Origin: Psychrobacter maritimus
Lineage (GTDB): Bacteria > Pseudomonadota > Gammaproteobacteria > Pseudomonadales > Moraxellaceae
Reading direction: 5' to 3'
Assembly (NCBI RefSeq): GCF_904846345.1
Contig: NZ_CAJHAJ010000010.1
Span: 1-64,000, forward strand
DNA length: 64,000 nucleotides
The stretch's first letter is position 1, and the number at the start of each line of letters is the position of its first letter. Both the position numbers and the translations under genes were made by a program. The notes under the pieces are model-generated. The model was not told where the DNA came from, searched no databases, and saw nothing but the letters and a program-made list of their open reading frames with translations. Shown piece by piece: positions 1 through 64,000 of the stretch.

Positions 1-109
1 CTGCTACGGTTGCGATAGCGGCGGTTAGGGTTGTTTTACCGTGGTCAACGTGTCCGATGGTACCGACGTTGACGTGTGGCTTGCTGCGTTCAAACTTGGC
101 CTTTGCCAT
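1..109 (-). CDS. tuf: Elongation factor Tu, N-terminal fragment cut by window edge
   Basis: EF-Tu delivers aminoacyl-tRNA to the ribosome as a GTP complex. Only the first 36 codons lie in the window. They read [20 protein letters not shown] and continue into the P-loop motif [10 protein letters not shown], the G1 element of the translational GTPase domain. The ATG at 109-107 is preceded on the minus strand by a GAGGA Shine-Dalgarno. The four tRNA genes upstream on the same strand reproduce the thrU-tyrU-glyT-thrT-tufB order of E. coli, so this is probably the tRNA-linked tuf copy. The body of the gene runs off the left edge. Confidence 0.97.
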
Positions 110-591
110 GGGTATTTCCTCTTTTTTGATGAATCTTTAACAATCAAAGATCGGTAAATAGCTGTTTGACGGCTCATGATGCATAAAAACCATCAAACCG
201 TTGACGCTATGGTTTTACTACTAAAGCTTATTTATTAACAAGGATTGATAGCGCTACAGCTGTCTATATCTTTATATAGAGACATTATACGTGCTTTTCA
301 ATCTCTTGCACATTGCCGCGTATTATAACGCACATTGGCAATGCGACATTGTCTTCCTGTGTTTTTTTAATAAACAGACTTATTAATAAATGGATTTATT
401 AATAAACTGACAGCACTAAAAGGCAACACCTCAGTGTCACCCTTAAATCATTATCTGCCACACTCTGTTTATAATTTTCAATATTCTATAATTTCGATAT
501 CGATATGTATATTTTGTAAAATACAATACTTTATTAAAGTGCCCCGCTTTGTCAAAAGAGCAAAGCCAATATAAAACACTTGAATAATAAA
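110..591 (-). other. Long spacer between tRNA-Thr(GGT) and tuf
   Basis: No gene is seen in these 482 bases. The E. coli equivalent spacer is much shorter. It holds a 7-bp hairpin (TCTATAT at 263-269, ATATAGA at 274-280, loop CTTT) and two identical 10-bp palindromes TTATTAATAA at 380-389 and 396-405. Either a separate tuf promoter or a processed leader could lie here; I cannot pick a convincing -35/-10 pair. Confidence 0.5.
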
Positions 592-666
<75 letters not shown>

Positions 667-780
667 GTGCTTTTAAAAACTACAGTAGCCAACCACTGGG
701 TTGCACTAAAAAAAATATCACGATACAGCAATAATAACTGACTGTCGTGATGATTGATAGTTGCTGCGATGGTGCATATA

Positions 781-854
781 TGGAGCGGGTGGCGGGAATC
801 GAACCCGCGTCATTAGCTTGGAAGGCTAAGGTGTTACCATTATACCACACCCGC
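781..854 (-). tRNA. tRNA-Gly (anticodon TCC)
   Basis: Minus-strand cloverleaf with acceptor GCGGGTG/CACCCGC and encoded CCA. The anticodon stem TTAGC/GCTAA encloses CTTCCAA, giving TCC. The T-arm has GGTTCGATTCC. Third tRNA of the tuf cluster. Confidence 0.96.
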
Positions 855-939
855 ATTTACTCTTATGCTGCTTGACTCTGATAGCGAGTCGTTCAGAATA
901 TAGAGTATGCTTGGCGCTAGGACAAACTTTGAAAAAATA

Positions 940-1023
940 TGGTGGTGGGAGAAGGATTCGAACCTTCGAAGCTTTCGCGACAGATTTACAGTCTGTTGGG
1001 TTTGACCGCTCCCCAATCCCACC
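940..1023 (-). tRNA. tRNA-Tyr (anticodon GTA)
   Basis: Minus-strand cloverleaf of 84 nt, with the long variable arm typical of bacterial tRNA-Tyr. Acceptor GGTGGGA/TCCCACC with encoded CCA. The anticodon stem ACAGA/TCTGT encloses CTGTAAA, giving GTA. Confidence 0.96.
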
Positions 1024-1088
1024 TAGATTGCTTGATATAAAATCACTTTAATGTAAAGCAAATTCATAAAAAGCGACTTTGAAAGATA

Positions 1089-1164
<76 letters not shown>

Positions 1165-1186
1165 TTGTTCTCTCAAAGTGGTGGCT

Positions 1187-1214
1187 ATTCTATCAAATAT
1201 TTTGATAGACGCAA
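1187..1214 (-). promoter_or_regulatory. Candidate sigma-70 promoter of the tRNA-tuf operon
   Basis: On the minus strand a TTGCGT -35 (1214-1209) is separated by 16 bp from a TAGAAT -10 (1192-1187), about 20 bp before the first tRNA. A GC-rich GCCACC discriminator follows, as is usual for stable-RNA promoters under stringent control. A 7-bp inverted repeat (TATCAAA 1191-1197, TTTGATA 1201-1207) fills the spacer. Confidence 0.6.
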
Positions 1215-1604
1215 GCTCTTTTTTGGTTTTTTTAGCATTATTTTCATAAAAACCGTCAAACACTTGATTACATTACTGTTTTTTCTAGCATTAAATCGCT
1301 CTTTTTATCGCGATTGATATTATCAGCCACGCGGAAAAGTAAATAGCTTGCCACTACGTCCTCTAGTACCGATTATTTTTACTACCTAAATCAATAATAA
1401 AACCTTTTAATTAACTTTATATTTTATGGCTATTAACAAATGATTCATAAAGTTAATCTATAAACGGACAATTTATGCAGTAAGTCGGCAAACTGCCAGT
1501 GATTATTAGATAACCTTTACAATTTTGCAGGTTAAATAAATGATATCAGCTGGCAGATGCGTTTTTTAAGGAATGTTATAAGCGATTTTTAATGATAAAT
1601 CGCC
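1215..1604. other. Spacer upstream of the tRNA cluster
   Basis: No gene is seen. The only structure is an imperfect hairpin at 1577-1609 (TATAAGCGATTT against AAATCGCCTTATA, one bulge) that overlaps the stop codon of the FHA gene. It lacks a U-run, so I do not call it a terminator with confidence. Confidence 0.4.
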
Positions 1605-2741
1605 TTATACGATGCCCATATTAAACAACCATAATGCTAGGCCAATAATTAAAACTGCCACAAAGACCCATATAAACCAACCGCCGCTGGGCTTTTTCTC
1701 AACCTGTCCCGCATTAGCAGGGTTATTGATGGCTTGATCCATGGCATTATTACCAGCTGTACCAAGGTCGCGAGGTTGACCCAAGTTGGCAGTGCCTGAG
1801 AACTGCGAAGTAGCAGCTTGCTTGGCGCGTAATACATCAGGATCTGCTTCTTCTTGCAGAGCGGTTTTGGTGGTTTTGTCATGCTTTACAGCGTCTGCTT
1901 CTTCTGGTGCTTGACGAGCTGCCTTCTGTATTGGTTCTTCTACAACAGGCGCGCTCGTTACTGCCTCTGTTGCTACCTCTATAGTCTCTGTAGGCTTGGT
2001 TTCCGCCTGTTTAGTAGGCTCAGTGGCCACTGCTGCTGTTTCAATCGGTGCTGCTTCGATTGGTACTGCTTCACTATTATTATCTGTCGCTGACAAGGCT
2101 TCATCGATTCCTGTTTCTTTTACCACTGGCTCTGTCCCCATTGCTTGTTCAATAGTTGCTTCTTCAACAACAGATTCTTCAATCACTGGTTCAGCCTCTA
2201 TAATTTCAACAGGTTCGGCTGGAGTGTCTGCAACAGGTAACAACTCTTCAATTTTCGTTTCTTTGACCACAGGTTCTTTAATAACCGGTTCAGCGGCGGC
2301 GGCAGGTGCTAATTCGCCAACCATATCAGCGCTAGCGCTTAGTGCTGGCTCATCTGTCACCAGTGGAGCGGCTTGCTTATTAGCCAACGGCGCAGCAACT
2401 GGCGCGCTTACCTGAAAGCTAAAGCTTGCAAAACCTAGCGTATCATTGGCAGCAAGGTTGGTAGATTTATTGGCCTCAATGCGCTGCTCGTTGATAAAAG
2501 TACCGTTTGACGATTCTAAGTCCTTCACGTACAACTCACCGTTTAATACGCTCAACACCGCATGATTGCGTGACACTTGCTTGCTGCCGAGCACCACATC
2601 ATTGTCGCTACCGCGTCCCACAGATAGGCTGTCACTGACTGTCAACGTCAGATCACCCAAGGCTTCGGTTAGGGCGTTAAGCTGCCATGTTGCGCCATCT
2701 GTGGCGACTGGTGTATTGGCATTTTCTATATGGTTCGTCAT
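1605..2741 (-). CDS. FHA-domain protein with C-terminal membrane anchor
   Basis: 378 residues. A forkhead-associated domain occupies roughly residues 30-110, with the hallmarks VGRGSDNDVVLGSKQVSRNH and later LESSNGTFINEQRI; such domains bind phosphothreonine peptides. A linker of about 200 residues follows, rich in Glu, Pro, Val and Ala with VKE/VEE-like repeats. A single hydrophobic segment near the C-terminus (GGWFIWVFVAVLIIGLALWL, about 353-372) should anchor it with the FHA domain in the cytoplasm. The ATG is preceded by TAAGGAG. No serine/threonine kinase or type VI secretion gene is nearby, so the ligand is unknown. The domain is clear; the role is not. Confidence 0.85.
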   Translation of the reverse strand: MTNHIENANTPVATDGATWQLNALTEALGDLTLTVSDSLSVGRGSDNDVVLGSKQVSRNHAVLSVLNGELYVKDLESSNGTFINEQRIEANKSTNLAANDTLGFASFSFQVSAPVAAPLANKQAAPLVTDEPALSASADMVGELAPAAAAEPVIKEPVVKETKIEELLPVADTPAEPVEIIEAEPVIEESVVEEATIEQAMGTEPVVKETGIDEALSATDNNSEAVPIEAAPIETAAVATEPTKQAETKPTETIEVATEAVTSAPVVEEPIQKAARQAPEEADAVKHDKTTKTALQEEADPDVLRAKQAATSQFSGTANLGQPRDLGTAGNNAMDQAINNPANAGQVEKKPSGGWFIWVFVAVLIIGLALWLFNMGIV

Positions 2742-2874
2742 GCTATCACTCCTTATTTTTATTAAATGTTCAATGGCTATCTTTCTAAATAATTCTCTTT
2801 ATTAAATAGCGTTCCTTATTCAATAACTGTCTTCAAATGATGAGCTTAATATCCGTTGAGATTTATCGTCTGTA

Positions 2875-3729
2875 TTATTTAGGAATAAAGCGGGGTTTTA
2901 TAATACCGCCAAGTTTCTCGTAGGGGATACTAAGCACGGGCATACCATAGGCATAGGGACTAATAGAGTAATGCTGATAACGAATATCGACCCCTTTATC
3001 GGTCAAGGTTACGTTATCACTTAGGGTAAACGGCCAGCTTTTCTCATAGCTTACAACGTCTTCATCGACCGTTTTGACCCAGTTTTTATAGGCATCATAA
3101 ACTAACGCTTTAAAGCGAAGTTTCTTATTAGGCTGGAGCATATCTGCTAATTGGATTTGTTTTTTGCTCTGTTGGTCAAACACCAGATATTCGCTATATG
3201 GCATACCATGAGCGCCGCCCGTATAAACGTACGAGCTAATCTCGAACAGCTCGAAATCGTTTACATGACCCAAGTATTCGGGCGTGACCATTAAGTTATA
3301 GACGAAAACGCTGTCTTCGGGCAAATCAGCAAACTGTGAGTTAACAAACCCATCGATAGCAGCTTTGACATCTGCTGGGCTACTTTTTTTAGTAATGGGC
3401 GCAGATTCAGTCGGTTTACTATTAACGACCAAATGATTGATACGCTCATTGGTCAGCTTATTGATCCAAGGATGATTGGTCTTGAGATATTTAACCTCAA
3501 TCTCTGGGCAGTTATCACGCGCCGCGCATTTTTCTTCTATATTTTTCGGCAGCTCATACTCTAAGTATTCAGTGTGGCTAATCAGGCTCCCAGCATGCGC
3601 TGATAAGCTTAATGCGCCAAGCAGCAGCCCACCACCTAACGAGGTTATTAGTCGCAGCCAAGCCGTCTGTGAGGCAGAGTTTTGAGACAATTTTGACTTA
3701 TTAGTATGTGGTTGGAGTGCCGCTTTCAT
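2875..3729 (-). CDS. Secreted DUF3298-type protein (RsiV-like C-terminal domain)
   Basis: 284 residues. A basic N-terminus and hydrophobic stretch (about 25-46, ending SLSAHA/GS) look like a signal peptide or anchor, so the product is probably exported. The middle and C-terminal parts match the DUF4163/DUF3298 pattern: an SSYVYTGGAHGMPYSEYLVFD segment around residue 165-185 and a C-terminal YQHYSISPYAYGMPVLSIPY segment. In Gram-positives this fold occurs in the anti-sigma factor RsiV and in deacetylase PdaC, where it may bind lysozyme or cell-wall material. That role is not established here. The start ATG follows an AGAGG ribosome site. Family moderately sure, function unknown. Confidence 0.7.
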   Translation of the reverse strand: MKAALQPHTNKSKLSQNSASQTAWLRLITSLGGGLLLGALSLSAHAGSLISHTEYLEYELPKNIEEKCAARDNCPEIEVKYLKTNHPWINKLTNERINHLVVNSKPTESAPITKKSSPADVKAAIDGFVNSQFADLPEDSVFVYNLMVTPEYLGHVNDFELFEISSYVYTGGAHGMPYSEYLVFDQQSKKQIQLADMLQPNKKLRFKALVYDAYKNWVKTVDEDVVSYEKSWPFTLSDNVTLTDKGVDIRYQHYSISPYAYGMPVLSIPYEKLGGIIKPRFIPK

Positions 3730-3913
3730 ATAGCCTCTTTAATATGCAGATAAGGTGTCTTGATATTCTACCGTAACCATTCTGTAGTATTGTAGGTACA
3801 CTGTTTGTGTTTTTGGATACTTAGTATTTTTGATAATTGGTGTTTCTAATGACCAGTGCTTTTGGCAAACCAGCCTTTATCCGTTTATTCGTTGTAAAAA
3901 TTATCCGTAATAA

Positions 3914-3937
3914 AAAAGACACGATATCGTGTCTTTT
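3914..3937. terminator. Bidirectional terminator hairpin downstream of prfC
   Basis: A perfect 24-nt palindrome, AAAAGACACGAT followed by ATCGTGTCTTTT. The A-run on the left and T-run on the right give a U-tract in either direction. It lies 32 bp after the prfC stop codon on the minus strand. Confidence 0.75.
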
Positions 3938-3968
3938 AAAAGTAAGCAGGAAGATGGATAAGCTGATT

Positions 3969-5564
3969 TTAATGCTCGCGTGTATTGCTAAACGTCACTT
4001 CTGGATAGCGGTCTTGCATCAGCTGTAAGTTCACGCGTGATGGGGCTAAATAGGTCAAATAGCCGCCGCCATCTATCGATAACTGGTCATGCGCTTTGCG
4101 TTTAAATTTCGCTAACGCTACTTCGTCATCGCAATGAATCCAGCGTACGGTTGCAATAGATACCGGTTCAAAGATACATTGCACTTTGTATTCTTCTTTT
4201 AGACGATGCGCGACCACTTCAAACTGTAGGACACCGACCGCGCCTAAGATTAAATCGTTATTAATCTGCGGCATAAAGACCTGCGTTGCGCCCTCTTCAC
4301 TTAACTGCTGCAGACCTTTTTGCAGCGCTTTTGATTTAAGCGGGTCTTTGAGCACCACACGGCGGAACAGTTCAGGAGCAAAATGCGGAATACCGGTAAA
4401 GTTTAGCTCCTCCCCTTCGGTAAAGCTGTCACCGATAGAAATCGTTCCATGATTGTGTAAACCGATGATATCACCCGGATAAGCTTCTTCTAACGCTTCA
4501 CGGTCACCAGCAAGGAAAGTCAAAGCATCAGCAATACGTACGTCTTTACCCAAGCGCACATGCTTCATCTTCATGCCTTTTTCGTACTTGCCTGAGCAAA
4601 CCCGTAAGAACGCAATGCGGTCACGGTGACGCGGATCCATATTGGCCTGAATCTTAAACACGAAACCGCTAAATTCGGTTTCAGTTGCCGCCACTTCGCG
4701 CTCATTGGTCGGGTGCGATTTTGGCGGCGGCGCATATTTGATTAAAGTATCCAGCACCATATTGACGCCAAAGTTACCCAGCGCCGTACCGAACAATACC
4801 GGTGTCATCTCGCCCGCCAAGAACGCCTCAACACTAAATTCTTCTAGCGCCATTTGTACCAGCTCAAGTGACTCTTCAAAAGCGTCAAACATCAGCTTGC
4901 CCAAACGCTCACGAATATCAGGATAATCATAGCCTTCGCGCGTCTCAGCGACCGTCATATCACCGCCGTGACCTTTTTCATATAGATAGGTTTTGTTTTC
5001 GGTTAAATGATAGACGCCAACGAAATCTTGCCCCATACCGATAGGCCAAGTAACCGGAATACATTTAATCTTTAATACCGCTTCGATTTCACTCAAGAGC
5101 TCAAGTGGCTCACGAATCTGGCGGTCAAGTTTATTGACAAATGAGATGATGGGCGTATCACGCATCCGGCAAACTTCCATCAATTTGATGGTACGCTCTT
5201 CGACACCTTTTGCACCATCGACCATCATCAGCGCACTGTCTACAGCGGTCAGAGTACGATAAGTATCTTCACTAAAGTCGGCGTGACCCGGTGTATCTAG
5301 CAGGTTGACCATATGGTCTTTATAAGGGAACTGCATGACCGAGGTGGTAATAGAAATACCACGCTCCTGCTCCATACTCATCCAATCAGATGTCGCATGA
5401 CGGTCGGTTTTGCGGCCTTTAACCTCACCAACCACCTGAATCGCTTGACCCCAAAGCAATAGCTTTTCGGTCATGGTGGTCTTACCCGCATCGGGATGCG
5501 AGATAATGGCGAAGGTGCGGCGTTTGGCAACTTCTTTGCTTAATTTTTTTGGATCTACGCTCAT
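3969..5564 (-). CDS. prfC: Peptide chain release factor 3 (RF3)
   Basis: 531 residues, the usual RF3 length. RF3 is the GTPase that ejects RF1/RF2 from the ribosome after peptide release. GTPase motifs are present: G1 SHPDAGKTT near residue 22, [12 protein letters not shown] for G3 and NKLDR for G4. The TTSVMQFPY segment and the C-terminal domain ([16 protein letters not shown]) are RF3-specific. I chose the ATG of MSVDPKKLS at 5564; an upstream in-frame TTG at 5579 would add five residues but has no ribosome site. It is flanked by its own terminator, so it is probably monocistronic. Confidence 0.97.
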
Positions 5565-5670
5565 AATTTTTGGCTTCAACGTTGGCTAATTTAGAAATCA
5601 ATCTAAATAAATAGTGTCAATAATGGGCATATTGTAACGGATTTAGCGTCTGGGTGCAGAATTAGCGCAT

Positions 5671-5707
5671 AAAAAAACACTCCCTGATAATCAAATAGAG
5701 AGTGTTT
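5671..5707 (-). terminator. Terminator of the 5722-6639 lipoprotein gene
   Basis: AAACACTC (5675-5682) pairs with GAGTGTTT (5700-5707). Seven A residues to the left become a U-run when read on the minus strand. It lies 15 bp after the lipoprotein stop. Confidence 0.7.
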
Positions 5708-5721
5708 AGATGATTTTATAT

Positions 5722-6639
5722 TTAATAATAACGCTTGATTTCTCTTTCCAAAAAGTCGGCGGCGACCTCATTGACGATGGTGCAATCAACCACGCTACGA
5801 AAGCTATTGGTGTTCGGATTGCTACTGCCTTTGGCAACATAATCGGCTTCGTAGATGCCCCTATCATATTCAACGCCGTTATATTGATAAGCAGGTTGGT
5901 TTTTATAGGCAAAAAACGTCACCTGTGCCGCGTGTTGTTTATTGTCCGCTCCAACCCCAAACTTAGAAGTACTATAACCTCTGTTATCATCAAATCTTGC
6001 TTCAGCGGCGTTAATCCACTTATCCAATGCTGAATAACCGGTTTTGTCTTTTTCATTAAATGCTAAAAACGCGCGCTCGCTTGTAACGACTGGAATATAA
6101 CAAACGGAGCCGGCTGGAAATGCCAACGTCGCTGGAATTTTAGGATAATGGTTTAAGCTCGTAATGATGCCGCGACTGTTGCTTATCGTATTCCCTGCAA
6201 GATAACTGTCCGCTTTTACACCTGATAAATCTAAAGTTTTATAGGTGATTTCATAGCTAGACTTGTTATTGGTGTTTTTCTCATAAATAGGACGTTTGAC
6301 CGTGCGACCATTCACCTCAATATTCTTATTTTCCAGTCGCCCTTCAAAGTTATTTGCCAATATCGTTTTATCTAAGGTGTTTAGACTCTGATTACTATAA
6401 TTATTGACAAGATTTTTTATTTTAATCTCGCGCGCGCCTGTGCGGTAGCTCTCATCAATACGTGCAATCGCCGTAGCGTTTACTTGGCTGTCATAGCTAT
6501 TAGCAAAGCTGGTCAATGTAATGTTATTACTGCCACCCGAGCCATAAATACCGTTATCTTCTTCGCAACCGACAAGAGCAATCATCATTAAAGATAAAAT
6601 ACTTGGTATTACAATTAGTTTCTTCATTGACCCGTTCAT
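5722..6639 (-). CDS. Putative lipoprotein, unknown function
   Basis: About 305 residues. The N-terminus MNGSMKKLIVIPSILSLMM ends in a lipobox (ALVGC/EED), so signal peptidase II processing to an Asp/Glu-rich N-terminus is expected. The mature part begins with a Gly/Ser/Asn stretch and is rich in Asn, Ser and Tyr. I see no recognisable enzyme motif. It has only two other Cys residues (VCYIPV and VDCTIV), which could form a disulfide. The ATG at 6639 has an AAGGA site nine bases upstream; a TTG one codon earlier and an internal ATG (MKKL, 6627) are alternatives. It lies divergent from ohr. Lipoprotein status is fairly sure, function unassigned. Confidence 0.7.
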   Translation of the reverse strand: MNGSMKKLIVIPSILSLMMIALVGCEEDNGIYGSGGSNNITLTSFANSYDSQVNATAIARIDESYRTGAREIKIKNLVNNYSNQSLNTLDKTILANNFEGRLENKNIEVNGRTVKRPIYEKNTNNKSSYEITYKTLDLSGVKADSYLAGNTISNSRGIITSLNHYPKIPATLAFPAGSVCYIPVVTSERAFLAFNEKDKTGYSALDKWINAAEARFDDNRGYSTSKFGVGADNKQHAAQVTFFAYKNQPAYQYNGVEYDRGIYEADYVAKGSSNPNTNSFRSVVDCTIVNEVAADFLEREIKRYY

Positions 6640-6792
6640 CAAATAACGTCCTTATAGCTCTGTTTTTGCCATCTATGCTGATGGGTTTACTATGACCATT
6701 TATACAATGAGTTTACATTAACACATTCATGATTTATATATCAAAATGCTTCGATTATCGCTAACCTGACAGACATGATACATTTACCCACT

Positions 6793-6804
6793 TACAAACT
6801 TGTA
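6793..6804. promoter_or_regulatory. Possible OhrR-type operator upstream of ohr
   Basis: A perfect inverted repeat TACAA-AC-TTGTA. It resembles the half-sites TACAA/TTGTA in known OhrR operators, which respond to organic peroxides. It lies about 135 bp upstream of the ohr start and about 22 bp upstream of the possible -35. No ohrR gene is in the window, so this is inference. Confidence 0.3.
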
Positions 6805-6826
6805 GCATATGTTTACTACTGTCCCA

Positions 6827-6854
6827 TTGCGCTAATCGAGCAGCTTGCTATGCT
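6827..6854 (+). promoter_or_regulatory. Possible ohr promoter
   Basis: TTGCGC (6827-6832), 16-bp spacer, TATGCT (6849-6854). Matches to consensus are partial. It is about 85 bp upstream of the ohr ATG. Confidence 0.35.
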
Positions 6855-6937
6855 ATAGGTCCTATTAAGAAAAGGCTTATCGAGATTGATAGCCAAAGTT
6901 TACTTCAATTATAAAAACTGACAACAAAGGATGTGTT

Positions 6938-7351
6938 ATGAAAACTCTATATTCTACTAAAGGCACGGTTACTGGCGGTCGTACAGGTAGTGCTAGCCTT
7001 CAAGACAGTGACTTGACGATTAATATGGTTGCACCGGGTTCTGGTAAAGAAGGTAACAATCCAGAGCAACTATTCGCCATGGGCTATGCTGCTTGCTTTG
7101 ATGGTGCACTTGCAGCAGTTAAAGGCGAAGAAAAAGCAAAGTTTGATTCTACCACTGAAGTATCGGTAGATTTGATGAAAGGTGAAGGCCTAGATTTTCA
7201 ATTGGCCGTTAAAATCCATGTGATTGGTGAAAATACAGAACTATCAGCGGATGAATTCCAACAGTTGGTTGAGAAAGCCAATAAAGTCTGCCCGTATTCT
7301 AAAGCTACCCATGGTAATGTCGATAGCGAAGTGACTTCAGAAGTAAAATAA
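6938..7351 (+). CDS. ohr: Organic hydroperoxide resistance protein (Ohr/OsmC family)
   Basis: 137 residues, the standard Ohr length. Ohr is a cytoplasmic thiol peroxidase that reduces organic and fatty-acid hydroperoxides, using a Cys pair recycled by lipoylated proteins. Both Cys motifs are present: GYAACFDGAL (about residue 50-59, peroxidatic Cys) and NKVCPYSKATHGN near the C-terminus (resolving Cys). The N-terminal YSTKGTVTGGRTGSA is characteristic of Ohr rather than OsmC. The ATG follows AAAGGATG. It is a single gene closed by its own terminator at 7437-7467; an inverted repeat resembling an OhrR operator lies upstream. Confidence 0.95.
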   Translation: MKTLYSTKGTVTGGRTGSASLQDSDLTINMVAPGSGKEGNNPEQLFAMGYAACFDGALAAVKGEEKAKFDSTTEVSVDLMKGEGLDFQLAVKIHVIGENTELSADEFQQLVEKANKVCPYSKATHGNVDSEVTSEVK

Positions 7352-7436
7352 GCGCTAAATAACGCCAATGTCATGAAATATAAAAAACCATTAAATGTAA
7401 AAATCCATTACATATATACAGCTATTAAATATAATA

Positions 7437-7467
7437 AAAGAACTCAGCTGGTCTGGGTTCTTTTTTT
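7437..7467 (+). terminator. Terminator after ohr
   Basis: AAAGAACTCAG pairs with CTGGGTTCTTT (one G-U pair) across a CTGGT loop, followed by seven T residues. Confidence 0.8.
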
Positions 7468-7542
7468 ATTGGCGACGAATTTGGCTCGTCAACATCGTAA
7501 TTGTTTATTATTTCCACCATCCATTGATTAGTTTGCCATCAA

Positions 7543-7572
7543 TTCGGCAAGAAGGTTTTTTATCGTTATAAT
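7543..7572 (+). promoter_or_regulatory. Candidate polA promoter
   Basis: A perfect TATAAT -10 at 7567-7572 with a weak TTCGGC -35 at 7543-7548 (18-bp spacer), about 67 bp before the polA ATG. Confidence 0.4.
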
Positions 7573-7638
7573 GAAGGTATCTTTTTATCCAATTTTTTAC
7601 TCAATACTTGCTGCCCCATATTTGATAAGTGACTTTTT

Positions 7639-10593
7639 ATGACTGCCAACGACCACAACTCGCACTCGCCCATTAATCCCAATACGCTACCAAACTTTGC
7701 CTCCATGCCAAATGTGGCGACGATGGATACCAGTCATGTGGACAAAAACCAGCCGCCCTTTATTTTGGTCGATGGCTCTTACTATCTGTTTCGCACTTAT
7801 CATGCCTTACCAAAGACCATGCAAAACTCTCAAGGCCTGATAACCAACGCCATACGTGGGACGTTGAATGCGCTACTGAAATTAATGCGCCGCTATCACC
7901 CAACCCATATGGCGGTCTGCTTTGATACCAAATCACCGACTTTTCGTCATGCGATGTCAGATGAATATAAAGCCAATCGTCCAAAAATGGATGTGGAATT
8001 GGCTGAGCAAATTCCGTATATCCACAGCTTGGTCGCCGCTCTAGGAATCCCCTTACTCCGTATCGAAGGCGCAGAAGCCGATGATATTATTGGTACCCTC
8101 GCTTATCGTGCCGTCGCTGAAGGTCATCACGTGGTCATCTCCACGGGTGATAAAGACATGATGCAGCTGATTAATGACTGCGTGATATTAGAAGACAGCT
8201 TTACCGGTAAAATTACCGATAGCGCAGGCGTGGTCGAAAAATTCGGTATCAATCCTGAGCAGATGATTGACTTTTTGACCCTGATGGGTGATTCCTCTGA
8301 CGGCATCAAAGGCGTGCCGGGTATCGGCAAAAAGACGGCCAAAGACTTGCTTAATGAGTATGGCAGTATCGACAATATGCTCAAAAACGTCGCTGATATC
8401 AAAGGACGCGCAGGCAAAAACCTGGTCGAATATGCTGATGACATTCCGATGAATGCACAGCTGGCAACCATCGTTACCGATTTAGAAATTGGCCAAGACT
8501 GGCAAGATTTAAAAATTAATACCGACCCATGCGCTCATATCGATGAGCTACGCGCGCTATATACTGAGCTTGAGTTTAGAAACGAGTTGGCCTCACTGGA
8601 TCACCCCAATCATCCAGCCAATGGTTCACAAAGTGTCGCCAATAGTCAGGCTGATGCGGAATCACAAGCACAAATCGCTAAATCCTTACAGTCAAGCACA
8701 ATCGACAATATCACCGACAGTAAAAGTCATGATAGAGCATGGCATACGATTTTAGATGAGGCCGCTTTTGATAGCTTAGTTAAACTATTAGCAGACGCAC
8801 CGCACTTCGTTATCGATACCGAAACCACCAGCGTTTATTGGCGTCAGGCTGAATTGGTTGGTTTGTCTTTTGCGGTAAAAGCGCACGAAGCCTATTATGT
8901 ACCGCTCACGCATAATCTAGAAGGCGATGAGCTGACTGCAAAGCAACTTGATCGCGATACGGTATTAGCAAAACTTAAACCTATCTTAGAAAATCCAAAC
9001 ATCGGTAAAATCGGTCAACATCTCAAATATGATGCCCATATTCTCAGTCATTATGATATCGACTTAGTAGGCAGCATTCATGCCAGCCCTAATAACTGGG
9101 CAATGGATACCATGCTTGCCAGCTATGTGATTAACGCGGCAGCTACTCGCCACGGTATGGACGATTTGGCGCGCCATTACCTACAAACACAAACCATCAG
9201 CTTTGAAGATGTGGCTGGTAAAGGCGCTAAGCAAGTTAGCTTTGACCAAGTCGCCATCGATATTGCCAGCGACTATGCTTGCGAAGATGCCGATATTACT
9301 TATCAGCTGTTTGACTTGTTTAGCGAAAAATTAGCAGCTGACGACAATAACGCTAAGTTGCTACACGAATTAGAGATTCCAACTGCAGAGATACTCTGCC
9401 AAATGGAAGCAAGCGGTATTTTAATTAAGCGCCCATTCTTAAATGAGCTATCAAAGCGTTTTGATGAAGAAATCATTGCGCTTGAAAAACGTGCTTATGA
9501 AATCGCTGGCGAAGAATTTAATCTCGGCTCACCAAAACAGCTTGGTGAGATGCTGTTTGATAAGCTTGGCGTGTCTGGTGGTAAAAAAACCAAGTCAGGG
9601 CAATACTCTACGGGTGAAGGGGTATTATCAAAGATTGACCACCCATTGGTCGATATCACCCTTGAATATCGCGGTCTGTCTAAGCTCAAAAGTACTTATA
9701 CCGATGCGCTTGATAATGTTGCAGATGCGCAGACTGACCGCGTGCATACCAGCTATCACCAAGCACTAACCAGTACCGGTCGTCTGTCATCAACTGATCC
9801 CAACTTACAAAACATTCCTATTCGTACTGCCACTGGCCGCCTAATTCGTCAAGCCTTTATCGCGCCAGAAGGTCGCGTTATTCTGGCCGCGGATTACTCA
9901 CAAATTGAATTACGTTTAATGGCGCATTTCTCAGGTGATAAAAACCTAACGCATGCTTTTAATGAAGGGCTGGATATTCACGCGGCCACCGCAGCTGAAG
10001 TGCTTGGCAAAGATGTTACTGATGTCACCCCGACCGAGCGCCGTAATGCCAAAGCCATTAACTTTGGTCTACTCTATGGTATGAGCGCTTTTGGTCTTGC
10101 CAAGCAGCTACAAATGAGCCGCAGTGAGGCGCAAGACTATATCGATATGTACTTTAAGCGCTATCCGGGCGTCAAAGACTATATGATCAATACTCGTGCC
10201 AGCGCCCATGACAAAGGCTATGTCGAGACCATATTAGGTCGTAAGCTTTATACACCTGATATCAGCCATAGCAATCGCATGGTCAAACAAGGCGCTGAAC
10301 GTGCGGCGATTAACGCGCCACTACAAGGTTCGGCAGCTGACTTGATTAAACTTGCCATGATTGCTGTTGATAAAGTGTTGCCAAAAGAGCAAGCCAAAAT
10401 GCTGCTACAGGTCCATGATGAGCTGGTGTTTGAAGTCGATAGCGACAAGGTCGATGAAATCAGCAAGCTTATTACTGATGCCATGCAAGACGTCTTAACT
10501 AACACTGCTGTTGAAAAAGGTTGGCAGGTAGATTTTGCTGTACCCTTATTGGTTGAAACAGATAGTGGTCAGAACTGGGATGAAGCGCATTAA
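7639..10593 (+). CDS. polA: DNA polymerase I
   Basis: 984 residues. Pol I fills gaps and removes RNA primers in replication and repair. All three domains are visible. The 5'-nuclease domain (about 38-325) begins ILVDGSYYLFRTYHALP and carries EGAEADDIIGT and GVPGIGKKTA. The 3'-5' proofreading domain (about 375-580) keeps DTETTSVYW, so it looks active. In the polymerase domain motif A is DYSQIELRLMAHF (near 750), motif B RRNAKAINFGLLYG (near 805) and motif C QVHDELVFEV (near 925). Two departures from the E. coli protein: about 37 extra N-terminal residues, and a Ser/Gln/Asn-rich linker at about 325-360. Downstream starts (for example at MPNVATM) cannot be excluded. The gene stands alone. Confidence 0.97.
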   Translation: MTANDHNSHSPINPNTLPNFASMPNVATMDTSHVDKNQPPFILVDGSYYLFRTYHALPKTMQNSQGLITNAIRGTLNALLKLMRRYHPTHMAVCFDTKSPTFRHAMSDEYKANRPKMDVELAEQIPYIHSLVAALGIPLLRIEGAEADDIIGTLAYRAVAEGHHVVISTGDKDMMQLINDCVILEDSFTGKITDSAGVVEKFGINPEQMIDFLTLMGDSSDGIKGVPGIGKKTAKDLLNEYGSIDNMLKNVADIKGRAGKNLVEYADDIPMNAQLATIVTDLEIGQDWQDLKINTDPCAHIDELRALYTELEFRNELASLDHPNHPANGSQSVANSQADAESQAQIAKSLQSSTIDNITDSKSHDRAWHTILDEAAFDSLVKLLADAPHFVIDTETTSVYWRQAELVGLSFAVKAHEAYYVPLTHNLEGDELTAKQLDRDTVLAKLKPILENPNIGKIGQHLKYDAHILSHYDIDLVGSIHASPNNWAMDTMLASYVINAAATRHGMDDLARHYLQTQTISFEDVAGKGAKQVSFDQVAIDIASDYACEDADITYQLFDLFSEKLAADDNNAKLLHELEIPTAEILCQMEASGILIKRPFLNELSKRFDEEIIALEKRAYEIAGEEFNLGSPKQLGEMLFDKLGVSGGKKTKSGQYSTGEGVLSKIDHPLVDITLEYRGLSKLKSTYTDALDNVADAQTDRVHTSYHQALTSTGRLSSTDPNLQNIPIRTATGRLIRQAFIAPEGRVILAADYSQIELRLMAHFSGDKNLTHAFNEGLDIHAATAAEVLGKDVTDVTPTERRNAKAINFGLLYGMSAFGLAKQLQMSRSEAQDYIDMYFKRYPGVKDYMINTRASAHDKGYVETILGRKLYTPDISHSNRMVKQGAERAAINAPLQGSAADLIKLAMIAVDKVLPKEQAKMLLQVHDELVFEVDSDKVDEISKLITDAMQDVLTNTAVEKGWQVDFAVPLLVETDSGQNWDEAH

Positions 10594-10778
10594 TCGTGCA
10601 AACAAAGGCAGTTATAATGGCTTTTAATACTGCTATTAATGCTTCTATTAATGCAGCTAAAAATGGTAATTGAACACTGGCGTTTATACTCTGCCATAGC
10701 TGTGCAATGACTCTTAGCAGTATAATAAGCACACGTTACTTTTATATATATTAATTTTTAACATATTAATGACGGTTT

Positions 10779-10805
10779 AAAGTGAGCCTGTGCGCTCACT
10801 TTTTT
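10779..10805 (+). terminator. Terminator after polA
   Basis: AAAGTGAGC (10779-10787) pairs with GCTCACTTT (10794-10802) across CTGTGC, with T residues continuing to 10805. It lies about 190 bp downstream of polA and just before the next gene; no other structure is seen in between. Confidence 0.7.
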
Positions 10806-10832
10806 CATTTTTGAAAACTAGGAAGCTTTATT

Positions 10833-11369
10833 TTGATTGCAGATGGCATCATCGAATTACCGGGTATTATCATATTAATCGCGTGCATATTACGCTGCGT
10901 TCAGTATGTGATACAGAGTGAGCTGAAACTGGGGCACTATTTTTGGTTGGCATCTGTATTGACATTTTTTGCTGTGATTCGTCGTGAGTTGAACTATGTG
11001 CCCGAGCTCTTGATTCCTAGTGGTTTTACATTTATGAATCACTCGTACGATTGGTGGGAAGACGCTGTGCTGTTAACGGTGTATCTGCTGATTGTGGGCT
11101 TATTAGCTTATAGTTGGCGTTATCTGTGGATGGTATTAAAAAAAGTTCCTGTGTCACTATATATCACTGTGGTTGCCTTAGCACTATTAGAATATATGGG
11201 TGAAAATGCCATTTTTATACCAGAAAGCATTGGCGAGATAGTAGAAGAAATCGCAGAGACCGGCGTTTATACGATTGCCTTGATTTATTTATGGACATTT
11301 AAACTCGGTGAGTTTGAGAGACATTTTTTACCTCAAAAAAATTATCATGCACCGTGCAAAGCCAACTAA
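10833..11369 (+). CDS. Small integral membrane protein, unknown function
   Basis: 178 residues with about five hydrophobic helices: roughly 8-27, 36-50, 75-96, 103-120 and 138-156. Between helices 4 and 5 a conserved-looking acidic stretch (ENAIFIPESIGEIVEEIAE) faces one side, and tryptophans cluster at YDWWEDA. I recognise no named family. Translation appears to start at TTG (10833-10835), because AGGAAG lies seven bases upstream at 10820-10825 and no in-frame ATG precedes helix 1. It is a single gene between two terminators. Confidence 0.7.
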   Translation: MIADGIIELPGIIILIACILRCVQYVIQSELKLGHYFWLASVLTFFAVIRRELNYVPELLIPSGFTFMNHSYDWWEDAVLLTVYLLIVGLLAYSWRYLWMVLKKVPVSLYITVVALALLEYMGENAIFIPESIGEIVEEIAETGVYTIALIYLWTFKLGEFERHFLPQKNYHAPCKAN

Positions 11370-11430
11370 CAGAAATTGTCTACTCGCTAAGGTTATCAAC
11401 CAGCAAAACCTTTATTAACGATAACAACTG

Positions 11431-11465
11431 AAAAACGGCTGCTCAATATGGGCAGCCGTTTTTTT
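11431..11465 (+). terminator. Terminator after the membrane protein gene
   Basis: AAAACGGCTGC and GCAGCCGTTTT form an 11-bp stem with a short loop, followed by a T-run to 11465. Confidence 0.85.
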
Positions 11466-11618
11466 GCCTTTATAAACTTGCCGTCTTACATTTTTTGAAC
11501 ATCCTGTGACACCTTACTACTATCAGTTACCATCATAACGCGGCACACTGATAAGCAGATCTTACCAATGACCAATAATAACGTGAATGGCATTTATAAC
11601 TATAATGAGGACATATCC

Positions 11619-11960
11619 ATGGACAATACAAAAACTCCACTACCAGAAGAGATGAATCATATTGAAGGTGACGACAATATGAATGACAACGAAGTCGGTA
11701 GCCAAGAGATTGATTTAAACAACCCTATGCTGCACACCTTTGATAATGACGATATGATTGATAATAGCGCAGGATTTAATAACTCAGAAGTTGGAACGGA
11801 CGCAACTCAAGGGCTGACACCGATGCATCGGCAAAATATTGATGAAGCTCGGATTGATGAAGTATTGGTCGAAGACAATTTAGATGATAAAGACTATCCT
11901 AATATCGTTGATATTGCAGACAGAGATGCGGCAAAGATTTCTAATGATGACAATTTTTAG
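11619..11960 (+). CDS. Very acidic small hypothetical protein
   Basis: 113 residues from the ATG at 11619 (MDNTKTPLPEEM), which has GAGG at 11607-11610. An in-frame ATG at 11568 would add 17 residues but has no evident ribosome site. About a third of residues are Asp or Glu, with many Asn and Met, no Cys and no hydrophobic segment, suggesting a soluble and perhaps largely disordered protein. No family recognised. It stands alone, convergent with hemH, and is closed by a bidirectional terminator. Codon phase and the ribosome site support a real gene. Confidence 0.6.
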   Translation: MDNTKTPLPEEMNHIEGDDNMNDNEVGSQEIDLNNPMLHTFDNDDMIDNSAGFNNSEVGTDATQGLTPMHRQNIDEARIDEVLVEDNLDDKDYPNIVDIADRDAAKISNDDNF

Positions 11961-11994
11961 AAATCACCTATTCGTAAAATAGAAAATAATTCAG

Positions 11995-12028
11995 AAAAAA
12001 ATACCGAACATTATGTCCGGTATTTTTT
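11995..12028. terminator. Bidirectional terminator between the acidic protein gene and hemH
   Basis: AAATACCG pairs with CGGTATTT (12018 onward). A-run on the left and T-run on the right serve both converging genes. Confidence 0.75.
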
Positions 12029-12045
12029 ATGGCTTAAGAAAACAA

Positions 12046-13065
12046 TTAAGCCCAGCCATCCAAGGTTCCTGCCCAGCCTTTGACCAAAGGCAAGCTTAAT
12101 GCTTCTAGCAAATCAATATGCGCTTCATCAAGGTTCAACGCGGGAATATAATGATATTCTTGCCCGCCCGCGTTAAGAAAATTATCACGATTCTCAATCG
12201 CCAATTCTTCCAGTGTTTCTAAGCAATCAGCGGAGAACGCCGGACTAATCACCTGTACTGAACGCACCCCAGATTTGCCCCAATCTTCTAACACCACATC
12301 GGTATAAGGCTTGACCCATTCTTGCTTACCAAAGCGCGACTGGAAACTGATAATCCATTCATCATCTTGCAGACCAAGTTCGTGCGCGACTTGCGCGGCG
12401 GTACATTTACAACGTTTTGGATACGGGTCGCCTTTATCAGCATAAGGCTGCGGAATCCCATGGAAGCTAAACATCAGCTTTTCAGGCTTGCCATGTTCCG
12501 CTTGAAAGCGGCGAATCGAATCAGCTAGGGCTTTGATATAAAGCGGATGGGCAAAGTAATCTTTGACAATGCTATAGTTTGGCAAGTTACGTTGCTTGAG
12601 CGTCCATTTGGTTAACGCATCATATACCGCACCGCCAGATGATGCCGAATACTGCGGAAATAATGGCAAGATAACAAAATGATCAACGCCTTCGCTACGC
12701 AAGGTATCCATCACATCAGGCAGGCCAGGATTGCCATAGCTCATCGCCGGATGCACAGACACCCGAAATGGCGCAACACTATCAGCCAAGCGCGGCTCGA
12801 GCAGCTCAACTTGGCTTTTTAGTATTTTGCGAATGGGCGAGTCGCCTTCCCAAATACTGGCATACGCTTTTGCCACCCGTTTTGGTCGGCTTGGCAACAC
12901 AAACAGGTTTAGAATAATTGCCCATAAGAATTTAGGGATTTCAATCACGCGCGGGTCAGATAAAAACTGTTTGAGATAGCGGCGTACGGCTGGTGCAGTC
13001 GGCTCATCAGGCGTACCTAGGTTGACTAACAAGACGGCAATACGTGGCGGCAATTTAGGTTTCAT
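12046..13065 (-). CDS. hemH: Ferrochelatase
   Basis: 339 residues. It inserts Fe2+ into protoporphyrin IX, the last step of protoheme synthesis, at the inner face of the membrane. Family signatures are clear: N-terminal [12 protein letters not shown], the QYSASSGGA segment, the LMFSFHGIP motif whose His (about 199) is the catalytic/metal residue, the [11 protein letters not shown] stretch, and the C-terminal [13 protein letters not shown] with the second conserved acidic site. Full length. Transcribed alone, convergent with the small acidic gene. Confidence 0.97.
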
Positions 13066-13481
13066 AGAGTATTATTTATTCACTTATTAAATCATCAGGA
13101 AATATATTAGATAGAAACATAACGAGCAAGCAGAGAAGCTTATAAACGAGATATTATAAGGTTTAAAATAGCTGCTATTGTTCGCCTTTAGTGTAGCATT
13201 TTATAAGAGCAGAACGCATGGTAAAGGCAACCGTTATACACTTTAATATGTGCTTTAATACCTGCCTTGATACTTGTCTTGATACTGCCCTTAATAGGCG
13301 CTTAAAATAAAGACTTGGCGCGAAGGTTGTACTCCTACGCACATCGCCATACAATAGACAAGCTTATAACAATAAACTAGTTAGACCAATTACTGTCGCC
13401 ATCCTAGGTTTGTTTTATTTATAACCGTTTTTTTATCCATGACTATTGTTTTATCCATAACTGTTGTTTTGTGAGGTAGCT
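13066..13481. other. Divergent spacer between hemH and metX
   Basis: No gene and no riboswitch that I recognise. It contains a degenerate 12-bp tandem repeat at 13252-13311 (reported separately). Confidence 0.4.
13252..13311. repeat. Degenerate 12-bp tandem repeat, five units
   Basis: Units: GCTTTAATACCT, GCCTTGATACTT, GTCTTGATACTG, CCCTTAATAGGC, GCTTAAAATAAA. Units 2 and 3 are nearly identical; the outer ones have drifted. Confidence 0.6.
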
Positions 13482-14876
13482 TTGAGCGCACGTTCTGATA
13501 GTACCAGTGAGCATTCCACCAATCATGCCGCTAATGCAACCGATACCGTCGATTCGGTAGGTTCAGTTGGCATCGTCACGCCGCAGACTTTTCATTTCGC
13601 TGAGCCGTTGACCTTGGAGTGCAATCGCACCCTGCCCTCATTCGATTTAATCTTTGAAACTTATGGCACGCTCAATAGCGACAAATCAAACGCCATCCTT
13701 ATCTGTCACGCCTTATCAGGTAGCCATCATGCGGCAGGCTTTCATAGTGACGACGATAAAAAAGCGGGTTGGTGGGACAATATGATTGGCCCTAATAAAG
13801 CCATTGATACTAATCGCTTTTTTGTCGTTTGCGTCAATAATATCGGCAGCTGCTTTGGTTCTACCGGTCCAACGACCATCAATCCTGACACCGTCCATTC
13901 AAGTCAAAAAAGCTCAGATAAGAATAATGAGAACAGCGAGCCACAAGTTTATGGCCCTGACTTTCCCCTTGTCACCATTAAAGACTGGGTAAAAACCCAA
14001 GCCATGCTCTCAGACCGTTTGGGCATTGAGGTTTGGCATGCCATCGTCGGCGGCTCAATGGGCGGTATGCAAGCCCTGCAATGGTCGGTCGATTATCCAG
14101 AGCGGTTAAAACGCTGCGTGGTTATTGCCAGTACACCAAAGCTTTCTGCGCAAAACATCGCTTTTAATGAAGTCGCGCGTCAGTCTATTTTATCCGACCC
14201 TGATTTTAAAGACGGACGCTATTTGCAGGCGGGTACTTATCCGCGTCGCGGGCTTATTCTTGCGCGTATGGTTGGTCATATCACCTACTTGACTGATGAC
14301 GCGATGAAGGCAAAATTTGGTCGTGATTTAAAATCTGGTAAGTTTATGTATGGCTATGACGTTGAGTTTCAAGTTGAGAGCTATTTGCGCTATCAAGGCG
14401 AACGCTTTAGTGAAAACTTCGATGCCAATACCTATCTGCTGATGACCAAAGCCTTAGATTATTTTGACCCGACGCGTGATTATCCATCAGCAGCAACATT
14501 AGAATCCGCATCAGTAAAAGCTGAATATGCCGAGAACAAAATTGATAAAACGTTAAATAATAGCGCGCATGCTGATAACGTTAATGTTGCCAATGAAAAA
14601 GAGCTAAGCGCGCTCAAAGCCGCCTTTGCCCATACGCAGTGTCAGTATTTGGTGGTGTCATTTACCACCGATTGGCGCTTTGCCCCTGAGCGCTCGCAAG
14701 AGATTGTCGATGCATTAATGGCGACTGGTAAGCCGGTCAGCTATATCAATGTCGATGCACCGCACGGTCATGATTCGTTTTTATTTGATATTCCGCGTTA
14801 TATGGGTGCCGTTAAAGGCTTTTTGACCGCGCCATTTATTGCTAATAGCATGACAGCCAAAGGAGAACGCTCATGA
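13482..14876 (+). CDS. metX: Homoserine O-acyltransferase (MetX family)
   Basis: 464 residues. It acylates homoserine, from acetyl-CoA or succinyl-CoA, to open the methionine branch. The alpha/beta-hydrolase fold shows the nucleophile elbow GGSMGGMQ with Ser192, a downstream Asp in [10 protein letters not shown] (about 396) and the catalytic His in DAPHGHDSF (about 430). Acetyl versus succinyl specificity cannot be decided by eye. Start is TTG at 13482, backed by GAGGTAG just upstream; an earlier in-frame TTG at 13464 has no such site. Odd points are a low-complexity N-terminal extension of about 30 residues and an Ala/Asn/Lys-rich insert of about 45 residues before the QCQYLVVSF strand. Overlaps metW by four bases (ATGA). 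Confidence 0.94.
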
Positions 14877-15490
14877 GAATGGACCATCAATTGGCTGAGC
14901 GTTGGATTGCACCGCACTCGCATGTGCTTGATTTAGGCTGCGGTAATGGTGAGCTACTCGCGCATTTACAGCAAAATCTAGGCGTGACCGGTTATGGACT
15001 TGAGATTGACGAGGACAAAATTAATGAAGCCATTACTAAAGGCCTATCCATCGTCGAGCAAGACCTCAATGATGGCTTAAGCCGTTTTGCAGATAATAGC
15101 TTTGATACGGTCGTTATGGCACGAGCACTACAAGCGGTAAAAGCGCCTGATGTTCTCCTGCTCGATATGCTACGCGTCGCCCGCGAAGCCGTCATTACCT
15201 TCCCTAACTTTGCCCATTGGCAAAACCGCCTGCATTTGGGCTTAAAAGGTCTGATGCCAGTTTCAGAAGCGTTGCCTTATGAGTGGTATAACACGCCAAA
15301 TATTCATCTATGTACCTTTAAGGACTTTGAGCAGCTGTGCGCGCAGCATGATATTCATATCATCAACCGCTTTGCTGTCAGTGACTCGGAAAAAGGTCAT
15401 AACCCGCTGATGACTGCATTAATACGTCAAGCTCCTAACCTTTTAGCAGACGTCGCTATCTATCGCGTCAGCAAGCAAAAACGGGATTAA
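14873..15490 (+). CDS. metW: Methionine biosynthesis protein MetW
   Basis: 205 residues. A class I methyltransferase-like fold with the SAM-binding motif [15 protein letters not shown] at about 20-34. MetW is the usual partner of MetX in proteobacteria and is thought to support MetX function rather than act as a known methyltransferase. Signatures [11 protein letters not shown] and [11 protein letters not shown] are typical. The start ATG overlaps the metX stop (ATGA), so translational coupling is expected. No terminator follows at once. Confidence 0.95.
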
Positions 15491-15646
15491 TAATCGTATT
15501 TTTTGTCGTTTATTAAAGTGAATTTAACGCCATTACTACCTATTTTAATCTTAAGCGATTGTTAATTCCTCCTTACCCTTCAGTAACTCTATGATTTTAT
15601 TGAGGACAATGAGGTACAGTTAGGAATTAAATCCTGTAATTAGTAT

Positions 15647-15675
15647 TTGAGTTTCGTAAGTTTGGGTGTTAAGCT
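15647..15675 (+). promoter_or_regulatory. Weak candidate promoter before the structured leader
   Basis: TTGAGT (15647-15652), 17-bp spacer, TAAGCT (15670-15675). The -10 match is poor. If used, transcription would begin close to the 8-bp stem starting at 15683. Confidence 0.25.
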
Positions 15676-15682
15676 AGCGAAA

Positions 15683-15745
15683 TAGTGTCAATCACCCCCT
15701 AATTACGACCGTTTGTCGGGTTAATCAGGGACGACTATGACACTA
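15683..15745 (+). promoter_or_regulatory. Candidate structured RNA leader or small RNA
   Basis: An outer perfect 8-bp stem TAGTGTCA (15683-15690)/TGACACTA (15738-15745) encloses an inner hairpin. The inner part pairs CCCT (15697-15700) with AGGG (15727-15730), ATTA (15702-15705) with TAAT (15722-15725), and CGAC (15706-15709) with GTCG (15715-15718), with loop CGTTT. An upstream GGGTG (15664-15668) could pair with CACCC (15693-15697), which would break the inner stem. Two more hairpins follow before the Sel1 gene: ATTAGGT/ACCTAAT (15786-15820) and TGTCT/AGACA (15838-15853) followed by ATTTTTA. I recognise no Rfam class. The rest of the 419-bp spacer shows no gene. Confidence 0.45.
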
Positions 15746-15909
15746 CCGATACGAAACACTACCAACACGAATTATTTTGCTAATGATTAGGTAAGTTGGT
15801 ATTGCAAGATTTCACCTAATTGTTATCGCCGTCTAACTGTCTTTAGCGAGACAATTTTTAGCGGTGCAACTTATCTTTTGCTTATTAACTGCCTAATTTT
15901 GGAGCTGCT

Positions 15910-16491
15910 ATGAAATTATTAAAAGCTGCGTTGTTTACTGCCCTGTTTTCTTGTGCGGGCCTTGCCAACGCTGAGTTAATATCAAACGTGCCACTTGATA
16001 CCTCACGTTTTGAGCTAATGCCTATCAGTGAGCTGTCTGCCAGCGCTGCCCAAGGTAACAATCACGCTCAGTTTTACTTAGCCAAGCGTTTGCAAAAAGG
16101 TGAAGGCGTTGCCCAAAATACCCAACAAGCTGTCCAATGGTATACCAAAGCAGCTCAGCAAGGCGTTGCCCCTGCTCAGTTGAATCTTGCCATCATGTAC
16201 TTGCGCGGTGAAGGTGTCCAACCAAATCTACAGCAAGCACGCCTTTGGTTAGAAAAAGCGGCAATGCGCGGCGATAACCGTGCCAGTTATACGCTTGCTT
16301 TGCTAGATGAAAAGCAAAAAAACCTAGTTGATGCTTATAAATGGTACGACTTAGCTGCCCGTGACGGTATGCTCGATGAAAAAGTACGTAACAAAGCTCG
16401 CGGTAAAATCGGTCAGCTAGCATTGAACTTATCAAGCTCAGACATTGCTAGTGCCCGTAGCAAAGCCGATACTTGGTTCCAGAGTAAGTAA
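15910..16491 (+). CDS. Secreted Sel1-repeat protein
   Basis: 193 residues. A signal peptide (MKLLKAALFTALFSCAGLANA, cleavage near 21) directs export, probably to the periplasm. The mature protein holds Sel1-like helical repeats: AAQGNNHAQFYLAKRLQKGE (about 47-66), AAQQGVAPAQLNLAIMYLRG (about 83-102), and KAAMRGDNRASYTLALL with YKWYDLAARDG (about 118-160). Such repeats mediate protein-protein contacts in envelope maintenance and signalling. ATG at 15910 follows GGAG. Sits behind a hairpin-rich leader and is closed by a good terminator. Partner unknown. Confidence 0.85.
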   Translation: MKLLKAALFTALFSCAGLANAELISNVPLDTSRFELMPISELSASAAQGNNHAQFYLAKRLQKGEGVAQNTQQAVQWYTKAAQQGVAPAQLNLAIMYLRGEGVQPNLQQARLWLEKAAMRGDNRASYTLALLDEKQKNLVDAYKWYDLAARDGMLDEKVRNKARGKIGQLALNLSSSDIASARSKADTWFQSK

Positions 16492-16524
16492 ACTCTAATT
16501 TTGACCTTACACAGTCAATAAAAT

Positions 16525-16551
16525 AAGCTCAGTATTATACTGGGCTTTTTT
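16525..16551 (+). terminator. Terminator after the Sel1 gene
   Basis: AAGCTCAGTA pairs with TACTGGGCTT (one G-U) around TTA, followed by T residues to 16551. Confidence 0.85.
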
Positions 16552-16764
16552 GTTTGCCATTTTTATTATCTCTCATATTTCTATGAGGTTTTAGAATGAT
16601 AAAACCTCCAAAATCTTCCCAAAATTTGCTAAACTACGCGCGCATTAGCGAATTCCACAATTGCGCTAGTGTTATGAGCTTTACCAATTCATTTTAACCG
16701 TTAATTTTAAAAGCACCTTAAACCCAATGCACTAGGTTTGCGACCTAGCCAGCAGGAGAAAAAC

Positions 16765-17850
16765 ATGAGTACCAATCAAGACAGCAGCACCAAAAATAGC
16801 AATATCCAAGATAGCACTACAACTGATAACAAAGCAGCGCCTGCTTACGATAGCGTGACCAATAATATCGTCGTTGCCGCACTTTATAAGTTCACGCGCT
16901 TTAGCGATTTTGAGCAATATCGTGAGCCAATTTTAAATACCATGCTTGATAATGATGTCAAAGGCACTTTATTACTGGCCAGCGAAGGTATTAACGGCAC
17001 GATTTCTGGCAGCCGCCAAGGTATTGATAATGTCTTAGATTATTTGCGCAGTATCGAAGCGATTGGCAGCTTTACTTTTAAAGAATCTTATACTGATGCG
17101 CAGCCTTTTTATCGCACTAAGGTGAAGCTTAAAAAAGAAATCGTCACTATGGGCGTAGAGAATATCGACCCGTTACAATCGGTCGGTCGCTATGTAAAAC
17201 CAAGCGAATGGAATGCGCTTATCTCAGATCCTGACGTTATTTTGATTGATACCCGTAACGATTATGAAGTTCAAATCGGTACGTTTCAAAACGCGGTTAA
17301 TCCAAACACCGAAACCTTCCGCGAGTTTCCAGAGTACGTGGCAAAAGAGCTCGACCCAACGAAACATAAAAAAGTCGCCATGTTCTGTACCGGCGGTATT
17401 CGTTGTGAGAAATCTACTGCTTATATGCGCGAACAAGGCTTTGAAGAGGTCTATCATTTAGAAGGCGGTATCTTAAAGTATTTAGAAGAAATCCCAGCCA
17501 GCGAATCAATGTGGCAAGGCGATTGCTTCGTCTTTGATAACCGCGTGTCGGTCAATCATAACCTAGAAAAAGGCAACTATGAGCAATGCTTTGCTTGCCG
17601 TATGCCGATTACTCATGAGGAAATGCAAAGCGCCGCCTATATCAAAGGCGAGTCGTGCCCGCATTGTATCGATAAAGCGACTGAAGAACAAAAAGCCCGC
17701 TTCCGTGAGCGCGAGCATCAAATGCAGTTAGCCAAAAAACGTGGTGAGGCGCATATCGGTAGCGATGTGATGGATGTTATAGAAAAGCGTAAAGCCGCTA
17801 AGATTGAAGCCCGACGTCAAGCGGAAGCTGCGAATAAAGCCAAAGCTTAA
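16765..17850 (+). CDS. trhO: tRNA uridine(34) hydroxylase (rhodanese family, YceA/TrhO)
   Basis: 361 residues. TrhO makes 5-hydroxyuridine at the wobble position of certain tRNAs using oxygen. The N-terminal acylphosphatase-like part ([33 protein letters not shown]) and the central rhodanese domain with the active-site loop [11 protein letters not shown] (Cys208) are diagnostic. A C-terminal Cys-rich part ([15 protein letters not shown]) and a Lys/Glu helix follow. ATG at 16765 has AGGAG at 16754-16758; an in-frame upstream TTG at 16738 is less likely. The first 30 residues are a Ser/Asn/Thr-rich extension. Confidence 0.93.
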
Positions 17851-17885
17851 GAAGTTAAGCGTTAAACTTTTAAATGATTAGCCAT

Positions 17886-17924
17886 AAAAAAGAGAGGCTC
17901 TATTAATAGAGCCTCTCTTTTTTT
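17886..17924. terminator. Bidirectional terminator between trhO and serA
   Basis: A perfect palindrome with 19-nt arms centred on TTAA at 17903-17906, A-run left and T-run right. It closes both converging genes. Confidence 0.9.
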
Positions 17925-17959
17925 ATACCAGTCGTAAAATTAAATAATAACGCTTAATT

Positions 17960-19186
17960 TTAGAACAAGATACGTACGCGAATGGTTTCTTCAACGTCTT
18001 TTAGCTGATCTAATGCAGCTGTTGAATCGTTATAATCCACATCCATCACCAGATAACCCACATCGCCTTCCGTCATTAAGCTCTGCGCTAAAATGTTGAT
18101 GTGCGCTTCGGCGAACAGACGGTTAATCTGTGATAGTACGCCTGGGACGTTTCTATGGATATGCAGCAGACGATGCGAGCCTTCTTTAAACGGCACAGAG
18201 ACTTCTGGGAAGTTCACAGCGGTTGCAGTATCGCCTTGGTCAGAGTATCTAACAAACTTATCGGCAACTTCAAGACCGATATTCGCCTGCGCTTCTTGGG
18301 TTGAGCCACCGATATGCGGCGTCAAGATAACGTTGTCAAATTTACGTAGTGGTGATTCAAACTCTTCATCAGCAGATTTTGGCTCTTTCGGGAACACGTC
18401 AATCGCTGCACCCAAGATTTTACCAGACTCAAGAACTGCCGCCAAATCATCAATCTCAACACAAGTACCACGAGCGGCGTTGATAAAGTAGCTGCCGTCT
18501 TTCATATGCGCAAACTGCGCCGCACCCATCATATAGCGGGTGCTTGGTACATCAGGCACATGCAAGGTGACGATATCAGCGGTTGATAATAGCTCTTCTA
18601 AGCTACCTACTTGCACGGCATTACCTAGTGGCAATTTGGTCAAGACATCATGATAAATGACTTTCATACCGAAGCTTTCAGCCAATACCGACAATTGCGA
18701 GCCGATAGAGCCATAACCGACGATACCGATCGTCTTGCCACGTACTTCATGTGAGTTGGTCGCAGACTTGCCCCAACCGCCGCGATGTACGGTCGCATTC
18801 TTTTCAGGGATACCGCGATATAGCATGATGGCTTCGGCCAATACCAGCTCAGCAACCGAGCGGGTGTTCGAATATGGCGCGTTAAAGACAGGAATACCCA
18901 AATCTCGAGCGGCGTCCAAGTCGACTTGGTTGGTACCGATACAAAAACAGCCAATACCGATAAGCTTGTGTGCGTGCTCAAGGACTTCACGCGTCAGCTG
19001 CGTACGCGAGCGGATACCGATGAAGTGAGCATCTTTAATCTTTTCGATAAGCTCATCTTGATCTAAAGCGTGACTGATATTCTCGATGTTATGATAACCA
19101 GCCCCTTCCAATACTTTTAACGCATTGTCATGTAGACCTTCAAGCAATAAAAACCGGATTTTGTCTTTTTGTAGTGATAACGCCAT
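17960..19186 (-). CDS. serA: D-3-phosphoglycerate dehydrogenase
   Basis: 408 residues, the length of the E. coli-type enzyme with one C-terminal ACT domain. It oxidises 3-phosphoglycerate, the first step of serine synthesis, and enzymes of this type also reduce 2-oxoglutarate to D-2-hydroxyglutarate. Visible: the Rossmann motif GIVGYGSIGSQ (about 157-167), catalytic Arg in NAARGT, Glu in DVFPKEP and His in TPHIGGSTQ. The ACT domain (HRNVPGVLSQINRLF, about 340 on) is the serine allosteric site. Divergent from a D-2-hydroxyglutarate dehydrogenase gene, which fits that side reaction. Confidence 0.96.
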   Translation of the reverse strand: MALSLQKDKIRFLLLEGLHDNALKVLEGAGYHNIENISHALDQDELIEKIKDAHFIGIRSRTQLTREVLEHAHKLIGIGCFCIGTNQVDLDAARDLGIPVFNAPYSNTRSVAELVLAEAIMLYRGIPEKNATVHRGGWGKSATNSHEVRGKTIGIVGYGSIGSQLSVLAESFGMKVIYHDVLTKLPLGNAVQVGSLEELLSTADIVTLHVPDVPSTRYMMGAAQFAHMKDGSYFINAARGTCVEIDDLAAVLESGKILGAAIDVFPKEPKSADEEFESPLRKFDNVILTPHIGGSTQEAQANIGLEVADKFVRYSDQGDTATAVNFPEVSVPFKEGSHRLLHIHRNVPGVLSQINRLFAEAHINILAQSLMTEGDVGYLVMDVDYNDSTAALDQLKDVEETIRVRILF

Positions 19187-19717
19187 GTGAGAACTGTCCT
19201 ATAATTGTCTTATAAAAATCATCAGTGGGATAAGTATGATGGATGAAACGAAAACAGTCTGGATATCTTACACAAAATTTGGCAGCGATGTTAGCAGATT
19301 AGATGAATTATTGCTTATCAAGCCTGAAAACTTTTTATGCTATAGTAAATCACGGTATATAAACCTGATATCTAAACCCTGTACTTAGATTTTGCGCTTA
19401 AACTTTGCACTTAGAACTTGTACTTAAACTTAGAACTTGTACTTAAAATTTGCATGCAAACGCTGTATCTAAAATTTATTAAACTTTTTTTAATTATGAA
19501 TATTACTTACACTAGTTAGGCGTATGACCGCATATCTATCTATCATTGCAACACGCGCTCACTTATACTTATATTAATTATATGAACCCAGTTGCTTATA
19601 TAAACCCATAAACCCAATTATTTATATAAACACAGTTATAACCGCTGAGTTATATCCATTTAGCGATATAATAATCCCTTTTATGCATAGCGCTTACGTT
19701 TCTACCGAGATTTGACC
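19187..19717. other. Divergent spacer with degenerate repeats
   Basis: No gene is seen in 531 bp. From 19380 to 19474 there are drifting 12-14 bp units of the type TTGYRCTTARA (for example TGTACTTAGATT, TTGCGCTTAAAC, TTGTACTTAAAC). From about 19590 to 19640 short TTATATAAACCCA-like units recur. Promoters for both genes should lie here, but I cannot fix them. Confidence 0.45.
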
Positions 19718-21178
19718 ATGACTTCTTTAGCTAGCCAAAGCAACACTACCGCTCAAAACAATGCTACCACCCCTACTGCTGCTGTCCAGACCATCTTAAG
19801 CAACTTGCTTGATGCTCATCAGTTTGACGCCAGCCAAATCAAAACCGATAGCGAAAGCTTGGAGCATTGGGGCAAAGACTGGACCAAGCACTTTGCTCCC
19901 GCCGCTGCGGCTATCGTCTTTCCAAAGACTACCGAGCAAGTGCAAGCGATTGTATTACTTGCTAATGAGCATAACGTGGTCTTAACACCAAGTGGCGGTC
20001 GTACCGGTCTGTCTGCTGGTGCAGTTGCCGCTAATGGTGAGATTGTCGTCAGTATGGATAAAATGAATCATATCGGACAATTCTATCCTGCTGACCGTAT
20101 GGTAGAAATTGAAGCGGGCGTGGTCACGCAGCAGTTGCAACAGTTTGCCGAATCGAAAGACCTCTACTACCCTGTCGACTTTGCTTCTGCTGGCTCAAGT
20201 CAAATTGGTGGCAATATCGGCACCAATGCCGGCGGTATTAAAGTCATTCGTTATGGTATGACCCGTCAATGGATTATGGGGCTCACAGTTGTTACTGGTA
20301 AAGGTGATATCTTGCAGCTTAACCGCGGTATGGTTAAAAACGCCACGGGTTATGATTTGCGTCAATTGTTTATCGGTAGCGAAGGCACGCTAGGCTTTGT
20401 CACTCATGCCCAAATCAAACTTGAACGTCAGCCGCAAGATTTAAACGTTATGGTCTTAGGCATGGACAGCTTTAATGATGTCATGAATGTGCTCTCTGCC
20501 TTTCAAGCACAAATCGATTTGACCGCGTTTGAGTTCTTTGATGATGTGGCGATTGATAAGCTGATGGCACATGGCCAAGTACAAGAACCATTTGAATCAC
20601 GCACCAAGTTTTATACCCTATTAGAGTTCGAAGCGCCTTATGAGCCTATCATGGATAAGGCCATGGCAATCTTTGAGCATTGCATGGAGCAAGGTTGGGT
20701 CGTTGATGGGGTGATGAGTCAGAGTCTCGCGCAAGCTGAAGAGCTGTGGAAGCTGCGCGAATACATCTCTGAAACCATCTCGGTATTCACCCCTTATAAG
20801 AATGACGTTTCTGTACTAATCAGCTACGTACCTGAATTTATCGCTGAGATTGACCATATCGTTAGTAGTAACTACCCTGACTTTGAAGTCTGCTGGTTCG
20901 GGCATATCGGTGATGGGAATTTGCATCTTAATATCTTAAAGCCTGAAAACATGAGTAAAGATGATTTCTTTAGCGAGTGTCAGGTTGTTAATAAATACGT
21001 GTTTGAGACGGTGCAAAAATATGGTGGTTCCGTGTCTGCTGAACATGGCGTTGGTATGACCAAAAAGCCTTATCTCAATTATAGCCGTAGCGAGACTGAG
21101 ATTGATTATCTGCGAGAAGTCAAAAAGGTCTTTGACCCCAATAATATTATGAACCGTGGCAAGATTTTTGATATGTAA
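19718..21178 (+). CDS. FAD-linked D-2-hydroxyglutarate dehydrogenase
   Basis: 486 residues. It belongs to the FAD-binding oxidase family of GlcD, D-lactate and D-2-hydroxyglutarate dehydrogenases. The FAD domain shows PSGGRTGLSAGAVA (about 92-105) and GGNIGTNAGGIKVIRYG. The C-terminal domain has GHIGDGNLHLNIL, whose His residues bind metal, and AEHGVGMTKKPYL. The divergent position next to serA matches Pseudomonas, where this enzyme oxidises the D-2-hydroxyglutarate that SerA makes and so pulls the serine pathway. The specific assignment rests on that context. Start: ATG at 19718; a TTG two codons earlier is possible. Confidence 0.88.
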   Translation: MTSLASQSNTTAQNNATTPTAAVQTILSNLLDAHQFDASQIKTDSESLEHWGKDWTKHFAPAAAAIVFPKTTEQVQAIVLLANEHNVVLTPSGGRTGLSAGAVAANGEIVVSMDKMNHIGQFYPADRMVEIEAGVVTQQLQQFAESKDLYYPVDFASAGSSQIGGNIGTNAGGIKVIRYGMTRQWIMGLTVVTGKGDILQLNRGMVKNATGYDLRQLFIGSEGTLGFVTHAQIKLERQPQDLNVMVLGMDSFNDVMNVLSAFQAQIDLTAFEFFDDVAIDKLMAHGQVQEPFESRTKFYTLLEFEAPYEPIMDKAMAIFEHCMEQGWVVDGVMSQSLAQAEELWKLREYISETISVFTPYKNDVSVLISYVPEFIAEIDHIVSSNYPDFEVCWFGHIGDGNLHLNILKPENMSKDDFFSECQVVNKYVFETVQKYGGSVSAEHGVGMTKKPYLNYSRSETEIDYLREVKKVFDPNNIMNRGKIFDM

Positions 21179-21217
21179 TTAATTGCTTGACCAAAATATT
21201 AGAAAGTTTGATGACAT

Positions 21218-21255
21218 AAAAAAAGACGCTAAACGTTAAGTCTAGCGTCTTTTTT
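21218..21255. terminator. Bidirectional terminator between the dehydrogenase and BLUF genes
   Basis: AAAAAGACGCTA pairs with TAGCGTCTTTTT, with an A-run on the left and T-run on the right. It serves the converging genes ending at 21178 and 21326. Confidence 0.85.
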
Positions 21256-21325
21256 ACTATTGAGCTGGCAATGCATCATTTGTATAAAAGATTAAAAGCG
21301 TAAAAGTAGTTAATCTATAAGATAT

Positions 21326-21958
21326 TTATGATAAATAAAGCAGTACCAAGGCGATAATTAGCAATATACTTAAACAACCTTGAACCATTAGAAAGGCTTG
21401 ATGCGGGGCGGCGACATGACGCACCATATTGCCAAGCGCATTATAAGTAATGCCTGCCGCTTTGACATGTGGCGGAGTATCAAAGGTTTGGATAATCTGC
21501 AAAAACTGCTCGGTACGCTCGGGCGACCAATCTTGCGGCGCAAATGGCAAATATGCTGACAGTTGAGCGGCTTGCTGCTTAGTCGTTGGTGACCATAACC
21601 AACGCTCCAAAAACAGCAAACGCATCCGCCAGTCTGAAAAATGACGCTGCTTGATGGTTTTTAAGAGCAATACTTGCACATTTTTATGGCGGGTATCAGC
21701 AAAGATACGCTGGGTAAGCGCCGCGACTTTGGCTTTTTCGCCTTCCATACATTGTAAAAAATGACCATTGCCATAACATAATGTACCTGTGATGCCGTGC
21801 TGCTCATTATAGTCGCGCGCATGGCCTTCCACTTCATCAAATATCGTCGCATTCAACCGTGAGGCAAGCGTCAAGCTGCTAACATACACCAGCTGCACCA
21901 AGGCCGTGTCTGCTATTTCATCTAATTTGCTCAAGGCATTAGGATGAGTGAGGGGCAT
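21326..21958 (-). CDS. BLUF blue-light sensor with C-terminal membrane segment
   Basis: 210 residues. The BLUF flavin-binding domain spans about 20-115. The key residues are at the expected places: Tyr25 (LVYVSS), Asn51 (DYNEQHGITG), Gln69 (FLQCMEG) and Trp110 (FSDWRM). These are the residues of the flavin photocycle, so the domain should be photoactive. A helical region follows, and the last 23 residues (AFLMVQGCLSILLIIALVLL) form a strong hydrophobic segment. Most short BLUF proteins, such as BlsA of Acinetobacter, are soluble; this one looks tail-anchored to the inner membrane. No partner gene is adjacent. Convergent with the dehydrogenase gene. Confidence 0.92.
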   Translation of the reverse strand: MPLTHPNALSKLDEIADTALVQLVYVSSLTLASRLNATIFDEVEGHARDYNEQHGITGTLCYGNGHFLQCMEGEKAKVAALTQRIFADTRHKNVQVLLLKTIKQRHFSDWRMRLLFLERWLWSPTTKQQAAQLSAYLPFAPQDWSPERTEQFLQIIQTFDTPPHVKAAGITYNALGNMVRHVAAPHQAFLMVQGCLSILLIIALVLLYLS

Positions 21959-22637
21959 AATAAAAATCCTAAAAGGTCACGGTAACAGGCAATTGAAAAA
22001 ATGCGTCAAATAAGATGACGCTTAAGCAAATAAAAGCATCATTCATAAAAGATAGTAAGTCACAAAAACCTAGCAAATATTTACGCCGCTTGACTGTCAT
22101 TGGTTACGGGAATTGCTATCATAAGCCGCGCAGTGTCAGTCATAATTAAGCGTCATAGCAGTTAAAATGAATTTATTAGCACAGCAGCATAAACCCTATA
22201 AAATAAGGGCAAGATGCAGTGCCAAGATAAGCACTTGTAAATGGGCTAAATTACCTCATTAAAATTAGCAATAACAGAGGCAATGTTTATAACTTATTGG
22301 CTATAACTTATTGTAAATACAAAGATAATTGATTGTAACGATTATATGCGCCTATTGGTATATTTTTCTCGACATTATTATCTGAAAAGTTATAGCAAAA
22401 ATGAGTTGCTAGCTTTTTTATTTAGTAAATGCAGCAATATCAAACCGCTTATTAGGCGCTTTACTGACGAGTTTTGATAGCCACCTTTTTATGACTCACT
22501 TTATCAACATCTATGAATATCGCTTTATTATTAACATCGATTTATTACCACTGATTTATTATCACTGATTTATTATCACTGATTTATTATCACTGATTTA
22601 TTATCACTGATTTATAGCAACGACAGACAGGAACATT
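21959..22637. other. 679-bp divergent spacer
   Basis: AT-rich, with no gene, tRNA or clear terminator. The last part holds a near-perfect 14-bp tandem repeat (22539-22615) ending about 22 bp before the next start codon. Confidence 0.5.
22539..22615. repeat. 14-bp tandem repeat, 5.5 copies
   Basis: Unit GATTTATTATCACT. Copies start at 22539, 22553, 22567, 22581 and 22595, with a half copy at 22609. The first copy has one change (ACC for ATC). It sits immediately before the ribosome site of the gene at 22638. Confidence 0.95.
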
Positions 22638-24275
22638 ATGAGCAAGATAGAAAAACCAGACGACTTTCACCTCACCATTGCTGAGATTAAGAAAAAAGAT
22701 TATCCACAACTTAAAGCTTTAATGGATCGCGTTTATGTCAACTTAGGCGGTGCGTGGTCAAAAAACACCATTCATACCTTAATTGACGCCTTCCCTGAAG
22801 GACAGATTGCGCTCTTTGACCATGATGAGCTGATTGGTATTGTGCTATCGATGCGCGTTGATTACACCAAGTTTTCTAACCCGCATACTTATGATGACTT
22901 AATTGGTCATAAAGAGATTATTAGAGACAATCCTGATGGCGATGCTATTTATGGCTTAGATGCGCTAATCGACCCTGAATATCGTGGTTATCGTTTAGGT
23001 CGCAGGCTTTATGATGCGCGTAAAGAGCTGTGCCGCCAGTTAAACTTCCGCGCTATCTTAGCCGGTGGTCGTATTCCCAATTATCACAATCACCAAGACT
23101 TAACACCTGGTGAATATATTGAAGCCGTTGAAGCTCGTGAAATTCACGACCCCGCGCTGTCGTTTCAGTTATCAAATGGCTTTATCGTTAAACGTATTTT
23201 GACCGCTTATTTGCCAGATGATGCCCAATCTAAAGGTTTTGCGACCTTACTTGAATGGGCAAATATTTATTATGAGCCGCAAGATTATAAGCCCAATACG
23301 CGTAAATCAGAGGTCAGAATCGGTGGTATTCAGTGGCAAATGCGTGAGGTTGAATCACCTGAAGAGCTGTTGCAACAAGTTGAATTCTTCGTCGATATCA
23401 TGGCTGATTACAACTCTGACTTTGCCTGTTTGCCAGAATTTTTTAACGCGCCGTTAATGGGTCTGTGTGAATCAACTGATCAAAACGTGGCCATTCGCTT
23501 TTTGGCCGGTTATACCGAATGGTTTAAAAACGAGATTTCGCATTTGGCGGTCAGCTATAACGTCAACGTCATCACCGGTTCTATGCCGTTCTTGGACGAC
23601 GACGATACCTTGTATAATGTCAGCTATCTATGCCGCCGTGACGGTACGGTTGAAGAGCAGCGCAAAATTCACATTACCCCGCATGAACGTAGCGCGTGGG
23701 TGATTGAAGGCGGCGATGAAGTCAAAGTATTTGATACCGATGCTGGTCGTATCGGTATCCTAGTTTGCTATGACGTTGAGTTCCCAGAGCTTGCGCGCTT
23801 GATGGCACTTGATGACATGGATATCTTGTTCGTACCATTTTGGACAGATACTCAAAACGGCTATCTGCGCGTACGCCACTGTGCCCAAGCTCGGGCGATT
23901 GAAAACGAATGCTATGTGATGATTTGTGGTTCAGTCGGTAACTTACCGCAAGTTGAAAGCTTGGATATCCAATACGCACAGTCGTCTATTTTCTCACCGT
24001 CGGATTTTGCTTTCCCGCATGATGCGATTATGGCGGAAACCACGGCCAATACCGAAATGGTATTCTTCTCTGATTTAAACTTAGACAAGCTTATTCATGT
24101 TCGTAATGAAGGCTCGGTGCATAACCTGCTTGACCGCCGTGATGATTTATTTAGCTTAAAATGGAAGAGAAAGGCTAAAATTCCAGCAAGCAAATTGACC
24201 GATGAAGAGCGCCGTGAAAATTCAGGCAGTGTGCTTATCGGCGATCCACTGCAAGACCGTGCGCAAAAGCCTTAA
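22638..24275 (+). CDS. GNAT acetyltransferase-carbon-nitrogen hydrolase fusion
   Basis: 545 residues. The N-terminal half (about 10-215) is a GNAT fold, with the acetyl-CoA loop region in LIDPEYRGYRLGRRLYDAR. The C-terminal half (about 230-520) is a nitrilase-superfamily carbon-nitrogen hydrolase. Its triad is complete: Glu267 (CLPEFFNAP), Lys343 (EEQRKIHITPHE) and Cys377 (ILVCYDVEFPE). The fusion is known as a conserved bacterial family, but I know of no proven substrate. One guess is N-acetylation coupled to amide hydrolysis of a small metabolite. ATG at 22638 follows ACAGGAAC. Monocistronic. Confidence 0.92.
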   Translation: MSKIEKPDDFHLTIAEIKKKDYPQLKALMDRVYVNLGGAWSKNTIHTLIDAFPEGQIALFDHDELIGIVLSMRVDYTKFSNPHTYDDLIGHKEIIRDNPDGDAIYGLDALIDPEYRGYRLGRRLYDARKELCRQLNFRAILAGGRIPNYHNHQDLTPGEYIEAVEAREIHDPALSFQLSNGFIVKRILTAYLPDDAQSKGFATLLEWANIYYEPQDYKPNTRKSEVRIGGIQWQMREVESPEELLQQVEFFVDIMADYNSDFACLPEFFNAPLMGLCESTDQNVAIRFLAGYTEWFKNEISHLAVSYNVNVITGSMPFLDDDDTLYNVSYLCRRDGTVEEQRKIHITPHERSAWVIEGGDEVKVFDTDAGRIGILVCYDVEFPELARLMALDDMDILFVPFWTDTQNGYLRVRHCAQARAIENECYVMICGSVGNLPQVESLDIQYAQSSIFSPSDFAFPHDAIMAETTANTEMVFFSDLNLDKLIHVRNEGSVHNLLDRRDDLFSLKWKRKAKIPASKLTDEERRENSGSVLIGDPLQDRAQKP

Positions 24276-24289
24276 GCGGTTATTTTAAA

Positions 24290-24317
24290 AAGTGGTTATT
24301 TTAAAAAGTAACCACTT
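24290..24317 (+). terminator. Hairpin after the fusion gene
   Basis: AAGTGGTTA (24290-24298) pairs with TAACCACTT (24309-24317). No U-run follows, so it may be a partial terminator or an RNA-stability element. Confidence 0.45.
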
Positions 24318-24346
24318 ATAACAGTTCCATAGATTTTACGAATAAT

Positions 24347-24376
24347 ACGGCTGACCATTCAGCCGTTTATTTTTAT
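24347..24376 (+). terminator. Terminator before the thioredoxin-like gene
   Basis: ACGGCTGA (24347-24354) and TCAGCCGT (24359-24366) with loop CCAT, followed by TTATTTTTAT. It separates the fusion gene from the next one. Confidence 0.75.
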
Positions 24377-24412
24377 CTATTAATCACATTGAGAGCAAAA
24401 AAAGCAGCCACT

Positions 24413-24982
24413 ATGACGACTGATACTGAAAAAAACCTTGATATCGAAAAAAGCCTTGAGAAACCAAAAAAAACGCCAAAGCAAAAGATATTGTCTGTTG
24501 CTAAAAACCTGCTTATCTATGGCTTGGTATTTGCTGTCATTTATACCGCTATTAACTGGTGGCGCCAACCGGTCATGCCAGCCAATCCGCAATTGCAGTT
24601 GACCGACTATCAAGGGCAGAGCGTTGATTTAGCAGCAATGAGTCGGGATAAGCCAACGTTGGTATATTTTTGGGGACCCTGGTGTCCGGTTTGTCGGGTG
24701 ACGTCGCCGACGATAGATAAGCTTGCCGCTGCAAATGACTATCCTGTGGTGACCATTGCGATTAAATCAGGCTCTGACCAAGAGCTGCACAGCTACCTTA
24801 CTGAACACAATTATCAATTTACCACCGTCAATGACCAAGAAGGTGAGATATTCGCCGATTGGCAAGGGCAAGTCACGCCGTCTTATGTCGTTCTAAAAGA
24901 TGGTGAAATGACGCAAGGATTGACTGGTATGCAGCCACTTTGGTCGCTGAAATTGCGCTTATGGTTGTCAGAAGTTTTTTAG
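24413..24982 (+). CDS. Membrane-anchored thioredoxin-like protein (ScsD/TlpA type)
   Basis: 189 residues. A charged N-terminus is followed by one transmembrane helix (about 29-50), then a periplasmic thioredoxin fold. The active site is WCPVC (Cys91 and Cys94), preceded by TLVYFWGPW. The conserved cis-Pro appears in VTPSYVV. Such proteins act as periplasmic disulfide reductases or isomerases, fed by DsbD/ScsB. The sequence resembles ScsD, but no scsABC genes adjoin it, so the exact role is open. ATG at 24413 is preferred; a TTG at 24389 would add eight residues. Confidence 0.88.
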   Translation: MTTDTEKNLDIEKSLEKPKKTPKQKILSVAKNLLIYGLVFAVIYTAINWWRQPVMPANPQLQLTDYQGQSVDLAAMSRDKPTLVYFWGPWCPVCRVTSPTIDKLAAANDYPVVTIAIKSGSDQELHSYLTEHNYQFTTVNDQEGEIFADWQGQVTPSYVVLKDGEMTQGLTGMQPLWSLKLRLWLSEVF

Positions 24983-25395
24983 CGCTTAGCCAATTAGGTA
25001 TAATCTAATAAATAGACAATCAAATTTGCCAGACGTATGATTTAATAGACAAGGTATTGATGCTGACATAAGTACTTGGTTTTGGCTAAAAACAGGGCGA
25101 TACTGGTCAGCTCTTTTTACCCTCCGCGTTTTGTCATATAATAGCTGCCGTTATCATATTCACTTTTCTCATTATTCTGCTACCTGTTAAAGATATTTTT
25201 TGTTGCAATCGTCTCATTAGTATTTATGATGGACGTAACTATTTTTATAAGCAATTCATAAGCAACACGTTATAAGCAAAGTTTTCTAAGCAAAAGGCTA
25301 GCATCGATTATCAAATATTTGACCCCATATTATATTTAACCTTAAGCCTGAATTTCAAACGCAACCTCTAACCATCATCTTATAAGACACCTTCT
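24983..25395 (+). other. Spacer upstream of ileS
   Basis: 413 bp with no gene and no hairpin that I can support. A TATAAT at 25137-25142 (in TCATATAATAG) is a possible -10 for ileS, with only a poor -35 near 25115-25120. Confidence 0.35.
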
Positions 25396-28254
25396 ATGAC
25401 TGATAAAAGTAACGATACACCAAGCCAAGATTATAAAGATACCCTAAACCTTGCCGATACGCCTTTTGCGATGCGTGCAAACCTTGCCAAACGTGAGCCA
25501 GATTGGCTGGCTGCGTGGGAAGCGGATGACGTGTACGGAAAAATTCGTCAGGCGCGTACGGGTGCGACCAAATACATTTTGCATGATGGCCCTCCATACG
25601 CCAACGGTCAGATTCACTTAGGTCACGCGGTCAATAAAGTATTAAAAGACATTATCGTGAAGTCAAAAACCTTATCGGGCTTTGACGCGCCTTATGTGCC
25701 AGGTTGGGACTGTCATGGTCTGCCTATCGAGCAAAAAGTCGAAGCTAAAGTCGGCAAAGTCGGTCAAAAAGTCTCTGCGACCGAATTTCGTGGTCTATGC
25801 CGCGAGTATGCAAGTACGCAAATTGAGCTGCAAAAGGCAGACTTTAAACGTCTAGGCGTGTTTGGTGATTGGGACAACCCTTATCTAACGATGAACTTCC
25901 ATCAAGAAGCTAACATCGTGCGCGCACTTGCTAAAATTTATGACAACGGTCACGTAACCCGCGGTATGAAGCCTGTTAACTGGTGCTTAGACTGTAGCTC
26001 TGCGCTAGCTGAAGCGGAAGTTGAATATCAAGACAAAGTCTCTGACGCTATTTATGTGAGCTTTGATGTGCTGGATACCGAAAAGGTTGCGGCATTAAGC
26101 GAAATTGACGGCAATATCGCAGCCGTCATTTGGACGACGACACCTTGGACGCTACCTGCTAACCAAGCAATCGCCGTACATCCTGAGCATGACTATAGTG
26201 TGGTCTTAACTGAAAAAGGTAACTTGTTACTAGCCGCTGAACTTGTCGAAACCGCCCTAAGCGAGCTTAAACTTAGCAATCAAGGCGTATTGGCAACGGT
26301 GTCAGGACGCGAGCTTGAAGGTCTGCGCGCCCAGCATCCACTGATTGCAGACCGCCAAGTACCACTAATCCTAGGCGATCACGTGACTACCGATAGCGGT
26401 ACTGGCCTCGTCCATACGGCCCCTGGTCACGGTCTTGACGATTATATCGTTGGCCTGAAATATAACTTGCCCGTTGAAAACCCAGTAAGTGGTACGGGCG
26501 TCTATTTAGACAGCGCGGCGGTATTTGCCGGCGAGCATATCTATAAAGCCAATCCGCAAATTATCGCTACCTTAAATGATAATGGTCATTTAATCAGCCA
26601 TACCAAAATTGAGCACAGCTATCCGCATTGCTGGCGCCATAAGTCGCCGATTATTTTCCGTGCAACGCCGCAGTGGTTTATCAATATGGAAACCAAAGGT
26701 TTACGCGAACGTGCGCTTGCCGATATCCCTAAGGTCAACTGGACGCCAGCGTGGGGACAAAACCGCATCGAAGCGATGATGACCGGTCGCCCAGATTGGT
26801 GTATCTCACGCCAGCGTACTTGGGGCGTGCCGATTGCCTTTTTCACTCATAAAGAAACCGGCGAGCTGCATCCTAATACGCTTGAGCTGATGGAAGTTGC
26901 TGCACAAAAAATCGATGCTGGCGGCGTAGAAGCTTGGTTTGATGCCAGCTGTGAAGATTTCTTAGGCGCGGAAGCCGCGGATTATGATAAAGCAACGGAT
27001 ACGTTAGACGTTTGGTTTGACTCAGGAACGACGCATTTTGCCGTCCTTGAGCAGCGCGATGAATTAACCAATCCTGCTGATATGTACTTAGAAGGTTCTG
27101 ATCAGCATCGCGGTTGGTTCCAGACGTCACTGCTTACTTCTGAGGCGATGTACGAGCGCCCACCGTTTAAGCAAGTATTGACCCATGGTTTTGTCGTCGA
27201 TGAAAACGGCCGCAAGATGAGTAAATCACTGGGTAATATCATCACGCCGCAAGACGAGATTAATAAAACCGGCGCGGATATGCTGCGTTTGTGGATTGCG
27301 TCGAGCGATTATCGTTATGAGATGAGCGCAGGTAAAACGGTCTTTAAAGGCGCCATCGATATGTATCGCCGTATCCGTAATACCTTGCGCTTCTTGCTGG
27401 CTAATACCGATGACTTTGACTCTGCGACCAATAGCGTTGATATTAATGAGCTGGTCAGCCTTGATAAATTCATCATTGAGCGTGCGCAGACGGTACAAGC
27501 GCAAATCATCAGCGCGTATGATGCGATGGACTTTCACCAAGTCACCCAGCATATCACTGCGTTTTGCTCACAGGATTTAGGCAGCTTCTATTTAGATATT
27601 ATCAAAGACCGTCAGTACACGACCCAAACTGATGGACAGCCGCGTCGCTCTGCGCAAACGGCGATTTACCATATCGCTCATGCGTTGATTCGCTGGATTA
27701 CGCCAATCTTGTCATTCACCGCGCAAGAAGCGTGGGAAGTATTGGAAGGTAAAAACGGCAATGACGCAGGATACGTGTTTACCGAAGAATGGTATACCTT
27801 CCCAGAGTTTGAGCTAAGTGCCATCAGTACCGATGACTGGCAACGTATTATGCAGGCAAAAGATATGGTCAATAAACATATCGAAACCGCACGCGGTGAA
27901 AAAATCATCAATGCCAACTTGTCTGCTGGCGTTGATTTATATGCCGACGGTGCGATGCATGAAAGCTTGGCCAAGCTTGGCGAAGAGCTGCGTTTTGTGC
28001 TAATCACCAGTAGCGCGACTTTGAAGCCAATGAGTGCTGCCCCTGCTGACAGTCAAAACAATACTGCCCAAACTGATAACAATGCCGATGAATCAGTCGA
28101 TTTAGTAGTCGAAGTCAGCGCCGCCACTGGTACTAAATGCGTACGCTGCTGGCATATCCGCGATGATATCGGTACAGATAGTACGCACCCAGAATTATGT
28201 GCTCGCTGCGTGACCAACGTCGCAGGCGTGGGCGAGGTGCGCCATTATGCCTAA
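25396..28254 (+). CDS. ileS: Isoleucyl-tRNA synthetase
   Basis: 952 residues. Class I synthetase charging tRNA-Ile. The HIGH-type motif is HLGHA in [13 protein letters not shown] (about 67-79), and KMSKS is in [10 protein letters not shown] (about 610). The editing domain contains [14 protein letters not shown] and [14 protein letters not shown]-terminal zinc knuckle ([10 protein letters not shown] ... CARCVTNV) marks the bacterial, mupirocin-sensitive type. An Asn/Asp/Gln-rich linker of about 20 residues precedes the zinc knuckle. It overlaps lspA by eight bases, matching the ileS-lspA order in many proteobacteria. Confidence 0.98.
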
Positions 28255-28897
28255 ATCAGCGCCTAACTCTACGCCTAATCCGACAGACTCATCGGAACAT
28301 AAGCAACCGCAGGTTGAGGTTGATCATTCGCCTAAACCTGCACATGCGACCACGGGCAGCTCAACCACGCCCAAAAGTCGCCTGAATAAGACCCCAAAAA
28401 TGGTTACTAATGGCAGTCGCGCTTTTATGTGGTACTTGCTATCACTGGTTGTGATTATTATTGATCAGTGGACGAAGTGGTTGGCTGAAACCAAGCTAAA
28501 CTTCCTCGAGCCCGTACCCGTGATTGAGCCGTTTTTAAATTGGACGCTTGCTTATAATTATGGTGCTGCCTTTAGCTTTTTGGCCGATGCAGGCGGTTGG
28601 CAAAAATGGTTTTTTGCTGGACTTGCACTAATTATGTCGCTATTTTTAATCGGCTATCTGGTAAAAGCGCCGCGTAAAGCCAAGTTGTTATCATTGGGTC
28701 TAGCCTTGGTGCTTGGCGGCGCCATTGGCAACCTGATTGACCGCTTGCTCCATGGTCACGTGATTGACTTTATTCATGTGCATTATGCTGACGTTTGGCA
28801 TTATCCAATTTTTAATATTGCCGATATTGGTATTTGTATTGGTGTGGCGTTGATTGTTATTGATATGCTGTTTTTGGAAAAAAAGCGTGATGCTTAA
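28247..28897 (+). CDS. lspA: Lipoprotein signal peptidase (SPase II)
   Basis: 216 residues, against about 165 for the family. It cleaves prolipoproteins after diacylglyceryl transfer, in the inner membrane. Four transmembrane helices lie in the part from about 58 on. The catalytic aspartates are in [11 protein letters not shown] and [12 protein letters not shown]. The extra length is a hydrophilic N-terminal extension of about 55 residues rich in Pro, Ser, Thr and Lys. The ATG at 28247 lies inside the ileS end (8-bp overlap), so translation is probably coupled. An internal Met ([10 protein letters not shown]) would give a normal-length protein and could be the real start. Confidence 0.95.
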
Positions 28898-28921
28898 ATG
28901 ATATAAATAAGATGACTTTGT

Positions 28922-28955
28922 AAATAGGCTACCAAATCGGTAGCCTATTTTTTTT
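28922..28955 (+). terminator. Terminator after ileS-lspA
   Basis: AAATAGGCTACC (28922-28933) pairs perfectly with GGTAGCCTATTT (28939-28950) around AAATC, and eight or more T residues follow. Confidence 0.92.
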
Positions 28956-29067
28956 GCGTTTTTGTCGAGAGATAGCATATCGAATCTTATCGATAACGTA
29001 AGCCATATAGTCGAATGGCGCGAAAAACGCTAAAGTATGATCAGTTCAATATAAAAAGGTTGCTGCC

Positions 29068-29709
29068 ATGTCTGATAATCAAACGTCTAATAACCAAACG
29101 TCTAATAACCCAATAAAGCCTATTGCTCAAAAAAAAATCTCAGCTTCTGACGACATTAATGATAAGAACAATAATGGTAATGGCGTGACTTTATCAGTGA
29201 TACAAGCAGATATCACTACGCTAAATGTCGATGCCATTGTCAATGCTGCCAATTCAAGTTTGCTTGGCGGCGGCGGTGTAGACGGCGCGATTCATCGGGC
29301 AGCTGGACGTGAGTTATTAACATATTGTCGTACATTGAATGGTTGCCAGACAGGCGATGCTAAAATCAGTCCCGCGTTTAAGCTGCCTTGCCAATATGTG
29401 ATTCACACGGTAGGCCCTGTTTGGCATGGCGGCAATCAACATGAGCCAGAGCTACTCGCCAACTGTTATCGAAACTCACTAGATTTAGCCGTCAAGCACA
29501 ATCTTACTAGCATTGCCTTCCCCGCTATTAGTACCGGTGTTTATGGTTACCCGCTGGATAAAGCAACCAAAGTAGCAATTGATACAGTGCAAAATTATGT
29601 GTTAAATGCTCTAGAACAGGCGACTAATTTCTCTATCCGCGAAGTTGTCTTTTGCTGCTTTTCAGCCAGCGATGCCGCTGTTTATAAACAAGTGTTAGAG
29701 TCGATTTAA
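29068..29709 (+). CDS. Macro-domain protein (YmdB-like ADP-ribose deacetylase)
   Basis: 213 residues. The macro domain (about 48-213) has the ligand loop [20 protein letters not shown] and the second loop [11 protein letters not shown], both typical of O-acetyl-ADP-ribose deacetylases and ADP-ribosyl hydrolases of the YmdB/MacroD class. The first 45 residues are a Ser/Asn/Gln-rich extension containing a 15-bp tandem duplication (AAACGTCTAATAACC twice, about 29090-29120) that gives NQTSN repeats. ATG at 29068 follows AAGG. Stands alone before a terminator. Deacetylase versus de-ADP-ribosylase activity cannot be told apart by eye. Confidence 0.92.
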
Positions 29710-29737
29710 AGCGATATTTATAAAATCATTAAACATA

Positions 29738-29765
29738 AAAAAACCACTAGCAATAGTGGTTTTTT
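29738..29765. terminator. Bidirectional terminator between macro-domain and hemerythrin genes
   Basis: AAAAAACCACTA (29738-29749) and TAGTGGTTTTTT (29754-29765) with loop GCAA. Confidence 0.9.
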
Positions 29766-29808
29766 ATTTTGAACGTTGCAATTCATTCCTACATTTAAAA
29801 CAACGTAA

Positions 29809-30303
29809 TCATGCATCATCTGCATGTGTTTGCTTAAACTCAGCATACTCAACTTGATACAATGAGCCAAGACGTTGCTGCAAGTCGCTATCTAAAATCT
29901 TTTTCGCCTCTTTAAAAAACTTGTTTTCTTCTTCTTTTAAATGATGGCGTACCTTATGAATCAAATCTGCACAGGTGCTATCCCATTTCTCTTGACCAAT
30001 ACGTCCATCATCCAAGGTTTCCATCATCTCATCCATTTCATGATGCTCAGTAATGGCATGCCGAGACAAATCAAGCCCATCATCATGCTGCATGACGGGC
30101 ACATATAAATGGCGCTCTTCTGCTGCCGCATGCGAGTGTAATTCAAGCTTTAACTCTTCATAAATGGCTTTACGCTGCGCCTCATCTTTCGTGCTTTCAA
30201 GCTTATCGCATAACGCCCGCTGTATCTCATGATTGTCGATTAAGGCTGCAAAGATATCTTGTGTTAAATCAACTTCGTTAGCATTATTATTGTTATTACT
30301 CAT
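29809..30303 (-). CDS. Hemerythrin HHE-domain protein
   Basis: 164 residues, all helical. The spaced metal ligands of a hemerythrin-like di-iron site are visible: His in LIDNHEIQ (about 25), HSHAAAEERHLY (about 56-65), EHHEMDEMM (about 86-93) and VRHHLKEEE (about 117-125). Such proteins bind oxygen or NO, or take part in iron-sulfur repair and redox stress. The first ten residues are mostly Asn. Start ATG follows AGAGGAAAG. Transcribed alone, convergent with the macro-domain gene. Substrate unknown. Confidence 0.88.
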   Translation of the reverse strand: MSNNNNNANEVDLTQDIFAALIDNHEIQRALCDKLESTKDEAQRKAIYEELKLELHSHAAAEERHLYVPVMQHDDGLDLSRHAITEHHEMDEMMETLDDGRIGQEKWDSTCADLIHKVRHHLKEEENKFFKEAKKILDSDLQQRLGSLYQVEYAEFKQTHADDA

Positions 30304-30497
30304 TACTTTCCTCTTTAAAGTTATTGCTACGTTAAGTATTCAAATGGTTCTATTTAATCCTCAAGTATCATAACAATAATAAAAGCCGCTATTGTCATCT
30401 ATCAGTTAGCAATAGATAGTCATTTGGTTAAGGTCAGCATTCAACAATGATGAATCAGAAAGTTATTCAATACTTTAATCAATGCATCTGTCAAAAT

Positions 30498-31175
30498 CTA
30501 GACAAAAGGCAAATTTTCCAAGAATGCAAAGTCTTTACCCGCCAATATAAACAACAATCCTGCCAAATTAATAATAACGGTTAAATAATAAGTAATACGA
30601 AATTCAGGCTTTTGCGACTTATGACGCAAGTAGGTTTGCGCGACCATCGCCCCAACCCAACCGCCAAGCGCACTTAGCAGATGCAATGTTGACTCAGGCG
30701 TCCGCCAAGCGCCACTTTGGGCAGCAGCTTTGTCTTTGGCATACATGCCATAGGTAATGACGCCTAATACCGCGTACCAAGCAAGTACCAGCCAGCTTAG
30801 CTTATTCATGACCACCAATAAAATTAAAACCCCATAAAAGCCAATACCAAGAAACAAGCGTTTCTTTTGCCCTGCTTTAAACTCTGCTTGGGCGCTGCGT
30901 TTATGATTCCGCTGCCGAATTTGGCGGTTCTTTTGAGCCATTTTTTGCTGCACAAAGCTGAGTTCTTGCACATCCTTTGCCTGCAAGCGACCCTGATTGT
31001 CTTGCCCCACTATAAAAACCACTTGCTCGCCAATTTCGGGACGACGCTGGGCTTTAAACGCGCTGACATGAAAAAATACCGACTCACCCGCAGCGGTTTC
31101 GATAAAACCAAAACCTTTATCGTCCTGCCATTTTTTAATATGACCTTGTTGTTTATTTGCCATCGGTTTTGCCAT
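30498..31175 (-). CDS. Cold-shock domain-DUF1294 membrane protein
   Basis: 225 residues from the ATG at 31175 (MAKPMANKQQGH). The N-terminal cold-shock domain (about 9-70) has the RNP1-like motif KGFGFIE and the RNP2-like VFFHVSAF, so it should bind single-stranded nucleic acid. A basic helix follows, then three or four transmembrane segments with the DUF1294 core (AVLGVITYGMYAKDKAAA and LHLLSALGGWVGAMVAQ). The combination tethers a nucleic-acid-binding module to the membrane; its role is unknown. An in-frame TTG ten codons upstream is possible but less likely. Confidence 0.88.
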   Translation of the reverse strand: MAKPMANKQQGHIKKWQDDKGFGFIETAAGESVFFHVSAFKAQRRPEIGEQVVFIVGQDNQGRLQAKDVQELSFVQQKMAQKNRQIRQRNHKRSAQAEFKAGQKKRLFLGIGFYGVLILLVVMNKLSWLVLAWYAVLGVITYGMYAKDKAAAQSGAWRTPESTLHLLSALGGWVGAMVAQTYLRHKSQKPEFRITYYLTVIINLAGLLFILAGKDFAFLENLPFV

Positions 31176-31332
31176 AAATACTTCGCTCTCTCTTAGATTC
31201 GCCAAATATATTACACTATTTGCGTTACACTATTTAGGCTTACAACTTATCCCAGATGACTTATCATTTGCGACATTATTCTTAACCATATTTTTAATTA
31301 TTTTTCGACTCCAGCAATAGGTAGCTTTTACT

Positions 31333-31830
31333 ATGACCGATTCTCAATTTATCACGCCTAATGAAGACATACGTATCACCCACGGCAGCCTTGTGAAGCT
31401 GCATTTTGAAGTATCGCTAGAAAACGGTACCGTGATTGACTCAACCTTTAACCGCGATGCGCCTGTGACGCTGACGATTGGCGATGAGAGCTTTTTACCG
31501 GGTTTTGAGCAAGTGCTGATGAACCTACGAGCTGGCGATACACGCACGGCTCACCTTGAGCCTGAGCAAGCGTTTGGTGAGTGGAATCCTGATAACATCC
31601 AGCATTTTAGCCGCACCCAATTTGCCTTGGTCGCTGACAATCCTGAAATCGGTATGCTGGTCGAGTTTGAAGACAAAGGTAAAAACACCCTGCCCGGTAC
31701 CATTAGCGCCATCAATGACGACGAAGTAGAAGTCGATTTTAACCATCCACTTGCTGGTCAATCGGTACTTTTTAAAGTAAAAATATTCCAAGTCACCCCA
31801 CCGGGCGTCACAGGTATCAAGCTGATGTAG
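31333..31830 (+). CDS. fkpB: FKBP-type peptidyl-prolyl isomerase (SlpA-like)
   Basis: 165 residues. FkpB/SlpA is a cytoplasmic prolyl isomerase and chaperone with an FKBP domain carrying an insert-in-flap. Signatures are VKLHFEVSLENGTVIDSTF, FLPGFEQVLMNLRAGD and the flap region EQAFGEWNPDNIQHFSRTQF, matching SlpA rather than SlyD since no His/Cys tail is present. In E. coli the order is ileS-lspA-fkpB-ispH; here fkpB lies about 2.4 kb downstream of lspA with three genes between, and ispH is not in the window. The next gene starts 41 bp on, so they may be co-transcribed. Confidence 0.93.
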   Translation: MTDSQFITPNEDIRITHGSLVKLHFEVSLENGTVIDSTFNRDAPVTLTIGDESFLPGFEQVLMNLRAGDTRTAHLEPEQAFGEWNPDNIQHFSRTQFALVADNPEIGMLVEFEDKGKNTLPGTISAINDDEVEVDFNHPLAGQSVLFKVKIFQVTPPGVTGIKLM

Positions 31831-31871
31831 TATAAAAATAGCTCTGTATTAAAATCAAAAAGGACAGATAC

Positions 31872-32912
31872 ATGCAATACCAAACACTGCCACAACTCAA
31901 TGAAAAAGTTTCAAAAATTTGCTTAGGGACGATGACGTGGGGACAGCAAAATAGCGAAAGCGATGCGCATGCACAGATGGACATGGCGCTTAATGCAGGC
32001 GTGAACTTTTGGGATACCGCTGAGATGTATCCGTCGCCGCCTGATAAAGACAAACAAGGCGATACCGAACGCTTTATGGGCACATGGTTTAACAAAACCA
32101 AACAGCGTAACAAGGTCATTCTTGCCAGTAAAATATCACCGATGAATTTTTTACGTGACGGTCAAACGCGCTTTAATGCCGCGCATATCAGTAGCGCCAT
32201 CGATAGCAATCTTGAGCGCCTACAAACCGATTATATTGATATTTATCAGCTACACTGGCCTGAACGTCAAACCAATTATTTTAGCCAGCTCGGTTACACT
32301 GAAGAGATGGCAGCGCAGTCGCTAGATGATTTGACGCCTTTTTTGGATACTATCCAAGCACTAAATGATGAGATTAAAAAAGGTCGCATTCGTGCTTATG
32401 GACTATCCAATGACACCGCTTGGGGTCTGATGCGCTATCTGTGGGAAGCGGAAAAAAATGGTTTAATCGCGCCTATCACGGTGCAAAATCCTTATAGTTT
32501 GCTAAACCGCGTATATGAAGTTGGCATGGCAGAGATTGCCCATCGTGAAAATGTCGGTTTACTTGCCTACTCGCCGCTCGGCTTTGGGGTACTGTCTGGT
32601 AAATATCTTGACGGTAAACGTCCTACTGGCGCGCGCCTGACGATGTATGATCGCTTTGCTCGTTATACCAATGAAGAAGCACTATCAGCCACCGCCAAAT
32701 ATGCCAAAATCGCAGCAGATGCTGGTTTGGATATGGCGCAAATGGCATTGGCCTTTGTCAATTCGCGCTCGTTTGTCACCAGTAATATTATTGGGGCGAC
32801 CACCACTGAGCAGCTGCAATCCAATATTGATAGCATCAACTTAACTTTAAGCGCAGATATCTTAGCTGCTATCGAAGCGGTACATACCCAGCATCCTAAT
32901 CCGTCACCATAA
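31872..32912 (+). CDS. tas: Aldo/keto reductase (Tas-like)
   Basis: 346 residues. NADPH-dependent oxidoreductase with a TIM-barrel fold. The catalytic tetrad is visible: Asp and Tyr in FWDTAEMYP, Lys in ILASKIS and His in IYQLHWPE. The C-terminal phosphate-binding loop is in IIGATTTEQLQSNI. The overall pattern (QNSESDAHAQMDMALNAGVNFWDTAEMY) matches E. coli Tas. The physiological substrate is not known. ATG at 31872 has AAAGGA upstream; 41 bp separate it from fkpB. Ends in a strong terminator. Confidence 0.9.
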   Translation: MQYQTLPQLNEKVSKICLGTMTWGQQNSESDAHAQMDMALNAGVNFWDTAEMYPSPPDKDKQGDTERFMGTWFNKTKQRNKVILASKISPMNFLRDGQTRFNAAHISSAIDSNLERLQTDYIDIYQLHWPERQTNYFSQLGYTEEMAAQSLDDLTPFLDTIQALNDEIKKGRIRAYGLSNDTAWGLMRYLWEAEKNGLIAPITVQNPYSLLNRVYEVGMAEIAHRENVGLLAYSPLGFGVLSGKYLDGKRPTGARLTMYDRFARYTNEEALSATAKYAKIAADAGLDMAQMALAFVNSRSFVTSNIIGATTTEQLQSNIDSINLTLSADILAAIEAVHTQHPNPSP

Positions 32913-32982
32913 TTTTACGTGGTCATAGATTGATATTGTTCAGTTTTCAATAACCTGACGTTCAGGTATTGGTATAGCAAAG

Positions 32983-33031
32983 AAAAAGGCGCAAATCGTT
33001 AGTATTAACTACTAAGATTTGCGCCTTTTTT
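32983..33031. terminator. Long bidirectional terminator after the aldo/keto reductase
   Basis: AAAAAGGCGCAAATC pairs with GATTTGCGCCTTTTT. After a one-base bulge the stem continues with TTAGTA/TACTAA around a TTAAC loop, giving 21 bp in all. Confidence 0.92.
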
Positions 33032-33097
33032 ATGACTACTTTTCTGCTACTACTTTTTCTATTAAAGCTTTTCTATTTTAGACCGTTTGATGCTTGC

Positions 33098-33898
33098 TTA
33101 TACTTTAGCTGCTTTCGTTAATACGCGTGAATGTAATTCAGCCAAGCCTTCATGCATATGCGCTTGTAATAAATCAGTCAGCTCACTTTTGCTCAAGCCT
33201 TTAGGATCTATCGGCTCAAGCGGTAAGACAAAAGCCGTCACGTCTTTACTATCAAGCACCTTTTTTAAACTTTGCTTCATCGTCAGCTTACCGTAATAAG
33301 GTAACGCTTCACTCAAAGTGCCGTCCTTATTCACATAAGCAATTACTAGCGGGCGTACAGGCACGTCCGCATCTATCGCCGCTTGTAGCAAGGTGCCGTG
33401 GATACGCTTAATTTTTTTGCCATCAGTGGTAGTCGCTTCTGGAAAAAAGATTACCGAAAAGCCCTTGGTTAAAAAGGTAGCAATTTGGGCAGCGACCGTG
33501 CCAGCATCACCGGAACCACGCTCGATAAATACCGTCCCTGCCGCATACGCCAACTTACCAAATATCGGCCAATCGCCAATTTCGGCTTTTGATAAGAAAA
33601 AAGCAGGGCTTAGCGTACCCACTACCGGAATATCCATCCATGACACATGGTTAGAAACCCATAGACCGTGGTGTTGCTCTACGCGCTCGACTGCCACGAC
33701 CTGTACGCCAAAAGAGCCTGCCATTTTTCGGCAAAACGCTTGAATATAGCGCGGCAGTTTTTCGCGTGGTGGCTGTTTAAAGGCACCAATACGTTGGGCG
33801 GCGCGTAGTCCGCCAGCGATAGTGGTGGTCATGCCAGCGATTTGTTTGCCGCGACCTAATTGCTGTTTGAGTGAAAAGCCTGACTTAGATTGGCTCAT
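33098..33898 (-). CDS. Lysophospholipid acyltransferase (PlsC-like)
   Basis: 266 residues. The PlsC superfamily block I HX4D appears as VSNHVSWMD (about 83-91). Block II is near TVFIERGSGD, and the block III region reads VIFFPEATTTDGK, a variant of the usual FPEGTR. The product probably acylates lysophosphatidic acid or another lysolipid at the membrane. It resembles the 1-acylglycerol-3-phosphate acyltransferases present in several copies in Moraxellaceae, and is not clearly the housekeeping plsC. Convergent with the reductase gene and shares its terminator. Confidence 0.88.
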   Translation of the reverse strand: MSQSKSGFSLKQQLGRGKQIAGMTTTIAGGLRAAQRIGAFKQPPREKLPRYIQAFCRKMAGSFGVQVVAVERVEQHHGLWVSNHVSWMDIPVVGTLSPAFFLSKAEIGDWPIFGKLAYAAGTVFIERGSGDAGTVAAQIATFLTKGFSVIFFPEATTTDGKKIKRIHGTLLQAAIDADVPVRPLVIAYVNKDGTLSEALPYYGKLTMKQSLKKVLDSKDVTAFVLPLEPIDPKGLSKSELTDLLQAHMHEGLAELHSRVLTKAAKV

Positions 33899-34401
33899 CT
33901 GTGTCCCTCGTGGTTAAAAACTTATGGATTAAAACTTATTTATTAAAAAGCCTATTTATTAAAATAGCTTATATGGCTAAAAAGCTCATTGCTTAAAAAA
34001 CGTATGATTATATCTCGTAAACAAGCGTCATGAGTATAACAAAATTTATTCATTCAGTGACGACTTGTACACTGAGTTATGAGTGGCTTTTGTTAATATT
34101 TTGCAATAGTTAGCTATCAGCTCATTTTTACGCCTCTCATTTTTACTTTACCACCGCTCGACAGATTAGCACGTTTAGAAAAGCCAACCTTGTCGTTAAT
34201 AGCCTCTTTCCGAAAACCCTAATACTTTCATTATTAAAACATTTAATAATAAACGCTGTAACATAAAAGTATGGCTAATTGCCTTAATACGCTTTAATAT
34301 CAAGTGATAAGACCACATATAGAGGGTCATACGAAGGCTATAGCGACGCTTAACAAACCGATATTAGCCATCTATTTACTTAATGACATAGGTGATACTC
34401 T
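33899..34401. other. Divergent spacer upstream of hflX
   Basis: 503 bp, no gene. From about 33914 to 34002 there are drifting TTAAAA-headed units of 14-18 bp (for example TTAAAACTTATTTA, TTAAAAAGCCTATTTA). A possible hflX promoter lies in the remaining AT-rich part, but no clear pair stands out. Confidence 0.4.
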
Positions 34402-35847
34402 TTGGATTATTTTGAAAGACATGAAGGTGGCGAGCGCGCCATTATAGTACATTTAGACATCCGCCAAATTCAAGATCCTGATGATCTAAATGAATTTGAG
34501 CTGCTTGCAGATTCGGCTGGTGCCGATCGTTTGGCACTGGTCACAGGCTCACGTGCACGTCCTGATGCCAAATACTTCGTTGGTAGCGGTAAAGCACAAG
34601 AAATAGCAGAATTGGTACGCGAACACGACGCTGATATCGTCCTTTTTAATCACAATTTATCGCCATCACAAGAGCGTAATATTGAAGCTTTGGTACAATG
34701 CCGCGTCCTTGACCGTACGGGCTTAATTTTAGATATTTTTGCCCAGCGCGCCCGTACTTACGAAGGTAAGCTACAGGTTGAGCTTGCGCAGTTGAATCAT
34801 TTATCGACACGTTTGGTACGTGGTTGGACGCATTTGGAACGCCAAAAAGGTGGTATTGGTCTACGTGGACCGGGTGAAACCCAGCTTGAAACGGATCGCC
34901 GCTTATTACAAGTACGTGTAACGCAGCTAAAAACCAAACTTGAAAAAGTACGCCAAACTCGTGCTCAAGGACGAGCGCGTCGGCAAAAATCAGACGTGCC
35001 GACTATCTCACTTGTCGGTTATACCAACGCTGGTAAATCTACCCTGTTCAATCGCTTGGTTGATGAAAATATTTACGCAGCGGACAAATTGTTTGCCACC
35101 CTTGACCCGACCTTACGCCGTTTAGACTGGCAAGGCGTCGGTCGCGTGGTTTTAGTTGATACCGTTGGTTTCGTCCGTCATCTGCCGCATGAACTGGTCG
35201 AGTCGTTCCATGCAACCTTAGAAGAGACGTTAGAAGCTGACTTACTACTGCATGTTATCGATTCGTCTAGTGAAGATATGCATGAGCAGATTCAAGCGGT
35301 AAAAGACGTACTTGCTGAAATCGACAACGATGTGCCTGTGCTCAACGTTTACAATAAAATTGATATCACTGATGAGCCTGCGCACATTGGCTACGCTAAG
35401 GAAGGTCAGCCAAATCGGGTTTATGTCTCTTCTCGCGAAAACTTAGGTATGGAAGAGCTGTCCCTTGCTGTGCAGCAGCTATTAATGGGCACTTTGACCA
35501 CCTTTGATTTGACCCTACCTTATAATGCGGGTCAATTTAAAAACACCTTGTATGAGCTTGGCGTGATTTTAGAAGAAAGCTATGATGATAATGGTCATGA
35601 ATGCTTAACCATTCGTCTGCCAAGCGACAGGCTTAAGCAGCTATTAGGTCAAGCCAATTTAAAACCGTTAGACGTATTGCCGTTGGCACAGGCAACATTG
35701 CTAATGCCGATACTTGAAGAGTTTGAGCAGATTGATGAAGAAGATAATCATGATGAAGAAGAATCTTTAACGGCAGAGGAAGAAAGTGCCTTTGCCGAGT
35801 TTGAAGCGTTAAATTCTGCGGCACAAGAATCTGATTCGCAAAGTTAA
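34402..35847 (+). CDS. hflX: Ribosome-associated GTPase HflX
   Basis: 481 residues. HflX splits stalled 70S or 100S ribosomes under stress. The N-terminal domain (about 15-180) includes the FVGSGKAQEIAELV and FNHNLSPSQERN segments and the Gly-rich GGIGLRGPGETQLE loop. The GTPase domain follows: G1 GYTNAGKSTLFNRL (about 206-219), G3 DTVGFVRHLP, G4 NKID. The C-terminus is an acidic Glu/Asp tail. The start codon is TTG at 34402, because AGGTGA lies six bases upstream and the reading frame begins the family's N-terminal domain there. No hfq is adjacent, unlike in E. coli. Confidence 0.94.
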   Translation: MDYFERHEGGERAIIVHLDIRQIQDPDDLNEFELLADSAGADRLALVTGSRARPDAKYFVGSGKAQEIAELVREHDADIVLFNHNLSPSQERNIEALVQCRVLDRTGLILDIFAQRARTYEGKLQVELAQLNHLSTRLVRGWTHLERQKGGIGLRGPGETQLETDRRLLQVRVTQLKTKLEKVRQTRAQGRARRQKSDVPTISLVGYTNAGKSTLFNRLVDENIYAADKLFATLDPTLRRLDWQGVGRVVLVDTVGFVRHLPHELVESFHATLEETLEADLLLHVIDSSSEDMHEQIQAVKDVLAEIDNDVPVLNVYNKIDITDEPAHIGYAKEGQPNRVYVSSRENLGMEELSLAVQQLLMGTLTTFDLTLPYNAGQFKNTLYELGVILEESYDDNGHECLTIRLPSDRLKQLLGQANLKPLDVLPLAQATLLMPILEEFEQIDEEDNHDEEESLTAEEESAFAEFEALNSAAQESDSQS

Positions 35848-35886
35848 ATAACCTCGCCTCAAACTATTTACTCTAAATGATATTTA

Positions 35887-35920
35887 AAAAAGGACGCTAT
35901 TGTTTGATAGCGTCCTTTTT
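35887..35920 (+). terminator. Terminator after hflX
   Basis: AAAAAGGACGCTAT (35887-35900) pairs with ATAGCGTCCTTTTT (35907-35920) around TGTTTG. Confidence 0.92.
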
Positions 35921-36261
35921 ATATGCCCTGTGCTTAGTTACTGTTGTATGAGAGATTTAAAACTGCTTCATACCCTTATCATAGCTGCAATCTACGCTTA
36001 GGCTTTATTAGTGCGCCTACTCTCTATATAATCAGGCACTATGCTTGCGTTAAAATGTTACATTTAGAAAGCAGCTGTTAAAATCTCTATGTTAAAACGC
36101 ATCCGAAAAATAATACCAGTAACACTCAGTTGCGCAGTTATTAATACTGCTAGCTATTGATGCAGTAGGATTTTTTATAGTCACAGCATTAAATGCTATG
36201 TACTTTTATTAGCTCCCATTTATACCCTCTCTTGTTATATTTTATTTGGCCAAAATTGCTT
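35921..36261 (+). other. Spacer upstream of the lrgA-like gene
   Basis: About 340 bp beyond the hflX terminator. I see no RNA or repeat here. An in-frame ATG at 36193 could extend the next gene by 23 residues. Confidence 0.35.
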
Positions 36262-36714
36262 ATGAAGCCTTCTTCTTCTTCGAACATACCCTTATGGATG
36301 GCGTTAATATTGACGCTGATACTGGTTGTGGTGGTTCGTGAATCCGCCGTCATTATTTGCCAATGGGCCGGTATCGAAAAAGCCGCCAATATCGTTGGTC
36401 TGCTGACAATGTTTGTCATATTGATGGTTTGGCGACTGGTAAAAGGGCTGCCCAGTTGGCTAACCCAAGCAAGTAACACCTTATTGGTTGATAGTGGCTT
36501 TGCTTTTCTACCCGTTTCTGCGGGTGCAGGCTTGCTGCTATTCGCATTAGGCGATGAATTTTGGGGTGTGATGCTGACGATGATTATCAGTACACTTATC
36601 CCGCTTTGGGGACTGGCTATCCTTGCCAATCGCTCTCTTAATAACAGCGGCGATACAGACAATACGCTTAACGACAATCTGAATACGACCAACAAGCAGA
36701 AGGGACAGCATTAA
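36262..36714 (+). CDS. LrgA/CidA-family holin-like membrane protein
   Basis: About 150 residues from the ATG at 36262 (MKPSSSSNIP). Four hydrophobic helices are visible, with LWMALILTLILVVVV first, then NIVGLLTMFVILMVW, the family-like segment LLVDSGFAFLPVSAGAGLL (about 95-113) and MLTMIISTLIPLWGLAIL. The pattern and the following lrgB-like gene, 22 bp downstream, define the pair. In Gram-positives LrgAB/CidAB affect murein hydrolase activity and pyruvate or glycolate transport; in Gram-negatives the role is less clear. An upstream ATG at 36193 would add a further hydrophobic stretch, so the start is uncertain. Confidence 0.8.
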   Translation: MKPSSSSNIPLWMALILTLILVVVVRESAVIICQWAGIEKAANIVGLLTMFVILMVWRLVKGLPSWLTQASNTLLVDSGFAFLPVSAGAGLLLFALGDEFWGVMLTMIISTLIPLWGLAILANRSLNNSGDTDNTLNDNLNTTNKQKGQH

Positions 36715-36736
36715 GCTGTAGGGACAAGGCAACGTT

Positions 36737-37426
36737 ATGAGTTTTGATAGTGTGTTTACAGCAACCCTTGCTGCAATATTATTAACCTTGGCAGCGCACG
36801 TTATTGCCCGCGTCCTCGCGCGCAAGCTGTCATGGTTGCCAATGGTCATCACCGCATTGGTATTAGTTCTGCTATTTTTGTTTATTTTGCAATGGGATTA
36901 CAACCATTATTACAGCGTGGCAAAACCGGTATTCGACCACTTATTAGGCTATGTGACGGTATTACTGGCCGTACCATTGGCAGCGATGAACTTTAAAGGC
37001 TTGCCGGTTAAAAAACTCACTATGATTGTGGCGTTGGCGAGCGTGGTTGGTGCCTTGCTACCCATGTCGCTGGCCTATCTATTTTCACTGAGTAACGAGA
37101 CCATCTTGGCATTTGCCACCCGTTCAGTGACCACACCCATTGGTCTTAGCGTGGCAGATTTGATTAAAGCGCCACTAGCGATGGCAAACCTGATTATCAT
37201 TGTTTCAGGACTTATTGGCGGTACGTTAGCGCGCTTCTTATTTCGCGGTATTGACGACGACCGCGCCAAAGGCTTAGCACTTGGCTTAGCAGCGCATGCC
37301 TTTGGCACCGTAGAAGCGTGGCAAATCAGTCATACTGCTGGACGTTATGCTGCCTTTGGCTTGGCCGTTAATGGTTTGGTTACCGCTATTTGGGTACCTA
37401 TCTTTATTAGTGCGTTATCGTCTTAA
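36737..37426 (+). CDS. LrgB/CidB-family membrane protein
   Basis: 229 residues, with about seven transmembrane helices. Family hallmarks are FATRSVTTPIGLSVA (about 126-140), the equivalent of the SVTTPIA signature, and LALGLAAHAFGTVEAWQ (about 180-196). Partner of the preceding LrgA-like protein in a two-gene operon. ATG at 36737 follows AAGGCAACG. A terminator follows at 37451. Likely role as for LrgB: transport or autolysis control; the substrate is not seen in the sequence. Confidence 0.9.
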   Translation: MSFDSVFTATLAAILLTLAAHVIARVLARKLSWLPMVITALVLVLLFLFILQWDYNHYYSVAKPVFDHLLGYVTVLLAVPLAAMNFKGLPVKKLTMIVALASVVGALLPMSLAYLFSLSNETILAFATRSVTTPIGLSVADLIKAPLAMANLIIIVSGLIGGTLARFLFRGIDDDRAKGLALGLAAHAFGTVEAWQISHTAGRYAAFGLAVNGLVTAIWVPIFISALSS

Positions 37427-37450
37427 AACGATTTAAGCTAAATGTAAACA

Positions 37451-37484
37451 CAAAGCCCATCATCCTTGATGGGCTTTGATTTTT
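37451..37484 (+). terminator. Terminator after lrgAB
   Basis: CAAAGCCCATCA (37451-37462) pairs with TGATGGGCTTTG (37467-37478) around TCCT, then ATTTTT. Confidence 0.85.
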
Positions 37485-37875
37485 AGCTAAATTATTCATA
37501 TTTTATGGACTTTTTTACCGCCATTTCTTGATGGTCTTTACCACAAAGATAAAGGCAAAAACCTCGCCATTATCAGCTGCTGAGCAGCATCCCTTCTATT
37601 ACCATCTTGATTTCATTCAAATTTTTTTACAAATTAAAATAACTTTTGACTGCGCGTGCACGCATTCAGATGTGGCAAAAACTTATTTTGTGTTATAGTA
37701 AACAACTATTATTTTTTGTATCTATTGCAAGTGGTTTTGTTAGACGTGGATTCGTAGGTAGTCGCCATATTTGGTTACTATAAAATCCTACAGACACGAT
37801 AACCGCTTTGACGCGCGACCTGACGCGCTTATAGGCAAAGCAATTTGCTATTACTCGATAAAAAGTGATAACCCT
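37485..37875 (+). other. Spacer upstream of the lytic transglycosylase gene
   Basis: About 390 bp. No RNA gene or repeat seen. Part of it (from 37771) is open in frame with the next gene, but it lacks a ribosome site and precedes the signal peptide, so I treat it as leader. Confidence 0.4.
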
Positions 37876-38679
37876 ATGATAAATATTGCACCTTTAATGA
37901 CGCGCTGCTTGTCTTCCGTTTTACTGACAGCTATTGCCCTCCCTATCGCCGCTCAAGCAGGCAATATGTATATCTACAAAGACAAAGGCGGACAAGTACT
38001 CCTTACCAACGTCAATCCTAGCGGTAATTTTGATAAATTTAACAAAAAAGTAAAAACCACCTATTATAAAGATTCTAACGCTTACAATGCCGGTAGCAAT
38101 ACTAGTGCTGATTACGGTAGCAGCACGGCAAGTAGTAGCGGCAGCCGTAACTCTTACGATAGCTATATTCGTGCTTCAGCCGAGCGTCATGGCGTAGATC
38201 CTGCGCTGATGAAAGCTATGATGCATACCGAATCTGCGTTTAATCCCAATGCTCGCTCACCTGTCGGTGCCCAAGGTTTGATGCAGCTGATGCCAGCGAC
38301 TGCCCGTCGCTTTAAGGTCAGTAATCCATGGAATCCTGCCGATAATATCGAAGGCTCAGCGAAATATATCGCTTGGCTGATGCGCCGCTTTAACAATAAC
38401 GTTGAATTTGCCGTGGCTGGCTATAATGCCGGTGAAGGTAACGTCGATAAATATAATGGCATTCCACCGTTTAAAGAGACGCGTAACTATGTCAAAAGTG
38501 TGATGAGCCGCTATCATAGCCTATATAAAAATGATTCAGCGTTATCAGGCAAAACCATGAATGCCAATAATGCGAGCAGCACCACTAACGGCAGTGGTAT
38601 GCAAAATGTCAGTTATGGTACCAGTAGTAATACCAACAGTGCCAGTTACGCCAACTCTGCTTACTTAGCGCTACGTTAA
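37876..38679 (+). CDS. Soluble lytic murein transglycosylase (SLT family)
   Basis: 267 residues from the ATG at 37876. A signal peptide (TRCLSSVLLTAIALPIAAQA, cleavage near 29) is followed by a short DUF4124-like segment (MYIYKDKGGQVLLTN). A Ser/Gly/Tyr linker leads to the SLT catalytic domain (about 94-210). The catalytic Glu119 is in HTESAFNPNARSP, followed by GAQGLMQLMPATA and the AVAGYNAGEGNV motif. It cleaves peptidoglycan to anhydromuropeptides in the periplasm. The tail is Ser/Asn/Thr-rich. A TTG at 37771 would put 35 residues ahead of the signal peptide and is unlikely. Confidence 0.9.
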   Translation: MINIAPLMTRCLSSVLLTAIALPIAAQAGNMYIYKDKGGQVLLTNVNPSGNFDKFNKKVKTTYYKDSNAYNAGSNTSADYGSSTASSSGSRNSYDSYIRASAERHGVDPALMKAMMHTESAFNPNARSPVGAQGLMQLMPATARRFKVSNPWNPADNIEGSAKYIAWLMRRFNNNVEFAVAGYNAGEGNVDKYNGIPPFKETRNYVKSVMSRYHSLYKNDSALSGKTMNANNASSTTNGSGMQNVSYGTSSNTNSASYANSAYLALR

Positions 38680-38749
38680 TACTGATCATTAATATTTACA
38701 CTCAGCATAACTAGCTTATCTTTTAAATCTTGCAGAAGTAAACAAACAC

Positions 38750-38783
38750 AAAAAAGCCCGTTATATCAATAACGGGCTTTTTT
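38750..38783. terminator. Bidirectional terminator between the transglycosylase gene and tsf
   Basis: AAAAAAGCCCGTTAT (38750-38764) pairs perfectly with ATAACGGGCTTTTTT (38769-38783) around ATCA. Confidence 0.93.
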
Positions 38784-38818
38784 ACGATTTATACTGCTTG
38801 TTCTATATTACTTAAAGC

Positions 38819-39700
38819 TTACTTGCTAGCAGCTTGAGCGGCAGCAACTTCAGCAGCAAAGTCTTCTTGCTTCTTCTCGATGCCTTCACCAACTTCTAGA
38901 CGTTTGAAATCAAGTACTTTTACGCCTTCAGCTTTTAGTACGTCACCAACTTTTTTCTCATTGTCCATCACGTATGGTTGACGTAGTAACGTTACTTCGT
39001 CTAGGTACTTACGTAAGCCACCTTCGATCATTTTTTCAACGATGTTGTCAGGCTTGCCAGACTCTTTCGCTTTTGCTTCGATGATGTCTTTTTCGCGTGC
39101 TAATACATCAGCATCTACGCTTTCATCATCTACTGCAACAGGGTTGAATGCTGCAATGTGCATCGCAAGGTTTTTGCCCGTGTCTGCACTGCCGCCTTCA
39201 TAAGATACAACCACACCGATACGTAGACCGTGGCGATATGCAGCAATGTTTGCGCCTTCAAGTACTTCAACACGGCGGATTTGGATATTCTCACCGATTT
39301 TTTGTACTAGAGATACACGTGCTTCTTCAACCGTTTGACCGCCGCCATAAGGTAATGCAGAGATAGCTGCAACGTCAGTCTCATTGTTTTCTAGCGCGAT
39401 GTTTGCGACTTTTTCTGCAAAGGCAGTAAAGTTTTCATCTTTTGCAACGAAGTCAGTTTGGCAGTTAACTTCTAACAAGAATGCTTTGTTGTCGCCTTGA
39501 GCGATAATGATAGCGCCGTCAGCTGCAATGTTACCCGCTTTTTTAGCCGCTTTCGCTTGACCTGATTTACGTAGGTTATCAATGGCAACTTCAACATCAC
39601 CATTTGACTCTTCTAACGCTTTTTTACATTCCATCATGCCAAGACCAGTACGGTCGCGCAATTCTTTTACCATTTTGGCAGATACTTTTACTTCTGACAT
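38819..39700 (-). CDS. tsf: Elongation factor Ts
   Basis: 293 residues. EF-Ts is the guanine nucleotide exchange factor of EF-Tu. The N-terminal UBA-like domain reads [21 protein letters not shown], and the core has the TDF contact ([16 protein letters not shown], about 75-90) that inserts into EF-Tu. Full length; ATG follows AAGGTAACTCTT. Second gene after rpsB on the minus strand, separated by 364 bp that contain an inverted repeat, so its supply may be attenuated relative to S2. Confidence 0.97.
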
Positions 39701-40064
39701 AAGAGTTACCTTTTATTATATACATGAATATTGTTATGTAGGGGTATGCTTAAAATCTATTCGATAACTTGATTAATATTAAGTAAACATTACTCTTAAT
39801 ATTAGACTTAAGCCTTAATAAAACCACTCATATTTAATGATTATTCATATCATCAAAAAAGCAATGTGGCTCGTATAGACGATAATACTCGCCCAATCAT
39901 GACACGCTTATTAATTTTGACCATAAACCATTAAGAGCAAGGCATGACGAGTAAAACTACATCATGCCTTTTATGAGCTTATATGCTGTTAATAACCTTA
40001 TATGAATGCTGATAAGATAACTATCAAGACACCGTTACAAAGTTAAACCTTAGCGGTCAGCGAT
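39701..40064 (-). other. rpsB-tsf intercistronic region
   Basis: No gene is seen. It holds the 9-bp inverted repeat described at 39939-39970 and is otherwise AT-rich. A separate tsf promoter may lie here, but no clear pair is visible. Confidence 0.4.
39939..39970 (-). promoter_or_regulatory. Intercistronic hairpin between rpsB and tsf
   Basis: AAGGCATGA (39939-39947) pairs perfectly with TCATGCCTT (39962-39970) over a 14-nt loop. Read on the minus strand it has no long U-run, so it looks like a partial attenuator or processing site rather than a full terminator. Confidence 0.5.
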
Positions 40065-40868
40065 TTATTCTGCTGGAGTTGCAGCAGCTTCTTCAGCTTT
40101 AACTTCAACTGGCGCTTCTTCAGCAGCAGCAGGTGCTTCTTGATCAGCTTTGCCACCAGCTTGAGTTTGTGCGTATTCTTTACCAGCGATAATCGCATCA
40201 GCCATAGAAGTTACATACAAAGTCACGGCACGGATAGCATCATCGTTAGCTGGGATGATGTAATCAACGTTATCTGGGTTAGAGTTAGTATCAACGATAC
40301 CGATAACTGGAATACCTAGGTTTTTAGCTTCTTTGATAGCAATGGCTTCATGATCTACGTCTACAACGAAGATTGCGTCAGGTAGGCCGCCCATGTCTTT
40401 GATACCGCCTAGTGAACGCTCAAGTTTTTCCATATCGCGAGTACGCTCTAACGCTTCACGCTTAGTAAGCTTAGCGAAAGTACCGTCTTCAGCTTGTTTT
40501 TCTAGCTCTTTTAGACGGTTGATTGACTGGCGTAGTGTTTTCCAGTTAGTCAACATACCACCTAACCAGCGATGGTCAACGTATGGCATGCCAGCGCGAG
40601 CTGCTTGCTCAGCGATGATACCGCTTGCTGCGCGTTTAGTACCCACGAACAATACTTTGTTTTTCTTAGCAGCTAGGCCGTTTACGTAAGTCAATGCTTC
40701 GTTAAACGCTTTTACTGTGTGCTCTAAGTTGATGATGTGAATCTTGTTACGGGCACCAAAAATATATGGACCCATTTTTGGATTCCAAAAACGTGTTTGG
40801 TGACCAAAGTGAGCGCCGGCTTGTAGTAAGTCGCGCATTTCGATTTTGGTTGGATTCTTTGTAGCCAT
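40065..40868 (-). CDS. rpsB: 30S ribosomal protein S2
   Basis: 267 residues. S2 joins the 30S subunit late and lies at the head-body junction. Signatures are [32 protein letters not shown] and [15 protein letters not shown]. The C-terminus carries an Ala/Glu-rich acidic tail of about 30 residues ([17 protein letters not shown]) beyond the usual end. The ATG at 40868 has AGGACA upstream; an upstream in-frame start at 40907 is unlikely since it precedes the ribosome site. Heads the rpsB-tsf unit. Confidence 0.98.
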
Positions 40869-41190
40869 GTTAAATGTCCTGTTGGTTGGGTTATGCCTCC
40901 ACATCACAAAAACTGCCTATCTAGCGACACGCATCTGCCCTTGTTAATGCTCATCAATAGCGCATTAAGCCAATAGTAACTTTGGGCAAATTAATCAAGT
41001 CGCCAAACACCCAGCAATTTTTTGCCATGATGTGTGTGTCATTGGTTGATGGGTTGGTTTAAAAAATGAGCTATGATTCGAACGTAAAGAATAATACTAA
41101 ATGCTAAAAAATAGCTGGGCTGTATTTTATCATATAAGTGAGAGTGACTGCTAGCGCTATTATGATGTTTAAGGGGATGATATTCCATAA
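40869..41190 (-). other. rpsB leader and promoter region
   Basis: About 320 bp upstream of rpsB. The proximal part folds into the element described at 40936-40988. The distal part (41040-41190) is AT-rich and should hold the promoter, but I cannot fix the boxes. Confidence 0.4.
40936..40988 (-). promoter_or_regulatory. Probable S2 autoregulatory leader element
   Basis: In the rpsB 5' leader, TTAATGC (40944-40950) pairs perfectly with GCATTAA (40962-40968), nested inside TGCCC (40936-40940) pairing with GGGCA (40984-40988). It lies about 70-120 bases upstream of the S2 start. S2 is known to repress its own operon through a leader structure in gammaproteobacteria; that this fold is the same element is inferred from position and shape. 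Confidence 0.5.
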
Positions 41191-41191
41191 A

Positions 41192-41217
41192 AAAAACGAC
41201 GTCTAAACGTCGTTTTT
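41192..41217. terminator. Terminator downstream of the CheX/CheY/kinase operon
   Basis: AAAAACGACGT (41192-41202) pairs with ACGTCGTTTTT (41207-41217) around CTAA. The A-run gives a U-tract on the minus strand, 52 bp after the last operon gene. Confidence 0.85.
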
Positions 41218-41268
41218 ACTTGTTAATTTTACTTATAGCATCATTAGCTATCAGTGCTGAGCGTTAAG

Positions 41269-41718
41269 CTAAGCGATAGAAATACCGATAACAGCCTTAT
41301 AGCCGCGCCATGTAAAGGGTGTGACATAACTTTGGCGGTCTTTTGGCAGATAAGGAATGCTCGGTATACCTTCAATAATCTTGGGCGGTGAGATAATAAA
41401 ATCGGCACCAAACTCAGTGCGGGCGTTACCTGAGATGGTATTTGCCATCTCACCCAATAAGTCTTTCATCATCGTAATAGAGGAGTCAGGCTCACCCATT
41501 ACTGTGATTATTTCCCGCAAAATATTGCTCGGGGCGCTGACATACACGCAGCCTTCAAGCGGTCCAGAGATTGTAATCATACCGCTATAATCATAACCCA
41601 CGGCATTTTTATTACTGTTTAAATACGGCGTATCAATCACCACTGGCTCATCATCAATCTGCGCGAAAAACGCACTGATTGAGCTTAAAAAGACGCCTAA
41701 CTTGTCTACATTAACCAT
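41269..41718 (-). CDS. CheX-like phosphatase, copy 1
   Basis: 149 residues. CheC/CheX/FliY-type fold; CheX dephosphorylates CheY-P. The phosphatase helix motif ExxN is present as Glu90-Asn93 in DLLGEMANTISGNARTEFG, and the GxxxxSGNA context matches CheX. Last gene of a five-gene minus-strand operon and paralogous to the next gene upstream (43-bp gap). In a genus not known to swim, its target is more likely the neighbouring stand-alone receiver than a flagellar CheY. Which copy is active on it cannot be judged. Confidence 0.82.
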   Translation of the reverse strand: MVNVDKLGVFLSSISAFFAQIDDEPVVIDTPYLNSNKNAVGYDYSGMITISGPLEGCVYVSAPSNILREIITVMGEPDSSITMMKDLLGEMANTISGNARTEFGADFIISPPKIIEGIPSIPYLPKDRQSYVTPFTWRGYKAVIGISIA

Positions 41719-41761
41719 AATAGTTTATCGTCCATATCGATCATCATTGGGGGGGTTGGAT

Positions 41762-42211
41762 TTAGTCTTGCAAACAAACCACAATCTCCCCAATTTGACC
41801 TCGCCAGCTGACTGGAATGATAAAAGAACGCCCATTTTTAGGCAAAATAATGCTTTGCGGTGAGCCTTTGAACACCAATGGTACAGAGATATGAAACTCT
41901 GCGCCAAACTCGTTGCGGGCATTACCAGATACGGTGTTAGCGACCTCTCCTGCCAAATCGACCAAATTGTCTTCGCTCTTATCGGTTTCACCCATACTGT
42001 CTAGGATACTGGCCAATAACGCGCTGGTGGCAGAAAAATAAACCACGCCTTTTTGTACCCCTGAGATACCGATGACACCTGTATAATCATGCACTTTAGG
42101 CTGCTGATTTTCTAGTAAATAAGGGGTATCAACAATCAGCTCTTCAGTACCAAACTGATTAAAGTAATTGGTAATGATACTCACAAAAATTTGTAACTTT
42201 TGCTCTTTCAT
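41762..42211 (-). CDS. CheX-like phosphatase, copy 2
   Basis: 149 residues, the same length and layout as copy 1. Shared landmarks are VDTPYL near residue 28, a DYTGVIGISG strand and the phosphatase helix DLAGEVANTVSGNARNEFG (Glu89-Asn92). The two copies are clearly paralogues but have diverged across most positions, so the duplication is old. Upstream neighbour is the CheY-like gene (55-bp gap). Two phosphatases for one receiver would allow separate inputs or a heterodimer; this is inference. Confidence 0.82.
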   Translation of the reverse strand: MKEQKLQIFVSIITNYFNQFGTEELIVDTPYLLENQQPKVHDYTGVIGISGVQKGVVYFSATSALLASILDSMGETDKSEDNLVDLAGEVANTVSGNARNEFGAEFHISVPLVFKGSPQSIILPKNGRSFIIPVSWRGQIGEIVVCLQD

Positions 42212-42266
42212 AATGTGTGTTCTTTAATAAGATATTTACTTAATTTATTAGGGCGTGTCCTAACGG

Positions 42267-42629
42267 CTAGTCTTGGACAAGCTCATACAAAGACTCTACC
42301 AGCTCTTCTTCTGAAAAAGGCTTGCATAAGAAACCGCTCGCACCCAATGATAATGCTTCAATGCCAGTCGATTTATCAGACAACGCCGATACCACTAAAA
42401 TCCGCACTTCAGGGTCAATCGCAATGATTTTTGCAATACATTCAAGTCCATCCATTTGTGGCATGGTTAAATCCATGGTCACCACGTCAGGACGATGGAT
42501 ATTGAATTTCTCGACGGCTTGGACACCGCTGGTTGCCGTAGCAACCAACATAAACTGACCAGAATCATAAGCGCGCTGAATACGGTTTCGAATGATATTT
42601 GAATCATCCACAATCATTAATTTGTACAT
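42267..42629 (-). CDS. Single-domain CheY-like response regulator
   Basis: 120 residues, a receiver domain only. Acidic pocket Asp8/Asp9 (IVDDSN), phosphoacceptor Asp53 (VVTMDLTMPQMDG), conserved Ser81 (VVSALSD) and Lys103 (FLCKPF). No DNA-binding or enzymatic output domain follows, so the phospho-form must act by binding a protein. The kinase stop lies 20 bp upstream, which supports co-translation in one operon. The most likely partners are the CheA-like kinase and the two CheX-like phosphatases; the final target is not in the window. Confidence 0.93.
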   Translation of the reverse strand: MYKLMIVDDSNIIRNRIQRAYDSGQFMLVATATSGVQAVEKFNIHRPDVVTMDLTMPQMDGLECIAKIIAIDPEVRILVVSALSDKSTGIEALSLGASGFLCKPFSEEELVESLYELVQD

Positions 42630-42649
42630 AGTTTCTTTATTGTCCTTAA

Positions 42650-44851
42650 TTACGCAGCAGGCAAGGTAATGACAAAACGGGTCATTTTTCCAAGCTCAGT
42701 ATTAACGTTAAGCTTACCGTTGTGCTCTTTGACTAACGCCTTGATGACGTCTAAGCCCACACCGCGACCGCCATCTTCATCGGCTTGTTCTTTGGTTGAG
42801 AAACCAGAAGCAAACAAGGTTTTGAGCAGATCACCATGAGTCATCTGACTTGCCTCTTCTGCACCAAAGCGACCATCGGCAATCAGCTTATGACGAATAC
42901 CTTCATAGTCGATACCTTGACCGTCATCTTGCAAGGCGATGATTAAGTTTTGATTATCACGCTGCATCTCTAAGTCAATACTACCGATTGCAGACTTACC
43001 TGCTGACTGACGCGCTTCAGGTGATTCGATACCATGTACCACCGCATTACGTAACAACTGAATACTGATCTCTTTGATCGGTTGTTTGAGGCGTTCAGGG
43101 ATGTTTATATGTGCTAAATTATGGCCGTTTAGCTGTACTTGTTTGCCTTGTCTTACCGCAATATCTTTGGCAAAATCTTGATAATAAGATAAATACTCGT
43201 CATCTGACTCATCACTCAAATCAACTTCACTACCGCCATCGAAATTTATGCTAGTGGTAGCAACATCTGCTACTTGGGCTTGGCCAATGCTTGGTTGTGG
43301 CGCAGTCTTTATTGGCGCTACAGGGTTTGTACTACTGGGAGCTTTTGGCGCTGCCTGATTAATGCGTTCACCTAGCGTCTCAATGGTGTTCGAGAGGCTG
43401 AGTAAGTCATCCAAATGGACCGCTAGCGGCAAGAAGTTATTGCCCGATAGCTTGCCCTGATTTTGCAATGCATCAAGCTTGTCTTCCGCGTCTGACGCAA
43501 TTTTAGTGAAGCTATGCAGTTTTAGTGCTGATGCTTCGCCTTTTAAGCTGTGCATTTCGCGATAAATCGCATTAAGCTTACCTTCAAGCTCAAATTGCGA
43601 GCTACCAGGGTTTTTCAAAATATTGTTCATTTTATCGATATGAGCTTTGGTGTTATTAATAAACTCATTAATGATTTTTGGATTGACGTTTAAGATGGTG
43701 GTCAACATCTCAATTTGCATGTCATTTTGCGAACGCTCTTTTTCTAAGCGCTGTTCTAGATAAACGGCATCTGATACGTCATTAACGTTGACCAGAATGC
43801 GTGCAATGTCTTTATCTTCATAAACACGTGAAAACTTAAAGTCTAGGAAGCGGCTCGTGGTGCTCTCTTCGCCAGATGCATTGTGTAGCATAACTTTATG
43901 CAATGGGTTTAAAGAATCAACCAATTTTTCTTTAACGCGTGGGTTATACAATTGCTCGATAAACTGACGTGTGGTTTTCAGATCTTTGTCTGAAATACGA
44001 CCGCGTAGTACATCGGCAAAGTTCTCTCCTGCCAGTCTTTCTTCACCAATAATGCCATTTAAGGCTCGAGAATGCTGCTGACCAATATTCAAATCTTTAT
44101 CTAACAAGAATAGACCCGTATTGACGGTTTCCATGATTTCTTGTGTTTCGCGGCGAGCAGCCAATGCTTCCGCATCGGTATCACGCAAACGGCGTACAAA
44201 GAAGAATACGAAGATTAGGAAGTAAGCAAAAATAGCCGCAACACCTAATATCTGAATCAGACGTATGGTGTCTGCTTGGCGTTCTGCGTTGATAAACACT
44301 TCATTGGTAAGCTGGTCTAACGAATCGTTTATCAGGAGGCTTGAGGTTTTTGCCTGTTCAACCGCTTGAATCAATTCATCAGATGAATCGACCATGATGT
44401 TATCAGCGTCTTTTAGATAATTTTGAATCTTAGGCTCTAAAAGTAACCACTGCTCATTCGCCGCAGCAACGTTGGTTTGAGAGTTATTATTAATTTTCGG
44501 TAAATTATAGCTTTTGCCATCGACATCGGTAATTTCACCACCTTGTTCAATGGCAGTGATAGAGCTAGTAATAAGCGATGTATTTTGCTCCAAACGCTCT
44601 AATACTCTTTGGATATGCGGCGAGTTGGTGTCTTCACCGTAACTGCTATCTAAGTCAAATAAGTCTTTAATTACCGCTTGCGCGCTATTGGCGACTTGGT
44701 TGGTTCGATCAATTAAAACCGTGTTTCTTTCAAGCAAGCTTGAGGTATAAAAAGTAAACGCCAGCAAAGCGCCAATCAGCGATAAAAACAGTGCAATTGA
44801 AATAATCAGACTGTGATAGCGTTTATTGTCAGTATTATAGGTGGTTGCCAT
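42650..44851 (-). CDS. Membrane-anchored CheA-type histidine kinase without CheW-binding domain
   Basis: 733 residues. TM1 (about 14-36), a helical periplasmic part (about 37-197), TM2 (about 198-220), then a PAS-like region (about 235-370). An HPt domain follows with His434 in REMHSLKGEASALKL. After a Pro/Ala/Thr-rich linker comes a CheA-type HATPase: LLRNAVVHGIESPEARQSAGK, DDGQGID, LFASGFSTKEQ and GGRGVGLDVIKAL. The chain ends right after this domain, so the CheA P5 domain that docks CheW and receptors is missing, and no REC is attached. It therefore combines a two-TM sensor with CheA-style catalysis. Signalling is expected to run to the adjacent CheY-like protein. Follows the binding-protein gene by 12 bp. 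Confidence 0.9.
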   Translation of the reverse strand: MATTYNTDNKRYHSLIISIALFLSLIGALLAFTFYTSSLLERNTVLIDRTNQVANSAQAVIKDLFDLDSSYGEDTNSPHIQRVLERLEQNTSLITSSITAIEQGGEITDVDGKSYNLPKINNNSQTNVAAANEQWLLLEPKIQNYLKDADNIMVDSSDELIQAVEQAKTSSLLINDSLDQLTNEVFINAERQADTIRLIQILGVAAIFAYFLIFVFFFVRRLRDTDAEALAARRETQEIMETVNTGLFLLDKDLNIGQQHSRALNGIIGEERLAGENFADVLRGRISDKDLKTTRQFIEQLYNPRVKEKLVDSLNPLHKVMLHNASGEESTTSRFLDFKFSRVYEDKDIARILVNVNDVSDAVYLEQRLEKERSQNDMQIEMLTTILNVNPKIINEFINNTKAHIDKMNNILKNPGSSQFELEGKLNAIYREMHSLKGEASALKLHSFTKIASDAEDKLDALQNQGKLSGNNFLPLAVHLDDLLSLSNTIETLGERINQAAPKAPSSTNPVAPIKTAPQPSIGQAQVADVATTSINFDGGSEVDLSDESDDEYLSYYQDFAKDIAVRQGKQVQLNGHNLAHINIPERLKQPIKEISIQLLRNAVVHGIESPEARQSAGKSAIGSIDLEMQRDNQNLIIALQDDGQGIDYEGIRHKLIADGRFGAEEASQMTHGDLLKTLFASGFSTKEQADEDGGRGVGLDVIKALVKEHNGKLNVNTELGKMTRFVITLPAA

Positions 44852-44863
44852 CTTCAGTATTCC

Positions 44864-45736
44864 TTAATTCGTTTGCTGATTATTTGAAGTACTTTTGGTC
44901 GCAGGCTCAGTCGCACCTAGCCATTTTTCTTCAATTTCTTTAAATGTACCTTTTGCTTTTAGCTTGGTAATACCTTCGTTTACGCTCTTTATGAGCTTGG
45001 TATTTTCTTTTGCCATTAAAACGACCTGCTGTGCTGAAGGAGCATCTGCTGCTTCATAAGGTACAATCTTAACTTTATGTTCTGGATAACCTTTTATAAT
45101 GTATTGTAAAACTGGCATGTCATATAAGAACACATCAGTATTACCTTGAACTAAGTCCTGATAAGCCAAAAATGCAGTAGATCTTGAAACCAGTTCAACT
45201 GAACTGCCCATCTCTTTTAGAGTATCTTCTTCTTTAGAACCTTCTAGCGTACCTGTTTTTAGACCTTTGATATCGTTTAAATCTTTGATATCAAACTTTC
45301 CTTCCAAGTACATAATAGTAGCTGGATTAAAAAAGTAAGGCGTTGATAGACCATATCTAACTGCACGATCATCTTTATAAGAAATACCAGAAATAGCTAA
45401 ATCACGTTTTCCCGATTCCACGCTATCAAACATGTCCTGCCACGTTTCTTTATAGAACTCGACTTTAAAGCCTTGCTCTTCCCCAATGGCTCTAATCGAA
45501 TCAACATCAGTGCCTTGCATGTTGCCATAATCATCTTGAAATGAGAAAGGCGGTAAATCACCAGTCATCGCCACCTTTAATGTTGGTGCTGTATCAGGAA
45601 GTTTACTTACAAAATTGTCTTTATGTTCCGTTACTGTTGTACCAGATGCACTAGCATTATCTTGGGTAGAAGAATTTCCACATCCAAATAAGCCGACACT
45701 CAATATAACTGGTAACACTCGATATAATAGCTTCAT
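44864..45736 (-). CDS. Periplasmic amino-acid-type solute-binding lipoprotein
   Basis: 290 residues. Lipobox LSVGLFGC/GNSS (Cys about 19) marks a lipoprotein. The rest is a family-3 solute-binding fold: LKVAMTGDLPPFSFQDDYGNMQGTD at the start of lobe 1, DSVESGKRDLAISGISYKDDRA, and a C-terminal lobe ending IEEKWLG. No ABC permease or ATPase gene is nearby. Instead it is the first gene of an operon with a CheA-type kinase (12-bp gap), so it more likely senses a ligand for that kinase than feeds a transporter. AAGGAT lies upstream of the ATG. Confidence 0.9.
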   Translation of the reverse strand: MKLLYRVLPVILSVGLFGCGNSSTQDNASASGTTVTEHKDNFVSKLPDTAPTLKVAMTGDLPPFSFQDDYGNMQGTDVDSIRAIGEEQGFKVEFYKETWQDMFDSVESGKRDLAISGISYKDDRAVRYGLSTPYFFNPATIMYLEGKFDIKDLNDIKGLKTGTLEGSKEEDTLKEMGSSVELVSRSTAFLAYQDLVQGNTDVFLYDMPVLQYIIKGYPEHKVKIVPYEAADAPSAQQVVLMAKENTKLIKSVNEGITKLKAKGTFKEIEEKWLGATEPATKSTSNNQQTN

Positions 45737-46048
45737 CTCTTATCCTTAAGCCTCGATTTTGTTCTAAAAAAAATCAGTTATAAAAACAATTCTGTAAGTT
45801 CAAGCAAGGTATTAAAACACTTAATTACAGAAAATTACCTTAGATAATAATTGAGCAAGTCTACTATTGCAATAATTTTGTTTAGCTATAGCGTACATAT
45901 TTTTATATATGACAATAAGCGTATATAAAAATATTATGAATTATTGAAGTTATTGCTTTAGTGTTTAATAGACATACATCCATTAAAAATGGATATTTTA
46001 ATACAATAGATAGATAAAAAAGGAAAGATGGCATAAAAAGCAGACATA
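45737..46048. other. Spacer upstream of the signalling operon
   Basis: About 310 bp of AT-rich sequence. The promoter of the operon should lie here on the minus strand; a TATAAC about 45 bp upstream of the ATG has no good -35. Nothing else seen. Confidence 0.35.
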
Positions 46049-46090
46049 AAAAAAGTATTCAGGCATTTTCTACGCACTGAATACTTTTTT
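46049..46090 (-). terminator. Terminator after the Bcr/CflA transporter gene
   Basis: AAAAAAGTATTCAG (46049-46062) pairs perfectly with CTGAATACTTTTTT (46077-46090). Lies 35 bp after the transporter stop. Confidence 0.9.
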
Positions 46091-46125
46091 GTATAAGTTA
46101 AAATTAAATGAAATTTATCGGTTAA

Positions 46126-47385
46126 TTATTCCGCATTATCCAAATTCAAATTACGGTCTATTTGCCAAATTAAATAAGTACCAAGACTCATCAGCGCAAA
46201 CATCGCGATACCGATTTTCAATACCGGATTGACGGGGAATAAGTTTAATAATAAGCCGCCGAAGATACCAACCGAAAACATCAACGAGCCTTGTAGCGCA
46301 CTTGCCATACCAGCGCGGCGTTTTTGGAAAGCGAGCGCAATCGCCGATGCGTTTGGCTGCGTCAAACCTAAACCAGCAATACAGAAGAAAATACAGGCTA
46401 AAACCAGCGGCAACCATGCATCAGTACCAAAAACCACCCCTAATCCAAACAGTGCGCCAGCAGAGATGACTTGCATCATCGCACCAAAACGCAGAATACT
46501 CAAAATGCGGAAACGATTGGTCAGCCATTGATTCAGCTGGGTTAAACCCACAAACCCTGCCGCATTCATGCCAAACAACCAACCGAAATGTGTCGCTGAC
46601 ATACCATAGGTATCCATGATTAATTCAGAAGCAGAGCTAATATAGACAAACATCGCTCCCATCAGTAGTCCGCCACCAATCGCTGGATAATTAAAAGTCG
46701 GATCCTTTAATAAATCCCAATATTGGCTCAGCACTTCTTTGGCAGGACGAATATTACGATTTTCTTCGGTGAGCGTCTCAAAAAAGAAAAACTTGGTGAG
46801 CAGTAAGTTTAGCGTGCCAAAGGCCGCCAAAAACCAAAAGATAGAATGCCAACTAAAGAATTGTAAAAATATAGCACCCAATGACGGCGCTAATATCGGC
46901 GCTAAACCCATCACCAATATCATGATAGAAAAGGCTTTCGCCGTTTGCTTAGCAGTCAGGCGATCACGAATGGCAGCACGGGTAACAACCGCACCAACAC
47001 AAGCACCAAGCGCTTGCAACGTACGACCAACAAACAATACGTATTCATTATCGGTGGTGGCACAAATAATCGAGGCAATCACATATAAAGTCATGCCGAT
47101 ATATAAAGGTTTGACGCGTCCAACGCGATCACTGAAAGGGCCATAAAACAGCTGACCAAATACCAAACCGACAAAATAAGCTGGAACGGAATTGGCCATA
47201 AATGCAGTCGAGACACCAAAATCCTCTGCCATCGATGGTAATGCAGGCAAATACATATCAATCGATAATGGCCCGACTGCAACGATAAGCCCAAGCATCA
47301 TAATCCATGCAACAGGCAAATCGGCAGAGCGCACTCGGTCAGCAGCATTCGGTTTATTAGGCAGGGAGGATTTTGGAGCAGACAT
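46126..47385 (-). CDS. Bcr/CflA-family MFS drug efflux transporter
   Basis: 419 residues, about 12 transmembrane helices. MFS family with the Bcr/CflA pattern: motif VGPLSIDMYLPALPSMAEDFG in the first loop, YGPFSDRVGRVKPL (motif A) and FVGRTLQALGACVGAVVTRAAIRD (helix 4). It exports drugs such as bicyclomycin in E. coli by proton antiport; the substrate here is unknown. A hydrophilic N-terminus of about 20 residues precedes helix 1. No adjacent regulator. Own terminator downstream. Confidence 0.93.
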   Translation of the reverse strand: MSAPKSSLPNKPNAADRVRSADLPVAWIMMLGLIVAVGPLSIDMYLPALPSMAEDFGVSTAFMANSVPAYFVGLVFGQLFYGPFSDRVGRVKPLYIGMTLYVIASIICATTDNEYVLFVGRTLQALGACVGAVVTRAAIRDRLTAKQTAKAFSIMILVMGLAPILAPSLGAIFLQFFSWHSIFWFLAAFGTLNLLLTKFFFFETLTEENRNIRPAKEVLSQYWDLLKDPTFNYPAIGGGLLMGAMFVYISSASELIMDTYGMSATHFGWLFGMNAAGFVGLTQLNQWLTNRFRILSILRFGAMMQVISAGALFGLGVVFGTDAWLPLVLACIFFCIAGLGLTQPNASAIALAFQKRRAGMASALQGSLMFSVGIFGGLLLNLFPVNPVLKIGIAMFALMSLGTYLIWQIDRNLNLDNAE

Positions 47386-47673
47386 AATTAGACCATATGA
47401 TAGAGTGATTATTATTTTATTATTGATGCCTGATTTGTTTTGTAATTTTAATAAGCTTTTATTTTAAACCGAGCTTTGTTAAAAATGACTTCTACAAACA
47501 ATCATGCCTACTGACAGGCAGCGACGCAAGCAGACATTCAGGCAGCGACGCAAGCAGTCTAGAAAAACAGATAATGCTATATTGCACTATCTGCTTGTAA
47601 TTCAATAGACGCTTGATGTGAATAAAACAAACCTGTGTAACTAAAACAATCTATCAATACATGGCTAAATTTT
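47386..47673. other. Spacer with a 19-bp direct repeat
   Basis: 288 bp. Copies of CAGGCAGCGACGCAAGCAG at 47515-47533 and 47539-47557 are separated by five bases (ACATT). The repeat is more GC-rich than its surroundings. Nothing else seen. Confidence 0.6.
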
Positions 47674-48486
47674 TTAACGGAATTGACGTTTGCCAAAAGC
47701 GGTACTGGCTTGCTTGGCTTTTCTAAGCGCCAGTTTACGGTTGCGACCAAACATCATTTTTAACTGCCACACTTTTTCTTTATATAACGTGGTGGCTGGC
47801 TGCTGGAACATGGCATTGATAACGCGCTTACTTGCCAGCACCGCATCAGGTGAGCGCTCAGCAAACTCAGCAGCAAGCTTTTGTGCCTGCTGAAGTGGCG
47901 TCTCACTACAATGGCTAACCAAACCAAGCGCTTTGCCTTCCTCAGCATCCACGGTACGAGCCGTCATTGCCAGCTCCTTTAAGATATCAGCGCGTACGAC
48001 GCCAAAGCCTGATTGGGTTAAGCCCATGTCAGGTACGAGCCCCCACTTGGCTTCCATAATAGACAATTTGCATTCAGGATGGCTAATACGCACATCACAA
48101 GCCAGCGCTAGTTGTAAGCCTGCGCCAATACAATAGCCTTCTAACACGGCAATTACTGGCACAGGAACATCACGCCAAACCAAGCAGACGCGTTGAAATA
48201 AGCTTTGCCAAGGTTTAATAAGCTCCCATAACGCAAAGGCTTGGTTTTTGGGATGGTTTAAATCGCCTAGATCGATACCGGCACAAAACGTGCCTTCAGC
48301 GCCATTAAGAATCACTGCGCGTATACTTTTATCCTTACTGATACGACCAGCGACCGCTATCAACTCTTCGACCACTTTAAAACTCATGGCGTTCTTTTTT
48401 TCCGGTCGATTAATGGTCACCGTTAATATATTGTCATTGGCGCTGACTTGTAATGTCTCATACTGGTAAGTGGCAATAGCGTGCAT
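47674..48486 (-). CDS. Enoyl-CoA hydratase/isomerase (crotonase family)
   Basis: 270 residues. Crotonase fold acting on acyl-CoA thioesters. The oxyanion-hole pieces are NAMSFKVVEE with GTFCAGIDLGDL (about 60-75) and EGYCIGAGLQLALACDVRI (about 112-130). At the catalytic positions I see IMEAKWGLVPDMGLTQ; the acidic Asp is consistent with a delta3,5-delta2,4-dienoyl-CoA isomerase or hydratase, but the exact reaction is not decided. The ATG at 48486 has AAGGATG upstream; an in-frame start nine codons earlier is less likely. Stands alone. Confidence 0.88.
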   Translation of the reverse strand: MHAIATYQYETLQVSANDNILTVTINRPEKKNAMSFKVVEELIAVAGRISKDKSIRAVILNGAEGTFCAGIDLGDLNHPKNQAFALWELIKPWQSLFQRVCLVWRDVPVPVIAVLEGYCIGAGLQLALACDVRISHPECKLSIMEAKWGLVPDMGLTQSGFGVVRADILKELAMTARTVDAEEGKALGLVSHCSETPLQQAQKLAAEFAERSPDAVLASKRVINAMFQQPATTLYKEKVWQLKMMFGRNRKLALRKAKQASTAFGKRQFR

Positions 48487-48667
48487 AATCATCCTTAATA
48501 ATAAATAAAACAACTATAATGGTTGGGGCTCAGATTAATATTAACAGCCTTGCTTCAACCCTTCCTTATCAATAACTGACTGCTAGGGTATCGTTTATCA
48601 TCAAGACCATCCAAGTTCTATCTCAACTCTAGCTCAGTTTTGCCTCAGCCCTATAAAACCAGCTGCC

Positions 48668-51600
48668 TTAAATCATTTTCCATGTCATATCATTTTCACT
48701 TAAGCGGTGATAATTAAGCTGCGGATAAGCCGATAAATCCAGTGTTTGTAAGTTATTTAACGCGGTCAATAGTGCTTCATAATAAGGCTCGAGCATCGCA
48801 AATTGAGCGGGCGTGGTATGTTGGATATTTAATAAGCATTTATCCTCTAAATCTTGGCTGGCTTGCCGTAACTGCGGCACGCCCGTATAGCGACTGCCGC
48901 CTAAGATACGATGGGCAATTTGCGCAAGCGCACTGCGGTTGCGACTCTCCCATGCCTGCATCAACGCTTGCTTTTCATCATTAATGGTATCGAGCATCAT
49001 AATAATCAGCTTGGCAGCCAAATCGGGTTTATTGGCTGAACGCGTCAACGCATCTTGCCAATTTAAAATCTCCGAGGTATCAAGGGCGTTTGCGCCCAAG
49101 TTCGTATTACTTTGCCCTTGCGTTGTCTCTACAGTTTGCTCATCTTTAGCACTCTCTGTCATTTGATAGGGCGGATAAACCAATGGTGCTTGCCCCTGCC
49201 CTTGATAGCGCAAATTCTCATAGCGTGGCTTTTCATAGCGTGGCTTCTCGTAACGTGGTTGGGTTTCGCGCGGTGTTTCGCGTCTATAATCTTCACGCGG
49301 CTGACTGTCGCGCAAATAGTCGTCACGGATTTTTTTGAGCGATAAAGGTCGGGTGATTTTTGCTGGACTCATCGCGTCAGCATCTCTATGAGAATCAGCA
49401 TCGTGATGACTATCATCCCCTTTAACCATTGGATAAGTCGGCGCTGTCAGACCTGTATACGCCGTTAAAGAATCTTGCGTTAATGTATTGTTAAAATTAG
49501 AACTTGGTAAATCCGAGCTGGGCGAATTTTCAGCGTGTAAATCATCATTAGTAAGGGCGGTTATTGGCGGCACTGAAGTGGTACGACCAAGCCATTTTTG
49601 TAGCACTTGTAATAATTGTGGCTGGCTAATAGGCTTACCGACATAATCATTCATACCGCTAGCAATCAGCTTCTCGCGCTCATCAGCTAAGCCATGAGCG
49701 GTCAAAGCAATAATGGGAATATGATGATCAGGGGTTTCGATATTACGGATTTGCCGCGCCGCTTCATGCCCTGACATACGCGGCATTTGAATGTCCATAA
49801 ATATCAAATCAATGCTGTTTTTGTGCGCTGCATTGCCTTTATCATCTGTCGTAGCATCGTCAAGATGTAATGAGTTAACCGCTGATTTACTGACATCATC
49901 GCGGGCTTCAGCTTTAGATATTTGGGTCTTTTTCGACAGACTTTGTTTTTCAGTTTTAGCGGTTTTGATATGTTTGGTTTGCTGTTTACTGATGATTTCT
50001 ATCGCATCAAAACCACTACTGGCGGTAATCACATGGATACCAAGCTCACTTAATAGCGCATCAAGCACCAGTAAGTTTGGTAGATGATCGTCGACGGCTA
50101 AGACGGTAACGCCTTTCCAGCGCGGCTCTTGAACGCCACTCGGAGCGCTGCGCTTTTGCGTATCAAGCATCGCATAGAGCTGTCTTTTATCCAATGGCTC
50201 ATACAAAATATTGGCATGATAACGATTAAGCAGCGCTTGGTCGGCGGCAACTTGATAGCCAAATACTGCCAGCTTACCCTGATAATGCAGGCGAATTTGT
50301 TTGAGTAGCGCCATCATATCGTCTTGGGTGTCATCATCCACGATGACCCAATCCCAATAGTTGCCGCGCTCTTTGAGCGACTCAAGTACGCCCGGTAAAG
50401 AGTTTGCTTGGGTCAGGGTAATCGGTAAATGTTGTAAGCTGGCTTTCAGCACCTGTATCGATGCCGTATGATTGATCCAAACCAGCACATTAAACTCGTC
50501 TGTATCGCTGGCAAGTGGCGCGAGCACGGGCAGTTCAATCGTTTGCCCAGTCGCCGCTTCTAAAACATCGACATGGGCTGGCATCCGAAACCAAAACGTT
50601 GCCCCTTGGTTAGAGATGTTTTCTTGCACATTGTCATAAAAACCAATATCGCCGCCCATCAGCCGCGTTAGCTGCTTGGAGATGACCAGACCCAAGCCGG
50701 TACCACCATATTGACGCGTAATCGACGGATCGCCTTGGCTAAAGCTTTGAAAGAGCATTTTTTGGTCAGATAATGAAATCCCTTTACCGCTATCTTGCAC
50801 GCTAATCATTAAGTAATTGTCACGATGATCGTCTAAGCTAACGCGAACGACCACATCGCCGCTATCGGTGAATTTAATGGCATTACCGACGATATTGGTC
50901 AGTACTTGTTTAAGACGCAGGGCATCGCCGTTGATGCGCATCGGCACGTCGTTATAAAACAACACCGCCATGCGCAGCCCTTTTTCTGCAGAAACCGGCG
51001 ATAGCATATCGACGACATCATAAATGGTGTCATAAAGGTCAAACTCGTGACGATCAAGTACAAGCTTGCCCGCTTCAATCTTAGAGAAATCCAATACGTC
51101 ATTCACGAGTGCCAATAAATGCGCCGACGATTTACGGATGGTTTGCACGTACAAATCTTGTTCAGGATTAAGCTCGCCATGACGTGCCAGCAAATTAATA
51201 AAACCATCGATACTGTTTAAGGGCGTACGCAATTCATGACTGATATTGGCCAAAAATGCCGATTTTGCTTGGCTGGTTGAGATTGCCGCATCACGGGCAT
51301 TACGGATAGAGATATTTTGCATTTCCATCTCATCAAATGCCAAGCGCAAATCATCCTCGGTTTGCTCGGCATGGTCTTTTAAATCTTGGAAGCTAGCATG
51401 TAGACGACGTAAAGTCTTGACCAAATCTTGCTGTAATAAATTCAACTCACCATTCGATTCAACCGGAATAGGCTGATAAAGATTGTCTACATGGGTACGT
51501 TGTAATTGCAAACGCAGCTCGTAAATCGGCGCAATCCAACGTTTTGAATAGATATTTAAGCTTAATAACAAAATTAAAATGGTAAATAAGCCAGTAATCG

Positions 51601-52189
51601 CCAGCGCCATGGCAATACGATAACGGGCAATATAAAGCGGCTCGTTATCCATATCGACCATCAGCCACACTTGCTGCCCGTCAAACTCACCCAAGGTACT
51701 GCCGTAAGCTGTGCCAATAGGCGTGGGCTTTTGCGATAAAAAGCGCTCTGATGCATCTATCAGTGGCCATGCCTCATCGATACCATAGCCGACACTGGCC
51801 AGTACTTCATTGTTTTGATTGATAATGGCAATACGTTGGACATGCTGCTCCGACTGCATGCGCCCGAGCCTATCTTGAATACCTTCTAACGTCGCTATCG
51901 CTGCTTGTGACTTAGTATCTGTTTTGCTTTTACCGTCGCCTGTTTCTGTTTGCTGCTTTTCTTGCTGCTTTTCTTGCTCTAATAGTTCAGGGACGAGCTC
52001 CGCAATCGCCGGCGTATAACGAATCAGCACCGCCTCTGCCAATACTTCTTGTTCAGAATTACTGGCGCGCATGGTTTCATAAAACACCAAAATGCCACCC
52101 ACCGCTGCCAATAAACAAATCGGCAAAAACACCAATATAATCAGCTGACCATAAGCACTACTGGTATCAAAACGTTTTTTGTAAGCCAT
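48668..52189 (-). CDS. gacS: BarA/GacS hybrid histidine kinase
   Basis: 1173 residues. TM1 (about 14-36), a periplasmic sensor (to about 190), TM2 (about 192-213) and a HAMP-like linker. Then HisKA with SHELRTPLNS (His about 317), HATPase (NIVGNAIKF, DSGKGIS, GGTGLGL), a divergent receiver (about 520-640), a full receiver (about 700-870) with FMDIQMPRMSG, and a C-terminal HPt (AHRILGGSRYTG, His about 1090). GacS/BarA signals to GacA/UvrY and Rsm RNAs. The position just before cysM matches Pseudomonas. Odd points: about 55 extra residues inside the receiver between its second helix and third strand, and a repetitive RYEKPRYEKPRYENLRY linker. ATG at 52189 has GGAGAG upstream. Confidence 0.9.
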   Translation of the reverse strand: MAYKKRFDTSSAYGQLIILVFLPICLLAAVGGILVFYETMRASNSEQEVLAEAVLIRYTPAIAELVPELLEQEKQQEKQQTETGDGKSKTDTKSQAAIATLEGIQDRLGRMQSEQHVQRIAIINQNNEVLASVGYGIDEAWPLIDASERFLSQKPTPIGTAYGSTLGEFDGQQVWLMVDMDNEPLYIARYRIAMALAITGLFTILILLLSLNIYSKRWIAPIYELRLQLQRTHVDNLYQPIPVESNGELNLLQQDLVKTLRRLHASFQDLKDHAEQTEDDLRLAFDEMEMQNISIRNARDAAISTSQAKSAFLANISHELRTPLNSIDGFINLLARHGELNPEQDLYVQTIRKSSAHLLALVNDVLDFSKIEAGKLVLDRHEFDLYDTIYDVVDMLSPVSAEKGLRMAVLFYNDVPMRINGDALRLKQVLTNIVGNAIKFTDSGDVVVRVSLDDHRDNYLMISVQDSGKGISLSDQKMLFQSFSQGDPSITRQYGGTGLGLVISKQLTRLMGGDIGFYDNVQENISNQGATFWFRMPAHVDVLEAATGQTIELPVLAPLASDTDEFNVLVWINHTASIQVLKASLQHLPITLTQANSLPGVLESLKERGNYWDWVIVDDDTQDDMMALLKQIRLHYQGKLAVFGYQVAADQALLNRYHANILYEPLDKRQLYAMLDTQKRSAPSGVQEPRWKGVTVLAVDDHLPNLLVLDALLSELGIHVITASSGFDAIEIISKQQTKHIKTAKTEKQSLSKKTQISKAEARDDVSKSAVNSLHLDDATTDDKGNAAHKNSIDLIFMDIQMPRMSGHEAARQIRNIETPDHHIPIIALTAHGLADEREKLIASGMNDYVGKPISQPQLLQVLQKWLGRTTSVPPITALTNDDLHAENSPSSDLPSSNFNNTLTQDSLTAYTGLTAPTYPMVKGDDSHHDADSHRDADAMSPAKITRPLSLKKIRDDYLRDSQPREDYRRETPRETQPRYEKPRYEKPRYENLRYQGQGQAPLVYPPYQMTESAKDEQTVETTQGQSNTNLGANALDTSEILNWQDALTRSANKPDLAAKLIIMMLDTINDEKQALMQAWESRNRSALAQIAHRILGGSRYTGVPQLRQASQDLEDKCLLNIQHTTPAQFAMLEPYYEALLTALNNLQTLDLSAYPQLNYHRLSENDMTWKMI

Positions 52190-52651
52190 GCTGGGTTTAC
52201 TCTCCACTGATATTGGTGACAGATATTATTGATGATAAATATTGTACGATGCGCCTATGTGTTAATAATTGGCTAAGCACTAACGGCAAGCCAGCAATTA
52301 TAACTTGAGATTATCTTAGCAGGATTCTATCAAAGGCAGTTAGCCATTCATTGACTCATCTTCATTAACCAATGCTTATTAAGCAAGCGTTATTGCTCAA
52401 CAAGTCGCGCCTAATATTTATGCTTAATAACTTATACATTAATGTAAATACACAAGGTTATAAACAAATAAGCTATCCTCAATAAAAATTTATGCATTAA
52501 GCGCAGCTGAAAACAAAATGATATAATGACGCAACTTTTTATTGCGTCACCCTCAATACCTGATAGTCATGAAGTACTGGCCTGTTAATGTCTTAGTACC
52601 TATCATTTAAACAGCGCCTATTAAAAACTTAATAATTAATAAGGATACCTT
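52190..52651. other. Divergent spacer between gacS and cysM
   Basis: 462 bp without a gene. The cysM promoter candidate and hairpin at 52522-52549 are listed separately. Elsewhere there is a small TGCTTATTAAGCA palindrome near 52373-52385. Confidence 0.4.
52522..52549 (+). promoter_or_regulatory. cysM -10 box and adjoining inverted repeat
   Basis: TATAAT at 52522-52527 overlaps the first base of a perfect 8-bp inverted repeat TGACGCAA (52527-52534)/TTGCGTCA (52542-52549), loop CTTTTTA. The -35 is weak (TTAAGC at 52497-52502, 19-bp spacer). The repeat would lie at the transcription start, as an operator or as a 5'-end hairpin. Confidence 0.4.
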
Positions 52652-53638
52652 ATGTCCGCTACGGCCCAGTCAAACGCCAATTTTATTACGCAAATCACTG
52701 ACCTTGCCGATTGCGTAGGTCAGACGCCATTGGTTAAATTGCATCGTCTGCCTGAGCAAGAGCAGATTGCCAATGGGGCCGTGGTACTTGCAAAGCTTGA
52801 AGGTAATAACCCTGCCGGCTCGGTAAAAGACCGTCCAGCGTTCAATATGATTTATCAGGCTGAGCTACGTGGTGATATTAAACCGGGTGATATGCTGATT
52901 GAAGCCACCAGCGGCAATACCGGTATAGCTTTAGCCATGGTTGCGGCGATGCGCGGTTATCCGATGACCTTATTAATGCCAACCAACTCGACCCAAGAGC
53001 GTAAGGATGCCATGACCGCTTACGGCGCGACGCTAATCGAAGTCGACGAAGGTATGGAGGCGGCACGCGATATGGCGCTGCAGATGCAAGCGGATGGTAA
53101 AGGTATCGTCTTAGACCAATTTAATAATCCTGATAATAAACAAGCACATTATCTCACCACCGGTCCTGAGCTATGGGCGCAAACGGACGGTAAAATCACT
53201 CACTTTATCAGCTCTATGGGCACCACTGGCACCATCACTGGGGTGGCGCAATATCTTAAAGAGCAAAACCCTGATGTTAAAATCATCGGTTTGCAGCCTG
53301 ATGAAGAAGCGTCTATCGCCGGTATTCGCCGCTGGCCTGCTGCTTACATGCCGGGTATTTTTGAAGCCGACTTGATTGATGACATCATGGATGTTGATCA
53401 ACATATCGCCGAAGTCTATATGCGCAAATTGGCCAAAACCGAAGGCATTTTTGCTGGCGTATCCTCAGGCGCAGCCGCTTGGGCAGCCGTCGAAGTCGCA
53501 AAAGAAAATCCAGACGCGGTTATTGCCTTTATCGTTTGTGATCGCGGCGATCGTTATTTATCAACCGGCTTATATAACGTTATCGACAACGATGCTGACG
53601 ACAGTAACGTGAAAGACAATCTAGATAGTGAAAAATAA
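52652..53638 (+). CDS. cysM: Cysteine synthase B
   Basis: 328 residues. PLP enzyme that makes cysteine from O-acetylserine and sulfide or thiosulfate. Lys59 in NNPAGSVKDRP is the expected PLP Schiff base; EATSGNTGIALAM forms the substrate loop and SSMGTTGTITG binds the PLP phosphate. IRRWPAAYMPGIFE and CDRGDRYLSTGLYN are CysM-type rather than CysK-type. A Asp/Asn-rich tail of about 15 residues ends the chain. Next to gacS, as in Pseudomonas. Confidence 0.95.
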   Translation: MSATAQSNANFITQITDLADCVGQTPLVKLHRLPEQEQIANGAVVLAKLEGNNPAGSVKDRPAFNMIYQAELRGDIKPGDMLIEATSGNTGIALAMVAAMRGYPMTLLMPTNSTQERKDAMTAYGATLIEVDEGMEAARDMALQMQADGKGIVLDQFNNPDNKQAHYLTTGPELWAQTDGKITHFISSMGTTGTITGVAQYLKEQNPDVKIIGLQPDEEASIAGIRRWPAAYMPGIFEADLIDDIMDVDQHIAEVYMRKLAKTEGIFAGVSSGAAAWAAVEVAKENPDAVIAFIVCDRGDRYLSTGLYNVIDNDADDSNVKDNLDSEK

Positions 53639-53767
53639 AAAGTACGCAGTAGAAAGTCAGAAATAGAATGTACACACAATGCAGCAGCATAAGCGAATAA
53701 ATCATAAGCTCAGCAATGATATTTTTATCAGTCATCAACCAAAACCAATAGTTAGGTAGGATTATTT

Positions 53768-54592
53768 ATGTCAAACGCCCTTTCGTCCAAACCTATCTTG
53801 GTCTTTGATATTGAGACGGTTGCCGATACCGAGGCTGCCCGCCGTATTTACCCGCAATTGGCCGAGCTAAACGATGCCGATGCCTTAAGCGCATTGACGG
53901 CGCTGCGACTCCAAGAAGCGGGACATGACTTTATGCGTTTGCCGCTGCAGCGTATTGTCTGTATTTCTGCCCTTTATATTAAAGACGGTCAATTTTCTTT
54001 ATTTTCTTTGACGGCAGATAAGTTTAGCGAAAAAGACATTCTGAGCAAATTTTTCCGTGCATTCAGTGATATTGAAAAGCTGCCGCAGCTGATTAGTTGG
54101 AACGGCTCAGGCTTTGATATTCCGGTGCTTATTTATCGCGCGATGCAGTATGACTTATCAGCGCCGTGGTTATTTGAAGAAGGCGAACGCATCAAAAACA
54201 TGCGCTTTGATAACTATGTTAATCGTTTCCATACTCGCCATCTTGATTTGATGGACAGATTTAGCCAATACGGTGCCAGCCGCCGTGAAGCTATGGATGT
54301 CGTTGCCAGTCTTTACGGCTTACCCGGTAAAACCGATGTTGATGGCAGCATGGTTGGCGATCTGGTCAGTAATGGCGATTGGCAAACGTTGTCAATATAT
54401 TGCGAATCGGATGTGATGAATACCTGGCTGATATACCTGCGCTGGTTACGGTTGACCGGTCAATTATCCTCAGCGGATTTTGATGCTTGGCAACAGCAAA
54501 GCCGTGATTATTTGGCAAATTATACCCAAGCAGATGGCAGCCCACGCCATCATGAATTTATCGCCGATTGGTCATCTGCGCCTGCACCATAG
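53768..54592 (+). CDS. PolB-like 3'-5' exonuclease
   Basis: 274 residues. DnaQ-like/RNase H-fold exonuclease of the predicted PolB-like type. ExoI motif FDIETVAD (Asp14, Glu16), ExoII near SWNGSGFDIPVL (about 113-124) and ExoIII YCESDVMNTWLIYLR (about 217-231) supply the acidic metal ligands. No polymerase domain is attached. Proteins of this kind are uncharacterised or linked to DNA or RNA trimming. It lies between cysM and rlmD with gaps of about 125 bp each. Confidence 0.88.
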   Translation: MSNALSSKPILVFDIETVADTEAARRIYPQLAELNDADALSALTALRLQEAGHDFMRLPLQRIVCISALYIKDGQFSLFSLTADKFSEKDILSKFFRAFSDIEKLPQLISWNGSGFDIPVLIYRAMQYDLSAPWLFEEGERIKNMRFDNYVNRFHTRHLDLMDRFSQYGASRREAMDVVASLYGLPGKTDVDGSMVGDLVSNGDWQTLSIYCESDVMNTWLIYLRWLRLTGQLSSADFDAWQQQSRDYLANYTQADGSPRHHEFIADWSSAPAP

Positions 54593-54716
54593 CAGACATT
54601 TTTATATAACGGACGTATTTATAAAAACGTCTTTATAAAGATGACGTTTTAACAACTAACGTCTCACCCTCATTTATCGTTATTTATCATTTATTACTTA
54701 TTATTAAGGCAGGTTT

Positions 54717-56258
54717 ATGCAACCCACCGATTCAAAAAACTCTACCATCTTAGATACCAGCCAACAGCCTAACGAGACTCAGACCATTACTATTCCGCCA
54801 AGTAAGAAAAAATCCAAGCCGTCATCAAAAACGCGGCGCCGTTTGAAAGATGCTGAGCCACTACCTTTTAATATCGATGGCTTGTCACATGATGGTCGCG
54901 GCGTTGCAGTATATGGTAATGGCTTTGGTGAAGCCGACGGTCATATCGAAGACAAACATGGCAAAAAGATTTTTGTTAGCTTTGCGCTACCGGGCGAAAG
55001 TGCCTTAGTCAAAATTACCAATAGCCGTACCAGCTTTGAAGAAGGTGATGCGGTGAGCATTACTGCCAATCCAAACCCTGAGCGCGCTGTACCGCCCTGC
55101 CCACATTTTGGTGTCTGCGGTGGCTGTAATCTGCAGCATTGGCAGCCAGAAGGTCAAATCAACTTTAAGCAATCTGTGCTTGCTGAAATGCTTATCCATC
55201 AAGCCAATGTTGAACCAGAGCATTGGCTCGCACCAGTAGTTGGCGATCGCTTAGGTTACCGTACCAAAGCACGATTGGGCGTCCGTTATGTCGCCAAAAA
55301 AGAAACCGCCTTGGTTGGTTTCCGTGAGCGCTCAAGCAACTTTTTAGCAGAGTTAAATGAGTGTCATATCTTAGACCCACGGATTGGTTTTGAGATTGAA
55401 AACTTAAAAGCACTTATTAGCACGCTCGAGAGCCGTGACAAAATTGCCCAGCTTGAACTGGCTATGGGTGAAGCAATGCCAGAACTGCCCGATGGCAATC
55501 AGCCGGTTGCGCTTATCGTGCGTAATTTAGCGCCATTATCAGATGCTGATGTCGAGAAGCTAAAAACGTTTTTTGCAGCGCGCAATTGGCAATTATATTT
55601 ACAGTCAAAAGGCGCCGATAGCATTCAGCGTATTGCCTTGACGGAGAATGACGATATGAGTGAGCAGTTTGGGCGCTTATATTATCAATTACCAGAGTAT
55701 GATTTGACGTTTGAGTTTATCCCAACGGACTTTACCCAAGTCAATTTATCGGTAAACCGGCAGATGACCAAGCTTGCTTGTGATTTGTTAGACTTAAAAG
55801 CTGGCGAACGCGTGCTAGATTTATTCAGTGGTTTGGGCAACTTCAGCTTACCACTAGCGCGTTTAGTCGGCGAAACGGGCTCGGTGGTCGGCGTTGAAGG
55901 CAGTGAAGCCATGACTGCGCGCGCGGCCGACAATGCTCGTCGCAACGGCATTAATAATACTGAGTTTTATAGCCAAGATTTAACCCAAGATTGCACCGAT
56001 AAACCTTGGGCCAATCAGGGCTTTGATGCGTTACTCATTGACCCACCGCGTTCGGGCGCTTGGGAAATTATGCAATATCTGCCGAAATTTAACGCCGAAC
56101 GTATTGTCTATGTTTCTTGCAACCCTGCTACCCTCGCCCGCGATACCAAAGCCTTATTAGAGCAAGGCTATCGTTTGACGCATGCAGGCGTGATGGATAT
56201 GTTCTGTCATACCGGTCACGTTGAGTCAATCGCGCGCTTTGAAAAAGTTTCAGCTTAG
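54717..56258 (+). CDS. rlmD: 23S rRNA (uracil(1939)-C5)-methyltransferase
   Basis: 513 residues; E. coli RlmD/RumA is about 433. It methylates U1939 of 23S rRNA with SAM. A TRAM domain (about 55-115) is followed by Fe-S cysteines in [17 protein letters not shown] and ECHIL. The SAM motif is [16 protein letters not shown], and the catalytic Cys is in [12 protein letters not shown]. The first 45 residues are a Ser/Thr/Gln/Lys-rich extension. ATG follows AAGGCAGG. Part of the cysM-rlmD-relA run seen in Pseudomonas. Confidence 0.95.
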
Positions 56259-56695
56259 CACTTGTTTTAAGCGACTAATCTTTCAAAGCATGGCTCTTTA
56301 AGCGTGGTTTTTCGAGCATGGCTTTTTAAGTGTGACATTTTAAGAAACATAACGCTCATTTTTAACCGCATCGCTTTATGCAAAAACGGATTAAGCGATA
56401 AGGTTAATAATGCTGTATGTTATCAACACCGACATGATCATTACAGAGCCTTGCTTGATTTGTCATTGCAAAATGAGATAATAATAACCAATATATTGAG
56501 GCCTTCTTAATCGAGATATCATGAGTCTTGGTACTCATGGCTCTATATGTTATTTATCTCTATCATTTTATAGCTGCTAGAAAAGGATTTTTAGCGGCTG
56601 AATTGATTTATCGCTGTTATTTGCCTATCGCAAAATTTAAGTCTGCGTGGCAAATGAGGCGCTAATCAATTTTGAATAGCTAAGAGGAGTGGGCT
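56259..56695 (+). other. Spacer upstream of relA
   Basis: 437 bp. Two 20-bp direct repeats with two mismatches (AGCATGGCTCTTTAAGCGTG at 56287-56306, AGCATGGCTTTTTAAGTGTG at 56315-56334) and a hairpin CATGAGT (56520-56526)/ACTCATG (56533-56539). The hairpin has no U-run. No gene seen. Confidence 0.5.
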
Positions 56696-59248
56696 ATGGT
56701 AAAAATTCGTGAAGGATTACCGCTGGTAGATGGACAAACCACGCAAGCCGATAGCGCAACATTGGCAGCTCAACTGGTCGCGAGCCAACGCTCGCACCAG
56801 TCTGCCAATAGCTATGCCCAAATTCCACTCGATATCAAACATCAGCTTGCTACTCACAAGCTGCACACCACTTTTGATCGCTCTGCTCAGTATGCTTATC
56901 ATAGCCATGACCCTAATCTTAAAGATGAGTATTTGGAAAATCAGCTTCTTGATGACAGCTCTACGCTTTCAGAAAAAGAGCTTGAAGCGATTGATTTAGA
57001 TCAAATAAATATCGACGTCCCCACTTGGCTTGATAATGTCGCCAAGCGTATCGGTCAAGAGTCTGTACCCAATCTTGCCGCTGCTTGCGAGTTTATCCGC
57101 AGTCACATGAATACCAGTGAATCTGAGCGCTCAGGCGCTTACGTCACGGGTATTGCGATGACCGATATTTTGACTTACCTTTATCAAGATGAAGATGCGC
57201 TCGTCGCAGCGATGCTCTATCGTAGCGCCCGTAAATCGATTATCAGCTTAACTGAAATTGAAAAAAAATTCGGTGCTGATATCTCAACCTTGGTCAAAGA
57301 TACTTTGGCGATGGGTAAGCTGTCCGAGATTATCGAAAGCAATAAGCGCTTAGAAGATCATTTTGTTAATAATCAGCGTGATCAGCTATCGAATATTTAT
57401 AGCATGCTTATCTCCGTCACCAATGATGTACGCGTCGTGCTGATTAAATTGGCTGAGCGGACCTTTGCCATGCGCGAATTGACCTTTTCTAGTGAAGAGC
57501 GGCAACACCGTGTCGCGCGCGAGGTCATGACTATTTATGCGCCATTGGCTCATAGGCTTGGTATTGCTCAGCTAAAATGGGAGCTTGAAGATTTAGCCTT
57601 CCGCTATCTTGCTCCTGAGCGCTATAAAGAGATTGCGCGGCTATTATCAGAAAAACGTAGCGAACGTGAGTCTTACATTCAGCGCGTACAAGATAAGCTC
57701 AATGCAGCCTTAGCAGAAGCCGGTATCGAAGCCGAGGTTTCAGGGCGCGTTAAGCATATCTACTCTATTTACCGAAAAATGAAGCTCAAAGGCTTGTCCT
57801 TTGATCAGCTTTATGACATTCGCGCGCTGCGCGTTTTGGTCACCAATCCTTCGGATTGCTATCACGTTTTGGGATTGGTACACGGCTTATGGCGCTATAT
57901 TCCTGAGCAGTTCGACGACTATATTACCAATCCAAAATCTAACGGTTATCGCTCGCTACATACGGCGGTCATTGCCGAAAATAAATCGCTTGAAGTACAA
58001 ATTCGTACGCATGAGATGCACTTTGAAGCCGAGCTTGGCATGTGCGCGCATGTCAACTACAAAGAAGGCTTGAAGAACAAAAAGGATAATTACCTTAACC
58101 AAAGAATCAGCTCATTACGGCAACTGCTTTCTATCAATAATGAGACGCGCAATCAGCCGCGTTCAGCCTTATTAACCGGCGAAGAATTAGAAGAAATCGA
58201 GTTTGACGAAGAAGAGCAATTGGTTGATTTTGACGAGCTCGAGCGTATTTATATCTTTAGTCGTGATGGCGATATCACTGAGCTGCCAAAAGGCGCGACG
58301 GTACTGGATTTTGCCTATTATGTACATACGCAAGTTGGTAACCGTGCCCAAGCAGCGCGCGTCAATCAGCGTTATGTGCCGCTAACTTATCAGTTAAAGA
58401 CGGGCGAACAAGTAGAGATTATTACCAAAGCATCGCGTGAGCCGAACCGCGATTGGCTGGTCGCCTCGCTTGGTTATATTCATACCAATCGCGCGCGCTC
58501 AAAACTGCGTCAGTGGTTTAATAAGCAAGACCGCGATAAGAATATTGAGATAGGTCGCCAAATGCTTAGCAAAGAGCTTGAGCGTTTATCGGTTCATCCA
58601 AACAGTATCGATTTAAACGACTATACGCAGCATTTTAATGTCAATAATACCGATGACATTGTCGTCGGCTTGGTGACCGGCGATATTGGTCTTAACCAGC
58701 TGACCAGTCATATTTCTCGTCAGCTACACCTAGAACCGGAAAGACCGGAAGACGACTTTACCCCTAGCATTGACACTAGAGATGCCGGGAAACTCGATGC
58801 CTATAAAATTCATATCGATGGTTTGGATAATATCGAGATTAACCTAGCAGGCTGCTGTCATCCCGTCCACGGTGAACCTATCGCAGGCTATATTACTTTG
58901 TCACGCGGCGTCAGCGTTCATAATCGCGGCTGCCCTGAATACCTACGCTTGATTGAGCGCGACCCTGAACGCGAAATTGATGCTGCTTGGACGGTTAAAT
59001 CGGGTCGTTATCAACCGGTAGATATTCATGTAGAAGCTTATGACAGACGCGGGTTACTGCGCGATTTGACCCAAATTATTGATAAAGAAAACGTCAATAT
59101 CCGTCAAGTTGAAACGTTAAGTAATGATGACAATATTGCCTTTTTAAAGTTTCATATTGAAGTTTCGGGGCTGGCCCATTTATCCAAACTACTGGCCAAA
59201 CTTGAGCAGCAGCATGGTATCTTACATGCGCGCCGCGCGGTTGCCTGA
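56696..59248 (+). CDS. relA: (p)ppGpp synthetase RelA
   Basis: 850 residues. Ribosome-linked synthetase of the stringent response. The N-terminal hydrolase-like domain lacks the HD pair: the expected site reads AMLYRSARKSIISL. The synthetase domain has YDIRALRVLV and EQFDDYITNPKSNGYRSLHTAV, with the ExDD motif of monofunctional RelA rather than RxKD of SpoT. TGS (about 515-575), zinc-finger (LAGCCHPVHG) and C-terminal ACT domain (DRRGLLRDLTQII) follow. ATG at 56696 follows AGAGGAGTGG. mutM follows 66 bp on. Confidence 0.97.
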   Translation: MVKIREGLPLVDGQTTQADSATLAAQLVASQRSHQSANSYAQIPLDIKHQLATHKLHTTFDRSAQYAYHSHDPNLKDEYLENQLLDDSSTLSEKELEAIDLDQINIDVPTWLDNVAKRIGQESVPNLAAACEFIRSHMNTSESERSGAYVTGIAMTDILTYLYQDEDALVAAMLYRSARKSIISLTEIEKKFGADISTLVKDTLAMGKLSEIIESNKRLEDHFVNNQRDQLSNIYSMLISVTNDVRVVLIKLAERTFAMRELTFSSEERQHRVAREVMTIYAPLAHRLGIAQLKWELEDLAFRYLAPERYKEIARLLSEKRSERESYIQRVQDKLNAALAEAGIEAEVSGRVKHIYSIYRKMKLKGLSFDQLYDIRALRVLVTNPSDCYHVLGLVHGLWRYIPEQFDDYITNPKSNGYRSLHTAVIAENKSLEVQIRTHEMHFEAELGMCAHVNYKEGLKNKKDNYLNQRISSLRQLLSINNETRNQPRSALLTGEELEEIEFDEEEQLVDFDELERIYIFSRDGDITELPKGATVLDFAYYVHTQVGNRAQAARVNQRYVPLTYQLKTGEQVEIITKASREPNRDWLVASLGYIHTNRARSKLRQWFNKQDRDKNIEIGRQMLSKELERLSVHPNSIDLNDYTQHFNVNNTDDIVVGLVTGDIGLNQLTSHISRQLHLEPERPEDDFTPSIDTRDAGKLDAYKIHIDGLDNIEINLAGCCHPVHGEPIAGYITLSRGVSVHNRGCPEYLRLIERDPEREIDAAWTVKSGRYQPVDIHVEAYDRRGLLRDLTQIIDKENVNIRQVETLSNDDNIAFLKFHIEVSGLAHLSKLLAKLEQQHGILHARRAVA

Positions 59249-59314
59249 CAGTTAAGCTAGCACAATTTTCCAAGAACACCTTTAATCCATAATAGAGTTT
59301 TCATAAGAAATACT

Positions 59315-60301
59315 ATGCCTGAGTTACCCGAAGTAGAAACCACCAAAACCAGCCTTACGCCGCTATTAGGTCAGCAAGTCACCAATGTCAAAGTCTTCCA
59401 ACCAAAACTACGCTGGTCGATGCCTGATGATTTGACTCAACTGGTTGATTACACTTTGGATAGCGTCGAGCGCCGAGCAAAGTATTTAATTCTGAATTTT
59501 ATACCCCTCGTTTCTGCGAATACCAACGCCTCTATCCAACCTGAGCAATTAGCCCCGCGGCAACTGTTGATTCATTTGGGTATGTCAGGTAGCTTACAGC
59601 AACACAGCTATGGCACTGATAAGCGTAAACACGATCATTTGGTGGTGACTTTTAGCGGCACTGATGATAGCCAAACACAGCTACATTATTATGATCCAAG
59701 GCGCTTTGGCTCGGTGTTATGGTTTGATGATTATGGCCCTAAGCTACTAGATCATTTGGGTCCTGAGCCATTATCAGCAGAATTTACCGCTGATTATTTA
59801 TATCATTTAATTCAACGTTCAAATAATCCAAATCCAACCCCTAATGACAGTATCGTTAATCAAAGCAGCACTAATCAAAGCAACCCTAAAAAAGCGACGG
59901 CCAATAAAACACCTAACAAGCAACCAATCAAACGCGCTATTAAATCCGTCATTATGGAACAACAAATCGTTGTCGGCGTTGGCAATATTTATGCGACTGA
60001 AAGTCTTTACTTATCAGGCATTCATCCTGCAACGCCCGCTCATCAAGTTTCCTATGAGCAAATAGTTATTTTGGTTGACCATATCAAAGCAATTTTAAAA
60101 AAGGCGATAACCCTTGGCGGTTCCACCTTACGGGATTTTACCGTTGCTAGCGGCCAAACGGGTTATTTTCAGCAAACTTTAAATGTCTACGGCAGACAAG
60201 GTGAAACTTGTCCACACTGTAACACACTATTAGAAAACATTAAGCTTAATGGACGTGCCAGTGTTTTTTGCCCTGCCTGTCAGCCAATCAATAGTAAATA
60301 A
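59315..60301 (+). CDS. mutM: Formamidopyrimidine-DNA glycosylase (Fpg/MutM)
   Basis: 328 residues, against about 270 for the family. It removes 8-oxoguanine and formamidopyrimidines and nicks the DNA. N-terminal Pro1 and Glu2 of mature MPELPEVETT form the active site, with Lys in RRAKYLIL. The helix-two-turn-helix region is IVVGVGNIYATESL, and the zinc finger is CPHCNTLLENIKLNGRASVFCPACQ (as two halves). Extra length comes from two places: a loop near residue 65-85, and a Asn/Gln/Pro/Lys-rich stretch of about 35 residues before KRAIKSVIMEQQIVVG. Confidence 0.95.
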   Translation: MPELPEVETTKTSLTPLLGQQVTNVKVFQPKLRWSMPDDLTQLVDYTLDSVERRAKYLILNFIPLVSANTNASIQPEQLAPRQLLIHLGMSGSLQQHSYGTDKRKHDHLVVTFSGTDDSQTQLHYYDPRRFGSVLWFDDYGPKLLDHLGPEPLSAEFTADYLYHLIQRSNNPNPTPNDSIVNQSSTNQSNPKKATANKTPNKQPIKRAIKSVIMEQQIVVGVGNIYATESLYLSGIHPATPAHQVSYEQIVILVDHIKAILKKAITLGGSTLRDFTVASGQTGYFQQTLNVYGRQGETCPHCNTLLENIKLNGRASVFCPACQPINSK

Positions 60302-60630
60302 TCCCTGCTTAATAAGACTATACAGGTTTAAAGCAATATCATTGCTCAGTTACTTTAAAATGCCTATTTATAGTCCTACCTAAACTCATTTAGCATGACT
60401 CATAATAAAAAAACGCTCTGCTAATACAGATATCCTGCGCATTTTTGTTGCTTATTAGCCTACATCTTGCTTTAATAGTGCTAATACTTACATAAATAGT
60501 GCAGACCGTTTATTTATCTGTAATATTAAGAATAACTATCGTTGTCGCCTTATTTCTATAGGGAATTTGTCTCTGTGTGGAAATAGCAGCAGCTATTAAT
60601 CATACTACTTATGAGTTTTAGGATATTATT
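60302..60630 (+). other. Spacer downstream of mutM
   Basis: 329 bp, AT-rich. I see no convincing terminator, promoter or repeat. Confidence 0.3.
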
Positions 60631-61071
60631 ATGAGTGCTCCAGCTAACATGAAACGCACCGCTAAATATAAGTTACTGACCATGATGGCAAGCGTAAGCT
60701 TAATTTTTGCTAGCATGCAACCCGCTTTAGCAGCGATAGAAATTGACGAAACTGATTTTGGCCCTTCTTACGAGACCATGGCAGTAGACACGATTGTCGG
60801 TAAACCACTACAATTGGTAGCTGCGGTAGCGGGAACTGCCGCCTATATCGTAAGCTTACCCTTCTCGCTGATTGGAGGCAATGCAGATCAAGCACAGCAA
60901 AAGTTATTCGTTGAGCCATGGGATGCAATGGGACGCTGCTTAGGCTGTACGGTTGCTGAAGACAATTACTATAAATCACAAGTCGTTGATAATAATGTCG
61001 TGCGTATTGTTGTCGATCGTCCTTCAGAGATTCTAATTAATACCAATGACTATGTAGTAGTTACGCCATAA
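60631..61071 (+). CDS. Secreted small hypothetical protein
   Basis: 146 residues. A signal peptide (about 1-34, ending SMQPALA/AIEI) is followed by a short mature protein with a Gly/Ala-rich hydrophobic stretch (PLQLVAAVAGTAAYIVSLPF, about 59-78) and a Cys pair (CLGC, about 109-112). I recognise this shape from small exported proteins in Moraxellaceae and Pseudomonas with no known function. The hydrophobic stretch may insert into a membrane. ATG at 60631 follows AGGATATT. Closed by a strong terminator. Confidence 0.7.
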   Translation: MSAPANMKRTAKYKLLTMMASVSLIFASMQPALAAIEIDETDFGPSYETMAVDTIVGKPLQLVAAVAGTAAYIVSLPFSLIGGNADQAQQKLFVEPWDAMGRCLGCTVAEDNYYKSQVVDNNVVRIVVDRPSEILINTNDYVVVTP

Positions 61072-61095
61072 GTTATAAGCATCGAGCTTATCAAT

Positions 61096-61140
61096 CGACA
61101 ATAAAAAAGGCTAACTTCTCGTTAGCCTTTTTTATTGTCG
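61096..61140. terminator. Bidirectional terminator between the secreted protein gene and mscL
   Basis: A perfect 20-bp stem (61096-61115 with 61121-61140), loop TTCTC. A6 and T6 runs lie inside the stem, giving U-tracts both ways. Confidence 0.9.
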
Positions 61141-61158
61141 TAAATAAATGATATGATT

Positions 61159-61602
61159 TTATTTCGTAATGTGAGTATTGCTCAGCTTAGCACTAATCTC
61201 ACGAAGCAATTGCACCTCTTCTGACGGATCTTCTATTGCTTCTTCTACCTCGTCTTCACGGCGTAATCTATTCACCATTTTTACCATCATAAAGATAATA
61301 AACGCTAAAATCAGGAAGTTAATCAATACAGTGATAAAACTACCATAGGCCAATACTGGCACACCTGCCTCTTTAAGCGCATCGTAAGTCATGCCAACGC
61401 CTGCAGGTGCATCGCCTAACATGAAAAACATATTTTTAAAGTTGATTTCGCCGCCCGCAATAAAAGCGACGATAGGCATAATAATGTCTTCAACTAAAGA
61501 GGTCGTGATGGTCGCAAAAGCGCCGCCAATGATGACACCGACCGCTAGGTCCATCACATTACCTTTTACAGCAAATTCTTTAAACTCAGATACCATACTC
61601 AT
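61159..61602 (-). CDS. mscL: Large-conductance mechanosensitive channel MscL
   Basis: 147 residues. MscL opens under membrane tension on hypo-osmotic shock. The N-terminal amphipathic helix and TM1 are [24 protein letters not shown], with TM2 at [19 protein letters not shown]. An acidic cytoplasmic helix ends the chain. The ATG at 61602 has AGGAGTGA upstream; an in-frame TTG five codons earlier lies within the ribosome site and is unlikely. Confidence 0.96.
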
Positions 61603-61808
61603 AATATCACTCCTCAAAAGTCTTATCTATGGTCAGATAAACAGCCGAATAGTTAATCTCATTTAGAGACCGTTTCTTAAAAACCGTTTCTTAAAAACCA
61701 CCTCTTAAAAATCACGTTTTAAGGGCAGCGTATTAAAAATGACGTAAGAAATTCTAAACAAACCAATCCAATTGATTAGCCGTAGTATTATATATAAAAA
61801 ACAGGCAT
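61603..61808. other. Spacer between mscL and typA with short tandem repeat
   Basis: Holds a 14-bp tandem repeat from 61670 (CCGTTTCTTAAAAA twice, then CCACCTCTTAAAAA, then a drifted fourth unit). No gene. Confidence 0.5.
61670..61725. repeat. 14-bp tandem repeat, about four units
   Basis: Units at 61670, 61684, 61698 and 61712: two perfect CCGTTTCTTAAAAA, one with three changes and a fourth further drifted. Lies about 70 bp upstream of the mscL start. Confidence 0.8.
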
Positions 61809-61855
61809 AAAAAAAGCAATATAAAGTGAACCATATTCGACTCACTATATACTGC
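61809..61855 (-). terminator. Terminator after typA
   Basis: On the minus strand GCAGTATATAGTGA (61855-61842) pairs with TCACTTTATATTGC (61829-61816) with two mismatches, followed by a U-run from the A-run at 61809-61815. Confidence 0.7.
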
Positions 61856-61961
61856 TGATTATAACTCTGACTTAATATAAATAAAGGAGATCTTTACCAA
61901 TATCAAATACTTCTCTCAATTCTTAACAAAATGTATGATTAATATCATTTTTTGTCAATAA

Positions 61962-63809
61962 TTAAGCACCTTTCTTACGACCGTGACGCTTACGCTCACT
62001 CTCAGTCAAGTAGCGCTTACGAAGACGAATGGCCTTCGGTGTTACTTCTACTAGCTCGTCATCTTGAATAAATTCAAGTGCCTGCTCAAGGGTAAACTTA
62101 ACCGCTGGCGTTAGGGTTAGCGCTTCATCAGTACCACTGGCACGGACGTTGGTCAACTGCTTAGCAGTCGTTGGGTTAACTGCCATGTCGTCGTTACGCG
62201 AGTTCAAACCAACGATCATACCTTCGTATACTTCTAGTTGTGGCTCAGCGAACAACTTACCGCGTTTTTGTAGGTTAAATAGCGCAAAACCTAGGCAAAC
62301 ACCCTTCGCCATAGAAACCAAGACACCATTAGAGCGAGCACCAACATCACCAACTTTCTGTGGGCCGTAATGTGAGAAGCTTGAGGTCATGATACCTGTA
62401 CCTGAAGTTAAGGTTAGGAACTCAGAACGGAAACCAATCAAACCACGTGCTGGCATTGTCGCTTCGATACGCATACGACCTTTACCATCAAGCTCCATAT
62501 TGGTCATCTCGCCTTTACGCAAGCCAACCTGCTCCATGATAGGACCTTGATGCGCGTCTTCGATATCAAAAACAACGTTTTCATATGGCTCTTGTAGCTT
62601 ACCGTCAACTTCTTTAACGATAACTTCTGGGCCTGAAACACCCATCTCAAAACCTTCACGGCGCATGTTTTCAATCAATACAGACAGATGAAGCTCACCA
62701 CGACCTGATACTTTAAATTTATCAGGAGACTCAGTGTCTTCTACACGTAGTGCCACGTTATGAATCAATTCACGCTCAAGACGCTCACGAATATTACGTG
62801 AGGTCACAAATTTACCTTCACGACCAGCAAACGGTGAATTGTTTACTTGAAAATTCATAGATACGGTTGGCTCATCGACAGTCAATGCTGGCAACGCTTC
62901 AACAGCGCTAGGATCACAAATTGTATCTGAGATATTAAGCGCATCGATACCAGTAATACAAACGATATCACCCGCTTGTGCATCTTCTACATCAATACGA
63001 TCAAGACCATGATAGCCCATAATTTTTAGAATACGGCCATTACGAGTATCGCCATTTTTATCAATGACAGTTACTGGTGTATTGGTCTTTACTTTACCGC
63101 GCTGGATACGGCCAATACCGATAACACCAACGAAGCTGTTGTAATCAAGGCTAGAGATTTGCATACGGAATGGCGCTTCAGCATCAACTTGAGGAGGCTG
63201 AACCACATCAACGATAGTTTTAAACAGCGGCGTCATATCGTCCGCTAAGTTGTCTGCTTCTAAGCCAGCAATACCATTCAATGCTGAGGCATAAACAACT
63301 GGAAAATCTAATTGCTCATCTGTCGCACCAAGGTTATCAAACAAATCAAAAATCTGATCCATTACCCAATCAGGGCGTGAACCTGGACGGTCAATCTTGT
63401 TAATAACAACAATCGGTTTTAGACCTTGCTCGAATGCTTTTTGAGTCACAAAACGTGTCTGTGGCATCGGGCCGTCAACGCCGTCAACGACTAATAGTAC
63501 GCAGTCAACCATTGACATAACACGTTCAACTTCACCACCAAAATCGGCATGACCTGGGGTATCAACAATGTTAATACGGTATTCAGTGCCATCAGTATCA
63601 TCTGTCCAGCGGATGGCTGTATTTTTTGCCAAGATGGTAATACCACGCTCTTGCTCAATATCACCTGAATCCATTGCACGTTCAGCAATGTTTGCACGAT
63701 CGCCAAAAGTACCAGATTGATGTAATAGCTTATCAACCAAAGTGGTTTTACCGTGGTCAACGTGGGCAATAATTGCAATGTTACGCAGGTGTTTGATATC
63801 GTTCGCCAT
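61962..63809 (-). CDS. typA: Ribosome-associated GTPase TypA/BipA
   Basis: 615 residues. TypA/BipA is a translational GTPase involved in ribosome assembly and growth in the cold. G1 [15 protein letters not shown] (about 15-29), G3 [16 protein letters not shown]4 [16 protein letters not shown]-like domains follow and end with the BipA-specific C-terminal domain and basic tail ([14 protein letters not shown]). Full length. Transcribed away from the right edge, with its own terminator. Confidence 0.97.
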
Positions 63810-64000
63810 ATAAAATGCTCGTTTCGTCTTAAAAAAATGCAGTAGCAGTTAGCACCGCTGGATAAACTGTTACCACCAACCAAATAGACATGATTATTTT
63901 ATGATTAAATGATTGCGCAATAGGCACAATCGATTAATATTATTAAAATCAAAGACCTATGCTGGTAAATCCATCGTACAGATAGCTATGCTAATGTACA
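63810..64000 (-). other. typA leader and window end
   Basis: Upstream of typA. No gene, RNA or clear promoter identified; only AT-rich sequence. Confidence 0.35.

Follow-up and report, generated by a model that had tools for sequence, protein, structure and literature searches.

A probable ligand-operated receptor kinase operon with an exchangeable binding protein-sensor input in Psychrobacter

Two described systems stand closest to the operon reported here: XylFII-LytS of Clostridium beijerinckii, whose binding protein XylFII we take to have the Peripla_BP_4 fold, and GlnH-GlnX-PknG, in which GlnX is, to our knowledge, not a histidine kinase. According to the available text of PMC9769921, the binding protein of XylFII-LytS docks on the four-helix periplasmic bundle of the sensor kinase via helices H3 and H4, and in GlnH-GlnX-PknG, from Corynebacterium glutamicum, an SBP_bac_3 lipoprotein is thought to act on a membrane four-helix-bundle protein. 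Many kinases activated by solute-binding proteins (SBPs) are encoded beside an sbp gene, with a counter-case from another organism in which SBPs encoded near a kinase failed to bind its sensor in vitro (PMC11113362, in the portion available). All surveyed CheA proteins carry P1, P3, P4 and P5, the domains that define a CheA, and none has a sensor domain (PMC10782961, in the excerpt available). Among the Psychrobacter strains of a 2016 genome paper, 16 were reported to have cheY and cheX, with other chemotaxis and flagellar genes absent (PMC4754876, in the part available).

The operon lies in a window of 64,000 nucleotides from Psychrobacter maritimus, the window being the whole stretch of DNA that was analysed. 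Compared with XylFII-LytS, as far as the accessible text on that system goes, it shares an SBP that would act on a four-helix sensor, and a Moraxella sensor class (P3, see below) uses a Peripla_BP_4 lipoprotein; it differs in having an SBP_bac_3 protein, an Hpt domain with a CheA-type HATPase, a lone receiver and CheX. With GlnH-GlnX-PknG, as described in the same accessible text, it has in common the SBP_bac_3 lipoprotein and the periplasmic four-helix bundles, but the output of that system runs through the protein kinase PknG. Its kinase has the Hpt and the CheA-type HATPase of CheA, but with its own transmembrane sensor and with no P3 or P5 found. The likeness to flagellar CheX/CheY consists of the CheX family with its ExxN motif and of a receiver nearest to a CheY (1tmy) among solved structures, whereas the genome gave no flagellin match, there are two CheX paralogues, and the operon is without CheW and receptor. 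The family of each part and SBP-driven kinases are already known; in a literature search of open-licence PMC papers, no described system with this gene set was recognised, and neither the gene combination nor the exchange of matched cassettes was found.

Operon layout and architecture of the kinase

The open reading frames were read again and agreed with the five minus-strand genes of the earlier note, with gaps of 12, 20, 55 and 43 bp, the first of which separates the SBP and kinase genes (Table 1). All Pfam scores were above the cut-off (SBP_bac_3, 115.5 bits; Hpt, 28.9; HATPase_c, 56.2; Response_reg, 98; CheX, 74.3 and 71.7), and the residues singled out in that note, His434, Asp53 and ExxN in both CheX proteins, were all present in the sequence. 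The terminator scan placed the hairpin listed in Table 1 on the plus strand, the minus-strand T run being read from the sequence, and the count of terminator-like sites in the scan was no higher than in shuffles.

Table 1. Features of the operon, with kinase residues where a feature is a part of the kinase
Feature	Kinase residues	Window coordinates	Strand	Basis or remark
SBP_bac_3 lipoprotein gene		44864..45736	minus	290 aa; Pfam SBP_bac_3, lipid Cys19
Transmembrane receptor kinase gene		42650..44851	minus	733 aa; Pfam, TM prediction, structure model
Periplasmic sensor domain	35-193	44273..44749	minus	varies between strains together with SBP
Apical loop region of sensor bundle, candidate SBP docking site	66-79, DLDSSYGEDTNSPH	44615..44656	minus	inferred
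Cytoplasmic region earlier called PAS	224-368	43748..44182	minus	fold not confirmed
Hpt domain, His434 in HSLKG	393-497	43361..43675	minus	Pfam, model, profile
CheA-type HATPase	553-733	42653..43195	minus	profile, alignment, model
Single-domain receiver (RR) gene		42267..42629	minus	Response_reg, Asp53
CheX paralogue 1 (CheX1) gene		41762..42211	minus	Pfam CheX, E89xxN92
CheX paralogue 2 (CheX2) gene		41269..41718	minus	Pfam CheX, E90xxN93
Hairpin and T run, possible transcription terminator		41192..41217	minus	directly 3' of operon

The kinase has TM segments at about residues 13-34 and 195-217 and runs in the order TM1, periplasmic four-helix bundle, TM2, cytoplasmic region, Hpt, linker and CheA-type HATPase. 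Residues 1-222 were modelled as four helices (pLDDT 87.9), of which the first and the fourth run without a break into the TM segments, while the mean pLDDT of the full 733-residue AlphaFold2 model was only 68.5. In the model, residues 391-500 form a helical Hpt; residues 501-551 are of very low confidence, with no helix or strand up to 550, and one helix (551-567) precedes the HATPase, which extends to residue 733 with no residues beyond it. The HATPase residues N602, D642-D643-G644-x-G646 and G695-R696-G697-V698-G699 were invariant in 34 aligned kinases. Both the P1 Hpt and the P4 HATPase of CheA are thus present, and the domains H-kinase_dim (P3) and CheW (P5) gave no Pfam match in the kinase at E 0.1.

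The two TM segments, the Hpt with His434, the CheA-type HATPase and the lack of P5 had all been proposed in the earlier note and stood, in contrast to the PAS domain proposed between TM2 and Hpt, which was not confirmed. We take TGLFLLDKDLNIG in that region to be PAS-like in appearance; no PAS match was obtained by Pfam in residues 224-368, a profile of the region retrieved no PAS structure from the PDB, its strongest matches being to the Hpt part and mostly to CheA, and the AlphaFold2 pLDDT was poor (about 30-60). With its membrane-spanning sensor, and with neither P3 nor P5 found in it, the kinase falls outside the definition in the available excerpt of PMC10782961; judged by its sequence it is not a CheA, though its Hpt and catalytic parts are CheA-like. 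The description of the operon as chemotaxis-derived is apt for the catalytic core, the receiver and CheX.

The top structural match of the sensor was PilJ (7zjr, Z 14.7, rmsd 3.3, 137 aligned), and other matches were Vc1313 (Z 14.2), XylFII-LytSN (13.4), for which the PDB entries 5xsj and 5xsd are titled, and QseE (12.2). Fold kinship with PilJ or LytS was dropped as proof, because Z values of 12-15 are at the helical-bundle background and designed bundles score alike; Foldseek gave no match with the sensor at E 0.001. The window sensor, modelled as a four-helix bundle, gave no Pfam match to PilJ-type sensors (PF13675); PF13675 sensors were present in two distant members of the kinase family (L131 and L019).

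In an alignment of 39 sensors, drawn from the two SBP classes and in part from Moraxella proteins with no SBP next to them, invariant residues made up 11 of 30 positions in 58-87 and 8 of 36 in 135-170, both membrane-distal, 0 of 47 in the membrane-proximal 88-134, and 1 of 23 and 3 of 24 in the lower first and last sensor helices. D66, S70, G72, E73, S77, P78 and H79 were invariant, and the model topology puts the loop 70-77 at the apex of the bundle. On the strength of alignment and model, we propose that the apex may be the SBP contact, although the Moraxella sensors without an adjacent SBP have the same invariant apex, and the contact of XylFII-LytS is on H3 and H4 and is not described as apical in the available text of PMC9769921.

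Receiver residues D8, D9, D53, S81 and K103 were conserved in all receivers of 110-170 aa (n = 114/114), and the E and N of CheX in all family CheX of at least 140 aa (n = 173/173) and in 16 of 18 distant CheX, these counts leaving out shorter fragments. CheX2 is 44% identical to CheX1, and both combine a Pfam CheX score above the cut-off with ExxN; the NCBIfam equivalog CheX_Thtogales, a model named for Thermotogales, gave 26.6 and 27.3 bits against a cut-off of 280. The best-scoring solved sequence for the receiver was 1tmy, presumably the CheY of Thermotoga. A role of the receiver as counterpart of PilG or PilH was rejected, its identity to them being only 32% and 27%, respectively.

Distribution and genomic setting

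The kinase was present in 96 of 299 family genomes (E 1e-30, three candidates scored per genome), 82 of them from the same genus, including the window's own, and 14 from other genera; its residues 224-500 were 100% identical in the closest named Psychrobacter relative. Among the 79 same-genus loci fetched, the order SBP>kinase>RR>CheX1>CheX2 was found in 67 (one with a broken kinase), 62 of which are flanked by an MFS gene on one side and rpsB on the other, and kinase>RR>CheX1>CheX2>rpsB was kept in 75. These figures exclude the lack of conservation among relatives that the earlier note had named as fatal to its reading. In 10 of 21 kinase-less Psychrobacter genomes, a status that rests on the family search and for G013 on an earlier same-genus search, the MFS gene adjoined rpsB and the operon was absent; one more had a CheX remnant, and the other 10 had no MFS match within the 1.5 kb examined. 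Given this MFS-rpsB junction without the operon, it seems that, in some lineages at least, the whole operon came or went in one piece.

A profile of residues 224-500 (E 1e-12) matched 24 of 293 genomes of the order and 14 of 369 of the class, the window genome included; at 200 bits or more, the matches extend to 9 genomes from the order's other families and to 11 from other orders. Of 24 distant kinases from 23 loci (L131, which belongs to another genus of the family, and 22 loci from beyond the family), 22 had a receiver and CheX close by in the same orientation, in a set that omits strong matches in G411, one each in G833 and G928, and matches of 95 bits or less. The exceptions were L019, which ends at a contig edge, and L203, without receiver and CheX. 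To judge from these sequences, the kinase>CheY-like>CheX core is an old module.

In the host genome (3.18 Mb), a whole-genome search found CheW domains in one stand-alone CheW and in the ChpA frame, and nothing else; the single MCP lies in the same Pil-Chp cluster as the stand-alone CheW. This cluster (PilG, PilH, PilI, PilJ, PilK, ChpA and ChpB, names assigned by reading the translations) has its own CheA, of the ChpA type, and its own receivers. Flagellin gave no match in the genome, and a genome search for CheX gave none besides CheX1 and CheX2. The earlier statement that there is no receptor and no CheW is therefore true of the operon, and the standard chemotaxis set that might have claimed its proteins came down to the Pil-Chp cluster, which is supplied with a kinase and receivers of its own. 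From this gene content, we infer that Pil-Chp does not use the operon proteins. The cheY and cheX genes in the available part of PMC4754876 are probably those of the present operon, which would offer an explanation for their occurrence in Psychrobacter without other chemotaxis genes.

Joint variation of the binding protein and the sensor

The kinases with ORFs longer than 640 aa (n = 97, from the window and 96 loci) were clustered by periplasmic domain; the table omits the broken L044, L117 and L120, uses one of the two L118 kinases and includes L045, which ends at a contig edge. Class P1 (76 kinases at a 40% threshold, 75 at 45%) had an SBP_bac_3 lipoprotein upstream in 70 of 76, and class P2 in 0 of 8. 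Class P3, made up of Moraxella paralogues, had instead an unrelated Peripla_BP_4 lipoprotein upstream in 5 of 5 (identified by Pfam in four), and the remaining 8 kinases, like the 8 of P2, had neither, the "no SBP" of L019 being uncertain because that locus is cut by the contig end. Seven loci carry two or three tandem SBP genes.

Divergence of the SBP followed that of the sensor when divergence of the kinase core (224-500) was taken into account (partial Mantel, r = 0.888, 69 loci, including the window and excluding L045, with the nearest SBP used); none of 2000 permutations was as high, a count that is not a strict probability because the loci are related to each other. In the 58 loci with an SBP at least 55% like that of the window the sensors were 65-100% identical, and in the 11 loci with a more distant SBP they were 38-57% identical, with no overlap between the two groups.

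Closely related cores with different sensors were found in four pairs: L096/L033 (core residues 99%, core DNA 97%, sensor DNA only 55%), L099/L039 (core DNA 98%, sensor DNA 55%), L100/L052 (92% and 35%) and L046/L058 (100% and 31%), core DNA identity being the median of short windows. In all four the binding protein was also different or missing. Across 15 comparisons, which are not independent and 9 of which have cores only 70-78% identical in protein, identity resumed within kinase residues 180-240 in all but one, in which it did so at 270; the return was at 180-195 for changes from one SBP-coupled sensor to another (n = 7), and at 220-240 (n = 7) or 270 (n = 1) for changes to an SBP-free sensor. 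The other edge of the change was inside the SBP gene in L096 and before it in L100, and the pair L034/L035 differed mainly in the SBP. Presumably, SBP and sensor were replaced as a block, by recombination, in a fixed chromosomal slot. At the level of sequence, SBP and sensor are shown by these comparisons to vary as one unit, the kinase core, receiver and CheX appearing as a second, constant unit.

In the SBP, Arg124 and Asp206 were near-invariant (69 loci); in amino-acid SBPs, these residues presumably contact the alpha-carboxylate and alpha-amino groups of the ligand. The nearest solved relatives are mostly amino-acid binding proteins, and the window SBP has both the SBP_bac_3 family profile and the conserved Arg/Asp of amino-acid binders, pointing to a ligand that is probably a small solute with an alpha-amino-acid moiety. 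Within class S1, 31 sites separate the SBPs of 25 loci from those of 33 others; sites 60, 76, 163, 203 and 205 are among them and, going by related proteins, are presumably close to the ligand pocket. Such a change in the SBP only would fit ligand switching with the docking surface held constant. Asp directly after the lipid Cys, a residue that bears on the sorting of lipoproteins to the inner or outer membrane, was absent in 73 of 75 SBPs.

Proposed signalling and competing explanations

We consider it likely that this is a ligand-operated receptor kinase operon, with an exchangeable SBP-sensor input and a constant kinase, receiver and CheX output, in which one membrane protein would be chemoreceptor, CheW and CheA collapsed together. 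The lipoprotein would bind a small solute and dock, perhaps apically, on the four-helix bundle that the kinase exposes in the periplasm. The signal would then cross the membrane via TM2 and reach the CheA-type ATPase by way of the cytoplasmic region, leading to phosphorylation of His434 of the Hpt. As the conserved residues suggest, the phosphate would be transferred to Asp53 of the lone receiver and stripped from it by CheX1 and CheX2, and the phospho-receiver would act on a non-flagellar target, for which the earlier note had suggested twitching, surface attachment, cyclic-di-GMP or metabolism. At the input end, SBP and sensor would be swapped, presumably by recombination, with core, receiver and CheX held constant. 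With less assurance, we also favour the broader view that the operon is a plug-in sensory slot, a constant engine outside chemoreceptor arrays that would receive interchangeable input cassettes by recombination: SBP_bac_3 with its matching bundle, an SBP-free sensor or, in the paralogues, Peripla_BP_4 with a different bundle. If so, related strains would hear different ligands through one pathway, and these proteins would make up a class of their own among CheA-type receptor kinases. The operon also suggests that CheA chemistry can operate in a receptor without CheW, P3 or P5, which bears on how chemosensory systems could be built up or dismantled. The many natural chimeras at this locus, with a joint change of binding protein and sensor and none in the rest, make SBP-kinase recognition and ligand switching directly testable.

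The joint exchange might also arise if SBP and sensor travelled together merely as neighbours, the SBP being an ordinary or moonlighting scavenger, which we regard as quite improbable. The two genes lie so close, with contiguous divergent tracts and tandem SBP genes in seven loci, that a single recombination tract can move both without a functional tie, and the SBP also varies without the sensor (the 25 versus 33 loci of S1; L034/L035). The genome-wide data answer this objection of adjacency only in part, but they do weigh against it. One of the six P1 loci lacking an SBP is at a contig end; for the other five, unlinked SBP relatives of at least 163 bits were found in four genomes, and the remaining genome, G086, had no adjacent SBP and a best one elsewhere of 103 bits and 30%. 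In the genomes of class P2 (n = 8/8) and in the kinase-less genomes (n = 21/21), by contrast, the best SBP reached at most 86 bits and 29% identity. No ABC-ATPase signature, searched as a short text pattern, was found within 7-13 kb by 13 unlinked SBP genes of at least 139 bits (11 loci in five genomes, the four P1 genomes and G122), whereas each of the three control loci, whose SBPs are more distant, had one; two of these controls look like one gene in two species. The SBP is thus tied to one sensor class with no ABC partner found, as in the XylFII-LytS and GlnH-GlnX type; furthermore, an unrelated SBP fold precedes another sensor class (5/5), and identity resumes near TM2 in 14 of the 15 comparisons. 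Joint exchange, presence and absence, and the unrelated fold in the same slot all back the suggestion of the earlier note that the lipoprotein presents a ligand to the periplasmic part of the kinase. We give next to no credence to a decayed chemotaxis remnant without function: copies are broken in L044 (an insertion) and in L117 and L120 (a fragmented kinase), and in 11 of the 21 kinase-less genomes the MFS gene is by rpsB and the operon gone, one with the CheX remnant, yet the catalytic residues are invariant in 114 receivers and 173 CheX, both CheX paralogues are kept, and the five-gene order persists in 67 of 79 loci.

For the output of the receptor kinase operon, an input branch of Pil-Chp, with the receiver or CheX acting on PilG/PilH, ChpA or the pilus motors, is possible, though on the unlikely side. 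The Chp cluster of the genome has, by reading, a PilJ without a periplasmic sensor part, and PilJ-type sensors occur on the two distant relatives L131 and L019; however, Chp owns a kinase and receivers, the operon receiver has only the low identity to PilG and PilH given above, and no shared neighbourhood was seen. Moreover, 6 of 7 kinase-less same-genus genomes keep a CheA-type ATPase in a very long frame, read as ChpA, indicating that Chp does not need the operon. Control of a polarity switch made of roadblock (MglB-like) and small GTPase (MglA-like) proteins, as Moraxella clusters hint, appears very improbable for the family. Kinase-receiver pairs lie beside roadblock and GTPase genes in L123 (Robl_LC7 by Pfam), L124, L126 and L129, but all four loci belong to one genus, their kinases are paralogous, and the roadblock gene was unmatched (E 1e-8) in 7 of 11 genomes searched, including that of the window. 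As a general rule, such an output is contradicted by the roadblock absence in the window genome, and the Moraxella paralogues are the only kinases to which it might apply. Among the neighbour genes of the distant loci, no common partner was seen beyond receiver and CheX; as single cases, L195 has a receiver-Ser/Thr kinase protein after it, and L193 a TonB_C protein.

Lipoprotein genes and neighbours of the related kinases

Two or three SBP genes stood in tandem upstream of a single kinase at seven of the fetched loci holding relatives of the operon or its kinase (L069, L072, L077, L083, L091, L094 and L103), and these may represent either alternative inputs or swap intermediates. At locus L044, from one Psychrobacter, the kinase gene was broken around residue 577 by an insertion containing transposase-like frames of IS200/IS605-like appearance, and the SBP gene was likewise split into two ORFs.

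A Peripla_BP_4-type lipoprotein was encoded upstream of the paralogous kinases at L122, L123, L127, L128, L118 and L275, where an adjoining CheX was mostly absent; in L275, from Rappaport israeli, the lipoprotein was recognised by eye and its gene was split into two ORFs. In Moraxella (L123, L124, L126 and L129), the same-strand clusters that held paralogous kinase-receiver pairs also encoded a roadblock protein along with a small GTPase, which resemble MglB/MglA.

Distant modules

Two CheX homologues in the L199 double module carried Ser in place of the catalytic Asn and, because of this replacement, may not be phosphatases. After one distant module, in L195, came a fusion protein made up of a receiver and a Ser/Thr protein kinase domain.

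Other signalling genes in the window's genome

PilJ, the Chp receptor, was a short form of ~480 codons with two hydrophobic helices side by side, and no periplasmic sensor part was discerned in it by eye. Three genes upstream of the operon, an ORF of 1179 aa encoded a hybrid histidine kinase, GacS/BarA-like by eye.

Coordinates of the individual features
Feature	Location
L199 CheX homologues	L199:6242-6691 and 10400-10900
Receiver-kinase fusion	L195:10613-11857
Interrupted kinase gene	L044:8823-10644
PilJ	G000:C1 588711-590150 (= L136:9712-11151)
Hybrid histidine kinase	window 48668-52207
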